Shown here: piece by piece, positions 1 to 64,000 of the stretch
How positions within the stretch are numbered: the stretch's first letter is position 1
Layout of the letters: every line of letters starts with the position of its first letter
DNA from: a virus
IMG/VR virus record: IMGVR_UViG_3300037882_001770
Location: 124,001 to 188,000 of that record
Direction: 5' to 3' (one strand)
Length of the DNA: 64,000 nucleotides
Notes under the pieces: generated by a model
Databases searched by the model: none
What the model was told of the DNA's origin: nothing
The model's input: only the letters and a program-made list of their open reading frames with translations
Made by a program: the position numbers and the translations under genes

Positions 1-971
1 CAGACTGGATTAGCACAGGCAACTTTGCACTAAACTATCTAATCTCAGGAGACTTTAACAAAGGCATTCCGCTAGGCAAAGTTACAGTATTTGCTGGCGA
101 GTCTGGCGCAGGTAAAAGTTATTTCTGCTCGGGTAATATTATTAAAAATGCACAAGAACAAGGTATTTTTGTTATCTTAATTGACTCAGAAAACGCACTA
201 GATGAAGATTGGCTCAAAGCCCTAGGTGTAGACACTAGTGATAGTAAATTGCTTAAACTCAGCATGGCCATGATTGATGATGTGGCTAAAACAATTAGCA
301 CATTTATGAGTGATTACAAAGCTCTACCCGACGGCGAGCGACCAAAGGTGTTATTTGTAATTGATTCATTGGGCATGTTGCTAACTCCTACTGATGTTAA
401 TCAGTTTGATGCGGGTGAAATGAAAGGTGATCTGGGTCGTAAGCCCAAGGCACTTACTGCATTGGTTCGTAATTGTGTAAACATGTTCGGTAGTTACAAT
501 GTAGGTTTGGTATGTACCAATCATACCTATGCCAGCCAAGACATGTTTGACCCCGACGACAAGATTTCTGGCGGCCAGGGCTTTATCTACGCATCAAGTA
601 TTGTGGTAGCCATGAAGAAGATGAAGCTGAAAGAGGACGAGGACGGCAATAAGATTACCGATGTCATGGGTATCCGTGCCGGGTGTAAAGTAATGAAAAC
701 ACGCTATGCCAAACCATTTGAAGGCGTGCAGGTCAAGATTCCTTATGAAACAGGCATGAACCCGTACTCGGGCATGGTAGACATGGCTGAGAAACGTGGC
801 CTACTCAAGAAAGAAGGCAACAGCCTAGTGTTTGTGACCAGCGATGGAGAAATTATCAAACAGTTTCGCAAAAAGTGGGAATCGAACGAAGGTGGGTGTT
901 TAGATAAACTTATGGTTGATTTTAATAATCAAAAAACGGTAAGTACTGAAGACACAGCTACGGAGGAATAA
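1..971 (+). CDS. uvsX: UvsX-like RecA-family recombinase (5' truncated)
   Basis: Strand-exchange recombinase of the T4 UvsX/RecA type, which forms filaments on ssDNA for recombination-dependent replication and repair. The reading frame is open from base 3 with no start, so the N-terminus lies outside the window. The Walker A motif GESGAGKS is encoded near bases 99-122. A Walker B-like stretch (VLFVIDSLGML) follows near 350-380. The acidic tail ends just before the next gene, and uvsY follows one gene later as in a T4-like recombination module. Identification is confident from the motifs and the neighbour. Confidence 0.9.
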   Translation, partial: DWISTGNFALNYLISGDFNKGIPLGKVTVFAGESGAGKSYFCSGNIIKNAQEQGIFVILIDSENALDEDWLKALGVDTSDSKLLKLSMAMIDDVAKTISTFMSDYKALPDGERPKVLFVIDSLGMLLTPTDVNQFDAGEMKGDLGRKPKALTALVRNCVNMFGSYNVGLVCTNHTYASQDMFDPDDKISGGQGFIYASSIVVAMKKMKLKEDEDGNKITDVMGIRAGCKVMKTRYAKPFEGVQVKIPYETGMNPYSGMVDMAEKRGLLKKEGNSLVFVTSDGEIIKQFRKKWESNEGGCLDKLMVDFNNQKTVSTEDTATEE

Positions 972-973
972 CA

Positions 974-1231
974 ATGTCAGTGGATTTAAGCAAAGAAATT
1001 TGGGACGAGCTCAAACGCTATATCAATACAGTTGATCGTGACGAAGCAGCAGAAACACTGGTATCGGTTTTAATTGACAACGATGCAGATGCAGCCGATA
1101 TCAAAAATGTTTTTAAAAGCGATAGTGAAATAAAGCGAGCCTTGGCCAGTTATCTTCAGGATCATGCAGACGATTACGAAGAGGACGAGGATGAAGACGA
1201 AGAGTACGACGATGATGAAGAGGATTACTAA
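974..1231 (+). CDS. Small acidic protein of unknown function
   Basis: 85 residues, two bases after uvsX, with a strong GGAGG ribosome site at 962-966. The last 20 or so residues are almost entirely Asp/Glu with Tyr. The N-terminal part looks helical. No family is recognised. Its place between uvsX and uvsY suggests a role in, or co-expression with, recombination. A DNA-mimic or ssDNA-binding-protein-like acidic tail is possible but unproven. Confidence 0.7.
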   Translation: MSVDLSKEIWDELKRYINTVDRDEAAETLVSVLIDNDADAADIKNVFKSDSEIKRALASYLQDHADDYEEDEDEDEEYDDDEEDY

Positions 1232-1233
1232 CA

Positions 1234-1686
1234 TTGTGGTATAGTAAAGTTGTTGCAAATCTTGGCGCTATTCCGGACTTTATAGCCCATTACGAGCGCG
1301 AACTCGAACTTGCTAAAACCGATTGCAGGGTAGGCGGATTAATAGAAAAAAATATTACTGCCTTGCCCGGCATTACCGAGCATAGATTTAACCAGCTTCA
1401 AGAAATTGAAGCGGTGTTAAACTTTCTTAATATTCAATTGCGAAAGATTCGCCGCAAGCATTTTCAAAAATATCTTGAAGGATATCAACGTGCTCTAACC
1501 AGCCGAGACGCAGAAAAGTATGTGGATGGTGAGGATGAAGTCATAGATTTTGAAACCTTAATCAACGAAGTCGCATTACTACGCAACAAATATCTGGGCA
1601 TCATGAAAGCCATGGAAAGTAAAAACTTTATGTTAGGGCATGTAGTAAGATTACGAGCCGCAGGCATGGAAGATATATCTCTATAA
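1234..1686 (+). CDS. uvsY: UvsY-like recombination mediator
   Basis: 150 residues, close to T4 UvsY (137). UvsY loads UvsX onto ssDNA covered by gp32. The layout fits: a long helical N-terminal part, a central basic segment (RKIRRKHFQKYLEGYQRAL), and a C-terminal helix (KAMESKNFMLGHVVRLRAAG) that matches in pattern the UvsY end (AIKSRGFAIKHIQDMRA). The start is TTG at 1234, two bases after the previous stop. It overlaps the next ATG by one base. The call is from remembered similarity plus synteny with uvsX. Confidence 0.72.
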   Translation: MWYSKVVANLGAIPDFIAHYERELELAKTDCRVGGLIEKNITALPGITEHRFNQLQEIEAVLNFLNIQLRKIRRKHFQKYLEGYQRALTSRDAEKYVDGEDEVIDFETLINEVALLRNKYLGIMKAMESKNFMLGHVVRLRAAGMEDISL

Positions 1687-2441
1687 TGTTTGCACGTCCA
1701 GAAGAAAGTCATGTTCACAGTTTAGAAACATTAAACGCACTCTACGAGTACGATGATTTTATGGGCAGTATTAAATCAGTAGTGGATATTGGTTGCGGCG
1801 CAGGGCTGGATACCGAATGGTGGGCAACAAGAACAACCAGAGACGACAATCCAGAACCATTAAATATTGAATGTGTTGGAATTGATCTTTTACCTAACCT
1901 GCCCATGGCAAGAAAATACCCAAACATTAAATATCGATCAGCTGACTTTGAAGAAAACATCTCCAGTTTTACTAAAAATAAATTTGATGTGTTATGGTGC
2001 CACAATGCGTTTCAGTACTGCATAAATCCTATCAATACACTAAGCAAGTGGTGGGACTCGGCCAATGACAATGCCATGCTGGTCATAATTGTTCCGCAAA
2101 CAACAAACATATTGCAAAAGCAACTATCATTCACTCAAGAAAACGGAATTTACTATCACCACACGGTGGTTAGTCTCATGCATATGTTGGCCGTCAGCGG
2201 GTGGGATTGCAATGGTGGATTTTTTCTAAAACGCCCAATGGATCATTGGATACATGCTATAGTGTACAAGAGTGAACATGCACCAATGAATCCAAAAACA
2301 ATTACCTGGTTTGATTTAGCTGAAAAAAATCTATTACCAGACTCGGCAAAAGAAAGTGTACAACGACACAACGCAGTACGCCAACAAGACCTAATATTAC
2401 CATGGGTTGATAAAAGCCTTACCTGGCTGGGTAAACAGTAA
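1686..2441 (+). CDS. Class I SAM-dependent methyltransferase
   Basis: 251 residues. Motif I is VVDIGCGAGLD near residues 32-42. An acidic residue ends strand 2 in GIDLLP, and a motif IV-like FDVLWCHNAFQY lies near 100-111. This is a Rossmann-type methyltransferase of the Methyltransf_11/25 kind. The substrate is unknown. Its place at the head of a sugar/glycosyltransferase cluster suggests a small molecule or glycan rather than DNA. The start ATG overlaps the uvsY stop. Confidence 0.82.
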   Translation: MFARPEESHVHSLETLNALYEYDDFMGSIKSVVDIGCGAGLDTEWWATRTTRDDNPEPLNIECVGIDLLPNLPMARKYPNIKYRSADFEENISSFTKNKFDVLWCHNAFQYCINPINTLSKWWDSANDNAMLVIIVPQTTNILQKQLSFTQENGIYYHHTVVSLMHMLAVSGWDCNGGFFLKRPMDHWIHAIVYKSEHAPMNPKTITWFDLAEKNLLPDSAKESVQRHNAVRQQDLILPWVDKSLTWLGKQ

Positions 2442-2473
2442 CCTCTGAACTGTTGTCGCTCATAATATGGGTA

Positions 2474-2481
2474 GATAAATA
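2474..2481 (+). promoter_or_regulatory. T4-type late promoter (GATAAATA)
   Basis: Late -10 element five bases before the ATG at 2487. If transcription starts about six bases after the last A, as in T4, the mRNA begins at the start codon. There is no Shine-Dalgarno between. Confidence 0.65.
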
Positions 2482-2486
2482 TCTGC

Positions 2487-3230
2487 ATGAAAAAAATAGT
2501 GTTAGTAACTGGTGGGTTTGATCCGTTGCATTCGGGTCATATTGCCTACTTAAAAGCTGCCAAATTATTAGGAGATATGCTAATTGTTGGAATTAATAGT
2601 GATGAATGGCTAGAGCGCAAAAAAGGCCGAGCATTTATGCCCTGGAACGAGCGATTGTGTATAGTAAACAATTTGGCCATGGTGGACGAAGTCTATACAT
2701 TTGATGATGAAGACGGTTCTGCTAGACATTTTATACAACAGGCCCGAGCACACTACTCCGACTCTGAATTAATATTTGCAAATGGTGGAGATCGTACTGC
2801 CGATAATATACCAGAAATGGATATAGATGATCACAACATAAGATTTGAATTTGGAGTAGGCGGAACTAATAAAGCTAATAGTAGTAGTTGGATCCTTGAA
2901 GAATGGAAAGCACCCAAAACAAAACGTCCTTGGGGCTATTATCGTGTGTTACACGAAGTGCCGGGAATGAAGGTCAAAGAACTCACAGTTAATCCTGGTT
3001 GTAGTCTCAGCATGCAAAGACATGCACATAGATCTGAATTTTGGATTGTAAGCGAAGGTGTAGCCAAGGTTGAACGAGATTATGCCGCCTTGCTATTACA
3101 TCCACACGAAACAATCAGCATCGAGACAGGTCAATGGCACCAACTCAGTAATCCTTACGGAGCGCCAGTCAAGGTAATTGAAATACAATATGGTTCCAAC
3201 TGTATTGAAGAGGATATAGAACGACAATGA
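2487..3230 (+). CDS. Nucleotidyltransferase-cupin fusion (HldE/RfaE2-type plus mannose-6-P isomerase-type cupin)
   Basis: 247 residues in two parts. Residues 1-130 form a cytidylyltransferase-fold domain with GGFDPLHSGHIAYLK (the HxGH-type motif) and a GINSDEW strand, closest in pattern to ADP-heptose/glycerol-3-phosphate nucleotidyltransferases. Residues 145-245 form a cupin like the C-terminal domain of type II mannose-6-phosphate isomerases: KRPWGYY, PGCSLSMQRHAHRSEFW and GQWHQLSNP carry the metal-ligand His pattern. It probably activates a sugar phosphate with CTP or ATP and isomerises a sugar. This domain pair is unusual. The start is fixed by the motif at residue 9 and by the late promoter just upstream. 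Confidence 0.82.
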   Translation: MKKIVLVTGGFDPLHSGHIAYLKAAKLLGDMLIVGINSDEWLERKKGRAFMPWNERLCIVNNLAMVDEVYTFDDEDGSARHFIQQARAHYSDSELIFANGGDRTADNIPEMDIDDHNIRFEFGVGGTNKANSSSWILEEWKAPKTKRPWGYYRVLHEVPGMKVKELTVNPGCSLSMQRHAHRSEFWIVSEGVAKVERDYAALLLHPHETISIETGQWHQLSNPYGAPVKVIEIQYGSNCIEEDIERQ

Positions 3231-3913
3231 CCCCAATTCCAGTATTTGTGGGGTATGATCCTCGCGAAGCCATAGCCTTTCACACCTGTGTAAATTCAAT
3301 CGTACGGCACTCCAGCCAGCCTGTGGCCGTTGTTCCAGTGGCCTTAAATTTATTTCAAGATTACAAAGAAACACACGGTGACAATTCTAATCATTTTGTG
3401 TACACTAGATTTTTGGTACCACATTTGATGAGCTACACTGGCTGGGCCATATTCATTGATGGCGACATGGTGTTACGTGATGACATTGTGAAACTTTGGA
3501 ATCTGCGTCTAGAAGGACATTACGATGTTATGGTAGTCAAGCATGATTATAAAACACGTATGACTGAAAAATACATGGGTGCCAAAAACGAAGACTATCC
3601 TAGAAAAAATTGGTCAAGTGTGATACTATGGAACTGCTCCAGTTGGCCCAACAGAAAACTCACTCCTGACTTTGTGCAAAGTCAGCCCGGCAGTTATTTG
3701 CATAGATTTAGTTGGATTGACGATGAACGAATTGGCGAACTTCCAAAAGAATGGAATTGGTTACCTGATGAATACGGGTCAAATCCTAATGCTAAGTTGT
3801 TACACTACACGTTGGGCACACCGTGTTTTCATGAGTTTGCTGACACGCCGCAGGCCGAGGCATGGCATAAAGAACGTTTGTTAACTGAGTACTGTCAACA
3901 AAGGATATCATAA
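3227..3913 (+). CDS. Glycosyltransferase, GT8-like
   Basis: 228 residues. The N-terminus VFVGYDPREAIAFHTCVNSI and the metal-binding DxD in FIDGDMVLRDDI near residues 76-87 are typical of retaining GT-A (GT8-like) enzymes. It overlaps the preceding gene by four bases (ATGA). It probably transfers a sugar made or activated by its neighbours to a glycan, either on the host surface or on the virion. The donor and acceptor cannot be told from sequence. Confidence 0.78.
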   Translation: MTPIPVFVGYDPREAIAFHTCVNSIVRHSSQPVAVVPVALNLFQDYKETHGDNSNHFVYTRFLVPHLMSYTGWAIFIDGDMVLRDDIVKLWNLRLEGHYDVMVVKHDYKTRMTEKYMGAKNEDYPRKNWSSVILWNCSSWPNRKLTPDFVQSQPGSYLHRFSWIDDERIGELPKEWNWLPDEYGSNPNAKLLHYTLGTPCFHEFADTPQAEAWHKERLLTEYCQQRIS

Positions 3914-4854
3914 TGAATCTACCATCATTTACTGATACCGATGTATCTCCTCAAATTAAAAGTTTTTTTGATAACATATTAAAATATCAAGTAGATCCGT
4001 CGGGGGAGTATTATGGGGTGACTCTCAATGGTTTAATGCAAGAGTTATCAAAATTGAATAATATAAAAGCAATAGCAATTGATAACGACAGCGACTACGA
4101 CAAGAAAGGATATATGTACGATCCAATATTACAAAATTTTATATTAGGTTGTGGCGGCCAAATATCCACTTGGGACAAAGCACAAAAAAGTACTGCTCCA
4201 GTGGTGCTCCGCGGAGTTACTAAGCGCAAAGAAATGCAGATGTGTCGAGACTCTGGAAGAAACTTTTATTATATTGACACTGGGTATTTTGGCAACGGAA
4301 AGCATAAAATTTATCATCGTATAACTTTAAACAATCTGCAAAATTTAGGCGCAATCAAAGACCGTCCTAGAGACAGACTGGCAACAACTAAAACTCAGCT
4401 TAAAAAATTTCGCCCTGGTGGAAAAATTTTATTGGCGCCTCCTAGTCAAAAATTATTAAATGTATACAACATCAACCTTGAAGCGTGGATTGACGACACA
4501 ATTAATACTATTAAAAAATATACTGATAGAGAAATTATTACCAGAACCAAACAAGGTCGATCAGTCAGGGTCAACGAAGATACTATGGAAATGGCTCTGG
4601 CACAAGATATACATTGTCTGGTCACTTTTAGTAGTATTGCAGCCGCCGAAGCATTGTTGTTGGGAAAACCCGCATTTACTCTAGGACCAAACGCCGCTGC
4701 GCCTTTGTGCAAACAGGATCTCTCTCAAATTGAAACTCCTTACATTCCAAGTTTAATGGAGGTAGAACACTGGGCAGCACACTTGGCATATTGTCAATTC
4801 ACAGTTGAAGAAATGCGCAACGGAACTGCATGGAGTATTTTGAATAATGGTTGA
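3913..4854 (+). CDS. Capsule-biosynthesis-type protein, paralogue 1
   Basis: 313 residues. The C-terminal half resembles GT-B-like capsule polysaccharide (KpsS/KpsC-type) proteins: a KKYTDREIITRTKQGRS segment, then HCLVTFSSIAAAEALLLGKPAFTLG, where the donor-site Ser/Glu pattern of such enzymes sits. Two further genes at 4847 and 7246 share this layout (YTDR/VSDR, R-P-H-P, then a Ser-rich loop before a conserved Pro). The role in glycan synthesis is inferred. The R-P-H-P motif is replaced by R-T-K-Q in this copy. Confidence 0.65.
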   Translation: MNLPSFTDTDVSPQIKSFFDNILKYQVDPSGEYYGVTLNGLMQELSKLNNIKAIAIDNDSDYDKKGYMYDPILQNFILGCGGQISTWDKAQKSTAPVVLRGVTKRKEMQMCRDSGRNFYYIDTGYFGNGKHKIYHRITLNNLQNLGAIKDRPRDRLATTKTQLKKFRPGGKILLAPPSQKLLNVYNINLEAWIDDTINTIKKYTDREIITRTKQGRSVRVNEDTMEMALAQDIHCLVTFSSIAAAEALLLGKPAFTLGPNAAAPLCKQDLSQIETPYIPSLMEVEHWAAHLAYCQFTVEEMRNGTAWSILNNG

Positions 4855-5761
4855 TGTTGTTGTTTATGTCAGCAGTGTAGCTAATCCGCATAAACATCCA
4901 AGAAAAATCTCTTGTCTTGAAAATTTTGCAACAGGAGTAAAAAATTCCGGCGGCAGTGTGCTAGTTGAGTGGAAACATCAATATCAGCCAAGTCGGTTAG
5001 CAGTAATATTGGGCTGGGCAACTACCAATATAGGTGGTCCTAATATTGCATTACGAAAACAAATTATCCACAATCAACAACAACGAGGATACCATACCAT
5101 GTGTATTGATGCAAGTTGTTGGAAATACCTAGACAAAACCGGAACATATCTAAGATACAGTTTAGGAGGCCCTTTTTATGACCAGGCTGAATATGCTAAC
5201 CGCAATAGTAACAATCAAAAATGGTTACAAATCAGTCAAGAACTTGATATACAATTAAAAGATCCAACAGATCGCTCTAGCGGATATATCTTAATCGGCA
5301 TGCAACGGGATGGCGGGTTTGCCATGAAAACCCTCGATCCAATACAATGGATGATTGACAAAATTAGACAAATACGCCAGTATACCGATCGACAAATCGT
5401 AGTTCGGCCGCACCCGGGCAGTTATAACATGTCTAATTTTGAATTTTTAAAGCTACACCCTGATATCACTGTAGTTGATCCTTTACAATCGACCTTGTTA
5501 GAAAATATTAAATTAGCTCACAGTGCAGTGTTTTTTAACAGCAGTGCGTCGGTAGCTGCTGTGTGCGAGGGAGTTCCGGTATTTGTTGATGATATTAGCT
5601 GTGTAAGTTGGGCAGTGGCTAACAAAGATATTTCAAGAATTGAATCTCCGGAAATTTACTCTAGAGATGAATGGGTTAACAATCTAGCGGCAGCACATTG
5701 GTCGGACAACGACGGTCAGTCCGGATCAATCTATCAAAAATTCTTGCCCTATTTAAAATAA
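4847..5761 (+). CDS. Capsule-biosynthesis-type protein, paralogue 2
   Basis: 304 residues, overlapping the previous gene by eight bases. It carries IRQYTDRQIVVRPHPGS and a following SAVFFNSSASVAAVCEGVPVF loop, the same arrangement as in the genes at 3913 and 7246. This fits a KpsS-like GT-B fold. It ends back to back with the convergent FkbM-like gene with no gap. The function in glycan assembly is inferred. Confidence 0.68.
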   Translation: MVDVVVYVSSVANPHKHPRKISCLENFATGVKNSGGSVLVEWKHQYQPSRLAVILGWATTNIGGPNIALRKQIIHNQQQRGYHTMCIDASCWKYLDKTGTYLRYSLGGPFYDQAEYANRNSNNQKWLQISQELDIQLKDPTDRSSGYILIGMQRDGGFAMKTLDPIQWMIDKIRQIRQYTDRQIVVRPHPGSYNMSNFEFLKLHPDITVVDPLQSTLLENIKLAHSAVFFNSSASVAAVCEGVPVFVDDISCVSWAVANKDISRIESPEIYSRDEWVNNLAAAHWSDNDGQSGSIYQKFLPYLK

Positions 5762-6406
5762 TTACCAACCCAATACGTAGTCGCTTCGAATACTGGTTAA
5801 CACGGTTGCTCCCCAGCTTCTTAACGTGTCCAATGCATACACAGTGTCACTATGCCCAACATCTTTGTGTTTTTTATGTTCGACTACCATAATTGGTTTA
5901 TCACGCAACAGGGTATTTTTAGCACCTTGTAAAATATTATTTTCAAACCCTTCGCAGTCCAATTTGATGTAATCTATTTTGGGCAAGTTAAGACTATCTA
6001 ATCTACGCATCGGAATCTTACCAGAACCAAAACTTTTTGTATCGACATGACTATGGCCGGTATTTTCGGCTGTGATAATCATGTCGATCATAGTGTCAGT
6101 GGCACCTAGGGCCATGCCTTCTACTTTAAAATTGTCAGCAGTGACATTTCGTAACAAACAATCTCGAAAATCTGCAACAGGCTCAAATGCTATCACTTGT
6201 GCAAATTCTCTACAAAGATCTTGGCTCCATAGTCCTACGTTGGCGCCAATATCCAACGCCAACCCTCGCTGGCTACACAATGCAACACTAGCACGTCTGA
6301 CAGGTTCTTGATACACTGCTCCTCCACCCTTGGCTATATTTTTCTCTAGCATACTAGCGAAATGAGTGTCTTGATCTGGAAACCACCAGTTGTGCGATTG
6401 ATACAT
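5762..6406 (-). CDS. FkbM-family methyltransferase
   Basis: 214 residues. Features of the FkbM family are LALDIGANVGLWS (motif I), VIAFEPV after strand 2, and YIKLDCEGFENNILQGA. FkbM enzymes O-methylate sugars or small molecules. It shares one base with the next upstream minus-strand gene, so the two form a short minus-strand operon inside the glycan cluster. It probably caps or modifies a glycan. Confidence 0.85.
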   Translation of the reverse strand: MYQSHNWWFPDQDTHFASMLEKNIAKGGGAVYQEPVRRASVALCSQRGLALDIGANVGLWSQDLCREFAQVIAFEPVADFRDCLLRNVTADNFKVEGMALGATDTMIDMIITAENTGHSHVDTKSFGSGKIPMRRLDSLNLPKIDYIKLDCEGFENNILQGAKNTLLRDKPIMVVEHKKHKDVGHSDTVYALDTLRSWGATVLTSIRSDYVLGW

Positions 6407-7233
6407 TATGCTTTACCTTTTAAAATATTTTCCCAATAAGGGTGACCTTTGTGAATATTTACATCAATATCGTTGGCTCTACTTTGACCATGTGTTTTGC
6501 GTTTGCCCTTGACATGATCCATGTACCGGCCTAATTCTGAATTTATAAATGGATGACCGGCAAGCCCTTTGTCTAACCAATGGGTGTTGAGGTTGTGAAA
6601 TTTATTGGTAATTTGATACTGGCGTCTAACAAGGTCCCAAATAAAACTATCGTGCCACTCCTTCTGATTAAAAATCTCATCGTTGATATACATCTCAACA
6701 AAATTGTCAATAAAGTGTCTTGTTTGTGGATAGTCTAAATTGTATGCCACCCATCCACACTCAGAGTGATATTTTTCGCCGCGTCCTAGATAACTAACCA
6801 TGGTGTCACTAGGACACACCGACGCTAACCAGTCAAGTGGCACTTTGCTGTGAGTATGCGAATCCGCATCGATCCATATCATCCATCCGTCTTTAATTTG
6901 ACTAGCGCAGAATGCTACTGAAAATACTTTATAGGCAAAACGAACTGCATTCCACCTAAAGGCTTTTTTTGGGTTATATACCCCAGGAGGACCGGCTAGT
7001 CCATGCGCCATTGGATTGTCCTTATGCCTCTGCACAAATTCTCGTAGCGTTGGGCTAACTTCTAACAAATTGTAAACTTGAGTATTGTCTCTTAAAGTCG
7101 CAGGATTGCAATTTTCGGCACACACCATAAGATCCACTTCTTTAGGCCAATTAGCCTCAAAGGTGTTGATCATACGCTGGCCATATTGTTGTAGCCCCTC
7201 TGGGTGAAACGTGGTAATTACAGTATAACTCAT
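6406..7233 (-). CDS. Probable glycosyltransferase (GT-A type)
   Basis: 275 residues. MSYTVITTFHPEGLQQYGQR opens a Rossmann-like strand, and MIWIDADSH near residues 117-125 is a DxD-type metal site. A VAFCAS-rich region and an aromatic C-terminal half follow. The family is not certain. It starts six bases after a late promoter read on the minus strand and has no Shine-Dalgarno. Confidence 0.6.
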   Translation of the reverse strand: MSYTVITTFHPEGLQQYGQRMINTFEANWPKEVDLMVCAENCNPATLRDNTQVYNLLEVSPTLREFVQRHKDNPMAHGLAGPPGVYNPKKAFRWNAVRFAYKVFSVAFCASQIKDGWMIWIDADSHTHSKVPLDWLASVCPSDTMVSYLGRGEKYHSECGWVAYNLDYPQTRHFIDNFVEMYINDEIFNQKEWHDSFIWDLVRRQYQITNKFHNLNTHWLDKGLAGHPFINSELGRYMDHVKGKRKTHGQSRANDIDVNIHKGHPYWENILKGKA

Positions 7234-7239
7234 ATTGGA

Positions 7240-7247
7240 TATTTAGT
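7240..7247 (-). promoter_or_regulatory. T4-type late promoter (ACTAAATA), minus strand
   Basis: The TAAATA element ends six bases before the ATG of the minus-strand gene starting at 7233. This predicts a nearly leaderless mRNA for the 6406-7233 / 5762-6406 pair. Confidence 0.6.
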
Positions 7248-8088
7248 GATTAAAACTTTGGCCTATTTCCCTTTTCAATGTGCCCTCAACAGTGGTCCTG
7301 TTATGTCTGCATTGTTAACCTCAGCCAAAAACAACGGAATACAAACAGTAGAAAACGGCATGGACTGTGACGCAGCTATCATCTGGTCTGCCTTATGGTA
7401 TGGACGCATGGCACCAAATAAGAAAATTTACGAACACTACCGAGCCCACAACAAACCGGTTATCATAGTAGACGTAGGAGCATTATATCGCGGTGAGACC
7501 TGGAAGATTGCAGTTAACCATATCAATCGGTTAGGATACTACGGGCACACTGAAAATTTAGACATGGACCGCCCGCGTAAATTAGGAATCAGTCTTGCCA
7601 TTAATCTAAGCAGGAATCCTGCTATACTGATTGCAGCCCAGCATCGATTCAGCCTGCAGTTGGCCAATCAAAATCACGAAGAGTGGATCATGGATCAAAT
7701 TGAGGAAATTAGACGTGTGTCAGACCGTCCAATCGTTATACGTCCGCACCCAAGAAGCCCATTGCAAATTGCCACCTTGACTAGTACTATTACAATCGAA
7801 AAGCCGCAAAAGATCAACGGCACCTACGACAGCTTTGACATGCATTTTGATTATCATGCTGTGGTAAACTATTGTTCTGGTCCTGGCATACAGGCGGCTA
7901 TATCGGGCACAAAACCGATTGTAGGGACTTACAGTTTGGCTGCGCCGGTATCGGTAACCATTGACAACATAGATCAACCCCATGACACGGATAGAGATCA
8001 ATGGTTAGTGGAAATTTGTCATACTGAATACACAGTAAAAGAAATTGAAAAGGGCATATGGCTGACTCGACTAGCTTCCGTATTGTGA
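7246..8088 (+). CDS. Capsule-biosynthesis-type protein, paralogue 3
   Basis: 280 residues from the GTG at 7246. An in-frame GTG at 7204 would put the start inside the divergent gene, so I prefer 7246, though this is not certain. It contains IRRVSDRPIVIRPHPRS and a later NYCSGPGIQAAISGTKPIVG, the same signature as the genes at 3913 and 4847. It is probably a GT-B-like glycan enzyme. Confidence 0.68.
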   Translation: MIKTLAYFPFQCALNSGPVMSALLTSAKNNGIQTVENGMDCDAAIIWSALWYGRMAPNKKIYEHYRAHNKPVIIVDVGALYRGETWKIAVNHINRLGYYGHTENLDMDRPRKLGISLAINLSRNPAILIAAQHRFSLQLANQNHEEWIMDQIEEIRRVSDRPIVIRPHPRSPLQIATLTSTITIEKPQKINGTYDSFDMHFDYHAVVNYCSGPGIQAAISGTKPIVGTYSLAAPVSVTIDNIDQPHDTDRDQWLVEICHTEYTVKEIEKGIWLTRLASVL

Positions 8089-8807
8089 CAACACCAACAC
8101 GGCCCATTGATTGCGCTTGCGTGATTCACGGCGATGTTTATTCCTGGAGTTATGTGGAAAAATTATACAACATGTTGAACCGCAACATTGCTCCCGGGAT
8201 AAATCTACACGTCTACACCGAGGAAAGTCGTCCAGTGCCACAACACATGATCAAGCACAGTTTGATAGACTGGGATATTTGTGGGCCAAAGCAAAGTTGG
8301 TGGTACAAGATGCAGTTGTTTAATCCCAATAATCATGCTGGCCCTCTTTTATATTTTGATCTAGATGTGGTTATCACAGGAAATCTTGATTGGATTACAG
8401 AACTTTCTACCAAACGATTATGGGCCATACGAGATTTTAAATATCTTTGGCGTTCGTCGCATCAAGGAATTAACTCCAGTGTCATGTGGTGGGATACTGT
8501 TGCGTATTCATATGTATGGGACGAATTTACGCAAGGCGACATACTGGCAAATATAAAAAAGTATACTGGAGATCAGGACTTTATATCGGATATAATTCCT
8601 GTAAATTATCGAAGATTTTTTGATAGCGACCGAATAAAAAGCTGGCGTTGGCAAGCACTTGATGGTGGTTTTAACTTTCAAAGCCGCAAATATTTAACTC
8701 CGGGATCTGGTACAGAATTGGATGCTAACACATCGGTATTGGTGTTTCATGGCAAACCAAAACCGCATCAGGTACAAGATTTTTTAATTACTAAACTTTG
8801 GCAATGA
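8058..8807 (+). CDS. Probable glycosyltransferase (DxD type)
   Basis: 249 residues, overlapping the previous gene by 31 bases with AAAGGG upstream of the ATG. CACVIHGDVYSWSYVEKLYNM and PLLYFDLDVVITGNLDWI show a GT-A fold with a DLD metal site near residues 97-99. It resembles cyanophage-type glycosyltransferases. The substrate is unknown. Confidence 0.65.
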   Translation: MADSTSFRIVTTPTRPIDCACVIHGDVYSWSYVEKLYNMLNRNIAPGINLHVYTEESRPVPQHMIKHSLIDWDICGPKQSWWYKMQLFNPNNHAGPLLYFDLDVVITGNLDWITELSTKRLWAIRDFKYLWRSSHQGINSSVMWWDTVAYSYVWDEFTQGDILANIKKYTGDQDFISDIIPVNYRRFFDSDRIKSWRWQALDGGFNFQSRKYLTPGSGTELDANTSVLVFHGKPKPHQVQDFLITKLWQ

Positions 8808-8813
8808 TAAATA
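8806..8813 (+). promoter_or_regulatory. T4-type late promoter (GATAAATA)
   Basis: Lies at the very end of the previous gene. The predicted start near 8819 coincides with the GGAG ribosome site (8819-8822), so the leader is about 12 bases. Confidence 0.6.
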
Positions 8814-8830
8814 TCACTGGAGAAAAAACA

Positions 8831-9271
8831 ATGAATAGAACTGTTAAATTTTATGGATTAGGATACGGCCCAATTCCAGCTGAAATCAAAGTGATGAAGG
8901 ATGCCGAGTTGGTGTACGAAGGTGTAGTCCCTACTGTGGATCAAAAAGACATCAAAAACAGTCCTGAGGATCAGCGATTGTTATTTACTATGGAACTTCC
9001 GGTTGAATTTGATGGTACTGTACCTATGCGAATCACAGTGACCAACAGTAACGTAGTATTTGCCCATGTATTATCTAACTACAATTTTCATGGATCGGGG
9101 CCTGAAAATTTCTTCCCCGTAATTAACGGCAAAGATGCCCGTAGTGAAGTAGAAATCGACGAAGTGCCGCAGACCACATTGTGGGAGACAACCGGTACCT
9201 GGAGTTGGCAAGTTAACTCGGGCAGTACTATATCCTACAACCTAAATGTAGCAGGTGGAACTGCTCCCTAA
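8831..9271 (+). CDS. Late-expressed protein of unknown function
   Basis: 146 residues, beta-rich by pattern. An upstream in-frame ATG exists, but ATG 8831 has GGAG at the right distance and a late promoter, so it is chosen. The end is Trp/Ser/Gly-rich (TGTWSWQVNSGSTISYNLNV), as in small virion or carbohydrate-binding modules. No family was recognised. A strong terminator follows. Confidence 0.65.
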   Translation: MNRTVKFYGLGYGPIPAEIKVMKDAELVYEGVVPTVDQKDIKNSPEDQRLLFTMELPVEFDGTVPMRITVTNSNVVFAHVLSNYNFHGSGPENFFPVINGKDARSEVEIDEVPQTTLWETTGTWSWQVNSGSTISYNLNVAGGTAP

Positions 9272-9293
9272 TAACAACATCAAAAACTCCACT

Positions 9294-9321
9294 AAAAACC
9301 CGTTATTTTGACGGGTTTTTT
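9294..9321 (+). terminator. Rho-independent terminator
   Basis: Perfect 10-bp stem (AAAAACCCGT / ACGGGTTTTT) with a 7-base loop, ending in a T run. It ends the glycan/late unit before the sigma70-type promoter at 9327. Confidence 0.9.
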
Positions 9322-9326
9322 ATGGC

Positions 9327-9355
9327 TTGACCAATAATTTCTTTTACGCTATAAT
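9327..9355 (+). promoter_or_regulatory. Sigma70-type promoter
   Basis: TTGACC, 17-base spacer, TATAAT. It is followed by TGTTGTATAGTG, a start-region sequence shared with the promoters at 9629, 41771 and 42086. Confidence 0.85.
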
Positions 9356-9402
9356 TGTTGTATAGTGTAGTTTTTAGACAACAATCTAGTAAAAAGGCAA
9401 TA

Positions 9403-9624
9403 ATGAATATTAAAGTAAAAGCGGCAGTAATTGTGGCAGGTATGGTGGCATCAATGTTTTTGAGTGTCCTGGCAGTTAAGTTAGCATTCACTTACATTCC
9501 ACTCCAGGTCCTGGGCATGTTTGGCATGTTGGTAGTCTTGGCATTTATGCTAAGTCTGGGCTATACAGTGGTGCTGGCTCGGTTGCAATACGAGTCAAAG
9601 CTCAAAGATATTGCTAAAAAATAA
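9403..9624 (+). CDS. Small membrane protein
   Basis: 73 residues with two hydrophobic segments (about 7-27 and 33-56) and a basic, charged C-terminus. ATG 9403 is chosen because AAAAAGG precedes it and it lies downstream of the sigma70 promoter; an earlier in-frame TTG at 9355 overlaps the -10 box. No family recognised. It could be an inner-membrane effector. Confidence 0.65.
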   Translation: MNIKVKAAVIVAGMVASMFLSVLAVKLAFTYIPLQVLGMFGMLVVLAFMLSLGYTVVLARLQYESKLKDIAKK

Positions 9625-9628
9625 GCGG

Positions 9629-9657
9629 TTGACTCGAAATACCAAATACCTTATAAT
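9629..9657 (+). promoter_or_regulatory. Sigma70-type promoter
   Basis: TTGACT, 17-base spacer, TATAAT, then AGCAGTATAGTTAAT. It drives the AAA+ ATPase gene, which has its own ribosome site (AAGGAG at about 9676). Confidence 0.87.
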
Positions 9658-9687
9658 AGCAGTATAGTTAATAAAAAGGAGCTAGCC

Positions 9688-10716
9688 TTGAGTACAGTAA
9701 TTATTAAAAACGGAACATACCGTAATCAACCAGTTCGTGACGTGCAATTTGCACTAGTAAAAGGATTTCAAACCGGCGCCAAAGGAGGCTATGTGACTGT
9801 GAATGCAGATGGCTATTTTGGCCCAGACTTACCAGAAGTGGTTCGCATCAATGTAGATGCCATTGAAGATTTAGAATTTGCCGCAGGTGCAGTGGTTGAA
9901 GGTGCTCAGGTAGTTGCACCAAAGACAGTGGCGCCAGTAGAAACTGACGAAGAAGTCATGGAACGTATCGGTCAACGATTTGACATTCTGGATCAAATGA
10001 CCAAGGCCACTATCGCAGGTGATGTGCGTGCCATGATTGTGGTTGGTCCTCCGGGTGTGGGCAAGAGCTACGGTGTAGAAAAACAGTTGGAGCATTCGGG
10101 CTTGTTTGACAAGTTGTCAGGTCGCAAGATCAAGTATGAAGTGATCAAAGGCGCTATGACTCCAATTGGCTTGTATTGCACTCTATACAAACACTCAGAC
10201 AAGAACAATGTCCTGGTATTCGACGACTGTGACTCTGTATTCCAAGATGACTTATCGTTGAACATTTTGAAAGCGGCCTTGGACTCAGGTAAAAAGCGTC
10301 GTATCTACTGGAACAGTGATAGTGCCATGTTGCGTCGTGAAGGCGTTCCAGACATGTTTGACTTCAAAGGTGCCTGCATCTTTATCACAAACTTACAGTT
10401 CAGCAACCTTAAGAGCAAGAAACTGCAAGACCACTTGGAAGCACTACAGAGTCGCTGTCACTTTTTAGACTTAACACTTAATACCATGCGCGATCGCTTC
10501 TTGCGTATCAAGCAGATTTACCGTAAGGGTGAGTTGTTTGCCGACTACGACTTTACACAAGAACAAGGTGATATGGTCATTGAGTTTATGGAACAGAATC
10601 AACACCGCTTGCGTGAGATGAGCCTGCGTATGGCACTTAAGATTGCAGACTTGACCCGTGTTAGTGATACAAACTGGAGAGCATTAGCGGCTACCACTTG
10701 TATGAAAAATTCTTAA
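9688..10716 (+). CDS. AAA+ ATPase
   Basis: 342 residues, TTG start after AAGGAG. The Walker A motif GPPGVGKS is near residues 114-121 and the Walker B-like VLVFDDCDSVF is near 170-180. A sensor-like IFITNLQFS follows. The first 90 residues form a separate small domain. Similar ATPases occur in T4-like marine phages. The substrate is unknown. It sits alone between its own promoter and two hairpins. Confidence 0.8.
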   Translation: MSTVIIKNGTYRNQPVRDVQFALVKGFQTGAKGGYVTVNADGYFGPDLPEVVRINVDAIEDLEFAAGAVVEGAQVVAPKTVAPVETDEEVMERIGQRFDILDQMTKATIAGDVRAMIVVGPPGVGKSYGVEKQLEHSGLFDKLSGRKIKYEVIKGAMTPIGLYCTLYKHSDKNNVLVFDDCDSVFQDDLSLNILKAALDSGKKRRIYWNSDSAMLRREGVPDMFDFKGACIFITNLQFSNLKSKKLQDHLEALQSRCHFLDLTLNTMRDRFLRIKQIYRKGELFADYDFTQEQGDMVIEFMEQNQHRLREMSLRMALKIADLTRVSDTNWRALAATTCMKNS

Positions 10717-10754
10717 GAGGATTTGAAAAAGGTTAAGTACATACAGTAGCTCCT

Positions 10755-10774
10755 GGGTAGTTTAAATACTACCC
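10755..10774 (+). terminator. Stem-loop downstream of the ATPase gene
   Basis: GGGTAGT / ACTACCC 7-bp stem with a 6-base loop. It has no strong T run and probably acts together with the next hairpin. Confidence 0.5.
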
Positions 10775-10781
10775 ATTTTCG

Positions 10782-10813
10782 ACAGGTATCCGTAAAAAGA
10801 TACCTGTTTTTTT
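10782..10813 (+). terminator. Rho-independent terminator
   Basis: ACAGGTATC / GATACCTGT 9-bp stem with an 8-base loop, then seven T. The T run overlaps the -35 box of the next promoter. Confidence 0.9.
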
Positions 10814-10840
10814 GACTTTGCTACTAACATAGTGTATAAT
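10812..10840 (+). promoter_or_regulatory. Sigma70-type promoter, leaderless type
   Basis: TTGACT, 17-base spacer, TATAAT. The ATG at 10846 is only five bases beyond the -10 box, so transcription should begin at or within the start codon. Confidence 0.85.
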
Positions 10841-10845
10841 GAGTT

Positions 10846-11709
10846 ATGATCTTGAATATTGAGCTAATTGATCTTAAATTGCAATTTAAGATCTTAGATA
10901 ATCCATTGGCCCAGCTATGGCTAGAACGTATGCTTTTACGAGATCAGTACCCGTTGGATGATCCTAATAGATTTTACGGATTTGAAACTCAAGAATCAGC
11001 AGAACGTAAAGCACTAGCACAGATACAACAAACCTGTTCCGAGATCAACAAATGGAATACTATTATCGAACGGCCCATAGAATCGGTTGCTGATCAAGAC
11101 ACACTCAATTACTTGCATAACATATTCGAACGCTGGCATGGCTTATTGGATGAAAATCCAACGCACCCAACTTATGGAAAGTTCCCTCAAAAGATTCGAC
11201 ACCATTTAGCAGATTTAAATGTAGACGTGCATCGCTGTGAATCAGTTGCTCGTGGTAATCGTCCTCGGTTTGTATGTACATGGTACGGATTACCAAAAAC
11301 CAAAACATTATCTGACGATCTATTAAAGTTTGGCACACTTAATCCTAAATTTGGATCAGTGTGTTTAAATTATTGTGAAATAGGAAAAACTCTTGAAGAT
11401 CTAACACAAGATAATGATAACTATATAAGCGATGAAGCGTTCAGGCCATTTAGTCACTATAGTGCAGATTTTAATGTTAGACTACACGAAGAAACAGTAG
11501 CGTATATTGCAGAAAAGCAAGTACGCATGCAAGCATACTACAAGCAACACAGAGACTTTTTCTTTGAACACGGATACACTACTTTTCAGGATCCTCGATT
11601 GTTACCATTGAGATTTCCTGTAGCAGAATTGGTAGAAACGATGACTCAACAACAATTGCTGGCCAAAATACAACAACAACAATGTGTTACTAAGGTTTAT
11701 ATCGAATGA
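10846..11709 (+). CDS. Conserved phage protein of unknown function
   Basis: 287 residues, charged, no signal peptide or membrane segment and no motif I can name. It overlaps uvsW by four bases (ATGA). It appears to be translated from a leaderless mRNA, since there is no room for a ribosome site after the -10 box. A role near replication/recombination is inferred only from the operon. Confidence 0.75.
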   Translation: MILNIELIDLKLQFKILDNPLAQLWLERMLLRDQYPLDDPNRFYGFETQESAERKALAQIQQTCSEINKWNTIIERPIESVADQDTLNYLHNIFERWHGLLDENPTHPTYGKFPQKIRHHLADLNVDVHRCESVARGNRPRFVCTWYGLPKTKTLSDDLLKFGTLNPKFGSVCLNYCEIGKTLEDLTQDNDNYISDEAFRPFSHYSADFNVRLHEETVAYIAEKQVRMQAYYKQHRDFFFEHGYTTFQDPRLLPLRFPVAELVETMTQQQLLAKIQQQQCVTKVYIE

Positions 11710-13166
11710 GGACGGCAACAATTATAATCAAAGACGAAGTCAATATCAAGATTGAAGGTTTAGAATTAGATGCCCGTCGTGCATTGGTCAATGCATTCAA
11801 GTACGATGTCCCGGGTGCCCGTTACTTACCAGCAGTCAGACTAGGACGCTGGGACGGCAAGGTAAGCTATTTTCAACTGGGTGGCAGCACCTATGTAAAT
11901 TTACTGCCCGACATCATTCCTATTTTGGAAAAGTTCAACTACGACATCGAACTGGACGATCAGAGAGACTATAGTGTTAATTTTACTTTTGAGCAAGTGA
12001 CTGAACAAACATTCAGTCATATCATGTGGCCAAAAGGACATCCTATAGAAGGCCAACCGATGGAGTTGCGTGATTATCAAGTTGAAGTAATCAACAACTT
12101 TCTTGAGAATCCACAATGCATACAAGAGATTGCCACCGGCGCAGGTAAAACTGTTATCACAGCTGCATTAAGTAATGCAGTAGCACCACACGGTAGAACC
12201 ATAGTTATTGTTCCGAACAAGAGTCTAGTGACGCAAACAGAAAAAGACTACATCAACATGCAACAAGATGTGGGTGTTTACTTTGGTGACAGAAAAGAGT
12301 GGGGGCGCCAACACACTATCTGTACCTGGCAAAGCCTAAACGTACTGCTCAAGAACACAAAAAACGGAGTAGGCGACTGCACCATTGGTGAGTTCTTAGA
12401 GGATGTAGTATGTGTAATTGTTGACGAAGTACACATGGCCAAAGCCGATGCTTTGAAGACCTTGCTTACCGGTGTAATGGCCCGGATACCCTTGCGTTGG
12501 GGGTTAACCGGTACAGTGCCCAAAGAGCCATTTGAGTTTCAGGCATTGAAGTGTAGTCTTGGGCCTGTGATCAGCCAGCTCAGTGCTAGTGAATTACAGG
12601 ACCGTGGCGTGTTGGCACAATGTCATGTGAATGTAGTACAGTTGGTAGACCATGCAGAGTTCTCTAATTATCAAAGTGAGTTAAAATTCTTATTGGAAGA
12701 GCCTGACAGATTAGATGCCATTGCTGGCTTAATCCGCCAGGTCAATCTAACCGGCAATACATTAGTATTGGTTGATCGTATTGCAGCCGGGCAAGGTATT
12801 ATAGAACGCCTGGGCGACAATGCTGTCATGGTGTCGGGCGCAACCAAAGCAAAGGACAGACAGGATGAATATGATGAAGTGGCCGAAGCAACTGGTAAGA
12901 TTATTGTGGCAACTTATGGTGTGGCCGCTGTGGGTATTAATATTCCTAGGATCTTTAATCTGGTGCTTGTGGAGCCAGGCAAAAGTTTCGTCCGTGTCAT
13001 ACAAAGTATTGGTCGTGGCATTAGGAAAGCTGAAGATAAAGATCATGTGCAGATCTGGGACGTGACATCAACGTGCAAGTTTGCTAAACGACACTTGACC
13101 AAGCGCAAGCAGTTTTATAAGGAAGCCAACTATCCCTTTACACAAGAAAAACTGGAGTGGAAATGA
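11706..13166 (+). CDS. uvsW: UvsW-like SF2 helicase
   Basis: 486 residues, close to T4 UvsW (503), a branch-migration and R-loop-unwinding helicase. An N-terminal substrate-grip domain of about 115 residues is followed by ELRDYQVEVI (Q-motif region), IATGAGKT (Walker A), VIVDEVHMAKAD (motif II, DEVH), WGLTGTVPKE (motif III) and QSIGRGIRKA (motif VI). All key helicase motifs are present. Confidence 0.92.
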   Translation: MRTATIIIKDEVNIKIEGLELDARRALVNAFKYDVPGARYLPAVRLGRWDGKVSYFQLGGSTYVNLLPDIIPILEKFNYDIELDDQRDYSVNFTFEQVTEQTFSHIMWPKGHPIEGQPMELRDYQVEVINNFLENPQCIQEIATGAGKTVITAALSNAVAPHGRTIVIVPNKSLVTQTEKDYINMQQDVGVYFGDRKEWGRQHTICTWQSLNVLLKNTKNGVGDCTIGEFLEDVVCVIVDEVHMAKADALKTLLTGVMARIPLRWGLTGTVPKEPFEFQALKCSLGPVISQLSASELQDRGVLAQCHVNVVQLVDHAEFSNYQSELKFLLEEPDRLDAIAGLIRQVNLTGNTLVLVDRIAAGQGIIERLGDNAVMVSGATKAKDRQDEYDEVAEATGKIIVATYGVAAVGINIPRIFNLVLVEPGKSFVRVIQSIGRGIRKAEDKDHVQIWDVTSTCKFAKRHLTKRKQFYKEANYPFTQEKLEWK

Positions 13167-13855
13167 AAACAAAGGTTATTGTTTGTGGCGATAGCTGTTG
13201 TAGTGCAGATACTACTACAGAACGTTGGCATTTTAGTCAACTGTTGGCCGACCAGCACGGAATGGAAGTAATTAATCTTGCCCGAGGCGGCATGAGTAAT
13301 TTAGGCATTTGTTTTCAGATTGAACGGGCGATTGAATTGAAGCCCAACGTTATAATTTACAATCAAGCAGACCCGCAACGGGTGGATTTGATTATGAAAT
13401 CTCCACCGTTGAAGTATGGATTAAAAGATTTTATATATCCGTATCCTTGGGATGAAAGTCGCCACAGTCCACATGTGGGCGGTCTTGATGCAACAATTTT
13501 TTCTACAGTTTACCAAGGACTTGATGATCAAAAATATGTGTCGGTCTCGGACGAACAGCTCACCGCAATCAAATACTATCATTCCTATTTGTTTGATTGG
13601 AGGTTGAAATTTACGTCAGATAATTGGTGGTTTAGTCATTGGCATAATCAAATTCGACAGGCTAAAATTTTACCTATTGATCTAACTAGTCGGAGTCATC
13701 CCCTAGATCAACAACATCCAGTTGGAAAAATCATCTATGATTTTATTAATGCAAATCCAGGATGGCCAAAATTATACCATACAGATCGCGCTACACAAGA
13801 AATTGTTGCAAGTGGACTGGTCAAAGAAATACAAAAATTATTAAAAGAGTCTTGA
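13163..13855 (+). CDS. SGNH/GDSL-hydrolase-like protein, copy 1
   Basis: 230 residues. ATG 13163 overlaps the uvsW stop (ATGA) with GGAG at 13154. KVIVCGDSCCS carries the GDS block I, and NLARGGMSN gives a block II-like Gly. A clear C-terminal DxxH is less obvious (SHPLDQQHPVG). SGNH enzymes hydrolyse esters, for example sugar O-acetyl groups. Two other members lie at 14824 and 30088. Confidence 0.65.
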   Translation: MKTKVIVCGDSCCSADTTTERWHFSQLLADQHGMEVINLARGGMSNLGICFQIERAIELKPNVIIYNQADPQRVDLIMKSPPLKYGLKDFIYPYPWDESRHSPHVGGLDATIFSTVYQGLDDQKYVSVSDEQLTAIKYYHSYLFDWRLKFTSDNWWFSHWHNQIRQAKILPIDLTSRSHPLDQQHPVGKIIYDFINANPGWPKLYHTDRATQEIVASGLVKEIQKLLKES

Positions 13856-13880
13856 CTTTTCAACTAGAATACAGTATTAT
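13852..13880 (+). promoter_or_regulatory. Sigma70-type promoter, leaderless type
   Basis: TTGACT, 17-base spacer, TATTAT, starting at the very end of the previous gene. ATG 13887 is six bases past the -10 box, i.e. at the expected +1. Confidence 0.8.
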
Positions 13881-13886
13881 AACAAC

Positions 13887-14387
13887 ATGAGAATACTAAC
13901 ACTTGACAACGCACCATTTGATTTAGATCATTTACCGGAAGAAGTTGATGATATGAGATTTGCTATTCTGGACAATAGCAACCCACAAGACCCTGATTAT
14001 CATTATATACCGTTGATCTTTTTGGAAAGTTTTACAGCTCCAGCCTTGGTGTTGCGCATTGGGAAAAATATTGTTCGCATGCCCATGGATTGGCAACTGT
14101 TGATTGGAGAACCAGATCTTGGTGACCTAGAAGTATTGCCACTTACTGCTATTAACGATAGAGGATTCAAAGCATTCCAATTCAATCCACTTAGCAGTTT
14201 CCGTCCCAGTTTCCTAGACGTGGAAATTGTTGATGTGTATCAGGAAGTAAGTTGGTATGCACCCAAGTTAAAAAATGGTCAAATGTTGTGCGTGCCAGTG
14301 GACGACGCAGAGAAACCCGAATGTGTGTATTTTGTCAAAGACATTAGCCGCAACTGCGAAGTAATCGATTATAACAAGGCTTGGTAG
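13887..14387 (+). CDS. Protein of unknown function
   Basis: 166 residues starting MRILTLDNAPFDLDHLPEE. Acidic, no recognised domain. The start codon is at the predicted transcription start and has no Shine-Dalgarno. The stop overlaps the GTG start of the next gene by one base. Confidence 0.72.
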   Translation: MRILTLDNAPFDLDHLPEEVDDMRFAILDNSNPQDPDYHYIPLIFLESFTAPALVLRIGKNIVRMPMDWQLLIGEPDLGDLEVLPLTAINDRGFKAFQFNPLSSFRPSFLDVEIVDVYQEVSWYAPKLKNGQMLCVPVDDAEKPECVYFVKDISRNCEVIDYNKAW

Positions 14388-14827
14388 TGGATAAACTTAG
14401 TATCGGCAATGAGATGGCACAGTTTGATTGTAAGAATCGCGCATTCTACGACGAACTAACCGATGAAGAAAAGAAAAAGTTTAGCAATTTTCTTATGATA
14501 CGCTATGGGTCTAGTGTTCAAGGTAATGCTATGGATCAAGCAGTTTATTTGTTGAGTTGTAATGAAAATCTTAACAAACATTTCTTTGCAATTAACCGAC
14601 ATCCCAAGCTACAGTGGTTGTGTGCTACAGCCGTGAGTCCTGGGTGGGGTACAAAAAGACATAACTGGATTGCTCCCAAGAAAAAAGAACCCGGTGCTGG
14701 TGGTATTAAAAAGCAACTGGCAGAACTGTTCCCTAACATGAAGTTGGATGAAATCGAAGTTATGGCCACAATCAACGACAAAAAAGATTTAGCTGAATAT
14801 TTAAAAAAACTAGGAATTGACAAATGA
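14387..14827 (+). CDS. Possible clamp-loader small subunit (gp62-like)
   Basis: 146 residues from the GTG that overlaps the preceding stop (TAGTG). The order of elements recalls gp62 of T4-like phages: a helix with MIRYGSSVQGNAMDQAVYLLS, then NLNKHFFAINRHPKLQWLCA, a basic GTKRHNWIAPKKKE stretch, and a C-terminal helical bundle with KQLAELFPNMKLDEIEVM. gp62 works with gp44 to load the sliding clamp. The match is remembered pattern only, so moderate confidence. No gp44 is in the window. Confidence 0.5.
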   Translation: MDKLSIGNEMAQFDCKNRAFYDELTDEEKKKFSNFLMIRYGSSVQGNAMDQAVYLLSCNENLNKHFFAINRHPKLQWLCATAVSPGWGTKRHNWIAPKKKEPGAGGIKKQLAELFPNMKLDEIEVMATINDKKDLAEYLKKLGIDK

Positions 14828-15552
14828 GCGCCATTACACGATTAGTAGTCAACGGCGATAGTTACATGGAGTTGTATGCTAAAGGACTTGGTCATGTCGA
14901 TCTAGCACAACGGTTAAATTTGCCACACTCGGCTAGTCTTGCTATCGGTGGCAGCCCGGATTCTCGCATAATTAGGACTGCTCTCAAAGACAGTTACCAA
15001 ACTGCAGAACCTACGTTGTATGTGTTAGGTGTGGGATTTTTAAGTCGTTGGGAAGTGCCAGTATTAAAAAATGAGTTTGAAGGATCGTTTGAAGGTAGAT
15101 GGACAAACCCACAAAATCAGAACTATGTGGATCGGTGGGAACACAACTGGAATCAAAAGTTAACCAAGCAATTGATGGATTTAAAACTGATAACCGATTT
15201 TTATAGTGTACCAGATCGCGTGGAAGATTTAATGTACAGACTCAAATCCATGATTGCAGACTTACACAGCAGAGGACATAGAGTTGTAATTTATCAACAG
15301 GCCGATGACATTTATCAACGTTATTTAGATAACAGCAACTTGTATTTGTTCAAAGACAATCCAATCTTTATCGACGGACTCAAATGGAGAGCTGTGCCTT
15401 GGCAATTGTCACAAGGAGTACCACCGAACCCATTGGGTCCAAACAATCCATACGAGGTGCCAGATGAAATCAGGCATCCAATGGCCGGGGAACATCATAA
15501 ACTAAATGAGTTTTTACAAAACTATATTTTAAAACATCGTATAATGGAATAA
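14824..15552 (+). CDS. SGNH-hydrolase-like protein, copy 2
   Basis: 242 residues, overlapping the preceding gene by four bases. LVVNGDSYMELYAKGLG gives block I (GDS) and LAIGGSPDSRIIR gives the block II-like Gly-Ser. A C-terminal HPMAGEHHKLNEFL may supply the catalytic His. Related in layout to the genes at 13163 and 30088. Confidence 0.6.
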   Translation: MSAITRLVVNGDSYMELYAKGLGHVDLAQRLNLPHSASLAIGGSPDSRIIRTALKDSYQTAEPTLYVLGVGFLSRWEVPVLKNEFEGSFEGRWTNPQNQNYVDRWEHNWNQKLTKQLMDLKLITDFYSVPDRVEDLMYRLKSMIADLHSRGHRVVIYQQADDIYQRYLDNSNLYLFKDNPIFIDGLKWRAVPWQLSQGVPPNPLGPNNPYEVPDEIRHPMAGEHHKLNEFLQNYILKHRIME

Positions 15553-16223
15553 TGCATACTTGTAGATATTGTGAAAAAGGGTTTGTCAAGGAAACCAGTT
15601 TAGCAGTCCACTTGTGCGAGCCCAAGCGTAGACATCAAGAACAAAGTGAAAGAGGAGTTCAATTGGGATTTCAGGCCTACTTGCGATTCTATGAAATCAC
15701 ACAGGGCAGTGCCAAATTAAAAACTTTTGCAGACTTTGCAAAAAGTCCATACTATCGAGCTTTTGTAAAGTTTGGGAGATACTGCGTTGATCTAAAAGCC
15801 ATTAACCCTGCCAGGCTGACAGAATGGTTGTTGAAAAAAAATAAAAAAATTGATCATTGGTGCCGTGACACCATATACACTGAATATCTATTAGACTATT
15901 TGCAAATTGAAAACGTCAACGATGCATTGGCCAGAGCAATTGAATTCAGTATAGACTGGTCCGAGCAAACAGGTAACCCAGCACACGATTGTTTGCGTTA
16001 TGGCAACACTAATGCTATGGTTTATGCTGTTACTGCTGGTAGAATCAGTCCGTGGGTGTTGTACAACTGCGAGTCTGGTCAGCGATTCCTTGGAGATTTA
16101 GATGCTACACAGATTGCTATGGTTTGGGCCTATATCGATAGTGAAATCTGGATGAAAAAATTTGGCGACTATATAGCCGATCAAGAGTATGTCAAAGATG
16201 TGTTACAGAAAGCTGGGTGGTAG
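15552..16223 (+). CDS. Protein with an N-terminal C2H2-type zinc finger
   Basis: 223 residues. Residues 3-21 (CRYCEKGFVKETSLAVHLC) make a zinc-finger-like CxxC...HxxxC. The rest is helical, with no recognised fold. It overlaps both neighbours and is probably part of the replication operon. A nucleic-acid-binding role is inferred from the finger. Confidence 0.7.
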   Translation: MHTCRYCEKGFVKETSLAVHLCEPKRRHQEQSERGVQLGFQAYLRFYEITQGSAKLKTFADFAKSPYYRAFVKFGRYCVDLKAINPARLTEWLLKKNKKIDHWCRDTIYTEYLLDYLQIENVNDALARAIEFSIDWSEQTGNPAHDCLRYGNTNAMVYAVTAGRISPWVLYNCESGQRFLGDLDATQIAMVWAYIDSEIWMKKFGDYIADQEYVKDVLQKAGW

Positions 16224-16228
16224 CAAAA

Positions 16229-16807
16229 ATGAGTGCAGATATCGATTTAGATTTAGCCGATAGAGACCAGCTTCTACAGTTGATTCAAGTAACTCCGGCT
16301 CGGCAGACCAATCAAGGAAAAATCAGGCGTCACAACAGCGGTATATATGTCACTGATATTCCGTACGACCCGGTACATGAGTGTGCGGCAATTGATTACG
16401 AGCAAGCAGAAGAGTTGGGGTATTTTAAAATAGACCTATTGAACATGAGTGTGTATCAATTGGTCAAAGATCCAGAACATTACAAGCAGATGTTAGACAA
16501 GGTGCCCCAATGGGAACGATTGTGGACCGATCCAGAGTGGGCAAAGCAATTGGTACACGTGGGAAATTATATCGACCTACTTGCTACTATGCGTCCCGAC
16601 AGTATTCCTAGAATGGCAGCTTTTATCAGCATTATACGACCAGGCAAAGCACACCTGCAAAATCAGCCATGGCCCGAAGTGTTTGATTCAGTGTGGGACG
16701 GTGATGCTAGTCGAGGATTTGTTTTTAAACACGCACACGCCATTGGGTATGCGGCACTGGTTGCACTACATATGAATCTGCTTAGTCAATCCGACGAACC
16801 AGTGTAA
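16229..16807 (+). CDS. Short DNA polymerase III alpha-like protein
   Basis: 192 residues. Three blocks occur in the order found in bacterial Pol III alpha: ELGYFKIDLLNMSVYQLV (like LVKFDFLGLRTLTII, which holds the third catalytic Asp), SIPRMAAFISIIRPGK (like the ALYRPGP block) and FVFKHAHAIGYAALVALHMN (like FKKSHAxxYA in the fingers). The PHP domain and the two other palm Asp residues are missing, so it cannot be a full polymerase. Its role is unknown. A GTG at 16217 is an alternative start. Confidence 0.6.
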   Translation: MSADIDLDLADRDQLLQLIQVTPARQTNQGKIRRHNSGIYVTDIPYDPVHECAAIDYEQAEELGYFKIDLLNMSVYQLVKDPEHYKQMLDKVPQWERLWTDPEWAKQLVHVGNYIDLLATMRPDSIPRMAAFISIIRPGKAHLQNQPWPEVFDSVWDGDASRGFVFKHAHAIGYAALVALHMNLLSQSDEPV

Positions 16808-17159
16808 TGCTCTTTCTTTTGGATTTCTTGCGGGCCATTTCGCTCAAGCTGCACACAGGACCGTGAATAATTTCTAGATCTTTGTTGGCAAAGGTTCTCA
16901 GACATGGTTTAAATGGATCCCATTCACCCTTAAGAAAAATGTTAATAGGAACACTGCGATTTGACTCCCACCACCATACATTAGCCAGCTCAAGAAATCG
17001 TTTTTTGTTTTCTAAATCCAAAATACTGCCAAAGTCGTAAATTGTAGTAATTGCATTGTCTCTGTTTTGTATTATGCCCACGTATTCTGTGGTGGCGTAC
17101 ACGCACAGCGTGATAAACGGGTATTTTTCTGCTAGTTTAGTAAAGATTTCGTTGGTCAT
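16782..17159 (-). CDS. Conserved phage protein of unknown function
   Basis: 125 residues from ATG 17159, MTNEIFTKLAEKYPFITLCVY. The C-terminus is basic (ARKKSKRKS). It is convergent with and overlaps the Pol III-like gene by 26 bases. A full TATAAATA late promoter lies 11 bases upstream of the start. Confidence 0.65.
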   Translation of the reverse strand: MTNEIFTKLAEKYPFITLCVYATTEYVGIIQNRDNAITTIYDFGSILDLENKKRFLELANVWWWESNRSVPINIFLKGEWDPFKPCLRTFANKDLEIIHGPVCSLSEMARKKSKRKSITLVRRID

Positions 17160-17170
17160 AATGTTCTGGA

Positions 17171-17178
17171 TATTTATA
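17171..17178 (-). promoter_or_regulatory. T4-type late promoter (TATAAATA), minus strand
   Basis: Perfect eight-base consensus. The predicted leader of the 17159 gene is about five bases. Confidence 0.72.
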
Positions 17179-17206
17179 CTCAAGATCTCAACCGAATATG
17201 TTAATC

Positions 17207-17214
17207 GCTAAATA
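17207..17214 (+). promoter_or_regulatory. T4-type late promoter (GCTAAATA)
   Basis: Six bases before ATG 17221, with no ribosome site between. It is divergent from the late promoter at 17171. Confidence 0.6.
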
Positions 17215-17220
17215 ACGTGT

Positions 17221-18381
17221 ATGTATTCCACACAAGTTTATCTCTATCAACAACTAACTCGCGTATTGTTAATGGATACCGGTGGTGGCGAAACTTTTAT
17301 CTATAGGTATGATCCCGTGTACGCAAAACGACTAACAATTAACAAAGGTGTTGACAATGTATTGTTGTTTGAATTTGTCAACCAAGAACAAAAACCTGTC
17401 AACATCACAGGTAGCAGTTTTATATTCCGTGTGATCGATACTGCAAGTAACGAATTGTTATTGCAAAAATCCATGGATATTTTAAACGCTGCAACAGGTC
17501 GTGCAAAAGTACAATTCAGTGGCAACGAGTTGTTGGAAGTGATTGGACAACCGGCTAGTTACAGTATCCAACGTACTCAACCTGGCGGTGGTTACAGCGA
17601 TGCAGTATTTGTAGATGCTCAAGCAGGTGCCCGTGCTCCTGTAGACATTGTAGACAGTGTACTACCACAATTTGTACCCAGCGCAGAACTCACTATACCC
17701 ACAGTGGAATTAACCAGTCAAGCTAGTTACGGTGGTACCAGTTATAGTAACTATCCGGACTGGGCAGGAGCATACTGGTCCGGTGGTGGCGTAGGCCCTG
17801 GAGTTTACAACAGCTGGATGAATACCGAGTACTTCTCAAGTTTTATTGAACCAACCAGTGCGGTAACCACCATTCAAATGGATCTTGTGGGCTATACTGG
17901 CACTATCAAAGTACAGGCCGCTGAAAATTATCAAAGCATTTGGTATAATGTGTCCGAAAGTACAACCTATCTCAATGAAACACGCACCATTCATCTCAAC
18001 ATAGTTGGATGGTACCCGTTATTGAGATTGTGTTTTAACAATTCAGTATTTGCCACACCTAACCCACCTGGCGTTCCGGGCAGTGCCTACGCATTTGTAG
18101 ACAACGGTGAACTGCAAAGTATCACAGTCAGCAACGGAGGATCTGGATATATTGCACCTCCTAAGATCAATATTATTGGTAATGGTAGTGGAGCAGAAGC
18201 AGTGGCCACAATCAACAACACCGGTGTTATTACCGGAATCACTGTAACCAATCCTGGAGCCGGGTATTGGCCAGTACCGGCAGCCGGAGTCAACACAGCT
18301 GCCTATCCAGTACCACCACAGAACCAAGGTGCAATTGTGGTAATCAGCACCGGATACGTGGAAAATTTACTTTACCGATAA
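17221..18381 (+). CDS. Virion structural protein, probably tail or fibre related
   Basis: 386 residues. The middle is beta-rich. The C-terminal part carries two copies of a glycine/serine-rich repeat (ITVSNGGSGYIAPPKINI and ITGITVTNPGAGYW) common in phage tail-fibre and adhesin proteins. It follows a late promoter with only six bases before the ATG. No exact homologue is recognised. Confidence 0.65.
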   Translation: MYSTQVYLYQQLTRVLLMDTGGGETFIYRYDPVYAKRLTINKGVDNVLLFEFVNQEQKPVNITGSSFIFRVIDTASNELLLQKSMDILNAATGRAKVQFSGNELLEVIGQPASYSIQRTQPGGGYSDAVFVDAQAGARAPVDIVDSVLPQFVPSAELTIPTVELTSQASYGGTSYSNYPDWAGAYWSGGGVGPGVYNSWMNTEYFSSFIEPTSAVTTIQMDLVGYTGTIKVQAAENYQSIWYNVSESTTYLNETRTIHLNIVGWYPLLRLCFNNSVFATPNPPGVPGSAYAFVDNGELQSITVSNGGSGYIAPPKINIIGNGSGAEAVATINNTGVITGITVTNPGAGYWPVPAAGVNTAAYPVPPQNQGAIVVISTGYVENLLYR

Positions 18382-18393
18382 CACCAAACAACG

Positions 18394-18422
18394 TTGATTT
18401 TGTTTAAACAATCTGCTATAAT
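18394..18422 (+). promoter_or_regulatory. Sigma70-type promoter, leaderless type
   Basis: TTGATT, 17-base spacer, TATAAT. The primase ATG at 18429 is six bases past the -10 box, the expected +1 position. Confidence 0.82.
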
Positions 18423-18428
18423 AGTAGC

Positions 18429-19394
18429 ATGATTGATGTGGTTTCTTTTTTACCTGGCAAACGAAAACAAACAGCAAGTGGTTGGATAAGTTTCAACGCA
18501 CCCTGTTGTGTTCATCGCGGCGACACACAAGACCGTCGACAGCGGGGAGGAATTAAACCTAGCCCGGATGGATCTTGGTCATATCATTGTTTCAACTGTG
18601 GATATACTGCAAGTTTTGTACTGGGTCGCAACTTAACATTCAAAGCTCGTCGGTTACTGGAGTGGATGAATGTGCCACAGGAAGAAATTGAACGCATCAA
18701 TCTTGAAAGTTTAAAACACAAAAGCATAGAAGGCCTGTTGGGTGAGCGGCAAGAAGTAATACAAAAATTACAAAGTATTGAATTTGAGGACAAGGATTTA
18801 CCGCATAACACGCAAGAAATTGAACCAGGCGGTATTGCCGAGGCGTATCTGCGCAGTAGAAACATACCACTTGACTACCCATTTTTGTATAAAACAATGC
18901 CACGTCGTGGAATTGTAATTCCATTTACACACAACAATCAAGTGGTGGGACACACTACAAGATTTATGGATGACAAGACTCCTAGATACATCCAAGAAAT
19001 ACAGCCAGGTTATGTGTTTGGCACAGATTTACAAAAAGCCACGTGGCAATCGGCCATTGTGGTAGAAGGTGTTTTTGATGCACTAAGCATTAACGGTCTG
19101 GCAGTATTACATGCAGAGATCAACGATGCACAAGTCAGACTCATACGCAGTCTTGGGCGCGAAGTTGTGGTAGTGCCAGATCAAGATGAAGCCGGAATGA
19201 AGCTGGTGGATCGTGCAATAGAACTAGGTTGGTCGGTTAGTATACCCAATTGGCCTGTAGGCGTTAAAGATGTGAATGATGCAGTGATTCGTTTGGGTCG
19301 TTTGGCAACCTTGATAACTATCATGCAGGCCAAGGAAACCAGCAGAATTAAAATTGAACTAAGGAAGAAACAACTTGTCAAACGCCTACGATAA
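18429..19394 (+). CDS. 61: DNA primase, gp61/DnaG type
   Basis: 321 residues, close to T4 gp61 (342). It makes RNA primers for the gp41 helicase. A zinc site near residues 26-56 (NAPCCVHRG ... YHCFNCGYTASF) is followed by a TOPRIM domain: VVEGVFDALSI (catalytic Glu) and VVVPDQDEAGMKLVDRA (DxD). The zinc motif sits close to the start codon, which supports ATG 18429 even though it appears leaderless. Confidence 0.9.
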   Translation: MIDVVSFLPGKRKQTASGWISFNAPCCVHRGDTQDRRQRGGIKPSPDGSWSYHCFNCGYTASFVLGRNLTFKARRLLEWMNVPQEEIERINLESLKHKSIEGLLGERQEVIQKLQSIEFEDKDLPHNTQEIEPGGIAEAYLRSRNIPLDYPFLYKTMPRRGIVIPFTHNNQVVGHTTRFMDDKTPRYIQEIQPGYVFGTDLQKATWQSAIVVEGVFDALSINGLAVLHAEINDAQVRLIRSLGREVVVVPDQDEAGMKLVDRAIELGWSVSIPNWPVGVKDVNDAVIRLGRLATLITIMQAKETSRIKIELRKKQLVKRLR

Positions 19395-20490
19395 CTGGTG
19401 CCCCGAAGTGTACAAAGGGTTATTTGTGGATCGGTTTAACGATAATTCATTAAGGATAGCACCCTGTTGCCAAAGCAGTTCTAGCATAGAACCCACTGAA
19501 ACTTTTAATTTTGAAACAAGTCCTTATTTGACTGAACTTAGAGATCAGTTTTCGCAAGGAAAAAAACCTTCGGCATGTAATCGTTGTTGGGAAGCCGAAC
19601 GCCTGGGGCACAAAAGTCGCAGACAAAGCTCTATTGATTTTTTTCAATTGCCGCAGGCCGACACCGCAGTAGAATTAATGAGATTGGATCACAGTGCCAC
19701 TTGGGCATGTAATTTGGCTTGTATTATGTGCGATCCTAGGAATAGCAGTACCTGGGCAGTAGAGTTAAAAACACCAAAAAGTCAACTTCGCTCGATGGGT
19801 CGACAATTCCAAAAAAATAATAATTTTATCAAACAACTCGATTTGACAAAAATTAAAAAAATACATTTTAACGGTGGCGAACCCATGCTCAATAACGATC
19901 AACTTGATCTATTAGAGGTGCTGGATCAAAATAATTTACTGTCTGGAATCTCAATTAGTTATAACACAAATGGCACTGTTATGCCAAGTGAACAGTTAGT
20001 TAACTATTGGAAAAAGGCCCGTATAGTAAAGTTGTTTTTTAGCATTGATGGAACAGACAAATCTTTTGAATATATCAGATATCCAGCAAGTTGGGAAGCC
20101 ACATCTAACAACATAATAACAATGAGAGATATGTTGCCGACCAATGTGATGTTTGGTATCAATGCTACAGCAGCTTGTTATAATATTTTTGAACTGTGTA
20201 ATGTGTGGAGTTGGTTTGAACAGAATCTAATAGATAAGAGAGAACATGACCAGGGTGACTTTTGTTGGCAGTTTGCGTATAATTATGATATAGCCTGGCT
20301 TACCAAAGAAGTTAAAGAACGAGCTCTACTACAAATAGAACCAATCAAGGCATTGTCAGGAATCGCCGAGTATTTAAAAACAACAATTAACAATGGCCCT
20401 GTGAGACAATGGATAAATGACTTAACACAAATTGATGTCAGACGTGGTACTAACTGGAAAGACAGTTTGCAAGTTGGAAAATATTATTAA
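19375..20490 (+). CDS. Radical SAM protein 1
   Basis: 371 residues, TTG start after AGGA, overlapping the primase end. The [4Fe-4S]/SAM motif CxxxCxxC reads CNLACIMC near residues 117-124. HFNGGEPML (GGEP) follows, then KLFFSIDGTDKS. An N-terminal cysteine set (APCCQ..., ACNRCWEAE) may bind an auxiliary cluster (Twitch/SPASM-like). Radical SAM proteins of this kind occur in T4-like marine phages. The substrate is unknown. Confidence 0.85.
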   Translation: MSNAYDNWCPEVYKGLFVDRFNDNSLRIAPCCQSSSSIEPTETFNFETSPYLTELRDQFSQGKKPSACNRCWEAERLGHKSRRQSSIDFFQLPQADTAVELMRLDHSATWACNLACIMCDPRNSSTWAVELKTPKSQLRSMGRQFQKNNNFIKQLDLTKIKKIHFNGGEPMLNNDQLDLLEVLDQNNLLSGISISYNTNGTVMPSEQLVNYWKKARIVKLFFSIDGTDKSFEYIRYPASWEATSNNIITMRDMLPTNVMFGINATAACYNIFELCNVWSWFEQNLIDKREHDQGDFCWQFAYNYDIAWLTKEVKERALLQIEPIKALSGIAEYLKTTINNGPVRQWINDLTQIDVRRGTNWKDSLQVGKYY

Positions 20491-20499
20491 GGAATTAGC

Positions 20500-21909
20500 A
20501 TGTTAAAAGACTACGGGCTTGATGTCCAAAAACTATTCTTAGAAATGATGTTGCAAGACGCAGAGTCATATGTGCGTGTGCAGAATATCTACAATCCAGA
20601 GAATTTTGATCGAAGTCTACGTCCAGTGGCAGAGTTCATTGCAACTCATAGCAATGAATATAAAACATTACCAGGGCCAGATCAAATTAAAGCAGCCACT
20701 GGTGTGGAACTAAAACATATTCCTGAGTTGAATGACGGTCACTTTGAGTGGTTCATGACCGAGTTCGAAGGATTTACTCGTAGACAAGAACTAGAACGTG
20801 CAATTTTAAAGAGTGCAGACTTGCTAGAAAAAGGCGAGTATGATCCGGTAGAAAAACTTATCAAAGACGCGGTCCAAATATCACTTACTAAAGACATGGG
20901 CACGGATTATTTTAATGATCCCAGTGCTCGTATCAACAAGTATTTTAATTCGGGCGGACAAGTGTCAACAGGGTGGCCACAGATGGACAAGATCTTGTAT
21001 GGTGGATTCAGTCGCGGCGAATTAAATATTTTTGCTGGTGGATCAGGATCGGGTAAATCTTTGGTTATGATGAACATAGCATTGAGTTGGCTCCAGGCCG
21101 GACTTAGTGGCGTGTATATCAGTTTAGAACTGAGTGAAGAATTGTGTGCGTTACGTACAGATGCCATGTTGGCAGGGATGAGTACAAAAGAAATTCGTAA
21201 GGACATTGATCAAACAGAACTCAAAGTCAAACTTGTGAGCAAGAAAGCCGGACAATATCGTATCAAGGCCCTGCCGGCCCAATCAAACATCAATGATATC
21301 CGTAGTTATATCAAAGAAGTGCAAGTGCAAACAGGGATCAAAGTAGACTTTATCATGTGTGACTACCTGGACTTGTTGATGCCGGTGAGTGCCAAAGTCA
21401 GCCCCAACGACTTGTTTGTCAAAGATAAGTACGTAAGTGAAGAATTGCGTAACTTGGCCAAAGAACTCAATGTGTTATTTGTAACAGCGTCGCAGTTGAA
21501 TCGTAGTGCTGTGGAAGAAATTGAATTTGACCACAGTCACATTAGTGGTGGTATTAGTAAGATCAATACTGCTGATAACGTGTTTGGTATCTTTACAAGT
21601 CGTGCCATGCGTGAGCGTGGCAAGTATCAAATTCAATGTATGAAGAGCCGTAGTTCAACAGGTGTAGGACAAAAGATTGATCTAGACTACAACATTGAAA
21701 CCATGCGTATCACCGATCCCGGCGAAGATGCCGGTCCGGTTAATTCGTTTAATAAATCCAATTTACTCGACAGTATCAAAGCCAAAAGCACAATGATCAA
21801 CGGAACAGAACCAGCAACCCCAGCTGATAGAACAGAGATTAGCAAGATTACTGCTGACGTACAAAGTGCTAAATTAAAACAACTGTTAGGACAGATCAAA
21901 CAATCGTGA
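20500..21909 (+). CDS. 41: Replicative DNA helicase, gp41/DnaB type
   Basis: 469 residues (T4 gp41 has 475). Helical N-terminal domain, then the RecA-like core: GGSGSGKS (Walker A), GVYISLELSEE, a DFIMCDYLDLL Walker B region, and VTASQLNRSA with a later HISGGISKINTADN. It forms hexamers that unwind dsDNA 5'-3' at the fork with the primase encoded two genes earlier. Confidence 0.92.
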   Translation: MLKDYGLDVQKLFLEMMLQDAESYVRVQNIYNPENFDRSLRPVAEFIATHSNEYKTLPGPDQIKAATGVELKHIPELNDGHFEWFMTEFEGFTRRQELERAILKSADLLEKGEYDPVEKLIKDAVQISLTKDMGTDYFNDPSARINKYFNSGGQVSTGWPQMDKILYGGFSRGELNIFAGGSGSGKSLVMMNIALSWLQAGLSGVYISLELSEELCALRTDAMLAGMSTKEIRKDIDQTELKVKLVSKKAGQYRIKALPAQSNINDIRSYIKEVQVQTGIKVDFIMCDYLDLLMPVSAKVSPNDLFVKDKYVSEELRNLAKELNVLFVTASQLNRSAVEEIEFDHSHISGGISKINTADNVFGIFTSRAMRERGKYQIQCMKSRSSTGVGQKIDLDYNIETMRITDPGEDAGPVNSFNKSNLLDSIKAKSTMINGTEPATPADRTEISKITADVQSAKLKQLLGQIKQS

Positions 21910-22910
21910 TTGATTACACGAATATAAAAGATGTTCACTTAGAAATATCTAGTCTATGCAATGCCAGTTGTCCATGGTGTCCTAGAACATTTTGGGGCTA
22001 CCCCCACAATGGTGGGTATCCTGAGACCAATCTTTCGTTAGCTCAGGCCAAAGTAATATTTCATCCTGAATTTTTAACTCAATTAGATAGCATACGTATC
22101 AACGGAAACTTTGGCGACATTGTGATGAATCTAGAGGGCCCTGATATTGTTGATTATTTTTTCAGTGCAAATCCCAAGTTAGATATTACTATCAGTACCA
22201 ATGGCGGTGCAAGAAATAGTAAATTTTGGACTCGATTAGCACAAACCCCTGCTAAAGTGTGGTTTTGTCTTGATGGACTAGAAGACACTCATCACTTGTA
22301 TAGACAAAACACAGTTTGGGCCACGGTGATTCGCAATGCTCAAACATTCATTGCCGCTGGCGGACATGCTGTGTGGAAATTTATTCCATTTGATCATAAT
22401 CGTCATCAAATTGATGCTTGTCGCAAACTTTCAAAAAATCTTGGGTTTTTAAATTTTCAGATAGTTAGCGATGGACGAGATGTTGCGCCTGTCTTTAATA
22501 AAGATGGCAAGTTAACACATACTCTTGGCAATTATACTGGAGAAAAAAGTTTTGAAATATTGTTTCATAACAAGAAAACAACTTTATTAGAAGATATTAC
22601 AGTAGATCGCACTCCTAAAAATAAAATCAATTGCAAAACACAAACAAGTAAATCAATTTATATTGCGGCCAACGGAGACGTAAGTCCGTGTTGTTTCACT
22701 GGATTTTATCCCAAAACATTTGGAGCCGGGCATTATCATCAGCCAACTAATGCACAACTGATTCCGCTAATTGCAAAAAATAATGCGTTAGTGTATCCAT
22801 TGGATCAATGTATAGAGTGGTTTAAATCTATTGAAAATTCTTGGAAAATTGCCAATTATGAACAAGGGCGTTTGGTAATTTGTGACGATGTATGTGGACA
22901 AACCCGATAA
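21906..22910 (+). CDS. Radical SAM protein 2
   Basis: 334 residues, GTG overlapping the helicase stop. Motif CNASCPWC near residues 18-25 (CxxxCxxC). A second cysteine set, DVSPCCF and VICDDVCG at the C-terminus, suggests a SPASM-type auxiliary cluster. Such enzymes often modify peptides or RNA. The substrate here is unknown. It follows the helicase, so radical SAM genes alternate with gp61 and gp41. Confidence 0.85.
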   Translation: MIDYTNIKDVHLEISSLCNASCPWCPRTFWGYPHNGGYPETNLSLAQAKVIFHPEFLTQLDSIRINGNFGDIVMNLEGPDIVDYFFSANPKLDITISTNGGARNSKFWTRLAQTPAKVWFCLDGLEDTHHLYRQNTVWATVIRNAQTFIAAGGHAVWKFIPFDHNRHQIDACRKLSKNLGFLNFQIVSDGRDVAPVFNKDGKLTHTLGNYTGEKSFEILFHNKKTTLLEDITVDRTPKNKINCKTQTSKSIYIAANGDVSPCCFTGFYPKTFGAGHYHQPTNAQLIPLIAKNNALVYPLDQCIEWFKSIENSWKIANYEQGRLVICDDVCGQTR

Positions 22911-22913
22911 ATA
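22906..22913 (+). promoter_or_regulatory. T4-type late promoter (GATAAATA)
   Basis: Overlaps the stop of the radical SAM gene. The 22934 gene follows after a short leader. Confidence 0.62.
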
Positions 22914-22933
22914 ATAAAAAGGTTCTGGCCAAT

Positions 22934-23182
22934 ATGCAAAAGAAAACCCGTAGTATTTTAGAAGAATTAGATAGTTTATATGCTGAGCGAGATAATCGAC
23001 ATGTGATCGAAAATCGCGCTTCTAATATCATTGCCAGTGCTATACGCTTGTTAGAGCAGATTGACGAAAGTTATAGTCCCGAGCAGGCCGATAATTTAAC
23101 TCGCAAGTTGATCAATGCTATCAAGCTGAGAGACCCGGGTAAATTTACTCGTACTGTAAGGAAAACTGATGCAAATTCATGA
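22934..23182 (+). CDS. Late protein of unknown function
   Basis: 82 residues, helical and charged. ATG 22934 is taken because it lies just downstream of the late promoter; the earlier ATG at 22892 is inside the previous gene. It overlaps the next gene by 14 bases. Probably a small virion or assembly protein. Confidence 0.62.
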   Translation: MQKKTRSILEELDSLYAERDNRHVIENRASNIIASAIRLLEQIDESYSPEQADNLTRKLINAIKLRDPGKFTRTVRKTDANS

Positions 23183-24200
23183 AGTAACTCAGTCAAAACA
23201 GAAACAACTAGATGAAGGCTTGCCGGCTCCTAGCTGGGCAGGTGACATCAAAAAATACGCCAAAGCTGCATTAGATCCTGCAGCCTGGAAAGGCGGTGGC
23301 AGACTAGACAAAAATTTAGCCGCACAAGAAGTCGCCCAACAAACACAGCAGTACGTCAATAAATTAGCCAGCGAGTGGTTAGCCGGACCTGGCAAAACCA
23401 CTGTACAAAAAACCGCTCCTGCAGCCGCCAATACTGCTACTGTACAAAAAACCGCTCCTGCAGCCGCCAATACTGCTACTGTACAAAAAACTGCTCCCGC
23501 CAATACAACTCCTGCGGTAGGTATGCGCTTCAGAGTGGTCAACCCAAGCAATCAAGGTACCTACTTCAAAACTGGCAATACCTGGAGTACCGAACTTGGG
23601 CAACCGATAGTTGCGCCAAAAACAATTGAGTATTTGGAAAAACTACTAGATGGTGGTGCAGGTAGAGAAGAACCAACACCAACAAACAAAATCCGAGAAG
23701 CACCAGAATATACAACTCCAGCTGGCATTGTGGTCCCGGGTGGTGCCAAAACAGCCGCACCCACCTCTGCTTCCACAAACACCAGTTCAACCTACAGCAA
23801 TCAGTTAAGAGACTGGACCGCTGGCAAGTTAAAAAGTACAGAACCAAGTACTGGTGCGCCTATCACATTAGATGATGTTGAAGCCAATGCCGGAACCAAA
23901 CAACAGTTGACCCGCTTGTTAACAGCAATTAATCAAAGCACAGGCAACCCCACTGAACTAGAAAAACTAATAAAAAACTACTTGTTGACCGCAGTGCATG
24001 GAATACAACAACGGTCGGCTGAGATTAGATCAACTGTGCCAAAAGCACAACTAACAACTCGTCGTTCAGCTGGTAGCATAACCAACGATGCACTGTATAA
24101 ATTAGGACAAGACGTTATCGGTCGTGGAGAACGGGTGCAGAACCCAACAGGAAGCCCGACCATTGACCGAATGTTACAACAAGCTGGATTATTAAAATGA
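23169..24200 (+). CDS. Late structural-type protein with tandem repeats
   Basis: 343 residues. Near residues 77-112 are tandem Thr/Ala/Pro repeats (TVQKTAPAAANTA) from 39-bp DNA repeats. The flanks are Ala/Thr/Pro-rich, as in phage linker or fibre proteins. It overlaps the following gene by four bases. No family recognised. Confidence 0.62.
   Translation: MQIHEVTQSKQKQLDEGLPAPSWAGDIKKYAKAALDPAAWKGGGRLDKNLAAQEVAQQTQQYVNKLASEWLAGPGKTTVQKTAPAAANTATVQKTAPAAANTATVQKTAPANTTPAVGMRFRVVNPSNQGTYFKTGNTWSTELGQPIVAPKTIEYLEKLLDGGAGREEPTPTNKIREAPEYTTPAGIVVPGGAKTAAPTSASTNTSSTYSNQLRDWTAGKLKSTEPSTGAPITLDDVEANAGTKQQLTRLLTAINQSTGNPTELEKLIKNYLLTAVHGIQQRSAEIRSTVPKAQLTTRRSAGSITNDALYKLGQDVIGRGERVQNPTGSPTIDRMLQQAGLLK
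23400..23507 (+). repeat. 39-bp in-frame tandem repeat
   Basis: Two identical 39-base units (23400-23438, 23439-23477) and a third, degenerate partial copy. Each encodes 13 residues with the pattern TVQKTAPAAANTA. Such runs change copy number by slippage. Confidence 0.9.
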
Positions 24201-26140
24201 ATATTTTTGAAGGTGGCAACGTATTCAAAGACGCCAATGGACGAGCATTGACTCAACGTATTGATCAGACCGATGTAAAGACCACATTGGCATGGCTAGA
24301 ACAATTGTTGCCCAGCATGGATTTGCAAAATAACACACTAGGGTCAACTGGAATCAAAGCAACCAGCGGTGATCTGGATATTGCAGTTGATACCAGTCAA
24401 GTGACCAAAGAACAAATGGTGGCACAACTAACACGTTGGGCACAAAGTCATGGGTTCAAAGCCGATGAATGGATCAAAAAGACCGGCACAGCAGTACACT
24501 TTAAAACACCTATAAATGGACGGCCAGACCAAGGGTTTGTACAGACTGATTTTATGTTCTTGAGCAATGTGCCTTGGTCAAAGTTTGTGTTGGGTGCAAT
24601 GCCAGCAGACAGTGGGTACAAAGGTCGAGAGCGCAATGTGTTAATGAATAGTATTGCCAAAAGTATGGGTTACAAATTGAATCAAAATGCCGGTATTGCT
24701 AACCGCGCAACCAACGAAATTCTGTCAGACGATCCGGACCAAGTGGCCAAGATGTTGTTGAACAAGTCCGCCACACGCCAAGACTTGGCCAGCGTTGAAT
24801 CTATATTGGCAGCACTAGCTAAAGACCCCAAACGCGAAGCAAAGTTGGCTGATTTTAAAGCACACATGGAACGTGAAGGCTTGCCATTTATGGAAAGTGA
24901 AATGCCACCGCTAACCGGCTACACCGAAGTAAATTTTTTAGCTCGCCTGCGTGACCGTATTGTAAATCAAGGCATGCAACCCATTATGGAAGCCGGTGTA
25001 ATGCCACAAGTTGGCGGCCGTGCCAAGGGCATTGAACACATTGAAGATTTGGTATTCCGTAACGGAACCGCAGGTATTCAACAGGCATTGTCGGTTATTG
25101 AACATATGAAAACCAACACAAAGAAATCTACCACAGTTAAATGGGATGGAAAACCTGCGTTGATTTTTGGTCGTTTGCCTGACGGAACATTTGTATTAAC
25201 TGATGTTGCTGGCTTTACTGCTAAGGGTTATAATGGACTATTTACAAGTCCTCGTCAAGTTATCAAGCACCTGGCCGCAAGAGATGCCGATGCCGAATCA
25301 AAAGGAAAACCGTCTGGCCGTGTTGCGACACTGGGCCCGCTGTATCAACAACTGTGGCCTTTATTACAAGCGGCTGTTCCTGAAAATTACAAAGGTTTTA
25401 TCCAAGGCGATTTGTTGTACACCAGTACTCCACCGGAACAGGCAGGAAATTTAGTATTTCAACCCAACACAGTTCCTTACAGTATTCCGGCTGCCAGCAA
25501 ATTAGGGCAAGAAATCGCTGACAGTAATGTGGGCATTGCTATTCACACTCGTTACAAGGAACCCGGCGCTGCCAAGCAACCGTTGGGACGTCCAGCATTA
25601 AATCCTGTAGAAGGCCTGTTGTTGATGGAGCCAATTGCTCCATCAGAAAATGTTGAACCTGCAGACAGCAAAAGTGTTAAACAACTAAAACAATTGGTTG
25701 CCAAACATGGCAAAGACATTGATAGCCTGTTTAATCCTGCAGACCTAAGAGCCGCACAAATTACTGATTTGCCCAAACTTGCCATTGACTTTATTAACTA
25801 TCTAATTCATAATACCGGCAACGATAACACTGTAGTAGGAAATTTTGATGCTGGAAACATTTTACAAGATTTCTTTAATTGGTTAAAAGTCACAGTGACT
25901 CCTAAAAAATACAATAACATACTTGAATACACACAAAGCCCACGCAGTAATATGTCTGGATTGAGTGCGGCATTTGCGGCATTTGTATTGTTGCACAATA
26001 TAAAAATGGATATTCTACAACAACTGGATCGCCAAGTGCCCGGACAAGAAGGATGGGTGGTTACAGTGCCCGGTGGTGTGGTCAAGTTTGTTAATCGTTT
26101 TGAATTTACCCGTGCAAACCGGTTGGCAAATCCTGAATAA
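24197..26140 (+). CDS. Two-domain nucleotidyltransferase-like protein (Pol beta-type plus ligase-type motif)
   Basis: 647 residues. Residues 49-65 (GSTGIKATSGDLDIAVD) fit the GS...DxD pattern of minimal nucleotidyltransferases. Residue K315 opens KWDGKPALIFGR, the KxDG adenylation motif of ATP-dependent ligases, with downstream GDLLYT and EGLLLM stretches resembling motifs III and IV. This matches a family seen in T4-like marine phages that I cannot name with certainty. Activity is inferred; it may seal or tag nucleic acid. It is expressed with late genes. Confidence 0.7.
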   Translation: MNIFEGGNVFKDANGRALTQRIDQTDVKTTLAWLEQLLPSMDLQNNTLGSTGIKATSGDLDIAVDTSQVTKEQMVAQLTRWAQSHGFKADEWIKKTGTAVHFKTPINGRPDQGFVQTDFMFLSNVPWSKFVLGAMPADSGYKGRERNVLMNSIAKSMGYKLNQNAGIANRATNEILSDDPDQVAKMLLNKSATRQDLASVESILAALAKDPKREAKLADFKAHMEREGLPFMESEMPPLTGYTEVNFLARLRDRIVNQGMQPIMEAGVMPQVGGRAKGIEHIEDLVFRNGTAGIQQALSVIEHMKTNTKKSTTVKWDGKPALIFGRLPDGTFVLTDVAGFTAKGYNGLFTSPRQVIKHLAARDADAESKGKPSGRVATLGPLYQQLWPLLQAAVPENYKGFIQGDLLYTSTPPEQAGNLVFQPNTVPYSIPAASKLGQEIADSNVGIAIHTRYKEPGAAKQPLGRPALNPVEGLLLMEPIAPSENVEPADSKSVKQLKQLVAKHGKDIDSLFNPADLRAAQITDLPKLAIDFINYLIHNTGNDNTVVGNFDAGNILQDFFNWLKVTVTPKKYNNILEYTQSPRSNMSGLSAAFAAFVLLHNIKMDILQQLDRQVPGQEGWVVTVPGGVVKFVNRFEFTRANRLANPE

Positions 26141-26172
26141 TCCTAGCCAAAATCTCCTTTTTTGCCTCAAAT

Positions 26173-26180
26173 GGTAAATA
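26173..26180 (+). promoter_or_regulatory. T4-type late promoter (GGTAAATA)
   Basis: Followed at the expected start by a GGAC/GTCC hairpin (26187-26199) and a ribosome site (AGGAG) before ATG 26220. Confidence 0.65.
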
Positions 26181-26219
26181 TTAGTAGGACCTTGAGTCCA
26201 CACATATAGGAGAATTAAA

Positions 26220-26669
26220 ATGGCATCATTAACAATCACATCCGGCGGATCACAACCAGTATTCGCATCTGACACCCTAAACGGTTCAGTATCTAGCTCT
26301 ACATACCTTGCAGGCGTTCCAACTAACTTAGCAGGCCCAAAACTTGACTTCTTTGGTTGCGATCTTGGTGCAAGCCCAGCTGCTGAAGCAGCTGTTAACG
26401 GTATGTTACAGACATTGTTGCAAAGCATTCAGCAGACAGCTACAGTAGCTATCTACCAAGTTGCTGCTACAACAAACGTAACAAACTTCTCTGTTGCTAC
26501 ATACCCAACAGGTGCTTTTAACACAGCAACTGATGGTACTGACAACTCAGCAGCTACTTTGCAAGCTCAGATCCGTGCATTGGGCACAGTTGATGGCTAT
26601 GACTTGTCTGGCGCAACTGTAACTAACGTTGGTTTCCGTTTGGCTAGTACAGCTACATCAGCATCATAA
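26220..26669 (+). CDS. Probable abundant virion protein
   Basis: 149 residues, Ala/Thr/Ser-rich, with few charged residues. It has a late promoter, a 5' hairpin, AGGAG and a strong terminator of its own, the layout of a highly expressed monocistronic structural gene. It may be a head decoration or fibre protein. No family recognised. Confidence 0.65.
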   Translation: MASLTITSGGSQPVFASDTLNGSVSSSTYLAGVPTNLAGPKLDFFGCDLGASPAAEAAVNGMLQTLLQSIQQTATVAIYQVAATTNVTNFSVATYPTGAFNTATDGTDNSAATLQAQIRALGTVDGYDLSGATVTNVGFRLASTATSAS

Positions 26670-26691
26670 TTTTAAAGTTTACTTTAAAAAC

Positions 26692-26716
26692 AAAAAGCAC
26701 CGCAAGGTGCTTTTTT
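26692..26716 (+). terminator. Rho-independent terminator
   Basis: AAAAAGCACC / GGTGCTTTTT stem with a GCAA tetraloop, then T residues, ending the 26220 gene. Confidence 0.92.
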
Positions 26717-26735
26717 GTTGGCTACGTTTTTTATC

Positions 26736-26743
26736 ATTAAATA
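26736..26743 (+). promoter_or_regulatory. T4-type late promoter (ATTAAATA)
   Basis: Eight bases before ATG 26752, with no Shine-Dalgarno, so the leader is at most a few bases. Confidence 0.55.
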
Positions 26744-26751
26744 CCCGTATA

Positions 26752-26985
26752 ATGAGTTTCATATACGAAAGCCCTGATGGTGGCAATACTGTTTACAAAC
26801 GCAAAATTGGTCAAAGCCAACGTGAACTACATTCCATTAGCGAGGAAAAACGCAAATGGGATCAACAGCTCGAAGAAGAAATGCTTTGGGTTAAAATTGC
26901 TCAAGTCGGTAGAACTAATCCTGCCCTGCAAGCGGCATTGGATCGGGCACGAATCATTTATGAATTGAGCAGGGTCGATGATTAA
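26752..26985 (+). CDS. Late protein of unknown function
   Basis: 77 residues, MSFIYESPDGGNTVYKRKIGQ, charged and probably helical. The start follows the late promoter. It overlaps the next gene by eight bases. An upstream in-frame start would lie inside the terminator region. Confidence 0.68.
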   Translation: MSFIYESPDGGNTVYKRKIGQSQRELHSISEEKRKWDQQLEEEMLWVKIAQVGRTNPALQAALDRARIIYELSRVDD

Positions 26986-27403
26986 AATACAATGTCGTTG
27001 TTTGTTTGATATCACGGCCACTGGAATTACCGGACATTATAAAAGTTCTCGAGTTCCATTCATTGACCGTGCCGGACAACAGATTGTCAATGAAACTGCT
27101 TGGAATCGGGCACGTAATCAACAACGAAATTGGGAAACATTGACTCAATTGATTTCATTGCGTACTCAGGTAAATGAGTTGACTGATCCTGTTAAGATCG
27201 ACTGGGTATGGCAGTTTGAATTTGCCACAGAAACAGTTGATGTGTACGGAACACCAGACGATCCCACACTGGTCCTGCGTAATGATGCTGCCGGAGTTCC
27301 TATGCTGATTATCCTGGAAAATAATCAAATTACAGCACAGGAATTGAGTGTAGAAGGTCAAGACCAGAATATTTGGTTTACGCCAATTACGGTAAATACT
27401 TGA
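26978..27403 (+). CDS. Conserved late phage protein
   Basis: 141 residues, MIKIQCRCLFDITATGITGHY. It has a beta-rich C-terminal half with WVWQFEFATETVDVYG. Probably a small virion or assembly protein of T4-like marine phages. No function recognised. Confidence 0.68.
   Translation: MIKIQCRCLFDITATGITGHYKSSRVPFIDRAGQQIVNETAWNRARNQQRNWETLTQLISLRTQVNELTDPVKIDWVWQFEFATETVDVYGTPDDPTLVLRNDAAGVPMLIILENNQITAQELSVEGQDQNIWFTPITVNT
27391..27398 (+). promoter_or_regulatory. T4-type late promoter (GGTAAATA)
   Basis: Lies at the end of the preceding gene. A strong hairpin (27406-27425, GGTCAGCT / AGCTGAGCC with one bulged G) begins at about +3, and a ribosome site precedes ATG 27446. Confidence 0.65.
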
Positions 27404-27445
27404 TAGGTCAGCTATTAGCTGAGCCGCTAACATAAAGAGAATATT

Positions 27446-27709
27446 ATGGTCGAAGCCACTGACATTGAAAAGAAAAGTTTAGAAGCACACGTTGAGCTAT
27501 GTGCCGAACGTTATAATGCACTAGAAGACAAAATGACCGCAATGAATAAAAATATTGCGCATTTGTGTGAGATGGTTCAAGAAGTCAAGTCAAGCGTTAG
27601 CAAATTGACTGAAAAAAATAACGATCGATTAATTTCGTGGGGTATTGGCATCATTGGATTCTTGGGTGCTTCAACTGTTTATCTATTAACTCACTACGTT
27701 TTTAAATGA
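27446..27709 (+). CDS. Small protein with coiled coil and C-terminal membrane anchor
   Basis: 87 residues. Residues 5-60 are helical and probably form a coiled coil. A hydrophobic segment at about 65-85 (WGIGIIGFLGASTVYLLTHY) is a tail anchor. Possibly holin-related, or it may attach another protein to the membrane; the sequence alone does not decide. Confidence 0.65.
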   Translation: MVEATDIEKKSLEAHVELCAERYNALEDKMTAMNKNIAHLCEMVQEVKSSVSKLTEKNNDRLISWGIGIIGFLGASTVYLLTHYVFK

Positions 27710-28203
27710 AAATTGATAATGAAGTCGACCGCATGCTTCGACAAGAATTTAAAGATATTCTTCCCAATACAATTTGGCAAAATGATTTGGGGGTATATCA
27801 TGTATTTGGACATTATAAAATAATTCCAGAAAAACCCGGATATAGAGTATTTTGCAGTGCCACTGATGTTGGCCTGTTTAACAGCACAAAGACTGCACTA
27901 AGTTGGTGTATTGCTGACAAATATCGAGAATATAATTTAGCACGTGAACTTTTAACTGTTGATAATAAGTTACAAAGTTTAAGTCAAGATATCAACACAC
28001 GAGCCGCATTAGCGGACCGCAGCAACCGAGTTGAATTTCGAGATATTGTGTGTGTCAAGTTAGAAAGTAAAATTATCCAAAAAAAGCAATTGGAAAAACA
28101 ACTGTCCAAATATGTCTCCTGGGCTAAATATTGTCAACAACGAGGATTTAATAATGAAATTGCAAGAACTGGCCGTGGCCAACCCAACAAAACAAGCCGC
28201 TAA
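27706..28203 (+). CDS. Conserved phage protein of unknown function
   Basis: 165 residues. The N-terminal half reads IWQNDLGVYHVFGHYKIIPEKPGYRVF, a compact beta region; the C-terminal half is helical. It overlaps both neighbours, in the operon with the prohead-core-like gene. Confidence 0.65.
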   Translation: MKIDNEVDRMLRQEFKDILPNTIWQNDLGVYHVFGHYKIIPEKPGYRVFCSATDVGLFNSTKTALSWCIADKYREYNLARELLTVDNKLQSLSQDINTRAALADRSNRVEFRDIVCVKLESKIIQKKQLEKQLSKYVSWAKYCQQRGFNNEIARTGRGQPNKTSR

Positions 28204-29008
28204 AGTATTCGAAAGTTACTTTGGTAGCAGTATCAAATTTGATACAATTTCACCAGTGCAGGCCGGCAAACTGTTGACCCGTGTTCGCGCATTAATCAGC
28301 GAGCACCGTAGGACTCCAGAGTTCCACACCAGTGAACAAGATGCTTCGTACCTCAAATTGGTCATGTTAGAACAGGCATTGGGCGCACAAGCAGCTGCAC
28401 CAGCCGCAGCGATTGGCCAGGCCCAAGTTGATCCGGCTAAGCAAGCCGCATTACAAACAGCCCAGGTACAACAGCGCAAGCGTGAAATTCAAGATGCTAT
28501 TCGTGCCAAACAAAAAGAAATTCAAGATTTGCAAAAACAAATGAACTCTCCTGTTGCAATGGAAAGCCGTCCAAGTTTACGTCAGCGGCTTAAGGAGTCC
28601 GAGGTTCAACAAGCTCAAGTTGTATTGGCCAGTCAAGATATGGTTGATCAGGTACAAAAAATGAGTGAACAGATCAGTGCTATGCAATTTAAAGATTTAC
28701 CAGCCTTGGTTGACCAAGTTAAAAATCAAGTTGGTGTAGACCAAGCCATGCAGTTCAATACAGATGCTACTGCCGCACTAGCAGGCTTGTTGCAGAATTT
28801 ACAAGGCGCAAAGCAACAATTGGAACAGGCACTTGGCGTAGTTACAGGTCAAGCCCCAGTGGTTCCAGGCGACGCCGGTGTTGATTTAGATGCAGAAATT
28901 GAAGCTCCTGCAGCCGACGCCGAGGTTGATGCAGACATTGACATCGATGCCGAAATGGACGCCAATGTAGAAGCTCCAAGCGCATCTCTGGGTCGCACAC
29001 GTAGATAA
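28154..29008 (+). CDS. Possible prohead core/scaffold protein
   Basis: 284 residues. ATG 28154 has GAGG eight bases upstream. A globular N-terminal part of about 80 residues precedes long Gln/Ala-rich helices (120-230), then an acidic Asp/Ala/Glu tail (VDADIDIDAEMDA) and a basic end. This charge and helix pattern resembles scaffold proteins of T4-like heads, which are removed by the prohead protease. Assignment is by composition and position, not a clear homologue. Confidence 0.5.
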   Translation: MKLQELAVANPTKQAAKVFESYFGSSIKFDTISPVQAGKLLTRVRALISEHRRTPEFHTSEQDASYLKLVMLEQALGAQAAAPAAAIGQAQVDPAKQAALQTAQVQQRKREIQDAIRAKQKEIQDLQKQMNSPVAMESRPSLRQRLKESEVQQAQVVLASQDMVDQVQKMSEQISAMQFKDLPALVDQVKNQVGVDQAMQFNTDATAALAGLLQNLQGAKQQLEQALGVVTGQAPVVPGDAGVDLDAEIEAPAADAEVDADIDIDAEMDANVEAPSASLGRTRR

Positions 29009-29343
29009 TGCGTCTTTTTGAATTTGCAAATCCCGACTCACAGAAATTACTGGCCTTGAGCCAGTTTCTGTTGGGCCGTGCTGATGACGAAACAGCTTCA
29101 AAAGAGATAAGTCAGGCTGCCTTTATTGACCTTGCCAAGAGCTTGGGTGTAAATGTAACCACCGACACCCTGAATCAAATTATCAATCAAGATCCATTAA
29201 AAAATATTCTTGAGCCAATTGAACCAGGTAGCAATGTAGTTCGATTCAAAGGCAATGTTACAGGTACTCCGGGCGTGAGCGTAGATCAAGCTCGCGCAGT
29301 AGTGGATTCCAACGCCAAAGCAGCACTAAGACGTCGCCAATAA
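29008..29343 (+). CDS. Late protein of unknown function
   Basis: 111 residues, MRLFEFANPDSQKLLALSQF, with one base shared with the gene before. Small helical domain, then a loop-rich end. Proteins that start MRLFEF are common in T4-like marine phages, often virion linked. Confidence 0.62.
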   Translation: MRLFEFANPDSQKLLALSQFLLGRADDETASKEISQAAFIDLAKSLGVNVTTDTLNQIINQDPLKNILEPIEPGSNVVRFKGNVTGTPGVSVDQARAVVDSNAKAALRRRQ

Positions 29344-29354
29344 TACCAGAATTG

Positions 29355-29383
29355 TTGTAAATAATCAAATAGCGTGTTATAAT
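29355..29383 (+). promoter_or_regulatory. Sigma70-type promoter
   Basis: TTGTAA, 17-base spacer, TATAAT. It drives iscU, which has its own AAAGGAG ribosome site, so the leader is normal here. Confidence 0.78.
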
Positions 29384-29400
29384 GTACAAAGGAGTATAGA

Positions 29401-29784
29401 ATGGCCTATTCAGAAAAAGTAATCGATCACTACGAAAACCCCCGCAATGTGGGCAAGATGGACATTGACGACACTGTTGGCACTGGTATGGTAGGAGCAC
29501 CGGCCTGTGGCGACGTAATGAAACTACAGATCAAAGTAGAGGATGGAGTTATAACAGATGCAAAATTTAAAACTTACGGTTGCGGATCGGCTATTGCGTC
29601 GTCGAGCCTCGTTACCGAGTGGGTCAAGGGTAAAACGCTGGAGCAAGCAGGCGCGATTAAGAATTCTGAGATTGCGGAAGAACTTGCTCTCCCGCCGGTC
29701 AAGATTCACTGTAGCATTCTTGCTGAAGATGCGATTAAAGCGGCCGTAGCAGATTACAGAGCCAAGCATGATACAAGTAACTGA
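29401..29784 (+). CDS. iscU: IscU Fe-S cluster scaffold
   Basis: 127 residues, the usual length. IscU builds [2Fe-2S] clusters with IscS and passes them on with HscA/HscB. All key residues are present: C36 and D38 (PACGD), C61 (YGCGSA), the HscA-binding LPPVK at 97-101, and H103/C104 in KIHCSILAED. It is rarely reported in phages. It overlaps iscA by 17 bases and has a sigma70-type promoter. It should work with host IscS. Confidence 0.95.
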   Translation: MAYSEKVIDHYENPRNVGKMDIDDTVGTGMVGAPACGDVMKLQIKVEDGVITDAKFKTYGCGSAIASSSLVTEWVKGKTLEQAGAIKNSEIAEELALPPVKIHCSILAEDAIKAAVADYRAKHDTSN

Positions 29785-30088
29785 ATCCGCAGCTAAAAAA
29801 ATCAAACAAAATCTAGACAAGCGAGGATCTGGCATTGGAATTCGCATTGGAGTGAGAACCACTGGATGCTCGGGTCTTGCTTATGTGTTAGAATATGTAG
29901 ATAGAGTAGAGCCAGGAGATGTTGCCATGGCTGATAATCATACCAATGTCATTGTAGATAAAAAAAGCCTGCCCATTATTGATGGCATTACTGTGGACTA
30001 TGTGCGCCAAGGCCTTAATGAAGGCTTTGAATTTTTAAATCCTAACGAAAAGGATCGTTGCGGATGTGGCGAATCATTTAGGATTTAA
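29768..30088 (+). CDS. iscA: IscA A-type Fe-S carrier
   Basis: 106 residues. A-type carriers take Fe-S clusters from the scaffold to apo-enzymes. The conserved cysteines are present: C34 (TTGCSGLAYV), C98 and C100 (CGCGESF). Overlap with iscU suggests translational coupling. Possible phage clients are the two radical SAM enzymes and the CDGSH-like protein at 46487. Confidence 0.95.
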   Translation: MIQVTESAAKKIKQNLDKRGSGIGIRIGVRTTGCSGLAYVLEYVDRVEPGDVAMADNHTNVIVDKKSLPIIDGITVDYVRQGLNEGFEFLNPNEKDRCGCGESFRI

Positions 30089-30735
30089 TGAGCGCACCGT
30101 TGGTAACATTTGGTGACAGTTGGCCGTATGGGTCAGAATTAAGTGCTAACGAACAGCCGTACGGTGCAGTATTGTCGACGCTGTTAGATTCAGAGTTGTA
30201 CACCAACTGTGCTTGCCCAGCAACCAGCAACGAACACATGCTTCTTCAACTTGATGGTTATGCCAACCAACATGAATCTATAGAAGGGCATATTGCTGTA
30301 TTTTTTATAACTTATCCAGGAAGAAGCTGTCTAATAGACTACAACGGAAAACAATTAGAAGTACGCCCTGATGCCAACGCTAACAAAGACAGTCGAGAGT
30401 ATCTTTATTTTAAATATTTTCACACACCACTACAGGAACAATTTAAAACCCATCAAACAATGTTGGCGTTGCAACGCATGAGTGCAGAATTAAAATTAAA
30501 TGATTACTATGTGGTTGGTTGGATTCCGTCAATAAATTTTGATTTTCCCGGTATTGATAAAAACAAAATATACGATCAGGGTCAAACTACCTGTGCTAAT
30601 TTTTTAAACATGACTGGTCCGTTTGAATTTGAAATGCGCAATAGCTTGTACATAGACAAAGGATGCTGTCACCCAAATCAAGCAGGACACACAATTATAG
30701 CCCACAAACTTTACAAATGGATCTCAAATGTATAA
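30088..30735 (+). CDS. SGNH/GDSL hydrolase, copy 3
   Basis: 215 residues. VTFGDSWPYGSE is block I with the nucleophile Ser. ACPATSNEHM gives block III-like Asn. CCHPNQAGHTIIAHKL fits the catalytic D/HxxxGH end. This is the most complete of the three SGNH-like proteins here. It shares one base with iscA. Likely an ester hydrolase acting on glycans, by family. Confidence 0.75.
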   Translation: MSAPLVTFGDSWPYGSELSANEQPYGAVLSTLLDSELYTNCACPATSNEHMLLQLDGYANQHESIEGHIAVFFITYPGRSCLIDYNGKQLEVRPDANANKDSREYLYFKYFHTPLQEQFKTHQTMLALQRMSAELKLNDYYVVGWIPSINFDFPGIDKNKIYDQGQTTCANFLNMTGPFEFEMRNSLYIDKGCCHPNQAGHTIIAHKLYKWISNV

Positions 30736-31441
30736 CCCAAAATTTGCATATCATGAATTAAGTCGCACCAGCGAAGAAGGCAAACGCCTGTACTCTACAC
30801 CAGACGGGTCCAGGGTCCCTAGTGTAACAACTATACTGGACAAGACCAAGCCTGCTGAATCACGGGCTGCATTAGAACAGTGGCGCAAGAACGTAGGACA
30901 TGCCAAAGCACAGCAAATCACCACAGAAGCTGCCAATCGCGGAACTAGAATGCATACCTACTTGGAACATTATGTAAAAACAGGTGAGCTAAAAGACCGT
31001 GGCACTAATCCATTTGGCTGGGCTAGTCATGCCATGGCACAGACTGTGATTAATGACGGACTGGCCAAAGTAGACGAGTTTTGGGGGGTAGAAATTCCTC
31101 TGTACTTTCCCAAGCTGTATGCAGGAACCACGGACTGCGTGGGCATACATCAACAAGACGAAAGTATCATAGACTTCAAACAGACCAACAAGCCCAAGAA
31201 ACAAGAGTGGATCACCGATTACTACTTACAGCTGGTAGCCTATGCACTGGCACACAATGAAGTGTACGGAACCAACATACGTAAAGGGGTGGTACTGATG
31301 TGTGTTAAACCCAATGTAGACGACATGGGCAACTTGCTTACACAACCGGTATATCAAGAATTCACGCTGGAAAGCAAGGATTTTGACTACTGGGCAGACC
31401 AATGGTGGCGCCGTTTAGAGCTTTACTACCTACAAGCCTAA
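30728..31441 (+). CDS. PD-(D/E)XK exonuclease, RecB-like
   Basis: 237 residues. YAGTTDCVGIHQ with SIIDFKQTNKPKK gives the D...DxK core of the PD-(D/E)XK fold near residues 137-160, and YYLQLVAYALA the following helix (QxxxY). Related nucleases in T4-like marine phages process DNA ends. It overlaps the previous gene by eight bases. Confidence 0.8.
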   Translation: MYNPKFAYHELSRTSEEGKRLYSTPDGSRVPSVTTILDKTKPAESRAALEQWRKNVGHAKAQQITTEAANRGTRMHTYLEHYVKTGELKDRGTNPFGWASHAMAQTVINDGLAKVDEFWGVEIPLYFPKLYAGTTDCVGIHQQDESIIDFKQTNKPKKQEWITDYYLQLVAYALAHNEVYGTNIRKGVVLMCVKPNVDDMGNLLTQPVYQEFTLESKDFDYWADQWWRRLELYYLQA

Positions 31442-31445
31442 TCCA

Positions 31446-31453
31446 GCTAAATA
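31446..31453 (+). promoter_or_regulatory. T4-type late promoter (GCTAAATA)
   Basis: Predicted start near 31459, two bases before CGGAG. The ATG of the tailspike gene is at 31472. Confidence 0.62.
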
Positions 31454-31471
31454 CAGAATCGGAGAAAAAGC

Positions 31472-33103
31472 ATGGCTATAGTACAAATATCGCAAATAAC
31501 TAATCGTAAAGGTCTTCAAGACGATCTGCCACAACTGGCTGGCGCAGAACTTGGTTGGAGCATTGACCAGCGTAGATTATGGATCGGTAATGGTACTTTA
31601 GCTGAAGGTGCTCCGGTTATAGGAAACACAGAAATTCTTACTGAATTTTCAGATGTGTTAGAACTTAGTGCCGCATACACATACAAAGGTGATGCCGCCG
31701 GCTATACTGTACAGACTGGTCCAACCCCCAGTACTCCGGTTGCATTGAGTTTGCAAACTTGGTTTGACCAATGGGCAACTGTCAAGGATTTTGGCGCAGT
31801 GGGCGACGGTGTCACTGATGATACTGCTGCAATTAATCGAGCAATGCAACAGCTTTATTGTAGAGAAATAAATCCACAAATTCGCCGAGCATTGTTTTTT
31901 CCTGCAGGTGTATATCGTATTACACAGACTATTAAAATTCCCCCATTTGCTACCCTATATGGCGAAGGACTTGATAATTCTGTTATTCAGATGGAATCAG
32001 GAGACGACAGTACACTAACAGAATATGTAGCAAGGACCTCTGACAGTTTGCAACAGATTGGCGTAAACATTGGCTCCAATGGAGCGATCACTCCACAATT
32101 TGTTACAGTTTCTAATATGAGTTTTAAAAACTTGGATTTGTCCACTGATGTGTTTTTGGTTGAGAATGCCGATAGTTGTAGATTTGAAAGTGTGGGATTT
32201 TTTGGCCCACTGACCACTGCCACTCTTACAACAGATGCCAACGATATGGCCGGTGTTAGATTTGCCAGTACGTCAACTTTGGTAACGAATGAAATTGTTT
32301 TTGATTCTTGTCAGTTTTCCGGCCTTACGTATGGTCTAAACACAGCTACAGGCCAGAGCGGAACAGATCAAACAGTGCGCGGTATCATTGTCACCAATTC
32401 TAAGTTGGATACCTTGCATCAAGGTATCGTATTGGGTACAGAGACTCTATCAGGAGTCGGCACCACTGGATTTAGAATTACCAATAACATTTTTAACAAC
32501 ATCTATTCCGAAGGCGTAATTATTGGCAATGTCAGTCTGAATGCAACTGGGTATAATATTTTTTATGATGTAGGCAATCGATTTGGTGGAACCACAACAC
32601 CATACACTGCAATCATAGATATTCAGACCAACAACAACGTCAGTATCGGTGATATGTTCGAACGCACTGACGTGTATGCCGGCGCCGAGACACCCGGAAC
32701 TAGTTTCCCACGCATCACTATCAATAATACTACGGCTATTGCTATCACCAATAGTGCTGCTGTTCAACTTGGCAATTACACAATACAAAGTGGAAAACAA
32801 GCCACCCTGGCCGATGCCACTGGATCAGCAACCACGGCGTTCACTGTCAATGCCAGTCTAATACGAGCGTTCAGTGTAAACTACACCATTATTCGTGGCA
32901 CAGGATATCGTACTGGTACCTTATTGGTCGCAACCGATAGTGGCGCCGCCGATTTAAATTTTACAGATGACTACAATGAAAACCTAGATATAGGTGTAAC
33001 CTTGTCAGTGACACAAAGTGTAAATACCGTTTCAATAACTTACACAACAACCTCAACCGGAACCCCGGCTACTTTAACCTATTCTATAACGAACCTAGCT
33101 TGA
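31472..33103 (+). CDS. Tailspike with pectate-lyase-type beta-helix
   Basis: 543 residues. The N-terminal 90 residues form a virion-attachment-like part. VKDFGAVGDGVTDDTAAIN at about 106-124 marks the start of a right-handed beta-helix (Pectate_lyase_3), continuing through YGEGLDNS and later repeats. A beta-rich C-terminal part follows. It probably binds or cleaves host surface polysaccharide. A late promoter and GGAG precede it. Confidence 0.85.
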   Translation: MAIVQISQITNRKGLQDDLPQLAGAELGWSIDQRRLWIGNGTLAEGAPVIGNTEILTEFSDVLELSAAYTYKGDAAGYTVQTGPTPSTPVALSLQTWFDQWATVKDFGAVGDGVTDDTAAINRAMQQLYCREINPQIRRALFFPAGVYRITQTIKIPPFATLYGEGLDNSVIQMESGDDSTLTEYVARTSDSLQQIGVNIGSNGAITPQFVTVSNMSFKNLDLSTDVFLVENADSCRFESVGFFGPLTTATLTTDANDMAGVRFASTSTLVTNEIVFDSCQFSGLTYGLNTATGQSGTDQTVRGIIVTNSKLDTLHQGIVLGTETLSGVGTTGFRITNNIFNNIYSEGVIIGNVSLNATGYNIFYDVGNRFGGTTTPYTAIIDIQTNNNVSIGDMFERTDVYAGAETPGTSFPRITINNTTAIAITNSAAVQLGNYTIQSGKQATLADATGSATTAFTVNASLIRAFSVNYTIIRGTGYRTGTLLVATDSGAADLNFTDDYNENLDIGVTLSVTQSVNTVSITYTTTSTGTPATLTYSITNLA

Positions 33104-33528
33104 TGTGGCCCATAACTTTTGACCAGCGGTTAGCCAGCTGGTACAATCTGCGCGAATCTGCTCAATCTATGCCTTTGATTATGGCATTAGACGCCATTGA
33201 TCGATGGTGGCAACAAACTCCTTGGCAACCGTACTATCTACATTGGGATGATTTAGAAAAGTGGCCTGATCCATGGCAACTTTTGAGCGATAACGTCTAT
33301 TGTGATGTTGCAAGAGGCTTGGGAATCCTGTATACTATAACTTTACTGGACCGTTCTGATACGGCTAACGCTGCACTGGTTTTGACCGATGATTCACGCA
33401 ATTTAGTCCTGGTGGACAAATTAAAATATATATTGAATTGGGGGTCCACTGATGTCGTAAATACCAGTCCAGATATTAAAATCAAACAGCAGTTAACAAA
33501 ACACGCGGTATCTAAGAAGTACAATTAA
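33103..33528 (+). CDS. Conserved phage protein next to tailspike
   Basis: 141 residues, Trp-rich (RWWQQTPWQPYYLHWDDLEKW). ATG overlaps the tailspike stop by one base. No family is recognised. Possibly a tail-fibre chaperone or virion protein, by position. Confidence 0.65.
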   Translation: MWPITFDQRLASWYNLRESAQSMPLIMALDAIDRWWQQTPWQPYYLHWDDLEKWPDPWQLLSDNVYCDVARGLGILYTITLLDRSDTANAALVLTDDSRNLVLVDKLKYILNWGSTDVVNTSPDIKIKQQLTKHAVSKKYN

Positions 33529-33544
33529 AACAATAGAGAGTAGA

Positions 33545-35866
33545 ATGACGCAGATTACAGTAGTAAAAAGAAGCGGTGTAAAAGAACCACTGCATATTGA
33601 GAAATGGCAAGCCCAGGTTGCAAAAGTTTGTCAAGGCATTGCAGACGTTAGTCAATCCATGATTGAAATCAAAGCACAGTTGCATTTTTATGATGGAATA
33701 ACCACACAAGAAATTGACGGCATTACCCTTCGTGCCATTGTAGACTTGATTGACGTTGAATCAAATCCTGATGTAGGACATACCAACTATCAATTTGTAG
33801 CCGGCAAACAACGTTTAAGCATGTTGCGTAAAGATGTGTATGGCACCTACGAGCCGCCGCACCTGTATGAAATTGTAAAACGAAATGTGGCTACAGGCCT
33901 ATATACTGCAGAACTATTAACATGGTACACTGAAGAAGACTGGAACAGAATGAATGACATGCTGGACCACGATAAGGACGAACAATACAGTTATGCTGCA
34001 ATTGAACAACTAATTGAAAAATACCTTGTTAAAAATCGTGCCACAAAGGAAATATATGAAACTCCACAAATTCGCTACATGGTTGCAGCCGCTACTGTGT
34101 TCCATCGAGAAGAACCTAACGCGGCTAGGATGCGCTATATCAAAGAATATTACAACGCAGCTTCCGACGGACTTTTTACTCTTGCTACCCCTGTGCTTGC
34201 TGGTCTGGGGACTCCTACAAAGCAGTTCAGCTCTTGTGTGCTTATCCGTACTGACGATGATCTTGATAGCATATTTGCCTCCGGGGAAATGATGGCCAAG
34301 TATGCGGCCAAGCGAGCCGGTATCGGCTTGGAAGTTGGTCGTCTACGTCCACTAGGTGCTCCCATTAGAGGTGGTGAAGTTATGCACACTGGTATGATTC
34401 CATTTCTAAAGAAATGGTTTGGTGACCTGCGTAGTTGCTCACAAGGAGGTATCCGCAATGCAAGTGCTACTGTATTCTATCCTATTTGGCATTATCAGTT
34501 TGATGATCTTATCGTACTTAAAAACAACCAAGGCACCGAGGAAACCCGAGTGCGTCATATGGATTATGGGGTTGTGCTTAATGCCATGTTCTGGCGTAGA
34601 TTCAAAAACAAAGAAAACATAACATTCTTTGATCCCAACGAAGTTCCGGATCTATATGAAGCATTTTATCGAAACACTGAACAGTTTGAAGAACTCTACG
34701 TCAAGTATGAAAAACAAAAAAATCTGCGCAAAAAAGTTATGGCTGCTGAAGAAGTGTTCAAGTCGGGTATATTGAAAGAACGCACAGATACTGGTCGTAT
34801 CTATCTTGTGTTCATTGATAATGTGATGAATCAAGGACCGTTTGATCCTGAATACCATGCCATTTATCAAAGCAATCTGTGTTGTGAAATCTTATTGCCA
34901 ACTAAATCATTCAAGCGTCTGGATGATGACGCGGGCCGTATCGCACTATGCACCTTAGGCTCGATCAACTGGGGTGCTTTCCGCAATCCTGAAGACATGC
35001 GCAGAGCCTGTAGAATCCTACAGCGTAGCCTGTGCAACATACTAGATTATCAAGACTTTTTGAGTATCCAAAGCCAACTCAGCAATCAAGAAATCCAATC
35101 CCTGGGCATTGGCATTACTAACTTGGCCTATTGGCATGCCAAGCGTGGTCTGCTATATGGCGAAAAGGATGCCTTACAAGAAGTTAAAAGTTGGATGGAG
35201 CACCAGGCCTACTATCTAACTGAAGCCACAGTGGAATTGGCCAAAGAACGTGGACCTTGCAGTCATTCGGGACTTACACGTTATGGTCAGGGAGTATTTC
35301 CATGGGAACTACGTGCGCCAGCAGTGAATGAGCTGGCCAATTTCAAACCAGAATTAGACTGGGAGAAGTTGCGTGAGGTTATGAAAGTACACGGCGTTCG
35401 CAACGCTACCTTGATGGCAGTGGCACCTGTGGAAAGTTCCAGCGTGGTGATCAATTCGACCAATGGCATTGAAATGCCCATGAGTTTAATCACAGTAAAA
35501 GAAAGCAAGGCTGGAAGTTTGATTCAGGTGGCACCCGAATACAACAAATTAAAATCAAAGTACCAACTCATGTGGGCTCAGAAGGATTGTGATGGCTATC
35601 TCAAAACAGCGGCTGTGATTGCGGCCTATGTGGATCAATCAATTTCGACCAACACATTTTATAATCCAGCACACTGGGCAGACCGTAAGGTACCAACTAC
35701 TTTGATTGCTAAGAACTTGATGCTGGCACATCGTTGGGGACTCAAAACATTCTATTATAGCCTGATTAACAAGCAAGGTAGCAAAGGTCAAGACGAACCA
35801 GCGGAAGCAAAACTAGAAGTGATCGACTTTGATGATCAAGAGGACTGCGAAAGCTGTAAACTATAA
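33545..35866 (+). CDS. nrdA: Class I ribonucleotide reductase, large subunit
   Basis: 773 residues. It reduces NDPs to dNDPs. Present are FSSCVLIRTDDD (one active-site Cys), SNLCCEILLP (thiyl/redox Cys region), GSINWGAF, the NATLMAVAPV stretch and C-terminal CESCKL, the redox pair that passes electrons from glutaredoxin/thioredoxin. The nrdB partner lies at 37845 with three genes between. It shares one base with the next gene. Confidence 0.95.
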   Translation: MTQITVVKRSGVKEPLHIEKWQAQVAKVCQGIADVSQSMIEIKAQLHFYDGITTQEIDGITLRAIVDLIDVESNPDVGHTNYQFVAGKQRLSMLRKDVYGTYEPPHLYEIVKRNVATGLYTAELLTWYTEEDWNRMNDMLDHDKDEQYSYAAIEQLIEKYLVKNRATKEIYETPQIRYMVAAATVFHREEPNAARMRYIKEYYNAASDGLFTLATPVLAGLGTPTKQFSSCVLIRTDDDLDSIFASGEMMAKYAAKRAGIGLEVGRLRPLGAPIRGGEVMHTGMIPFLKKWFGDLRSCSQGGIRNASATVFYPIWHYQFDDLIVLKNNQGTEETRVRHMDYGVVLNAMFWRRFKNKENITFFDPNEVPDLYEAFYRNTEQFEELYVKYEKQKNLRKKVMAAEEVFKSGILKERTDTGRIYLVFIDNVMNQGPFDPEYHAIYQSNLCCEILLPTKSFKRLDDDAGRIALCTLGSINWGAFRNPEDMRRACRILQRSLCNILDYQDFLSIQSQLSNQEIQSLGIGITNLAYWHAKRGLLYGEKDALQEVKSWMEHQAYYLTEATVELAKERGPCSHSGLTRYGQGVFPWELRAPAVNELANFKPELDWEKLREVMKVHGVRNATLMAVAPVESSSVVINSTNGIEMPMSLITVKESKAGSLIQVAPEYNKLKSKYQLMWAQKDCDGYLKTAAVIAAYVDQSISTNTFYNPAHWADRKVPTTLIAKNLMLAHRWGLKTFYYSLINKQGSKGQDEPAEAKLEVIDFDDQEDCESCKL

Positions 35867-36507
35867 TGTTAGAAACTATTTGCGAAGTAATGAATGACGC
35901 TTACAAGCGCAACTGGATCACTAGTCGTGATGGCAATGTGTCAATACGTCATCACGACCGTGATCACTTTTATATCACACCGTCGGGTGTACGTAAGCAG
36001 ACCCTACAGCCTGATCAGTTTAAAAAAATTGGTATTATGTATCAACCAGTCAACAGATGGAACTGGACCGAGTTGCCCTACACTGATATCAGTGCTAATC
36101 TAAAGCCCAACGGTGAAATACCGCTACACTTCGGACTACAGAAAAAAATGGGCCAACATGCAGACGAAGTTCGTGTAGTAGTACACGTTCACCCTACATA
36201 CTGTATTGCGGCCATGCACGCCGGGATTGATCTGAGCACAGTCAGCGATGCATTTCCCGAACTTAATCGTTACACCAAGGTAGCACCCAATGTGAGCGAT
36301 GTGCCTCCTATCAGTCAAGAGCTTGCAGACCAGTGTCATAAGATGTTGCAATTAGATGACGCTGGCAATATTGCCTATGACATTGTAGGTATCAAAGGGC
36401 ACGGCGTAGTTGCAATTGATGTTAGTCCATGGCGCGCCTATGAACATATCGAAAGGCTAGAACACATTTGCAAGATTGTGCTTGCTTCTGGCAACTATGG
36501 TAAGTGA
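35866..36507 (+). CDS. Class II aldolase/adducin-family protein
   Basis: 213 residues. DGNVSIRHH and TPSGVRKQ phosphate-binding loops, EIPLHFG with the catalytic Glu, HVHPTY with two zinc-site His and a C-terminal GHGVVAID third His. The set fits a zinc-dependent L-fuculose-phosphate aldolase-type enzyme or a related dehydratase. It lies between nrdA and nrdB, an unexpected place. Substrate unknown. Confidence 0.85.
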   Translation: MLETICEVMNDAYKRNWITSRDGNVSIRHHDRDHFYITPSGVRKQTLQPDQFKKIGIMYQPVNRWNWTELPYTDISANLKPNGEIPLHFGLQKKMGQHADEVRVVVHVHPTYCIAAMHAGIDLSTVSDAFPELNRYTKVAPNVSDVPPISQELADQCHKMLQLDDAGNIAYDIVGIKGHGVVAIDVSPWRAYEHIERLEHICKIVLASGNYGK

Positions 36508-36742
36508 AAGATTTTCCTGGTTGCCTGTACAGGTTACTAGCGGCAAATGGATCTGGCTAAGTCGGTATTACCAGCACAAATCCTTGTACGATGAAACTAC
36601 AGGACGGCCTCCGATAAATAGCTTGCATTTTATTTGGACCGAAACTGCCGGAGAACGCACCTGGAGATTGTTGAAAGAACGTGCAGTACACAATAGAAAC
36701 ATATGGAATGACCCAAATTTAATCAATCAAGACAAGATATAA
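36497..36742 (+). CDS. Small protein of unknown function
   Basis: 81 residues from the ATG overlapping the aldolase end by 11 bases. Trp-rich (RFSWLPVQVTSGKWIWLSRYY). No domain recognised. Confidence 0.6.
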   Translation: MVSERFSWLPVQVTSGKWIWLSRYYQHKSLYDETTGRPPINSLHFIWTETAGERTWRLLKERAVHNRNIWNDPNLINQDKI

Positions 36743-36744
36743 CA

Positions 36745-37848
36745 ATGGAATATACCAAATTAAAAGAATTTTCAGTTGTCTACACAGATAGAAGTTTGAA
36801 TCACATGAGTGATGAATTTGTAGACATAATGAAAGATATCAGTGGAGTTCTTAAAACGGCCTACACAGCTGACAGTGCTGTGATTATACCCGGCTCTGGA
36901 ACATTCGGCATGGAAGCAGTGGCTCGACAGTTTGCCGACAATAAACATGTATTGGTTATTCGTAATGGTTGGTTTAGCTATCGCTGGACACAAATATTTG
37001 ACATGGCCAAAATTACTGATACGGTGACTGTGATCACAGGTCAGCAAGCCGAAGACACAGCACAAGCTCCGTTTGTTCCGGCCGACATTGACCAAGTTGT
37101 TGACTACATACGCCAATATCGACCTGCTGTGGTGTTTGCGCCACATGTGGAAACCAGTTGCGGCATCATTTTACCTGATGCCTATCTAGCCCGAGTGGGC
37201 AAAGCATGCCGCGAAGTTGATGCGTTGTTTGTACTGGATTGTATTGCCAGCGGCGCGGCTTGGGTCAACATGAAACAGTTGGACATTGACGTAGTAATCA
37301 CAGCACCGCAAAAAGGCTGGTCAAGTGCGCCATGTTGCGCCTTGGTCGCACTTAGCTCACGTGCTAGACAACGACTAGATACCACTGTTAGTACTAGCTA
37401 TAGTATGGATGTGCTGAAATGGACGCAGATAATGGAAACCTATGAAAAGGGTGCGTTCATTTATCATACCACTATGCCAACCAATGCATTAAAAGAATTA
37501 CGTGATACCATGTTGGAAACTGAACAGATAGGATTTGACGATCTTAAAAGTTTACAGTATGACCTGGGCACGCAGGTACGTGACCTGTTAATCGGCCACG
37601 GATATCCTAGTGTTGCGGCCATTGGATATCATGCTCCAGGAGTAGTAGTTTGTTATACCACAGATAAAGATATGCAAAATGCCAGTAGATTCAGAGCACT
37701 AGGATATCAGACTGCAGCCGGTGTACCATTACAGGTAGGCGAACGCAGTGACTTTCAAACATTTCGAATTGGTCTGTTTGGAATAGATAAATTGATGAAC
37801 ATCAGTTCGACAGTATCAACACTTAAAGAGGCATTAGAACAATTATGA
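36745..37848 (+). CDS. Class V PLP-dependent aminotransferase
   Basis: 367 residues. PGSGTFGMEAVARQF is the PLP-phosphate loop, HVETSCGIILP and LDCIASGAAW follow, and APQKGWSS holds the Schiff-base Lys. The closest types are alanine-glyoxylate, serine-glyoxylate or 2-aminoethylphosphonate aminotransferases. It overlaps nrdB by four bases. With the class II aldolase it may make or use a small amino or hydroxy compound. No pathway is complete in the window. Confidence 0.88.
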   Translation: MEYTKLKEFSVVYTDRSLNHMSDEFVDIMKDISGVLKTAYTADSAVIIPGSGTFGMEAVARQFADNKHVLVIRNGWFSYRWTQIFDMAKITDTVTVITGQQAEDTAQAPFVPADIDQVVDYIRQYRPAVVFAPHVETSCGIILPDAYLARVGKACREVDALFVLDCIASGAAWVNMKQLDIDVVITAPQKGWSSAPCCALVALSSRARQRLDTTVSTSYSMDVLKWTQIMETYEKGAFIYHTTMPTNALKELRDTMLETEQIGFDDLKSLQYDLGTQVRDLLIGHGYPSVAAIGYHAPGVVVCYTTDKDMQNASRFRALGYQTAAGVPLQVGERSDFQTFRIGLFGIDKLMNISSTVSTLKEALEQL

Positions 37849-38945
37849 GCCAGGCACAATACAACTTAAAATCAAAAACAGATTATCTCAATCGCAAGAT
37901 GTTTCTGGATCCAGCTGGTCCGGTTACCATTCAACGTTTTGAAGAAGTCAAGTACAACAAGATTGTAAAGTTTGAACAAGAAGCACGTGGATTTTTTTGG
38001 GTACCAGAAGAAATCTCACTGACCAAAGATGCTGGAGATTTTAAAGAAGCTAGCGACACAGTACGTCATATTTTTACCAGCAACCTACTACGTCAAACAG
38101 CTTTAGACAGCTTGCAAGGACGTGGTCCTACACAGGTGTTTACTCCTGTAGTAGGTATTCCAGAACTGGAAGCACTCATGTACAACTGGGGATTCTTCGA
38201 AACCAACATTCACAGCCGTAGCTACAGTCACATTATTCGCAACATCTATAATGTGCCCAAAGAAGTGTTCAACACTATCCACGAGACTAAAGAGATTGTG
38301 GAAATGGCTTCGAGTATTGGTTTATACTATGACCGTTTGCACATGATCAACTGTCGTAAAGAGTTGCAGGAAGAATTTGACGAGTACGAACATATCAAAG
38401 CAATCTGGTTGGCACTCAATGCTTCGTACGGGTTGGAGGCCTTCCGCTTTATGGTAAGTTTTGCTACTAGTTTAGCTATGGTAGAGAATCGTATCTTTAT
38501 TGGCAATGGCAATATTATCAGTCTGATCCTACAGGACGAGATTTTGCACAAGGACTGGACCGGGTGGATTATCAATCAGGTGGTCAAGGAAGATCCTCGC
38601 TTTGCCCGTGCCAAGGCCGAATGTGAACAAGAAGTTTACAACATGTATCTGGATGTAATTCGTGAAGAAAAGCAATGGGCTGATTACCTGTTTAACAAGG
38701 GCCCAGTAATTGGACTCAATGCCAACATTCTCAAAGACTTTGTGGACTTTACAGCGGCACATGCTTTGAAAGAGATTGGTATCAAGTATCTAACACCTGC
38801 ACCAAAGACTACACCAATTCCTTGGTTCAACAAGCATGTTAACACCAGTAACAAACAAACTGCACTACAAGAGAATGAATCAACTAACTATGTTATTGGT
38901 GCAATGAGTGATAGTCTTGACTATGACGCATTGCCTAGTTTATAA
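37845..38945 (+). CDS. nrdB: Class Ia ribonucleotide reductase, small subunit
   Basis: 366 residues; holds the diiron-tyrosyl centre. ALDSLQGR gives the first Asp ligand, SRSY the radical Tyr (Y127), a LEAFRF Glu is present, and DEILH gives an ExxH pair. The helix with the other pair reads E119-T-N-I-H123, i.e. ExxxH, one residue longer than the ExxH in E. coli NrdB. This may be a phage-clade variant. Electrons come from NrdA. Confidence 0.93.
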   Translation: MSQAQYNLKSKTDYLNRKMFLDPAGPVTIQRFEEVKYNKIVKFEQEARGFFWVPEEISLTKDAGDFKEASDTVRHIFTSNLLRQTALDSLQGRGPTQVFTPVVGIPELEALMYNWGFFETNIHSRSYSHIIRNIYNVPKEVFNTIHETKEIVEMASSIGLYYDRLHMINCRKELQEEFDEYEHIKAIWLALNASYGLEAFRFMVSFATSLAMVENRIFIGNGNIISLILQDEILHKDWTGWIINQVVKEDPRFARAKAECEQEVYNMYLDVIREEKQWADYLFNKGPVIGLNANILKDFVDFTAAHALKEIGIKYLTPAPKTTPIPWFNKHVNTSNKQTALQENESTNYVIGAMSDSLDYDALPSL

Positions 38946-38946
38946 T
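38917..38946 (+). promoter_or_regulatory. Sigma70-type promoter within nrdB end
   Basis: TTGACT, 18-base spacer, TATAAT. It could drive glutaredoxin alone; an AAGGAG site follows. Confidence 0.6.
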
Positions 38947-38965
38947 AGCATACAAGGAGATTAAA

Positions 38966-39190
38966 ATGAAAGCAATAGTATGGTCGAAAAATGCCTGCCC
39001 GTTTTGTGTACAGGCCAAGGCATTATTGGAAGCACGCGGTATTGAATATGAAGAACGCAATGTCAGTCAGGATTGGACACGAGAGCAGTTATTAGAAGCA
39101 GTGCCAAATGCCCGCACACTACCGCAGATTTTTTTAGATGATCAGCACATCGGCGGATTTACAGATTTACGAAGTCACTTACGAGGATAA
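38966..39190 (+). CDS. Glutaredoxin
   Basis: 74 residues. CPFC redox site at about 11-14, TLPQIF (cis-Pro) and GGFTDL (glutathione site). It probably reduces NrdA, as T4 NrdC does. Confidence 0.95.
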   Translation: MKAIVWSKNACPFCVQAKALLEARGIEYEERNVSQDWTREQLLEAVPNARTLPQIFLDDQHIGGFTDLRSHLRG

Positions 39191-39191
39191 A

Positions 39192-39491
39192 ATGAAAGTA
39201 GAATTAGATCAAGTTTATACGCTTAAAATTGCCAATGGCGACGAAATTGTAGTTAAAATTGTCGACGAAGACACCGACACGTATACTGTGGCAAAACCTC
39301 TAACAGTGGTACCAGGTCCAAATGGTATCAATATGATGATGAGCTTGTTTACCGCAAATCCTGACAAACATATCACTATAAATAAAACACAATGTTCAAT
39401 GATTGCACAAAGTAGAGATGAAGTGCGAGATAGTTATATTGAAGCAACCACTGGAATTAAACCAGTAACTAATAAAATCTTAATGGGATAA
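39192..39491 (+). CDS. Small conserved phage protein
   Basis: 99 residues from ATG 39192, MKVELDQVYTLKIANGDEIVVKIVDED, a beta-barrel-like (Sm/Hfq-like looking) start, then helix. Function unknown; it follows glutaredoxin and precedes the PAAR gene. Confidence 0.65.
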   Translation: MKVELDQVYTLKIANGDEIVVKIVDEDTDTYTVAKPLTVVPGPNGINMMMSLFTANPDKHITINKTQCSMIAQSRDEVRDSYIEATTGIKPVTNKILMG

Positions 39492-39492
39492 C

Positions 39493-39786
39493 ATGCCAGG
39501 ATTTGTGCAACGAGTAGGCGACAAAAACTCAGCGGGCGGCCTGCTATTAGCAGGCGACCCAACTGTGTTGGTCAATGGCCGTCCGGTTGCTGTAATTGGC
39601 GGGTCAGTAACTCCTCACCCATGTTGTGGTGCAAAAGGATGTCCACCGGTGCATTGTGCTGCAAAAACCACCAGCACAAACTCTCGAGTGCTAGTTGGTG
39701 GAAAACCAATTGTTACAGCCGGTGATGTTGATACCTGCGGGCATTCCCGCACATTAGGCAGTACTGATGTTATTGTAGGCGGCTAA
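39493..39786 (+). CDS. PAAR-domain spike-tip protein
   Basis: 97 residues. The PAAR fold is shown by the repeated Gly pattern (DPTVLVNGRPVAVIG, SRVLVGGKPIVTAGD) and the Cys/His set (PHPCCGAKGCPPVHC, DTCGHS). In T4-like phages it sharpens the tail spike (gp5.4 type). It precedes baseplate-type genes. Confidence 0.9.
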   Translation: MPGFVQRVGDKNSAGGLLLAGDPTVLVNGRPVAVIGGSVTPHPCCGAKGCPPVHCAAKTTSTNSRVLVGGKPIVTAGDVDTCGHSRTLGSTDVIVGG

Positions 39787-39787
39787 G

Positions 39788-40771
39788 ATGGCAACAACTA
39801 CTTCGTCTACTAGTGTATTAACTCCCTTACAGCTTGATTCAGGTGCAGGACTTTTACAAAACACCGGAATTGGAGTTAATGCTGAATTAACTCTGGCCGT
39901 TGGCGCTTATAACGGCACCGCTTTGATTTCACCATTTCTAAGCACTATTACCATTGGGGCAGGCAACGTGCTTTCCAATGCTACAATGACGTCACTGAAA
40001 ACATTGTCCTCGAACACCTGTCCGGCATTAAGCGACTCAGTGCCTGCCGGATATCCAACATTGGTAGTAGGAACCAATCCTCCTGGATTTACCGGACTAA
40101 TATCAACTACTGCATCTACTCAAGCCGGTAACGGTGACGTAACAAAGTTCATTCAGGCTATTTCCATTGCCCAGGGATATACAGTGCAGACCAATACCTT
40201 TGTCAACAGTGCAGTAAACAGTCAAACCTATCTAGGTAATACATTTACCAATATGAATGATATGATCACCGGATCAGTAACATCAGTGAATTTGGCCACT
40301 GGTCCGTTTAGTACTGATTTAACCAATCTTGGGCTGTTGATTGATCTAAGTAATCTGGGTGACCTAGGAAGTCCGTTGGCTCTTGTGCAGCGTATTACCG
40401 AAGTAGTGGGGAATATTCCAGTGTTGGCAGTGGCGTTTATTATTGAAGGCGTCCCACAAGAAATTGTGCTAAATCTCACAGACCCCACGATCAGCGTCGC
40501 TGACAGTGTGCAAAAACTAATGTATCAAGCCATGACCAAAATAACCGACGATGCGTTGGATCAAATTTTACAAATGTTACAAGTAACTACCACAGGTATA
40601 GATACCATGGCAGATCTGTTAAATCCTTATAAACTATTTCCTAATAGTTTTCAAAGTTTAACGGCGCCTACTGCAAACGGTCCACGTGCCATATATATTA
40701 ATGATCAAGGTACAGTAAATTCTAAACTGTCTACTGAGTTGCCACCTTATGTTTTAAGGACCCTGGCATGA
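39788..40771 (+). CDS. Virion/baseplate-type protein
   Basis: 327 residues, Thr/Ser/Gly/Leu-rich, few charges, MATTTSSTSVLTPLQLDSGAG. It is one base after the PAAR gene and overlaps the next by four. Baseplate or spike-complex structural protein by position; no homologue named. Confidence 0.65.
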   Translation: MATTTSSTSVLTPLQLDSGAGLLQNTGIGVNAELTLAVGAYNGTALISPFLSTITIGAGNVLSNATMTSLKTLSSNTCPALSDSVPAGYPTLVVGTNPPGFTGLISTTASTQAGNGDVTKFIQAISIAQGYTVQTNTFVNSAVNSQTYLGNTFTNMNDMITGSVTSVNLATGPFSTDLTNLGLLIDLSNLGDLGSPLALVQRITEVVGNIPVLAVAFIIEGVPQEIVLNLTDPTISVADSVQKLMYQAMTKITDDALDQILQMLQVTTTGIDTMADLLNPYKLFPNSFQSLTAPTANGPRAIYINDQGTVNSKLSTELPPYVLRTLA

Positions 40772-41742
40772 TTCCATTAGACAGATTACAACAAATTATA
40801 CCAGCCGACCAGGCTTTAGCCAACAAGGCGCTGTCAGTTGCTTTACAACAAATTGCAGGAATCAGCAATACAAACTTGCCCACTTTAAGCGAAACTATTA
40901 GTGTATTAGAAACTAATCGCGACCTGCCACTGATTAATGCACTTACCGAAGCAGTTCCGGCAAGCATTGCAAATTATTATATCAATACTTTGGGACAAGG
41001 CAATGGCGCCAACAACAATGTGTTGATCATGGATGTGCTTGGTACTGCCGCAGGTTGGATCAGTACCGACGCTCTGGCCAACACTGTAGTAACATTCAAT
41101 ACTATGGATCTAAGTTATCTGACTGAAATTTATGACACTATGTTAGATGTGGTTAACGGGGTATATACTGGACCAGACACTGTAGATCCAATGTTGTTTG
41201 TTACAACTATCCCGTCGGGACTTCCGGCTGCAGGAACATATGGTCCCGACACGACTGCAAACGCAACAATTGATTCGGCCATGAGCTCTGGGTTAATTCC
41301 AGTTGCCCAAACAGAAATTGGAAATATAATTGCGGCCTATCCAACCCAGATATCCTCATTGAACACCGACTGGACAGCAATGGCAGAACAAATGGCCAAC
41401 GAGCTGGTGTTACAAGCCGACGCAAATATTGTATTTGCTGATCTTACAGCCAATGCTCGCACATCGGTGTATGGATTTATTTACAATTTGCCAAGTTATG
41501 GCCAGGACATTGTGGTAGGCGGCATGGCTCAATATATCGAAGCAATTGCCGACATTATCACCTTTACCGGTCAAGCCATTGTTGCAACTCTGCGGCAAGG
41601 AAGAAACCAGCAAGTATTATTAAGTGCTGGCATTATTAGTAATTTTAATATTCCAGCAGATCCAAATCCGCCTCCGCCCGATGCTGTACTGATTCCTAGC
41701 GAATATACTGCCCAAGAAGCTGCTAATTTAGTCATAAAATAA
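40768..41742 (+). CDS. Virion/baseplate-type protein
   Basis: 324 residues, Ala/Thr/Leu-rich with a Pro-rich C-terminal end (PADPNPPPPDAVLIP). Same composition as the gene before, so both probably belong to the same part of the virion. Function unknown. Confidence 0.65.
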   Translation: MIPLDRLQQIIPADQALANKALSVALQQIAGISNTNLPTLSETISVLETNRDLPLINALTEAVPASIANYYINTLGQGNGANNNVLIMDVLGTAAGWISTDALANTVVTFNTMDLSYLTEIYDTMLDVVNGVYTGPDTVDPMLFVTTIPSGLPAAGTYGPDTTANATIDSAMSSGLIPVAQTEIGNIIAAYPTQISSLNTDWTAMAEQMANELVLQADANIVFADLTANARTSVYGFIYNLPSYGQDIVVGGMAQYIEAIADIITFTGQAIVATLRQGRNQQVLLSAGIISNFNIPADPNPPPPDAVLIPSEYTAQEAANLVIK

Positions 41743-41770
41743 CTGTTGTAAAAACACCACAACCAAAAGA

Positions 41771-41799
41771 TTGACCCAAAATGCTCCTTTTGCTATAAT
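41771..41799 (+). promoter_or_regulatory. Sigma70-type promoter
   Basis: TTGACC, 17-base spacer, TATAAT, then ACTTGTATAGTGAAA, the shared start-region sequence. AAAGGAG is a ribosome site. Confidence 0.87.
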
Positions 41800-41829
41800 A
41801 CTTGTATAGTGAAAATAAAGGAGCAGATA

Positions 41830-42084
41830 ATGGAATTCAAAAATAAAGTGTTTAATACTGTGAAACCCTTTATGCAAGTCGACGACACAATTGAACTCTA
41901 TAATGGAACATTGTTTTTAGACTGCTCTGAAAAAACTGCCCGTAAAATGTTCAGCGAACTGTTTACCAAAGTATCTACCAGGATACAAATCAGCAAAATT
42001 AGTTCCGATTCCTATGCTATTGATTTTGTTGCGGAAAAACAACAGGACGAAGAACTAAGCCCTTATGCTACTGTAAACAGCTAG
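41830..42084 (+). CDS. Small protein of unknown function
   Basis: 84 residues. ATG 41830 chosen for its AAAGGAG; an upstream GTG lies in the leader. Contains TLFLDCSEKTARKMFSEL. No family recognised. Confidence 0.65.
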   Translation: MEFKNKVFNTVKPFMQVDDTIELYNGTLFLDCSEKTARKMFSELFTKVSTRIQISKISSDSYAIDFVAEKQQDEELSPYATVNS

Positions 42085-42085
42085 G

Positions 42086-42114
42086 TTGACTCAAAATGCC
42101 CAATTTGCTATAAT
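42086..42114 (+). promoter_or_regulatory. Sigma70-type promoter
   Basis: TTGACT, 17-base spacer, TATAAT, then AGTTGTATAGTTAAT. It starts the long run of small genes before and around DNA ligase. Confidence 0.88.
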
Positions 42115-42146
42115 AGTTGTATAGTTAATAACAAGGAGCGAGCGTA

Positions 42147-42464
42147 ATGACACAAAATCACCTAGCGCATTATACTGTAGAAGAATTGCAAGGGTATTTC
42201 TCAGATTTCCATAAAGACTTTTGTGGGTTTCGTCCTCGTTATGCTACTCCAGAACAATGGCGCAGTCGTGAATATTTAGAAGCGCAGATTACTGCTCTCC
42301 ATGACACTATGGATAAGTTGAAAGAAACTTTTAGCGGCCGTGAACAACTTCGGTCCGAAGGGTGGGTAGTTGATGAAGCCGAGTTTGCTGATATCATCGA
42401 CCCAGAAGAGTATGCGGCTTGGTCTGCTGATTCGGATGCACAAGCCTACGGTGAGATGCAATGA
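42147..42464 (+). CDS. Small acidic protein of unknown function
   Basis: 105 residues, helical, first gene after the 42086 promoter with AAGGAG upstream. It overlaps the next gene by four bases. No domain recognised. Confidence 0.68.
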   Translation: MTQNHLAHYTVEELQGYFSDFHKDFCGFRPRYATPEQWRSREYLEAQITALHDTMDKLKETFSGREQLRSEGWVVDEAEFADIIDPEEYAAWSADSDAQAYGEMQ

Positions 42465-42805
42465 TAAAGAATGATGAGTTTGCTTGGTTGTTTGACCATC
42501 ATCAAATCCCAAATCACACTCGTGAAACAATGGTTAACTATTTGATAAAGGGTTGGGAACCTGGCGGCTTCGTTACTGCCATGTTGGCCATGGACATGGA
42601 ACGAGCAGTGTATGCCGCAGACATGGTCAATGGCCCAGAGATCCAATCGATTGCTCGTTGGATTATTGAGTATTGCCCACGTGGATCATGGGGTGATTAT
42701 GAAGCGGTAAACTACTGGCTTGAGGATCGAGACAAGTGCAGAAGTCGATTTGTCGCTCGAATTGAAAAAGAAGAAGTGTGGAATCTCTTAAAGGATGGTG
42801 CATAA
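42461..42805 (+). CDS. Protein of unknown function
   Basis: 114 residues, NDEFAWLFDHHQIPNHTRET, helical, with Trp-rich middle (WIIEYCPRGSWGDYE). Overlaps both neighbours; part of the ligase operon. Confidence 0.68.
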   Translation: MIKNDEFAWLFDHHQIPNHTRETMVNYLIKGWEPGGFVTAMLAMDMERAVYAADMVNGPEIQSIARWIIEYCPRGSWGDYEAVNYWLEDRDKCRSRFVARIEKEEVWNLLKDGA

Positions 42806-42996
42806 TGGAAAAGAAAGACCGGGACAACATTATTGGTAGTATCCGCATGACCCTGAGTCGTGACCAGATCATGACCTTTGTGTCGGGACTGCACGAAACA
42901 CAGCACGAATTGATTGAAGCTGTAGTGTACAGCAGAGAGAAGCAAGGTTTTCCAGAGGCTACCGCAGTGATCAAATCAATCATGGAGCGCAAATGA
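42805..42996 (+). CDS. Small protein of unknown function
   Basis: 63 residues from ATG 42805 (TAATG overlap), MEKKDRDNIIGSIRMTLSRDQ. Helical. Overlaps the next start by four bases. Confidence 0.65.
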   Translation: MEKKDRDNIIGSIRMTLSRDQIMTFVSGLHETQHELIEAVVYSREKQGFPEATAVIKSIMERK

Positions 42997-43163
42997 AGAC
43001 AACCGCCTTTAGAGTTTGGTTGCAACGCATCTACATGGAGCACAAGGACGAAGCCGAAAGTTATGGCTTTCCTACCTGCGATGCCAACACTTACTTTCGC
43101 ATGTATCGATTTTGGTTAAAGCGAGAGTATCGACATCAACAGGGCATGCGCAATGGGTCTTGA
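42993..43163 (+). CDS. Very small protein (56 aa)
   Basis: ATGA overlap with the previous stop, MKTTAFRVWLQRIYMEHKDE, basic and aromatic, ending 43163, ten bases inside the next gene. The overlapping chain of starts and stops supports it as real. No function known. Confidence 0.6.
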   Translation: MKTTAFRVWLQRIYMEHKDEAESYGFPTCDANTYFRMYRFWLKREYRHQQGMRNGS

Positions 43164-43560
43164 TATGTACGCATACGCGGCTGCCAGAGCTGGACAGAGC
43201 AAAGAATACTGGGATACAGCAGAGTTTGACGAAGAAACAAAAGAGTATGTTAGCAAGGTCGGCAAGCCACGCGAAATTGCTTACTGGCGTAAACATCCTA
43301 ACTTGCATGGTTGGATGCACCAACTATGGGAAAGCAAAGGCAACTCAGGCGACTTCAACGGCGATGAACTAGAGCTCACACGTGAAGACCTTGACGCCTT
43401 GGAACAAGATGTAATCGAAGGCAACTTACCGGGTACATCGGGATTCTTTTTTGGGCAAAATTCTGATGAGCAATATCGTGAGGATGATCTAACATTTATT
43501 CGTAATGCTCGTGCAGAACTGTTCTTAGGTCTGCGTGTATTTTATAACTCAAGTTGGTAG
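43153..43560 (+). CDS. MGLDMYAY-family phage protein
   Basis: 135 residues beginning MGLDMYAY, a common phage family of unknown function, sometimes given kinase names without basis. REIAYWRKHPNLHGWM and FFFGQNSDEQY are the typical blocks. Overlaps the preceding gene by 11 bases. Confidence 0.75.
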   Translation: MGLDMYAYAAARAGQSKEYWDTAEFDEETKEYVSKVGKPREIAYWRKHPNLHGWMHQLWESKGNSGDFNGDELELTREDLDALEQDVIEGNLPGTSGFFFGQNSDEQYREDDLTFIRNARAELFLGLRVFYNSSW

Positions 43561-43567
43561 TAAATAT

Positions 43568-44947
43568 ATGAACGCAATAGATTTTACCAGTACACAATTT
43601 AATGAGATTAAAGTGGCCGCAGACTGGATCAGAGACCTTGAGAGTAGCGACAGCCGATTGCACAAGGAAGCAGTAATCGAGAAAGCTCTCATGGCTGCCA
43701 AGTTAGGATCCGCCAATGCTCAATGTTTCTTGTTCAACTGCTACCAGGCCTACAATCCCTACTATGTATTTGGTGTAAAAAAGGTCCCCGAGACCGAGGG
43801 ATTAGCACATAAACCCAATCCTTGGCCAAAGTTTTGGGCCATGCTTGAAGCCCTTAGATTTAGAACACTAACAGGACACAATGCCAGGACGGCCATTGAG
43901 TTTATGAGTGAGCAGTTTGACAGTGTAGAGTGGAACAATCTATGTCGCAGAGTTATTATTAAAGACCTGCGCTGTGGTATCAGTGAAAAGACCCTAAACA
44001 AGGTTCTAGGAAACACTGAATGGAAAATTCCGGTGTTTACTTGTCAGCTGGCCACTGACAGCGAAAAGCATACAGCTAAAATGACTGGCATTAAAAGACT
44101 TGAACAGAAGTTAGATGGAGTCCGTGTGCTAGCTGTAGTGACCAAGACCACAGTCAATTTATATTCACGCAATGGCAAACCGTTTGATAACTTTCCGCAC
44201 ATTGTGGAGTCACTTGAGGATATTAAAAATAAGTTTGCCAAACTATTTCAGACCTACCCACATGGATTTGTTTTAGACGGTGAGATTATTGGAGAAAGTT
44301 TTCAGGCTCTCATGAAACAGGCACAACGCAAAACTAATATCAAAACAGACGGTATGACTTACAGTGTGTTTGATGTTATACCATTGGCAGACTTTGAGCG
44401 TGGGCATTGGAATGCTCAACAACGTAAACGTATGGCGATACTAGATGAATATCGTAGTGTATTTGAAATGACCGACTGTGTTCGTATCATGGATGGTATC
44501 GAAGTTGATTTAGATACCGCAGAAGGTCATGATATTATGCGTCGCTATGCTGAAGATGCAGTTGAAGCTGGCTTTGAAGGTATTATGATCAAGGACTTGG
44601 GCGCACCATACGAGTGTCGTCGCAGTACATTTTGGATGAAATGGAAGCCGGTAATCACTGTGGACCTAAACATAGTGGGTTTTGAACAAGGTACTGGTCG
44701 CAATGCGGACCGGTTGGGTGCTATAATTTGTGAAGGAGTTGATAATGACCGAAATATCCGTGTTAATGTTGGTAGTGGCCTGTCTGATACTGATCGCGAT
44801 GAGTATTGGCTCGCCCGGGGTGATCTACTTGGTCGAGTGGTTGAAGTCGCGGCTGATGCGGTAACGCAGAATCAAGATGGCACTTATAGTTTACGCTTTC
44901 CACGATTTGTTCGCTTTCGCGGGTTTGAACCAGGAGAAAAATTATGA
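43568..44947 (+). CDS. 30: ATP-dependent DNA ligase, gp30-like
   Basis: 459 residues (T4 gp30 has 487). It seals nicks, including between Okazaki fragments. Motif I is KLDGVR, motif III-like FVLDGEIIG, motif IV EGIMIKD and motif V FWMKWKP. A helical N-terminal domain lies before them. ATG 43568 is preferred; an earlier in-frame TTG would overlap the previous gene. Confidence 0.92.
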   Translation: MNAIDFTSTQFNEIKVAADWIRDLESSDSRLHKEAVIEKALMAAKLGSANAQCFLFNCYQAYNPYYVFGVKKVPETEGLAHKPNPWPKFWAMLEALRFRTLTGHNARTAIEFMSEQFDSVEWNNLCRRVIIKDLRCGISEKTLNKVLGNTEWKIPVFTCQLATDSEKHTAKMTGIKRLEQKLDGVRVLAVVTKTTVNLYSRNGKPFDNFPHIVESLEDIKNKFAKLFQTYPHGFVLDGEIIGESFQALMKQAQRKTNIKTDGMTYSVFDVIPLADFERGHWNAQQRKRMAILDEYRSVFEMTDCVRIMDGIEVDLDTAEGHDIMRRYAEDAVEAGFEGIMIKDLGAPYECRRSTFWMKWKPVITVDLNIVGFEQGTGRNADRLGAIICEGVDNDRNIRVNVGSGLSDTDRDEYWLARGDLLGRVVEVAADAVTQNQDGTYSLRFPRFVRFRGFEPGEKL

Positions 44948-45093
44948 TGTTTGATCAATACGTAAAACTTTTTAATACCAACTGGGTCGAGCCCTGGATG
45001 GTCGAAGCCTTGACCATAATTATAGGTTCTTTTCTTTTAGTTTTTGTGATCTGTAAAGCCCTGGATTGTTTTAACGGAGATCAGGACCAGTGA
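44944..45093 (+). CDS. Very small membrane protein (49 aa)
   Basis: ATGA overlap with the ligase stop. MMFDQYVKLF and a hydrophobic segment ALTIIIGSFLLVFVI at about 22-36. The end overlaps the next GTG by four bases. Function unknown. Confidence 0.58.
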   Translation: MMFDQYVKLFNTNWVEPWMVEALTIIIGSFLLVFVICKALDCFNGDQDQ

Positions 45094-45176
45094 CCTATCA
45101 AGAGCTGTATCAATATGCAATCTGGCCCATTGCCAAAATGATACGTCGTGTTAAACAGTTTGTTCTGGCGGAATAA
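45090..45176 (+). CDS. Tiny protein (28 aa)
   Basis: GTG overlapping the previous stop (GTGA), sequence starting MTYQELYQYAIWPIAKMIRR, and stop overlapping the next ATG (TAATG). The precise overlaps at both ends are the only support; it may simply keep ribosomes moving to the next gene. Confidence 0.45.
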   Translation: MTYQELYQYAIWPIAKMIRRVKQFVLAE

Positions 45177-45472
45177 TGTCCACCTTAGATACAAGAGATA
45201 TTGACATGACCTATACTAATAGTTTAGCGGGCCCATTTAAAATTCAAAGTCCAAACACTATAGTGGCGCCAGGTGGACCTTACCAATTTTATGATAACAA
45301 GGAATACCAAAATTCCATCAGCTTTCATGCACTAGGTGAGGAAATGCTACGCTGTAGCCCAGACGGCTTTTATGTTCGCGGCAAGAAAGTCGATCAGGAT
45401 GACAAAGAAGCCGAAATAGTATATAATAGTTTCAAAGAATGGTTAACTTGGCAACAACTCAACAGAGGCTAA
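45176..45472 (+). CDS. Protein of unknown function
   Basis: 98 residues, with CSPDGFYVRGKKVDQDDKEA near the end. No family recognised. One base before the next gene. Confidence 0.68.
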   Translation: MSTLDTRDIDMTYTNSLAGPFKIQSPNTIVAPGGPYQFYDNKEYQNSISFHALGEEMLRCSPDGFYVRGKKVDQDDKEAEIVYNSFKEWLTWQQLNRG

Positions 45473-45473
45473 C

Positions 45474-46490
45474 ATGGCAACAAAAGCAGAGAAACAACAA
45501 TTAATTGATACGTTAAAGTTTACACCCAGAACTTACCAGATCAGTATGTGGGGCTATGGTGGCGAAAAGGTCATGGGACGAGTGGATCCTAAAGCGTGGG
45601 ACTATTGCATCAAGCATCGACTCGATCTAGTAGACTTGGCCTGGGGCGATTATGATGAAATCGTTGAAGAACAAGGATTAGATATAGATCAGTTACCATT
45701 TACTCCCGGGTCTTGGTACGAGTGTGACAGCATGGCACATGTTCACGGTGTAAGCCGCAATGCCGGAACCCTGCAGATCACAGATGAAAATGGTGCTACT
45801 GTGTTTGAAAAAAGTTTGGATGACATTGTGGGTGGTGGCTGTGATGGCGAGCCGGACTGGTGTTGCAACGATGAAGTCTGGATTGGTCAAGCTAAAAAGG
45901 GCGAGGTAGTGTTCATTGGAAGCTCAAACGAAAAAGGCACATTCTTTGAAGGCAATATAGAATTAAAGGCACCGTTTGATATTGAGAAACTGGTGTTGAA
46001 CTATGACGAAGTAGACGGAGAAGAAATCATCAACTCGGTCTACTATGACGACGAAGAGATTGAAAACTATGGCGGCAGTACCGACGGTAAGAGTTCAGAC
46101 ATGGACATGGTCAGACTGATCGACGATCAGGGCAACTGGGAGCGATATGAAGTGCCGGATTGTGACGAAGCTCACGAAACTGGCACAGACGATCCTATTG
46201 ACTTTCCTACCAGTGCCTGCGATAGTGAAACCTGGGATCCAGTGGCTGAGCTAGACAAGATTTTGGTAGAAGTTAACCAGCTGGTTGATACGGTCAAGAC
46301 CAATTGGTACCCTAAAAAGATCAAACCTGTACGAGTTGGTCTATACGAAACCAGAACAACTGTGGCTCCTGCGTGGCCTTTTCCAGCAGAACAAATGCTG
46401 GAGTGGACTGGCAAAAATTGGAAAGATGACGAAGGAAACATAATTAAAGAAGTTATCGAGTGGCGTGGACTACAGGAACCAATACTATGA
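45474..46490 (+). CDS. Acidic protein of unknown function
   Basis: 338 residues. Strongly acidic central part; Cys-rich GGGCDGEPDWCCND near 121-134. Possible metal or DNA-mimic role, but no family recognised. A pattern of GYGGE...W at the N-terminus is shared with no gene I know. Confidence 0.68.
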   Translation: MATKAEKQQLIDTLKFTPRTYQISMWGYGGEKVMGRVDPKAWDYCIKHRLDLVDLAWGDYDEIVEEQGLDIDQLPFTPGSWYECDSMAHVHGVSRNAGTLQITDENGATVFEKSLDDIVGGGCDGEPDWCCNDEVWIGQAKKGEVVFIGSSNEKGTFFEGNIELKAPFDIEKLVLNYDEVDGEEIINSVYYDDEEIENYGGSTDGKSSDMDMVRLIDDQGNWERYEVPDCDEAHETGTDDPIDFPTSACDSETWDPVAELDKILVEVNQLVDTVKTNWYPKKIKPVRVGLYETRTTVAPAWPFPAEQMLEWTGKNWKDDEGNIIKEVIEWRGLQEPIL

Positions 46491-46729
46491 TGTCAAGACC
46501 AGAAGTAGCAGGAAAATGTGGATGTGGACGTAGCCCAACAGGCAAGTGTTGCGGTTGGCATGCACTAACAGAATCTGCATATCAAGAACGCCTAGCTGAA
46601 TACCAAGACAGCCAAGCACAGCAACAAAAGACAGATGAACTAGAAGCTTACCGCCAACAGGCCATGGATCTATGGTTTGACAACGGCGGTTCCTGTACCG
46701 GTTCGAGCGGTACACCCAATATCAATTAG
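46487..46729 (+). CDS. CDGSH-like small Fe-S protein candidate
   Basis: 80 residues, ATG overlapping the previous stop. KCGCGRSPTGKCCGWH near residues 10-25 fits C-x-C-x2-S...C-x-G-x-H, the [2Fe-2S] CDGSH pattern, but with one residue fewer in the loop than mitoNEET. A helical tail follows. By this motif it may bind a cluster, which would be a client of the phage IscU/IscA. Also possibly a zinc-binding protein. Confidence 0.6.
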   Translation: MMSRPEVAGKCGCGRSPTGKCCGWHALTESAYQERLAEYQDSQAQQQKTDELEAYRQQAMDLWFDNGGSCTGSSGTPNIN

Positions 46730-46737
46730 GAGAAACG

Positions 46738-47406
46738 ATGAATAGTTATGCAAGTGTAAGTGATATCAACAGCCGAATGATTTCGGTCTACAACAACATG
46801 TTTTTGGCCGTGGTCACCAGCATGTTGGTCAGTCTGTTAGTGGCATCAAGTCCGGAACTTATGGCCTTGCTGTTTGGCACAGCACTCAAATGGCTAGTGA
46901 TCTTTGCACCCTTGGTCATGATCTTTGCCATGACCTGGATCATGCAACGAGCCACCCAAGGTCAAGCTAGAGCCATGCTACATGTGTTTGCGGCCTTGAT
47001 GGGACTGAGTATGAGCACTATTTTTGTTGTTTATACCACTACCAGTATTGTGACAGCATTCATGGGTGCGGCCATTCTGTTCGGCACCATGAGCATCTAC
47101 GGATATTTCACAAAGAACAGTCTTGAATCCTGGGGCAGTTTTCTGTTGGTGGGACTTATTGCAGTGGTAATCACCAGTATTGTCAATCTGTTTATTGGTA
47201 GTAGTACCTTGGCCATGGTTGTGAGTGCTGTGGCCATCATTGTGTTCCTAGGTCTCACTGCCTACGACACACAACGAATCCGCACAGATCTTTCAGTATA
47301 TGAACCCGATTCAAAGGCCGAGATCCTGGGCGCACTGAGTCTGTACTTGAACTTTATCAACTTGTTTATGAGCCTGTTGCAACTATTTGGTAACCGCGAT
47401 GATTAA
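46738..47406 (+). CDS. BI-1/YccA-family membrane protein
   Basis: 222 residues, seven hydrophobic segments. The C-terminal FLGLTAYDTQRIR and GALSLYLNFINLFMSLLQLFG are the family signature of bacterial YccA/YbhL (Bax inhibitor-1). In E. coli YccA binds and restrains the FtsH protease. The phage protein may protect phage proteins from FtsH, or alter the host membrane; this is inference. AGGAG upstream. Confidence 0.88.
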   Translation: MNSYASVSDINSRMISVYNNMFLAVVTSMLVSLLVASSPELMALLFGTALKWLVIFAPLVMIFAMTWIMQRATQGQARAMLHVFAALMGLSMSTIFVVYTTTSIVTAFMGAAILFGTMSIYGYFTKNSLESWGSFLLVGLIAVVITSIVNLFIGSSTLAMVVSAVAIIVFLGLTAYDTQRIRTDLSVYEPDSKAEILGALSLYLNFINLFMSLLQLFGNRDD

Positions 47407-47563
47407 ACAGTTTCGTATCTGGCTGGCCCGTAAGATTCTAGGCACACACTGTCCTTGTTATCAGATGGGCTATCACAGCATGGTAGACTTTCAACAACGC
47501 AGTGCCGACGCTCTAGCAAAACATCAGGTAAAAAAACGTGAATCCGATCAATCTGTTATCTAG
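47399..47563 (+). CDS. Very small protein (54 aa)
   Basis: ATG overlaps the BI-1 stop by eight bases. Sequence starts MIKQFRIWLARKILGTHCPC, basic, CPC motif. The stop lies 26 bases inside the next gene. Likely real given the coupling. Function unknown. Confidence 0.5.
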   Translation: MIKQFRIWLARKILGTHCPCYQMGYHSMVDFQQRSADALAKHQVKKRESDQSVI

Positions 47564-47765
47564 TGCTGTAGACAATCTTTGGTTGTGGACCTATGGTCTT
47601 GTTGCTGGGTGGGGGGTGACCTTTACCTTGGTAGTTGCAGCCTTGATTATTTTGTTGATCCGCACCATCAATCTACAACGCCGGGTGGATCGACTTGAAA
47701 ATCGAATTATAACTAACGAACGAGAATTTAATATATTCAGCAAGACATGGCCAGGCAAGAAATAG
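47538..47765 (+). CDS. Small membrane protein with coiled coil
   Basis: 75 residues, GTG start. Membrane segment at about 18-41, then charged RRVDRLENRI coiled coil. Looks like other phage tail-anchored or holin-accessory proteins. Overlaps the next gene by 19 bases. Confidence 0.58.
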   Translation: MNPINLLSSAVDNLWLWTYGLVAGWGVTFTLVVAALIILLIRTINLQRRVDRLENRIITNEREFNIFSKTWPGKK

Positions 47766-48316
47766 ACCAACATCATTGCAGTGTTTGTTCCTGCGAATAC
47801 ACTGATGACGAAGGTGGTGTACAAGGGGCATTTGGCATGTTGCCTGTGAGCTTTTGTCCCACTTGTTTTAGTTGCATGTGTGACATGGCTGCGCAATATT
47901 TAGATATTGGATTAGACGGTGAGCCAAACCCGCACCACGACGAACTAATACAGCATCTACGTGGGCACGATACTGTAGTGATTAATGCTCAGCACGGAGG
48001 GTTTGGTCTCAGCCGAGTTGCGCAGCTCAGTTATCTTGAACGTAGCGGAATCAAGTACACGTTGGTCAATAGAGAAGATCAAATTAGTAATGACAGATAC
48101 GGCCCTATAATTTTGGTCAATGGAGCTCACTGGTATGATCGAAATATCAAACGAAATGATCCTGTGTTGGTTTCTTTAGTGGAAGAATTAGGCAAAGAGT
48201 CGTGGGGCGATCACGCTCGACTCAAACTGGTTCAGATTCCAGCCGATGTCAACTGGCAGATAGAGGAATATGACGGGCTAGAGTGGGTAAGCGAACAACA
48301 CAGAACCTGGAATTAA
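47747..48316 (+). CDS. Cys-rich zinc-binding-type phage protein
   Basis: 189 residues. HHCSVCSCEYTDD and FCPTCFSCMC give two Cys pairs, likely a zinc ribbon. The C-terminal domain (HDTVVINAQHGGFGLSR, ILVNGAHWYDRN) belongs to a family seen in T4-like phages, of unknown function. Confidence 0.7.
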   Translation: MARQEIDQHHCSVCSCEYTDDEGGVQGAFGMLPVSFCPTCFSCMCDMAAQYLDIGLDGEPNPHHDELIQHLRGHDTVVINAQHGGFGLSRVAQLSYLERSGIKYTLVNREDQISNDRYGPIILVNGAHWYDRNIKRNDPVLVSLVEELGKESWGDHARLKLVQIPADVNWQIEEYDGLEWVSEQHRTWN

Positions 48317-48317
48317 C

Positions 48318-48325
48318 AATAAATA
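48318..48325 (+). promoter_or_regulatory. T4-type late promoter (AATAAATA)
   Basis: Seven bases before ATG 48333, no Shine-Dalgarno; leader at most about two bases. Confidence 0.62.
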
Positions 48326-48332
48326 TTAAACT

Positions 48333-49907
48333 ATGCTCTTTGGATACCTAACTCTATTTACAGCTCTGATATTATCAGTGTCAGCAGCAGTATATTCTAT
48401 TCTTGGACTGACAGCCATCTTTGCCGCGGCATTTTGGCCCATTGTGGTTCTTGGTGGCAGTCTGGAGTTTGGTAAAATTGTTACCACATTATGGTTACAC
48501 AAGTATTGGAACCGCGCAGAACTACAATATAAAGTTTATTTGAGTAGTGCTGTGGTTATTCTTATGGTATTGACCAGTATGGGTGTGTTTGGATTTTTAA
48601 GCAAGGCACATCTGGACCAGGCAGTCCCAACAGGTGACATTGTTGCCCAGGTACAAATATTTGATGATAAAATTCAAACGCAAAAAGACAATATCAAGAC
48701 AGCACGAGCGGCCTTGACACAGATGGATTCAGCAGTGGATCAAACCATGGGTCGTAGCCAGGATGAAAAAGGTGCTGACAAAGCAGTTGCTATTCGACGT
48801 AGCCAAGCTCGTGAACGCACAGCATTACAAAACGATATAGCAAAAGCACAAACAGAAATTACACGGCTACAAGAACAACGAGCTCCTATTGCCAGCCAAG
48901 CACGCCAGGTAGAAGCCGAAGTTGGTCCTATCAAGTATATTGCTGCACTAATCTACGGCGACAACCCTGAGGCTAATCTCCTGGAAAAAGCAGTACGCTG
49001 GGTAATTATATTGATTGTCATTGTATTCGACCCACTGGCACTTACATTGTTATTGGCCGCAACCAAAACCTTTGAATGGGAGCGCAGTGTCAACCTCATG
49101 GCTCCTAAAAGAAAAGAGCCTGACTATGAACCCGATGACGGCCCACTAACCGACGCCCAACTTGATCAACTTCGTAAACTGGTCAAAGATGATTTACCAA
49201 CAGGCAAAATTACCTCTAGAAACTCTTTATTTCCGGATGCGGATGAAATACTAAAGAATGGTGTTGCAAATGTAGATCCCACGGCGTCGATGCCGCTTAA
49301 TAAGAAAGAGCAAATACTTGCCGGATTAGACAGCATGTGGGATCGCGCCAAAGTACTTGTGAAACAAGATGCCGAAGCTGAGCATGCACCGATCAACACA
49401 CCACAACCAGCAGAAGAAAAAATAGTTGTTGATACAGCATTACCCGACGAAGACACTCCCGAAAAACGAGCAGAACGAGCATGGAAGATCAAGAATCCAG
49501 ACAAAACGTTAAAACGTCAACGTCAACTATTTGAGGTTGGTATTATAAAACAACTTCCATGGCACGATCCTGAATTTCAAGTCGACATGCTTGATGAAAT
49601 GAAACTCAAAGCCGATAATATTCCTAATGGACACACTGGCGAAGTTCGCGGATTTGGAAATCAATTTCCAACCGATGCAATAAAAGGTGACATGTTTTTG
49701 AGAGTGGATCGATTGCCTAGTGCATTGTACAAGTTTAATGGGGTCAACTGGATTGAAGTTGATAAAAACCTTAGCGACAGTTATGCATACGATGAGGCCT
49801 ACATTGACCATTTGATTTCTAAAATTGACTCTGGTGAATATGACCCAGATTTATTAAGCGACGCCGAAAAAGATCATATCACCGCAAGACTAAACTCTAC
49901 AAAATAA
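48333..49907 (+). CDS. Large membrane protein with coiled coil
   Basis: 524 residues. Four hydrophobic segments: about 3-25, 27-50, 66-90, then after a long Gln/Ala-rich coiled coil (95-200) a fourth near 216-240. The C-terminal 280 residues are soluble, acidic, ending GEYDPDLLSDAEKDH. Similar membrane-plus-coil proteins occur in T4-like marine phages. Function unknown; late expression suggests a role in host takeover of the envelope or in virion assembly. Confidence 0.7.
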   Translation: MLFGYLTLFTALILSVSAAVYSILGLTAIFAAAFWPIVVLGGSLEFGKIVTTLWLHKYWNRAELQYKVYLSSAVVILMVLTSMGVFGFLSKAHLDQAVPTGDIVAQVQIFDDKIQTQKDNIKTARAALTQMDSAVDQTMGRSQDEKGADKAVAIRRSQARERTALQNDIAKAQTEITRLQEQRAPIASQARQVEAEVGPIKYIAALIYGDNPEANLLEKAVRWVIILIVIVFDPLALTLLLAATKTFEWERSVNLMAPKRKEPDYEPDDGPLTDAQLDQLRKLVKDDLPTGKITSRNSLFPDADEILKNGVANVDPTASMPLNKKEQILAGLDSMWDRAKVLVKQDAEAEHAPINTPQPAEEKIVVDTALPDEDTPEKRAERAWKIKNPDKTLKRQRQLFEVGIIKQLPWHDPEFQVDMLDEMKLKADNIPNGHTGEVRGFGNQFPTDAIKGDMFLRVDRLPSALYKFNGVNWIEVDKNLSDSYAYDEAYIDHLISKIDSGEYDPDLLSDAEKDHITARLNSTK

Positions 49908-49910
49908 CAC

Positions 49911-51113
49911 ATGACTGATACTATCATACATTGTTCGTTCTGTGCCAAACACAAAGATCGCGTTACCAAGTTAATAGTAGGGCACAATGTTGCTATATGT
50001 AATGAATGTGTGGATCTGTGCGAGGGACTACTACACGATTCTAAAAAAACAGCCAAATCTGATCTAGTTAAGTCAGCAATCTTAGATCCTAAAGAAATAA
50101 AAGATTATCTTGATCGGTATGTGGTTGGGCAACATGATTCTAAAGTTATATTAGCAGTAGCGATAGCGAATCACTACAAACGAATTAGTAATCAAGATCT
50201 AGCCACCGAAATTCAGAAATCTAATATCCTAATGATTGGTCCTACCGGAACTGGCAAAACTCTCATGGCTCGTACTGTAGCCAAGTATCTCGATGTTCCG
50301 TTTGTAGTAGCCGATGCAACTTGTCTGACAGAAGCTGGATATGTTGGTGATGATGTTGAAAGTTTAATTAGCAGATTGTATCAGGCCGCCGATGGCAGTG
50401 TAGATCGATGTCAACAAGGTATAATATTTCTTGACGAAATTGACAAAATTGCGCGAAAAACAGAAAGCAGTACTGTAGCCCGAGACGTCAGCGGCGAAGG
50501 AGTACAGCAGGCTCTACTCAAGCTAGTCGAAGGAACTAGATGTAAAATTCCAATCAATGGAAATCGTAAATCTGGAACTGATACTGTTGAAATTGACACT
50601 ACTAATATTTTATTCATTGCAGGCGGCGCATTTGTTGGATTAGATAAAATAGTGCAATCTCGCATACAAGGAACTACAATTGGATTTAGTGCCCACGTAA
50701 ATTCTGCTGCTGATATTAGTAATGAGCCGGTACTACCGTCGGACTTGGTTAGATACGGAATGATTCCGGAATTTGTTGGAAGATTTAGTAGTTGTGTTAG
50801 TCTACAGGATTTGACCAAAGAGCAGTTAATTAACATTTTGACTCAGGTACAACACAATTTTGTTGAACAGTATAAATGGTTGTTTAGTTGCGACGGTGTT
50901 GATCTTGCATTTGATTTAGACAGTTTAGATCTTATTGCGGACCGCACACTAAAAAGCAAAACAGGTGCACGTGGCCTACATAACGAACTAGAAAGAGTGC
51001 TATTGCCTCACATGTTCGACCTTCCGCGGTATCGACAGCAAAATATTCTACAAGTTACAATTAATAAAGCACAGGTAAATACTCCTATGACATTAATACA
51101 AGGTAACGCATGA
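49911..51113 (+). CDS. clpX: ClpX unfoldase
   Basis: 400 residues (E. coli 424). ClpX unfolds tagged proteins and feeds ClpP. The zinc domain has C8, C11, C30, C33; Walker A GPTGTGKT is at 110-117, pore loop GYVG at 143-146, Walker B LDE at 174-176, and the ClpP-docking IGF at 257-259. The RKH substrate loop reads RKS (219-221). There is no clpP in the window, so it probably docks host ClpP. It overlaps rpsU by four bases. Confidence 0.95.
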
Positions 51114-51331
51114 GAGAGTATCGAAGAGGAGTTGTTGTCAAGGATGGCAATGTAGAAAAAGCTCTGCGTAAATTTAAGAAAAAAATAATGGAAAGTGGAT
51201 TGCTCAATGAATTACGTGAGCGAGAAACCTACGAGAAACCAACCACCGAACGTAAACGTAAAAAAGGTGCGGCCAAAGCACGTTGGCGAAAAGAACTACG
51301 TTCACAACAATTGCCAAAAAAATTATATTAA
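51110..51331 (+). CDS. rpsU: Ribosomal protein bS21
   Basis: 73 residues. [33 protein letters not shown] and the basic [15 protein letters not shown] end match bS21 (residues RFKR...[11 protein letters not shown]). bS21 sits near the anti-Shine-Dalgarno on the 30S subunit and aids initiation. Phage versions are known from marine phages. It may help the phage's own mRNAs, including leaderless ones. Confidence 0.92.
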
Positions 51332-51332
51332 C

Positions 51333-51566
51333 GTGTACATTGAGTTTAAACTGCCCCAGGACGAAAGTTATGGGTATGTTCTTAATCTAATCAAAGTAGA
51401 AATTGTAGATTGGGCAACCAAATACAATATTTCCTACACGCAAAAAACAATAAAGTACACACATAGATTAGGATTCAACAACGATGAATCTTTTAGCCTG
51501 TTTCCAATGACATGGACTGCTGAAATACCCTATCAAATAATCAATATTGCTAACGAGAAATATTAA
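51333..51566 (+). CDS. Protein of unknown function
   Basis: 77 residues from GTG 51333, just after bS21. YIEFKLPQDESYGYVLNL, compact alpha/beta. No family recognised. Confidence 0.6.
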   Translation: MYIEFKLPQDESYGYVLNLIKVEIVDWATKYNISYTQKTIKYTHRLGFNNDESFSLFPMTWTAEIPYQIINIANEKY

Positions 51567-51568
51567 GA

Positions 51569-51576
51569 GATAAATA
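51569..51576 (+). promoter_or_regulatory. T4-type late promoter (GATAAATA)
   Basis: Directly before the hairpin leader 51582-51604. Predicted +1 is the first G of the hairpin. Confidence 0.68.
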
Positions 51577-51581
51577 TTTTT

Positions 51582-51604
51582 GTAGATGCCCAGTTGGGGT
51601 CTAC
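51582..51604 (+). promoter_or_regulatory. 5'-terminal hairpin leader 1 (groES side)
   Basis: GTAGA / TCTAC outer stem with CCC/GGG inner pairing. It begins at the predicted transcription start. Homologous to the hairpin before hsp20 (53723-53750), with a compensated A-T for G-C change in the third pair. Confidence 0.65.
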
Positions 51605-51637
51605 TTTATTACTTGCTTATTTTTAAGGAGAAATTAT

Positions 51638-51664
51638 ATGTCAAAGCACATCTACGTGACCTAG
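51638..51664 (+). CDS. Eight-codon upstream ORF (MSKHIYVT)
   Basis: ATG 51638 with a strong AAGGAG eight bases upstream, stop TAG at 51662. The leader before it matches the hsp20 leader, so it is either a leader peptide or the truncated start of a duplicated gene. No direct evidence of translation. Confidence 0.4.
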   Translation: MSKHIYVT

Positions 51665-51700
51665 CGTCCGCAACTCCCTTACATTTAATTATTTGCATGG

Positions 51701-51730
51701 TTGACAACTTGTTGCCCTCCATGTTATACT
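51701..51730 (+). promoter_or_regulatory. Sigma70-type promoter of groES-groEL
   Basis: TTGACA, 18-base spacer, TATACT. An inverted repeat (ATGTTC-TTAG-GAACAT, 51731-51746) covers the predicted start near 51737 and may be an operator. Confidence 0.8.
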
Positions 51731-51773
51731 ATGTTCTTAGGAACATGGCAACCTATTTTTTAAAGGAGTTATA

Positions 51774-53695
<1,922 letters not shown>

Positions 53696-53711
53696 TTCAG
53701 TAATAAATTGT

Positions 53712-53719
53712 TATAAATA
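53712..53719 (+). promoter_or_regulatory. T4-type late promoter (TATAAATA)
   Basis: Perfect consensus, followed by a strong hairpin and AAAGGAG before the hsp20 gene. Confidence 0.78.
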
Positions 53720-53722
53720 CTA

Positions 53723-53750
53723 CTGTGGATGCCGATGGTCGGGTCCACAG
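53723..53750 (+). promoter_or_regulatory. 5'-terminal hairpin leader 2 (hsp20)
   Basis: CTGTGGA / TCCACAG 7-bp stem with inner CCGA / TCGG. The predicted +1 (about 53725) is in the stem. Similar in sequence and layout to leader 1, including the CTTGCTTA stretch before the ribosome site. Confidence 0.72.
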
Positions 53751-53783
53751 TATTATGTCACTTGCTTAATAAAGGAGAAAACA

Positions 53784-54227
53784 ATGACAAAAATCACAAC
53801 TCTGGACCTCAGTCCATTCTATCGCAATTCTGTTGGTGTAGACAAATTATTTGACCGTTTAATGGGCCAAATTGATGCTGGCGGCACTACACAAAACTAT
53901 CCACCTTACAACATTGTAAAAACTAGCGACAATACCTACGAGATTCAAGTAGCTGTTGCAGGCTTTACACAAGGCGAGGTTACTGTGAATGTCAATGAAG
54001 GCAATTTGATCATCACTGGCGAAAAGCTGTCAACAGATTTACCCGAAGGTCATGTTTATGAGCATCAAGGTATCAGTGCTCGTCGTTTTATACGCACATT
54101 TACTCTAGCTGATTATGTAGAAGTAACCAGTGCCGTTAGCCGAGATGGTATCCTTACTGTCAAGCTAGAACGACAAGTTCCTGAGGCAATGAAGCCTAAA
54201 ACTATTGCGATTTCATACGAATCGTAA
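53784..54227 (+). CDS. Hsp20 small heat-shock protein
   Basis: 147 residues, alpha-crystallin domain at about 38-130 (YEIQVAVAGFTQGEVTVNV, GHVYEHQGISARRFIRTFTL, GILTVKLE) and C-terminal IAI (IXI) motif. It binds unfolding proteins. Late promoter and hairpin leader precede. Confidence 0.94.
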   Translation: MTKITTLDLSPFYRNSVGVDKLFDRLMGQIDAGGTTQNYPPYNIVKTSDNTYEIQVAVAGFTQGEVTVNVNEGNLIITGEKLSTDLPEGHVYEHQGISARRFIRTFTLADYVEVTSAVSRDGILTVKLERQVPEAMKPKTIAISYES

Positions 54228-54235
54228 TATAATTA

Positions 54236-54243
54236 AGTAAATA
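54236..54243 (+). promoter_or_regulatory. T4-type late promoter (AGTAAATA)
   Basis: Just before the AGTGGAG / CTCCACT hairpin (54245-54269) and the clpS ribosome site. Confidence 0.62.
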
Positions 54244-54244
54244 C

Positions 54245-54269
54245 AGTGGAGGGCATATTGCTCTCCACT
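54245..54269 (+). promoter_or_regulatory. 5' hairpin leader 3 (clpS)
   Basis: 7-bp stem AGTGGAG / CTCCACT with an 11-base loop, two bases after TAAATA. Same plan as leaders 1 and 2 but not clearly homologous. Confidence 0.6.
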
Positions 54270-54290
54270 ATAATAACAAAGGAACACCGG

Positions 54291-54599
54291 ATGTCTCAAG
54301 CAGAAACAGTTGTAAAACCCGCAGTCAACCAAATTCTTAAAGAGCCACCAATGTTTAAGATCATCTATCTTAATGATAGTCAGACCACCGTGGAATTTGT
54401 CATTGACACACTGATTGATTTTTTCAGTTATACTCCCGAAACTGCATTAAAAATTACACAAGATATACACGAAATTGGGTCGGCAGTGGTAGCAGTGTTA
54501 CCATACGAAATTGCCGAACAAAAAGGAATTGAGGTCACTGTGTGTGCAAGGACTAACAATTATCCTTTGCAAATTAAATTAGAGCCAGAAAACGCCTAA
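54291..54599 (+). CDS. clpS: ClpS protease adaptor
   Basis: 102 residues. MFKIIYLNDSQTTVEFVIDTL and FFSYTPETALKITQDIHEIGSA match ClpS, which delivers N-degron proteins to ClpAP. The pocket motif NDD of E. coli reads NDS; Asp36 is Ser and the gate Met40 is Val, while the pocket His is kept. Its choice of N-end residue may be changed. It follows hsp20. Confidence 0.92.
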   Translation: MSQAETVVKPAVNQILKEPPMFKIIYLNDSQTTVEFVIDTLIDFFSYTPETALKITQDIHEIGSAVVAVLPYEIAEQKGIEVTVCARTNNYPLQIKLEPENA

Positions 54600-54710
54600 A
54601 CAAAACAGTCCGGTCTTCTATTGATCTAGAGTCGTAACGATATAGCTGGAATTTACCAGTGAACCCATCAGACGTGGTGGGCTACGGGCATCAGAGGGGA
54701 TAACCCTTAT

Positions 54711-55499
54711 CTAAAAATCAATGGTAATGCGTTTGGGATAATATACTGACTGTCCCCATGGAGTATTTCCACGACCGCGGCAGTTGTTGACGTATCGTAT
54801 ATTTCTATGATCGCGGTCTACACCTTTGTGATAATGACCAAAACACCAGGCTTTTATTTTATTCTCAGTATCCTCATTTAACGCTAACTCCATGTGAACA
54901 TTACCGAGACAATTGTATCGCCATGACCCAACTAGATCTATATCGTGACTGGTTATCCAAGGTGCCGGTACAGTGTGGCTAACAATTACAATTGCTTTTA
55001 CTTCTTGGTGTTTTTGTAGTTTGTGTACACTGTTGATCAAATAAGCTGCGTCGTGATATGCAATTCCAGTAATTGAGTGGGCACTTGATGATGACGTTTC
55101 TAAATAATCTTGATACCATTGTATTGACTGTTCGTAATCCAGGTTAGGATCAAAATCATAAGTCCACCAACCGTTGGTAGCCAAGAGAGCAACACCGTTG
55201 ATTATAACCACATTGTCTTGCATATAAACGACATTTTTTATAGAAGACAATTCCTTGTCTAACTCTTTATAACTGTCACCAATATCATCTAAGTAATATC
55301 GGTGTTCGTCGTTACCATCAATATAAAATACTGCTTGATAACACTGTCCAAGATGTGCTAACGTTTCAACCAATACCGTGCGGTCTCTGGCCACATCTCC
55401 AGCAACAACACAATATGGGCTGGTAGGTTGCCCAGTCCAATCAAGTGGATCCCAGGTTTCGACATGAAGGTCAGAAATTAAATCAAAGCTAAAAGTCAT
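54711..55499 (-). CDS. Calcineurin-like metallophosphoesterase
   Basis: 262 residues. DLISDLHVE (DxH), VVAGDVARD (GD), YIDGNDEHRY (GND/H), VIVSHTVPAP (SH) and FGHYHKGVD (GHxH) give the two-metal site. It may act on phosphodiesters or phosphomonoesters; the substrate is unknown. A late promoter lies six bases upstream on the minus strand. Confidence 0.92.
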   Translation of the reverse strand: MTFSFDLISDLHVETWDPLDWTGQPTSPYCVVAGDVARDRTVLVETLAHLGQCYQAVFYIDGNDEHRYYLDDIGDSYKELDKELSSIKNVVYMQDNVVIINGVALLATNGWWTYDFDPNLDYEQSIQWYQDYLETSSSSAHSITGIAYHDAAYLINSVHKLQKHQEVKAIVIVSHTVPAPWITSHDIDLVGSWRYNCLGNVHMELALNEDTENKIKAWCFGHYHKGVDRDHRNIRYVNNCRGRGNTPWGQSVYYPKRITIDF

Positions 55500-55505
55500 G
55501 ATAAC

Positions 55506-55513
55506 TATTTACA
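55506..55513 (-). promoter_or_regulatory. T4-type late promoter (TGTAAATA), minus strand
   Basis: Six bases before ATG 55499; predicts a nearly leaderless mRNA for the phosphoesterase. Confidence 0.6.
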
Positions 55514-55525
55514 GAGGATACCATC

Positions 55526-55885
55526 ATGCACATATTATTTGGCAAAGAGCAAGCAACAGAATTATCAGACAAATACACTGTATTAGAACTTGACACCATA
55601 AAGGTTGGATTAAATGGTCCAGAAATAACTGCCTATTGTGCGGTAGAAAACATTCCTTTTGACGAAGTTATGGAGTTGGATACACTAAAAAATATTCATA
55701 ACCAACTAATGTCCGACTATAAAACACGCAATTGGCAAGAATGTTTGGCCAGTATTGACACCCTTAGGGGCAGTTGGAGCGGAGAGTTGGACAGTTTTTA
55801 TACCGAAATGACAGATCGAATTAAAAACTACATAACAAACAATCCAGGACCAAATTGGTCTAATGTGATAATCAAACAGTCGTAA
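55526..55885 (+). CDS. Protein of unknown function
   Basis: 119 residues, HILFGKEQATELSDKYTVLELD, mixed alpha/beta. No family named. Divergent from the phosphoesterase gene. Confidence 0.65.
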   Translation: MHILFGKEQATELSDKYTVLELDTIKVGLNGPEITAYCAVENIPFDEVMELDTLKNIHNQLMSDYKTRNWQECLASIDTLRGSWSGELDSFYTEMTDRIKNYITNNPGPNWSNVIIKQS

Positions 55886-55915
55886 ACATTTAAAACCTCC
55901 ACTTAATTACTTGTT

Positions 55916-55945
55916 CTAGGTCCTATAAATAATAATAGGAGCTAG
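55916..55945 (+). promoter_or_regulatory. Palindrome around the csgF late promoter
   Basis: Arms CTAGGTCCTAT and ATAGGAGCTAG, 11 bases with one mismatch, separated by 8 bases. It flanks and overlaps TATAAATA and reaches into the AGGAG ribosome site. Possible operator or RNA fold. Confidence 0.6.
55924..55931 (+). promoter_or_regulatory. T4-type late promoter of the curli cassette (TATAAATA)
   Basis: Perfect consensus; predicted +1 at about 55937, at the first base of AGGAG; leader about 12 bases. Confidence 0.75.
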
Positions 55946-55948
55946 AGT

Positions 55949-56404
55949 ATGATAATAATAATAAGATTTACTCTGCTATGCATAATTGCGACCTTCCTTC
56001 AAGCCGTCGCATTTTCGGCAGAACTGACTCATCAGTTTTATAGTCCGTCCTTCAGCGGTATCGGCTGGTCTAGTCACGTGCTGACTATTGAACAAATGGA
56101 AGCCGCAAGAACACAAAAAAATAACGACCTGGCACGATCACAACAAGAAAAAGCTGAACGTGATGCTAAAAATACCAACTTGGCCAAGTTCCTGGTCAAT
56201 GTAGAATCACGTATCTACGCACAGCTGAGTAAGCAGTTAGCTGATGCCATGTTTGCCGAAGGCGGTGGCGATTCCGGCAGCATGAATTTTCAAGGAACCA
56301 GTATTAGTTGGGTTAAATCGGCCACTGATGTAACCTTGACTATAACTGAGGCAAGCGGTGGTACCACACAGGTCACAGTTCCTTTGGCGAGCTTTGCGTT
56401 CTAA
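55949..56404 (+). CDS. csgF: CsgF-like curli assembly factor
   Basis: 151 residues, signal peptide (about 1-23, AVAFSA/ELTHQ). The mature N-terminus ELTHQFYSPSFSG resembles CsgF's start (TFQFRNPNFGG), which plugs the CsgG pore. Then a helical part and a C-terminal TEASGGTTQVTVPLASF, like CsgF's end. It should help CsgG export or anchor the curlin. It shares one base with csgG. Confidence 0.8.
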   Translation: MIIIIRFTLLCIIATFLQAVAFSAELTHQFYSPSFSGIGWSSHVLTIEQMEAARTQKNNDLARSQQEKAERDAKNTNLAKFLVNVESRIYAQLSKQLADAMFAEGGGDSGSMNFQGTSISWVKSATDVTLTITEASGGTTQVTVPLASFAF

Positions 56405-57186
56405 TGAAAAGACTTGCTTTACTTTTCTGCACTCTGGCCTTGACAGGTTGTGCCAATCTGCAGCAGATTGTGTTTCAGGAAGAACCAATCAAATTAGAAC
56501 CCAAACAAAATCTCATGATGCAATTACCGGTACTCGACGGCCCACCTATGACAGTGGCAGTATATGGATTTAGAGATTTAACCGGTCAAATGAAACCCAA
56601 TGAAAGGCTGGCTGTATTTTCAAAAGCAGTAACGCAGGGCGGTGAAGTTTTTTTAATCAAAAGTTTAAAAGATTCAAAAGGATGGTTTCGCGTGGTTGAA
56701 CGAGTAGGACTTGATAATCTTATCAAAGAACGACAGCTGATTCGAAACCAAAGAGAAGTTTACGAGGGCAAAGACGCCAAGCCTTTGAAACCCTTGACTG
56801 TGGCCGGTGTCATACTGGAAGGCGGTATTGTTGGTTATGACAGCAACATCAGATCAGGCGGTAATGGTGCCAGATTTCTTGGCATAGGCGGTAGTCAACA
56901 GTATAGAGTAGACGAAGTTACCGTTAGTCTAAGGTTAATTTCCATCAGCTCAGGAGAAGTACTGTTAACCAATGCTGTAAGTAAGACCATTTACTCTACA
57001 GCACATAATGTGGGAGTTTTACGATTTGTAGATGCCGGAACCAAGGCACTGGAATTGGAAAATGGAGCCGCATTGAATGAGCCCACAACCTATGCAGTAC
57101 GTGTGGCCATTGAACAGTCTGTTTACGAATTAATAATCGAAGGACAGCGAAAGGGGCTTTGGAATTTTGTCCAGAGCAAAAACTAA
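56404..57186 (+). CDS. csgG: CsgG outer-membrane secretion channel lipoprotein
   Basis: 260 residues. Lipobox LTGC (Cys15), then PMTVAVYGFRDLTGQMKP, SKGWFRVVERVGLDNLIKERQ and VDEVTVSLRLISISSGEVLLT match CsgG. CsgG forms a nonameric outer-membrane pore that exports curlin. CsgG-type genes are known from some phages, where a lysis or pore role was also considered. The curlin gene follows two bases before its ATG. Confidence 0.93.
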   Translation: MKRLALLFCTLALTGCANLQQIVFQEEPIKLEPKQNLMMQLPVLDGPPMTVAVYGFRDLTGQMKPNERLAVFSKAVTQGGEVFLIKSLKDSKGWFRVVERVGLDNLIKERQLIRNQREVYEGKDAKPLKPLTVAGVILEGGIVGYDSNIRSGGNGARFLGIGGSQQYRVDEVTVSLRLISISSGEVLLTNAVSKTIYSTAHNVGVLRFVDAGTKALELENGAALNEPTTYAVRVAIEQSVYELIIEGQRKGLWNFVQSKN

Positions 57187-57187
57187 A

Positions 57188-57814
57188 ATGAAATCAAGAA
57201 AGACAAGCGTTGGTAAGTTGCTGAGTAAATTACTTACTGTAGCAGGTATTACATTTATGAGTTGTACCATATCGGTTGCTAACGAAGTTTATGTTGAGCA
57301 GGTAGGCGACAGTAGTACTGTCAACATTACTCAGCAAGGTTCGGACAATCGTGTAGGCACAGCATTATCTCCAGCATTTATAGGCAGTGGCAGCAACACT
57401 GTAAATATTGATCAAATTGGTAGTACCAACACTTTGGACATGACAGTCAACGGTGCGGGAACCGATGTTACAGTGTCAACTACAGGCAGCAACAATGTAC
57501 AGGAGATTACCTGCGGTACTACACAAAGTGCAGGGTGTAGCGGCAGTTCCATTACACAAACTATAGTAGGTGATTCAAATACTATAACACAAGATTTAGG
57601 TTCCGGAGCCAACCATACCAGTACTATTGCAGTAACAGGAGATACCAACTCTGTTACTCATACCAGTACTGCAACTGGAACAACTTCAGCAGATATCGCT
57701 GTAGCAGGCAATACTAACACAGTATCAGTTAACCAATCAGGAATGTTAAATCATAGTGTTACAGTTAATAGCAGCGGCAATCTTAATAACATTAGCATTA
57801 TTCAGCAAGACTAG
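57188..57814 (+). CDS. Curlin-repeat (CsgA/CsgB-like) secreted protein
   Basis: 208 residues from ATG 57188, signal peptide about 1-33. Repeats of the type SxxxQxGxxNxxxxxQ, e.g. VYVEQVGDSSTVNITQQGSDN, NTVNIDQIGSTN, SITQTIVGDSN, TVSVNQSGMLN, ISIIQQD. This is an amyloid curlin pattern, and its place after csgG fits an exported cargo. It may coat infected cells or aid aggregation. Confidence 0.85.
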   Translation: MKSRKTSVGKLLSKLLTVAGITFMSCTISVANEVYVEQVGDSSTVNITQQGSDNRVGTALSPAFIGSGSNTVNIDQIGSTNTLDMTVNGAGTDVTVSTTGSNNVQEITCGTTQSAGCSGSSITQTIVGDSNTITQDLGSGANHTSTIAVTGDTNSVTHTSTATGTTSADIAVAGNTNTVSVNQSGMLNHSVTVNSSGNLNNISIIQQD

Positions 57815-58838
57815 TCTATCGGCGGTGGGTCGAGTTACAGAACAAACTGGGCCCACCGAGATAGTAAGAAACAAACGGTCACAGCCGAGTACAGTTAATG
57901 CTCCAGTCGAGATGAACGACACTATTGTCACGGCCAAAGCAAATGCCAAGCTGACCTTTGACGACAATACCACTGTGAATATAACCGAGCAAAGTAAACT
58001 GGTAATCGACGATTTTGTATATGATTCTAAACAAGGATCGGGTAAGCTGGCTATGAAAATGGTGCAGGGCACTGCCAGGTATACATCGGGACAAATAGCC
58101 AAAAATTCTCCGCAGAATGTCAATATTAAAACTCCTACCGCCACTGTGGCAGTGCGTGGCACAGACTTTTCAATGACCGTGGACGAGCTGGGCCGTAGCC
58201 TTGTCATGTTGCTGCCTAGCTGCGATGACAAAGGTTGTGTGACCGGCGTCATTGTTGTTTCAAATGAATCTGGATCGGTGTTGATGGATGTGGCTTTTCA
58301 AACCACAATAGTTTCTAGTTTGACTGCACCGCCGAGTGCGCCAGTGATTGTCAACATTGATCAGGCCAATATCAACAATCTACTGATTGTAAGCCCGCCC
58401 ACTGAGGTCAGTGCCAATGATCAAGAAAAAAATCAACAAACTGCACTTGATATAAATTTCTTGAACAAGGATTTACTCAAATACAACGAGTTAGACAAAA
58501 ATGAATTAGAAAAGTTTAGATCCCTGGATATTAATTTTTTGGATATAGACCTATTAGTAAATCTGTTAGATCTAAGTACTGCCCAACTAGCCACCAGTCA
58601 AGAACAACTTTCTAACGAAGCCAGTTTGTTGCCAAAATATTCGCCTGGCTCTGGAATAACCTATTATTTCAGCGACGACGAAAGCCGAGTAACTCTCCGC
58701 AAGGCCACTACCCATACAGCGGAGATTACGGTAGCGGTTGATCATGAGGTCATGATCAACATTACTCAAGATGGTACAGCAGTAACTCAACAGGTTAACA
58801 AAGGCGGTACATCAACTATTAATATTATTCAACGTTAG
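57756..58838 (+). CDS. FecR-domain periplasmic protein with curlin-like tail
   Basis: 360 residues. GTG 57756 starts inside the curlin gene in another frame, and the overlap (59 bases) encodes a signal peptide (LIAAAILITLALFSKTSLSA). The FecR core is TEQTGPTEIV ... VNAPVEMNDTIVT and the PTATVAVRGTDFSMTV motif near residues 125-140. The last residues (VMINITQDGTAVTQQ ... TINIIQR) resemble curlin repeats. FecR-type proteins sense periplasmic state; here the partner is probably the next gene. Confidence 0.85.
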   Translation: MLQLIAAAILITLALFSKTSLSAVGRVTEQTGPTEIVRNKRSQPSTVNAPVEMNDTIVTAKANAKLTFDDNTTVNITEQSKLVIDDFVYDSKQGSGKLAMKMVQGTARYTSGQIAKNSPQNVNIKTPTATVAVRGTDFSMTVDELGRSLVMLLPSCDDKGCVTGVIVVSNESGSVLMDVAFQTTIVSSLTAPPSAPVIVNIDQANINNLLIVSPPTEVSANDQEKNQQTALDINFLNKDLLKYNELDKNELEKFRSLDINFLDIDLLVNLLDLSTAQLATSQEQLSNEASLLPKYSPGSGITYYFSDDESRVTLRKATTHTAEITVAVDHEVMINITQDGTAVTQQVNKGGTSTINIIQR

Positions 58839-58930
58839 CTCTAGAGCATATACGCCGTTTATTTTTTGCAATTAGTTCTTAAATAAAAAGCAGGCATAAT
58901 AACTACAACAAGCCGGCTACGGAAGATTTT

Positions 58931-58958
58931 ATACCCACTTTATCGTGGGTATTTTTTT
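58931..58958 (+). terminator. Rho-independent terminator
   Basis: ATACCCAC / GTGGGTAT 8-bp stem, 6-base loop, seven T residues. It lies between the FecR gene and the cyclase gene, so these may be separately transcribed. Confidence 0.88.
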
Positions 58959-58971
58959 CCTTAAATAACTT

Positions 58972-61023
58972 ATGTTGAAAAAAATCTTAACAAGTCCGTG
59001 GACTGCACTATTAACACTAGCCTTAGTAGCAAGTTTGCGTGTAGCAGATCCAATCTTTGTCGAAAGCGTTCGTCTACGCTACTTTGACACACTAGTGACC
59101 GACCAACCCGCAGAGGTTATTGGTGTAAGCGTTGTAAACATAGATGAGAAAGCTCTGGAACGTTATGGTCAATTTCCTTTTAGCCGAGACATCTACGGTG
59201 CTATCATCCGTGATCTATACAGCCGTAATGCTGGCCTAGTTGTGTTTAATGTTCTTACTCCTGATCGAGATAGAATGGGCCGGGACAAGGAGTACATACA
59301 GGCTCTTCGACAATATCCAACAATTCTTCCCAGTGTTGGGTCAACAACAACAAGAAACCAACCAAAAAATCCAGGATCGGCAATCATAGGCCCGTATGGG
59401 CTAGATGCGTTTATTAACTATCCTGGTATTATTGCTAATATACCTGCTGTTGAAAATGCTGCTACAGGAGTTGGTATAGTAAACACTTTGCCTGAAGTTG
59501 ACGGCGTGGTGCGTCGTATGCCCTTGGTTGTTGCTAATAATGGTAAGCTATACCCAAGTCTGGCCATGGAAACAATGCGTGTAGCTGCCGGGGACTCAAC
59601 ATTCCAAGTTAAGATTAATGAACAGGGTGTTGAAAAAATGCGTATTCCAAAGTTTGGTCCTATTGCGACAGATAGTTTAAGTCGTATCTGGATTGACTGG
59701 AGCTTGGTTCCAGAAAAATATAGTTTAATGAACTTGCCCAAGGACTTTGACGGCGAAATAGTTATTGTCGGGGTGTCGGCACAAGGATTAAGTAATCCAA
59801 TAGCAACAAGTTTAGGCGAAATGTTGCCACAAGATTTACAAGCAGCAGTATTGGGCACAGTGATTGCCAATAAAGATCGACCAGCTATTACACGTCCGGA
59901 CTGGGCCGACGGAACAGAGATTATATTTGTATTGGCAGCAGGTGTTTTAGCATTATTTTTATCAAGGTGGACTTATGTTGGAATTTCTTTTTCTGTGCTG
60001 TTACTCGGTAGCAGTGTATTACTTTCTGGTTGGTTGTATCGAAGTCATGCTTGGCTTGTGGACGCAACTTTTCCGATCGCTAGCCTTGTGCTTGTGCTTC
60101 TCCATGCCTATGGTGTTAAGTTTGTAAGTGAGTTCTTACAGAAGCAGGCTATCAAAAAGCAGTTTGCTGGCTACTGCTCTAAAGAAGTTGTGGAGATTCT
60201 ACAGAAAGACCCTGGCTTAATCAAGCGTGGTGTACGCAAAGACGTTAGTGTAATGTTTAGTGACCTGCGTGGATTTACCCCCATTGGTGAACACTACGGT
60301 GACGATGTAGGCGGCCTAGGCAAGTACATGAACGGTTATATGGATGCAATCTCAAAACCTATCATGGACAACAATGGCATGGTCATCAAGTATGTAGGTG
60401 ATGCCTCAATGCACATACACGGTGCTCCGATTGATGATGCTAGTCATGCACATACCATTGTCAAAGTTGGTCTTGAAATGTTAGATGCTGTTGATGAATA
60501 TACTAAACAGATGGAAGCACAAGGTTTACCACCGGCTGCAATGGGTTGGGGTTGTAACACAGGTATTGGTTTTATTGGTGAGATGGGGTCAACTGATAGA
60601 CACAGTTACGATATCTTGGGCGACATGGTTAGTACTGCGGCAAGACTAGAAGCACGTTGCAAAGCATACGGTGTACTATGTATTATTGGTGCTGAGACAT
60701 ACAACAGAACCAAAGACGATTTTTTCTACTTGCTATTGGATAACTTACAACCCAAGGGCAAAACTGTAGCAGATTTGATCTATACAGCACTCCGTACCAA
60801 AGGCGCTGACTACAGTAAAGACCTTGCTACACATAATAAGATGCATGAGTTGTACCGACAGAAACAATTTGATGCGGCTGTTATATTGTGCAAAGAATTG
60901 CACGGCAAGTTTGGCGGGCAAATGGACAAGTACTACAAGATGTGGGTCGAACGTTGTGATTTTATGAAACAACAAAATCTGTCAGACAACTGGAACGGTG
61001 AGTTTGTAGCTCACGAAAAATGA
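58972..61023 (+). CDS. CHASE2-domain adenylate cyclase (class III)
   Basis: 683 residues. N-terminal membrane segment, extracytoplasmic CHASE2 domain (about 30-310), three membrane segments (about 318-395), cytoplasmic cyclase domain (about 415-600). Metal Asp D431 (FSDLRGFT) and D477 (VGDAS), and R558 are present, as is the adenine-site Asp in SYDILGD. The transition-state Asn is Ser (S554). Likely makes cAMP, perhaps weakly. A TTAAATA box lies four bases upstream of the ATG. Confidence 0.9.
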   Translation: MLKKILTSPWTALLTLALVASLRVADPIFVESVRLRYFDTLVTDQPAEVIGVSVVNIDEKALERYGQFPFSRDIYGAIIRDLYSRNAGLVVFNVLTPDRDRMGRDKEYIQALRQYPTILPSVGSTTTRNQPKNPGSAIIGPYGLDAFINYPGIIANIPAVENAATGVGIVNTLPEVDGVVRRMPLVVANNGKLYPSLAMETMRVAAGDSTFQVKINEQGVEKMRIPKFGPIATDSLSRIWIDWSLVPEKYSLMNLPKDFDGEIVIVGVSAQGLSNPIATSLGEMLPQDLQAAVLGTVIANKDRPAITRPDWADGTEIIFVLAAGVLALFLSRWTYVGISFSVLLLGSSVLLSGWLYRSHAWLVDATFPIASLVLVLLHAYGVKFVSEFLQKQAIKKQFAGYCSKEVVEILQKDPGLIKRGVRKDVSVMFSDLRGFTPIGEHYGDDVGGLGKYMNGYMDAISKPIMDNNGMVIKYVGDASMHIHGAPIDDASHAHTIVKVGLEMLDAVDEYTKQMEAQGLPPAAMGWGCNTGIGFIGEMGSTDRHSYDILGDMVSTAARLEARCKAYGVLCIIGAETYNRTKDDFFYLLLDNLQPKGKTVADLIYTALRTKGADYSKDLATHNKMHELYRQKQFDAAVILCKELHGKFGGQMDKYYKMWVERCDFMKQQNLSDNWNGEFVAHEK

Positions 61024-61163
61024 TCATAAACATTTTTGTTGACACCTATGTATGGTGGTTCCTACAGTTGTATTTTTTACCATACCGTTTTCCTAAATAC
61101 GGAAGTGAAGTTGATTGTATTATACGCCAGTACAGTTTAAATGGCTTGTGTCAACACCGTTAA
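61020..61163 (+). CDS. Very small protein (47 aa)
   Basis: ATG overlaps the cyclase stop by four bases. MIINIFVDTYVWWFLQLYF is hydrophobic and aromatic. The end overlaps the convergent gene by four bases. Support is only the overlap; function unknown. Confidence 0.45.
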   Translation: MIINIFVDTYVWWFLQLYFLPYRFPKYGSEVDCIIRQYSLNGLCQHR

Positions 61164-61573
61164 TTAACAGGTAATCGAAGATGGAAGGCTAAGGCACTTG
61201 CTCCACCAGAATTAACTTGCGGTATGGCAATAGCACAAATGTACCGGTAACATACTTCTGGAAAAGCCATCGGTGTTACTGTGTAGGCACTATATCCGGT
61301 GACCAATCCTGTACCAATGCCTAAGTCCCAGGGTCCGTCTTTATATACACTATAACGAGCATAACCATAGGCACTGCCGCGATATTCGCTATTGCGATAC
61401 CACCCACCTGACACGGTCCAACGATCTGCAACAGTTTGTTCAATGCCTATTCCGTAATTAACTCCGTTGAATCCAGCACGATCATGTATGCTGACCCCGT
61501 TGATTTGAACGTATGTTTTTGCTAGAGATAAGTTGCATACTGTCAGTAACAGTATGGCTACAAGTGTTTTCAC
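61160..61573 (-). CDS. Secreted or outer-membrane-type protein
   Basis: 137 residues, GTG start, signal peptide (VAILLLTVCNLSLA). The rest has alternating beta patterns with Tyr/Gly (GGWYRNSEYRGSAYGYARY), as in small outer-membrane barrels. No family named. It starts the minus-strand membrane cluster. Confidence 0.65.
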   Translation of the reverse strand: MKTLVAILLLTVCNLSLAKTYVQINGVSIHDRAGFNGVNYGIGIEQTVADRWTVSGGWYRNSEYRGSAYGYARYSVYKDGPWDLGIGTGLVTGYSAYTVTPMAFPEVCYRYICAIAIPQVNSGGASALAFHLRLPVN

Positions 61574-61581
61574 ACCAGTAC

Positions 61582-61878
61582 TTATTTGTCTTTTTGTGTA
61601 ACTTCGTTAATTTGTGATTCGGCTTCTACACGTTCATGTTCGATAGTCTTGCCGCGTAGGTGTAGTACTGTATTAACCTTTTGGTTTAAACGAATCAAGT
61701 CGTTGTCCAGCATACGGATACGATCTATTAAAGCAATAAGAACGGTATTGGCGTCGCTGATAACAGGCTTGACTTCTGTAGTAGCCCAGGTCCATACATA
61801 TTTGATGATAAATCCCATACCGACTGCCATCACAATCGGAAACCCATATTTGTTTACTAATCCAACTATATCACCCAT
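61582..61878 (-). CDS. Holin-like small membrane protein, paralogue A
   Basis: 98 residues. Membrane segment at about 12-28 (GFPIVMAVGMGFIIKYVW), then a coiled coil (ALIDRIRMLDNDLIRLN). Paralogous to the gene at 62655 (same GFPI start and DxRxxxxxxDxIR pattern). A BhlA/UviB-like holin is possible. Confidence 0.6.
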   Translation of the reverse strand: MGDIVGLVNKYGFPIVMAVGMGFIIKYVWTWATTEVKPVISDANTVLIALIDRIRMLDNDLIRLNQKVNTVLHLRGKTIEHERVEAESQINEVTQKDK

Positions 61879-61879
61879 T

Positions 61880-62077
61880 TTATTTTTTCCACGGACTTGT
61901 TGCTCCGCCCTTTTCTAATCTGTCTATTTTTTGTTGCAGGTTACGGTTGAGGTCAATCCATTGCTTACCGTTTTGTTTCATTTCTTCCAGTGTCAACAAC
62001 GCATACAAACTTATAATGATAGCGATGCCACCCATGATGAACCCAATGAATGCATAGGTAACTTCCAATGTCATCAT
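61880..62077 (-). CDS. Small membrane protein
   Basis: 65 residues, membrane segment about 7-28, then a charged coil. ATG overlaps the stop of the upstream minus-strand gene. Spanin- or holin-accessory-like by layout only. Confidence 0.58.
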   Translation of the reverse strand: MMTLEVTYAFIGFIMGGIAIIISLYALLTLEEMKQNGKQWIDLNRNLQQKIDRLEKGGATSPWKK

Positions 62078-62214
62078 GCTAGTAATCCCACTACTACGCC
62101 GGCTACAAATGCTATCAAGGCAGCCTTGGCCAAATCTATATCGGTCCAGATTGGATGATTATGTCCATATTCAGCAATGCTTTTAGGCAAATTCCCAGGC
62201 TTAAATTTATTCAT
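62074..62214 (-). CDS. Very small membrane protein (46 aa)
   Basis: MNKFKPGNLPKSIAEYGHNH at the N-terminus and a C-terminal membrane segment (AALIAFVAGVVVGLLA). Stop overlaps the next ATG by four bases (ATGA), start overlaps the upstream gene by eight bases. Likely real. Confidence 0.58.
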   Translation of the reverse strand: MNKFKPGNLPKSIAEYGHNHPIWTDIDLAKAALIAFVAGVVVGLLA

Positions 62215-62395
62215 TATTCTTTCCGTCTCTTAAAAATTTTTCTAGTGGATCTACTTTGACCAGCATAGCACGACCGTTGACATTTTTAACTTGGAAGTAG
62301 TCGCCGCCCTTCCACCCTAACTTGTCTATATCAAGTTCAGAATCTAATAGAATTCTATTAGGTTCTAAATCCCAGGTATAATCGCAATATAACAT
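62207..62395 (-). CDS. Small conserved phage protein
   Basis: 62 residues, MLYCDYTWDLEPNRILLDSE, with GWKGGDYFQVKNVNGRAML, a compact beta fold. Conserved-looking in T4-like phages; function unknown. Confidence 0.65.
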   Translation of the reverse strand: MLYCDYTWDLEPNRILLDSELDIDKLGWKGGDYFQVKNVNGRAMLVKVDPLEKFLRDGKNNE

Positions 62396-62655
62396 TACTT
62401 GGCCTTGTTTATATCACTTAATTGATCAGCACAAGCACGAATGTCTTTGCTTAGTGCGCCTACTCCAATTTTTTGTTCAACTTCTCTAGCAATATCGTGT
62501 AAATGTATTACCAAGTATTCGATATCAAAATTCATTATATTTGCTCCTTCTTTGAGAAACTTTTTGAGTTTTCTAGTTCTTATTTCTTCTTCACAGATGG
62601 CCATATTTCTTATAATTTGCTCTCGGCGATTTGTTACGTTTTCCCAAGTGGACAT
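62395..62655 (-). CDS. Protein of unknown function
   Basis: 86 residues, helical, MSTWENVTNRREQIIRNM. One-base overlap with both neighbours. Confidence 0.65.
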   Translation of the reverse strand: MSTWENVTNRREQIIRNMAICEEEIRTRKLKKFLKEGANIMNFDIEYLVIHLHDIAREVEQKIGVGALSKDIRACADQLSDINKAK

Positions 62656-62936
62656 TAATCTCTCCTTGCATCGTTTTTGCCGTCGGCACGAGCAATACGG
62701 TCAGTATCGGGCTTTAATCCTAGTGCGTTGCTTACAATTGTATCAATACGGATGACATCGTGATTCATTGTTTTAACACGATTGTCCAAGGCTGTGATAA
62801 TTCCGGCCATGCCTTTGATGGCCGACAACACGCCAGCCAATAACAGTTTGATAGTTAGATATACAAAATAGCCACCAGCTAGTGCCGTAGCAATTGGAAA
62901 ACCCAGATCCCCAATAATTTTGAAGATTTCATTCAT
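62655..62936 (-). CDS. Holin-like small membrane protein, paralogue B
   Basis: 93 residues. Hydrophobic N-terminal part (LGFPIATALAGGYFVYLTIKLLLAG), then a coil and a basic tail. Paralogue of 61582. AGGAG upstream and a late promoter at 62975-62982 in this strand, with a 38-base leader. Confidence 0.62.
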   Translation of the reverse strand: MNEIFKIIGDLGFPIATALAGGYFVYLTIKLLLAGVLSAIKGMAGIITALDNRVKTMNHDVIRIDTIVSNALGLKPDTDRIARADGKNDARRD

Positions 62937-62974
62937 ACTCAGCTCCTTTTGTTAGAGTCTTTTTGTTGTATGAA

Positions 62975-62982
62975 TATTTATT
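62975..62982 (-). promoter_or_regulatory. T4-type late promoter (AATAAATA), minus strand
   Basis: Drives the minus-strand cluster of small membrane proteins (62936 down to 61160). Confidence 0.6.
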
Positions 62983-63024
62983 GAAAAATTAGATTTACAT
63001 CAACTCCGGAATTAACAGGGTATA

Positions 63025-64000
63025 TTATAGATCAACACCGATGTGTTTATACAAGCGGGCTAATTCTTCTGGAGTTCTAACAGAAGTAACTATGGAATCC
63101 ATAGTGGTTTTAAATTCTGGATTTTGTTGTTTTTCTTTGGTGATTTGTTGCAGATATTTTGCAGTTTTGTTTTGATTCATAATTGACATGGCCTGCTGTA
63201 AATTTTGTCTATATTCGTTCACAATACTATTGTGCCAGCGGTCTGAAAAAAACAATTCTTTATTATATTCGGTAATAATTCTAGCCTGAGACATTTTGTT
63301 ATCACGTTGTTCTGGAGTCCAATTTGAAATGTATTTCATAAGCTCAGCAATCTGTAACAACCGTTCAGCTGGATCTTCTACTAGATCATAACTTTCGTCC
63401 CAGATATCACCAAATGTTTTAAATCCGTAGTTACGTAAGTATTCTAAACTACCGTGTGTGCCAGCCAGTATAAAAGGTTGAGCACACGCAATAGGCCTTA
63501 GTGTTTTTTCAGTCAAATGCAATCGACTGTCATCGAATAGTGTTTCAAGCACTACTTCAATGTCGGTAGATTCATAATCTTTAAGATCAAAATCTGCACT
63601 ATAATTGCTGGATGCAAGACTTGGCGGAAAGAAATTTTCTAAAACAGTTTGAGGTCTCCATTGAGTATTTTTAAAGATGTGCAAATCGTAGTGTAGGCCT
63701 AACTCGGGTTCAACGGGATTAACACTGGTTTTACAGTGTTCTTGTAAATTTAGATGTATTAATAATTCAGCAAAACGTAACCGGTATTCTCTTGTGCCAG
63801 ACCAAGCTCTATTGTAAATCAAAAAAGTTTTTTGGACCTGTTTTTTTTGGGCAACCTGTTTGGCATATCTAAACCAGTCCCTGGCAATAACCGCATGGCT
63901 CCACCAATACACACCCAAAAATCCGTTTTGCTCATAGTACTCAAGTTGTTTGCTGTTTTTTTCAGAATGACACAGCAACACCAAATCATAGCAGTGTAGT
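63025..64000 (-). CDS. Glycosyltransferase-like protein (5' truncated)
   Basis: At least 325 residues. The frame is open to the window edge, so the true start lies outside. HLTEKTLRPIACAQPFILAG is a pattern seen in phage glycosyltransferase/exostosin-type proteins. It probably belongs to a second glycan cluster beyond the window. Confidence 0.65.
   Translation of the reverse strand, partial: LHCYDLVLLCHSEKNSKQLEYYEQNGFLGVYWWSHAVIARDWFRYAKQVAQKKQVQKTFLIYNRAWSGTREYRLRFAELLIHLNLQEHCKTSVNPVEPELGLHYDLHIFKNTQWRPQTVLENFFPPSLASSNYSADFDLKDYESTDIEVVLETLFDDSRLHLTEKTLRPIACAQPFILAGTHGSLEYLRNYGFKTFGDIWDESYDLVEDPAERLLQIAELMKYISNWTPEQRDNKMSQARIITEYNKELFFSDRWHNSIVNEYRQNLQQAMSIMNQNKTAKYLQQITKEKQQNPEFKTTMDSIVTSVRTPEELARLYKHIGVDL

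Follow-up and report, generated by a model that had tools for sequence, protein, structure and literature searches.

Curli genes in a T4-like phage genome

Why a phage should carry the genes of a bacterial curli system is the question raised by IMG/VR record IMGVR_UViG_3300037882_001770, of which we analysed a window of 64,000 nucleotides (positions 124,001–188,000 of the record). The record is a 317,493-bp contig of a T4-like phage, as the first-pass annotation had proposed. Homologues of the TerL, MCP, portal, sheath, gp21 and gp55 proteins of phage Melnitz all lie within it, and the homology of TerL, MCP, portal and sheath, together with gp55 and TAAATA late promoters, places it among the T4-like myophages. 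An Rfam search of the 64-kb window returned no match. The annotation had also listed genes for CsgF, CsgG, curlin, a FecR-domain protein and a CHASE2-linked cyclase in one direction, and Pfam searches confirmed all five at that place on the plus strand.

The combination of curlin, FecR and cyclase in one phage, which the annotation had thought new, is not: the whole set is present in phages HTVC008M and Melnitz, published in 2020–2022 (PMC7029224, PMC9599517, PMC9004378), and PMC9599517 already describes it in full. New here are the late promoters of this known gene set and two overlooked holin-like partners. The locus belongs to the curli (type VIII secretion) modules already known from phages. 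In the most likely reading, it would be a late-expressed curlin-display module tied to envelope sensing, and perhaps to lysis. Judged from sequence, the case for and against this reading is evenly balanced.

The export genes and their cargo

The first-pass annotation had staked its reading on Pfam matches to CsgF and to curlin repeats, and both were found. The CsgF-like protein (55,949–56,404) has a signal peptide and matches PF10614 at full length (3.5e-16); a PDB search with it returned nothing useful. CsgG, the outer-membrane pore lipoprotein (56,404–57,186; PF03783, 1.5e-53), carries the lipobox LTGC, of which residues G15 and C16 are invariant among relatives, and aligns to solved CsgG chains at 1.7e-47. 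The curlin-type cargo (57,188–57,814; PF07012, 7.6e-6) contains ∼7 strand-loop-strand repeats. Its AlphaFold2 model (pLDDT 85) has 14 strands, and a fold search with this model gave no significant match (CsgA fibril, E 0.17; FapC, 0.087). The Gln, Gly and Asn of the Q-x-G-x2-N ladder are invariant, while the remainder of the protein falls to ∼30% identity; this invariant ladder makes amyloid export by the phage cassette plausible. Against the nearest relative, dN/dS is 0.071 for CsgF, 0.063 for CsgG, 0.154 for curlin, 0.050 for the FecR protein and 0.076 for the cyclase.

CsgG and CsgF homologues and curlin repeats are common to the phage cassette and the E. coli csgBAC/csgDEFG system. The phage differs in the residues of the pore constriction loop and in having a FecR-curlin protein and a cyclase in place of CsgB and CsgD. 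E. coli also has CsgE, a gate that assists export; PF10627 was not found in the phage's own genome, and the control in E. coli was positive.

Late promoters and gene layout

A T4-type late promoter motif, TATAAATA, lies on the plus strand at 55,924–55,931, 17 bp before csgF. TAAATA is enriched 11-fold upstream of genes in the phage's own genome. Among 64 distinct relatives, 51 have it before csgF, against a mean of 3.2 and a maximum of 9 in shuffles. Another copy directly before the cyclase gene (58,962–58,967, plus strand), where TAAATA occurs in 25 of ∼50 distinct loci, is weak evidence; it would yield a leaderless cyclase message. The gap between the FecR and cyclase genes also holds an intrinsic terminator-like hairpin on the plus strand (58,931–58,952; 8-bp stem then T run, −11.5 kcal/mol), one of five terminator-like sites in the region against a chance expectation of 7.5.

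The module exceeds the end of the cyclase gene at 61,023 and extends to 62,936 with genes on the opposite strand, where a further TAAATA (62,975–62,980, minus strand) lies upstream of the gene for protein B described below. On the other side, a 119-aa protein akin to the cyclase C-terminal domain is encoded at 55,526–55,885 (plus strand). It precedes csgF in about a dozen relatives, and its membership in the module is uncertain.

Counterparts in phages and bacteria

Pelagibacter phage HTVC008M (gp014–gp019) and uncultured pelagiphages have the same order, csgF-csgG-curlin-fecR-(curlin)-cyclase (PMC7029224, PMC9599517). The HTVC008M genome is 147 kb, compared with 317 kb here; it has a second curlin gene, and its cyclase, of the S..N type, keeps the canonical Asn but lacks a C-terminal domain. 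Methylophilales phage Melnitz carries the same cassette genes (gp98–gp103; PMC9004378) and likewise a second curlin gene in a 141-kb genome; its CsgG is 49% identical to that of the window and its cyclase has the D..S active-site type seen in the window. No clumping of Melnitz-infected cells was seen (PMC9004378). The cassette is borne by 80 further IMG/VR contigs, and the module now extends to phage contigs of 280–364 kb. Among 83 loci examined, curlin and FecR are present in all 78 that extend past csgG.

Against the literature, the cassette also occurs on bacterial chromosomes. In Hyphomonas sp. TMED17 (L127) and in Caulobacteraceae MAGs (L105 and L108), csgF-csgG-curlin-fecR-CHASE2/cyclase run in one direction, and L105 and L127 are flanked by metabolic genes. 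Such cassettes are rare, being present in 2 of 398 genomes of the order. Five contigs titled as bacterial MAGs (L096, L098, L099, L101 and L102) were not taken as bacterial because they are short and their tree position is with or beside phage sequences; except for L102, they also have the A/B pair described next. These findings call into question the published absence of FecR and cyclase from bacterial curli operons.

The holin-like pair and lysis

Two paralogous holin-like membrane proteins of ∼95 aa accompany the cassette in phages. Protein A (98 aa, phrog_18771) is encoded at 61,582–61,878 and protein B (93 aa) at 62,655–62,936, both on the minus strand. The pair lies directly before csgF in both HTVC008M (gp011–gp012, unlabelled) and Melnitz (gp97/gp96). 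With A as the anchor, csgF/csgG/fecR lie within 10 kb in 34 of 39 fully flanked loci, and the remaining five have the cyclase. In a set of 50,697 phage records, the matches to A, B, FecR and cyclase fall in the same six, and the co-occurrence in isolates comes from only two phage species. Conservation within the module is often highest in A/B: protein B is 100% identical in the nearest relative, where CsgG is 85% identical.

The holin PHROG phrog_4898 was matched by 13 of 16 A/B members (best 2.2e-6), with A of the window at 0.011 over 21 residues, and no Pfam holin model was matched by either protein. An N-terminal membrane segment and a database name are the main grounds for calling the pair holins. 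A PDB search with the A/B profile gave nothing useful. PMC9599517 places an ‘HK’ gene before csgF, and from position and size we infer that A/B correspond to it. A and B (93–98 aa), however, lack the catalytic ATPase domain of a histidine kinase, and neither Pfam nor NCBIfam gave a kinase match for them.

Could the whole locus instead serve lysis? The CsgG/CsgF pore would then be a lysis or permeability device, with A/B setting the moment of lysis and curlin and the FecR protein plugging or gating the pore instead of being exported as a fibre. A pinholin/secretin role has been proposed for Melnitz (PMC9004378), and the holin PHROG matches, the position of A/B before csgF in the two isolates, their conservation and the late promoter motif before csgF all agree with it. 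Nevertheless, we consider it rather improbable: CsgG is an outer-membrane pore, whereas holins work in the inner membrane, and a pore-only role leaves the invariant curlin ladder and the presence of curlin in 78/78 loci unexplained. Furthermore, the curli part can exist without A/B, because the Hyphomonas and Caulobacteraceae cassettes lack the pair.

The FecR-domain protein

The fourth gene (57,756–58,838) encodes a signal peptide, a FecR domain (PF04773, 1.4e-12) and a curlin-like C-terminal tail. Its 5′ end and the end of the curlin gene share 59 nt; across loci, some of them near-copies, this overlap is 59 nt in 30 and 77 nt in 22. The tail (∼58,656–58,838) aligns end to end with the final curlin repeats (P 1e-4); of the controls, the best of 60 column shuffles reached 0.025 and the reversed one 0.14. 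A fold search with the protein gave matches restricted to the FecR domain, which resembles PupR (probability 1.00) and the surface-anchoring domain 5ix9; among NCBIfam models, surface adhesins come closest but fall far short of the cut-off. The protein has no N-terminal cytoplasmic anti-sigma domain or membrane span, and a ∼24-residue signal-peptide-like stretch precedes the FecR domain. Because of the missing anti-sigma domain and the curlin-like tail, a role as nucleator or anchor appears to fit the data better than one as iron regulator, the second published reading that our results question.

The same observations bear on the proposal, put forward in PMC7029224 and PMC9599517, that the open pore takes up nutrients such as iron chelates or cobalamin with FecR as iron regulator, or that the amyloid serves solely to block superinfecting phages. 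The absence of a CsgE gate agrees with this proposal. We nonetheless think it unlikely, as the FecR protein lacks any anti-sigma or cytoplasmic portion, its tail better suits a structural role, and no partner TonB receptor with an STN domain (PF07660) was found in the phage's own genome. The late promoter motif, moreover, speaks against early metabolic help.

The CHASE2-linked cyclase

The last gene on the plus strand (58,972–61,023) combines a CHASE2 sensor (PF05226, 8.6e-35) with a class III nucleotide cyclase (PF00211, 1.8e-14). Its active site (D431, K473, D477, D547, S554 and R558) has the features of the class, namely two metal-binding Asp, an adenine-selecting Lys with Asp/Thr, and a transition-state Arg; the metal Asp, Lys and Arg are retained in 62 of 62 aligned sequences. 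Ser replaces the transition-state Asn here (S554) and in 32 of the 62 aligned sequences, the other 30 having Asn, as do 17 bacterial CHASE2 cyclases. Among cassettes the cyclase gene swaps between two catalytic-domain types. No cNMP-binding protein (cAMP receptor) was found in the phage record. The annotation had suggested that the phage cyclase alters host cAMP; the retained Asp, Lys and Arg would allow this, but the Ser and the missing receptor do not favour it.

The first-pass annotation had called FecR and cyclase the cassette's own signalling pair. This is now doubtful, given the FecR protein's lack of a cytoplasmic anti-sigma domain and the frequent relocation or inversion of the cyclase gene relative to fecR across loci. 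Nor is a ready-made FecR-cyclase pair established, since FecR lies beside non-curli CHASE2 cyclases in only 2 of 43 alphaproteobacterial loci (flanks of ∼1.5 kb).

A proposed late curlin-display module

What the sequences show directly is the set of genes, the purifying selection on them, the late-promoter motif, and the linkage and co-conservation of the parts. If it acts in curlin display, a gp55-type late sigma factor would drive csgF-csgG-curlin-fecR late in infection, and CsgG and CsgF would build an outer-membrane pore without CsgE. Curlin would cross this pore and polymerise at the cell surface, where the FecR protein may nucleate or anchor the fibre through its curlin-like tail, a CsgB-like job. 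It may also signal the state of the fibre to the inner-membrane CHASE2 sensor, whose cyclase would produce a cyclic nucleotide while the cell is dying. Through the A/B pair, a phage-specific core part, the module would be linked to the permeability of the inner membrane and probably to the timing of lysis. The phage would probably benefit because amyloid on the cell or on its lysis debris retains neighbouring cells or progeny, or keeps out superinfecting phages. Counting against this reading are the missing CsgE, the lack of clumping in Melnitz-infected cells, the insignificant CsgA match of the curlin model, the Ser in the cyclase together with the missing cAMP receptor, and the narrow bases of the holin label and of the co-occurrence in isolates. 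In its most specific form, which we offer tentatively and think somewhat doubtful, the locus would be a seven-gene late envelope machine, in which a curlin exporter, a FecR-curlin nucleator or cap, a cyclase with a catalytic half that switches between two active-site types and a holin/antiholin-like A/B pair couple amyloid display to lysis. The late promoters, the FecR-curlin fusion, the conserved holin-like pair and the bacterial copies that lack this pair provide handles on phage curli function.

Integrity of the assembly

Misassembly of host DNA into the phage contig, which the annotation had named as a danger, has a probability close to nil and we regard it as ruled out: the genes have a bacterial origin and comparable operons lie on bacterial chromosomes, but the cassette recurs in the 80 further viral contigs, one of which (the nearest relative, an independent contig of 344 kb) shares the whole flanking synteny with identical gene order from GroES to past the cassette, and two isolate species carry the same cassette, GC is even and the late promoter motif is a phage one.

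Identity and prior occurrence of the cassette

The cassette at 55949–61023 (+) holds the five genes described in the first-pass annotation: csgF, csgG, curlin, fecR and a CHASE2 class III cyclase. A Pfam search of the window agrees, with CsgF, CsgG, FecR, CHASE2 and cyclase scoring far over the cut-off and the curlin repeat over it, and the alignment to solved CsgG spans the length of the window protein. The source record is a virus contig of 317,493 bp that also encodes T4-type TerL, MCP, portal, sheath, gp21 and gp55. The cassette is real and under strong purifying selection; as a kind, it has been described before. Searching 50,697 phage records by nucleotide sequence returned Methylophilales phage Melnitz and Pelagibacter phage HTVC008M, both with the order csgF-csgG-curlin-fecR-curlin-cyclase (FecR and the second curlin are annotated ‘hypothetical’ in HTVC008M). 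A curli cluster was reported in pelagimyophages (PMC7029224), and podoviruses and myoviruses were reported to carry the complete set with FecR and cyclase (PMC9599517). The supposed novelty of curlin, FecR and cyclase in one phage therefore falls, and the window cassette is a further member of a described kind, in a much larger phage.

Distribution and origin

Scanning viral contigs for CsgG turned up 89 loci; 80 were retained, on contigs measuring up to 364 kb. With profiles built from the window, Melnitz and HTVC008M, csgG-curlin-fecR are consecutive on one strand wherever the contig goes on (78 of 83 loci). csgF lies directly 5′ of csgG, except in L037, L045, L052, L058 and L059 and likewise the truncated L090, where it is ∼2 kb upstream. 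Cyclase placement is looser, from overlap (−4, −20) to a distance of 5.2 kb, and of 50 distinct cases 12 have the gene on the opposite strand. Between fecR and cyclase the window has a terminator-like hairpin; such sites are no commoner here than by chance.

Complete cassettes also turned up in a genome scan, on bacterial contigs from Hyphomonas (705 kb) and from two Caulobacteraceae MAGs; neighbours are metabolic in the two bacterial loci checked (L127 and L105). Against other bacterial curli CsgGs, those of the cassette all group together (99%), as do all cassette cyclases (100%); the cassette is therefore a single evolutionary unit. The bacterial copies nest in the phage radiation, next to viral contigs L091/L092; L093, near-identical to L091, carries phage-type nucleotide-metabolism genes. 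Transfer from phage to bacterium and several captures would be equally compatible with these trees. Short phage-like cassette contigs binned in Rhodobacteraceae, Flavobacteriaceae and Pelagibacter MAGs (L096, L098, L099, L101, L102) are probable binning contamination.

The cyclase

The metal Asp pair, Lys and Arg are retained in all 62 aligned cyclases. Two types occur: Asp + Ser (32/62, including the window and Melnitz) and Thr/Ser + Asn (30/62, including HTVC008M and the bacterial copies). No Ser-type cyclase was seen among 17 bacterial CHASE2 cyclases. The types form two clades, separated by one change, in a quick tree of the catalytic halves; mapped on a quick tree of the CHASE2 halves, the label takes 11 changes, and well supported branches force at least nine of them. 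The simplest reading is that the catalytic half has been exchanged repeatedly. A 119-aa protein resembling the cyclase C-terminal domain is encoded at 55526–55885 (+), and lies upstream of csgF in about a dozen relatives.

Curlin and the FecR protein

In the curlin repeats Gln, Gly and Asn are invariant, although protein identity drops to ∼30%. The AlphaFold2 model has 14 evenly spaced strands (pLDDT 85); a fold search against the PDB gave no significant match. The FecR protein comprises a signal peptide, FecR domain, disordered linker and C-terminal beta segment. Its FecR domain matches PupR and the surface-anchoring domain 5ix9 in fold, and its C-terminal segment and the last curlin repeats align from end to end (P 1e-4, against 0.025 for the best of 60 column shuffles and 0.14 reversed). 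In 52 loci the first 59 or 77 nt of fecR lie within the curlin gene, an overlap that suggests coupled translation. We therefore read the protein as a fibre nucleator or anchor rather than an anti-sigma regulator of the FecR type, as it fails to show two of that type’s defining features.

Late promoter motif

TAAATA is the core of the T4 late promoter. Among hexamers preceding genes in this phage’s genome it is the most enriched (11-fold), and TATAAATA stands 17 bp upstream of window csgF. Among distinct relatives, 51 of 64 have TAAATA upstream of csgF, HTVC008M included (shuffle mean 3.2). Enrichment and position together make late expression of the cassette likely, as judged from sequence. 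TAAATA often sits in an inverted-repeat loop before csgF (window, L016, L017, L044, L064, L068; for example CCCCGTG-TAAATACTAAG-CACGGGG), so that a hairpin may overlap the late promoter there. Genome-wide, stems are not commoner at upstream TAAATA (8/55) than at all TAAATA (41/189).

A paralogous pair accompanies the cassette

Two paralogous small proteins of phrog_18771, A (61582–61878, −) and B (62655–62936, −), are encoded 0.6–1.9 kb past the window cyclase on the other strand. Of 83 loci of relatives, 56 have the pair close to the cassette, almost always as two copies, the rest being limited by flank length; in HTVC008M and Melnitz it is directly upstream of csgF. Scanning in reverse, with A as the anchor, yielded 80 loci, and 77 of them had both copies. 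Where flanks were full (n = 39), csgF/csgG/fecR lay within 10 kb in 34, and the other five had the cyclase. A, B, FecR and cyclase share one set of six matching records in the phage collection. For CsgG there are another six besides these: five records of giant Caulobacter/Brevundimonas phages, whose CsgG/HfaB-like protein is distant (26–27% identity), and a Salmonella fragment of 1.5 kb. Conservation is often highest in B (B versus CsgG identity 100% versus 85% in L016, on the closest-relative contig, 94 versus 68 in L075, 74 versus 54 in L088), L018 being an exception. The pair was not found with the Hyphomonas and Caulobacteraceae copies. The ‘histidine kinase, sometimes two’ placed at this position by PMC9599517 probably corresponds to the A/B genes. 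The proteins are too short for kinases. A PHROG labelled holin is matched by 13 of 16 A/B members, weakly by window copy A.

Function and other genes in the window

Display of curlin late in infection is the reading we prefer, with belief and doubt evenly balanced. Its main rival, a lysis or pore role such as that proposed for the Melnitz cassette (PMC9004378), we consider rather unlikely.

Phage-encoded GroES, GroEL, Hsp20 and ClpS adjoin one another (51774–54599, +), and the Hsp20 gene also has TATAAATA, at 53712. An outer-membrane-type protein at 61160–61573 (−) matches PagP (lipid A acylation) in PHROG; among relatives, only the nearest, L016 and L018, have such a protein close to the cassette. 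Both subunits, large and small, of a phage ribonucleotide reductase are encoded at 33545–38945 (+).
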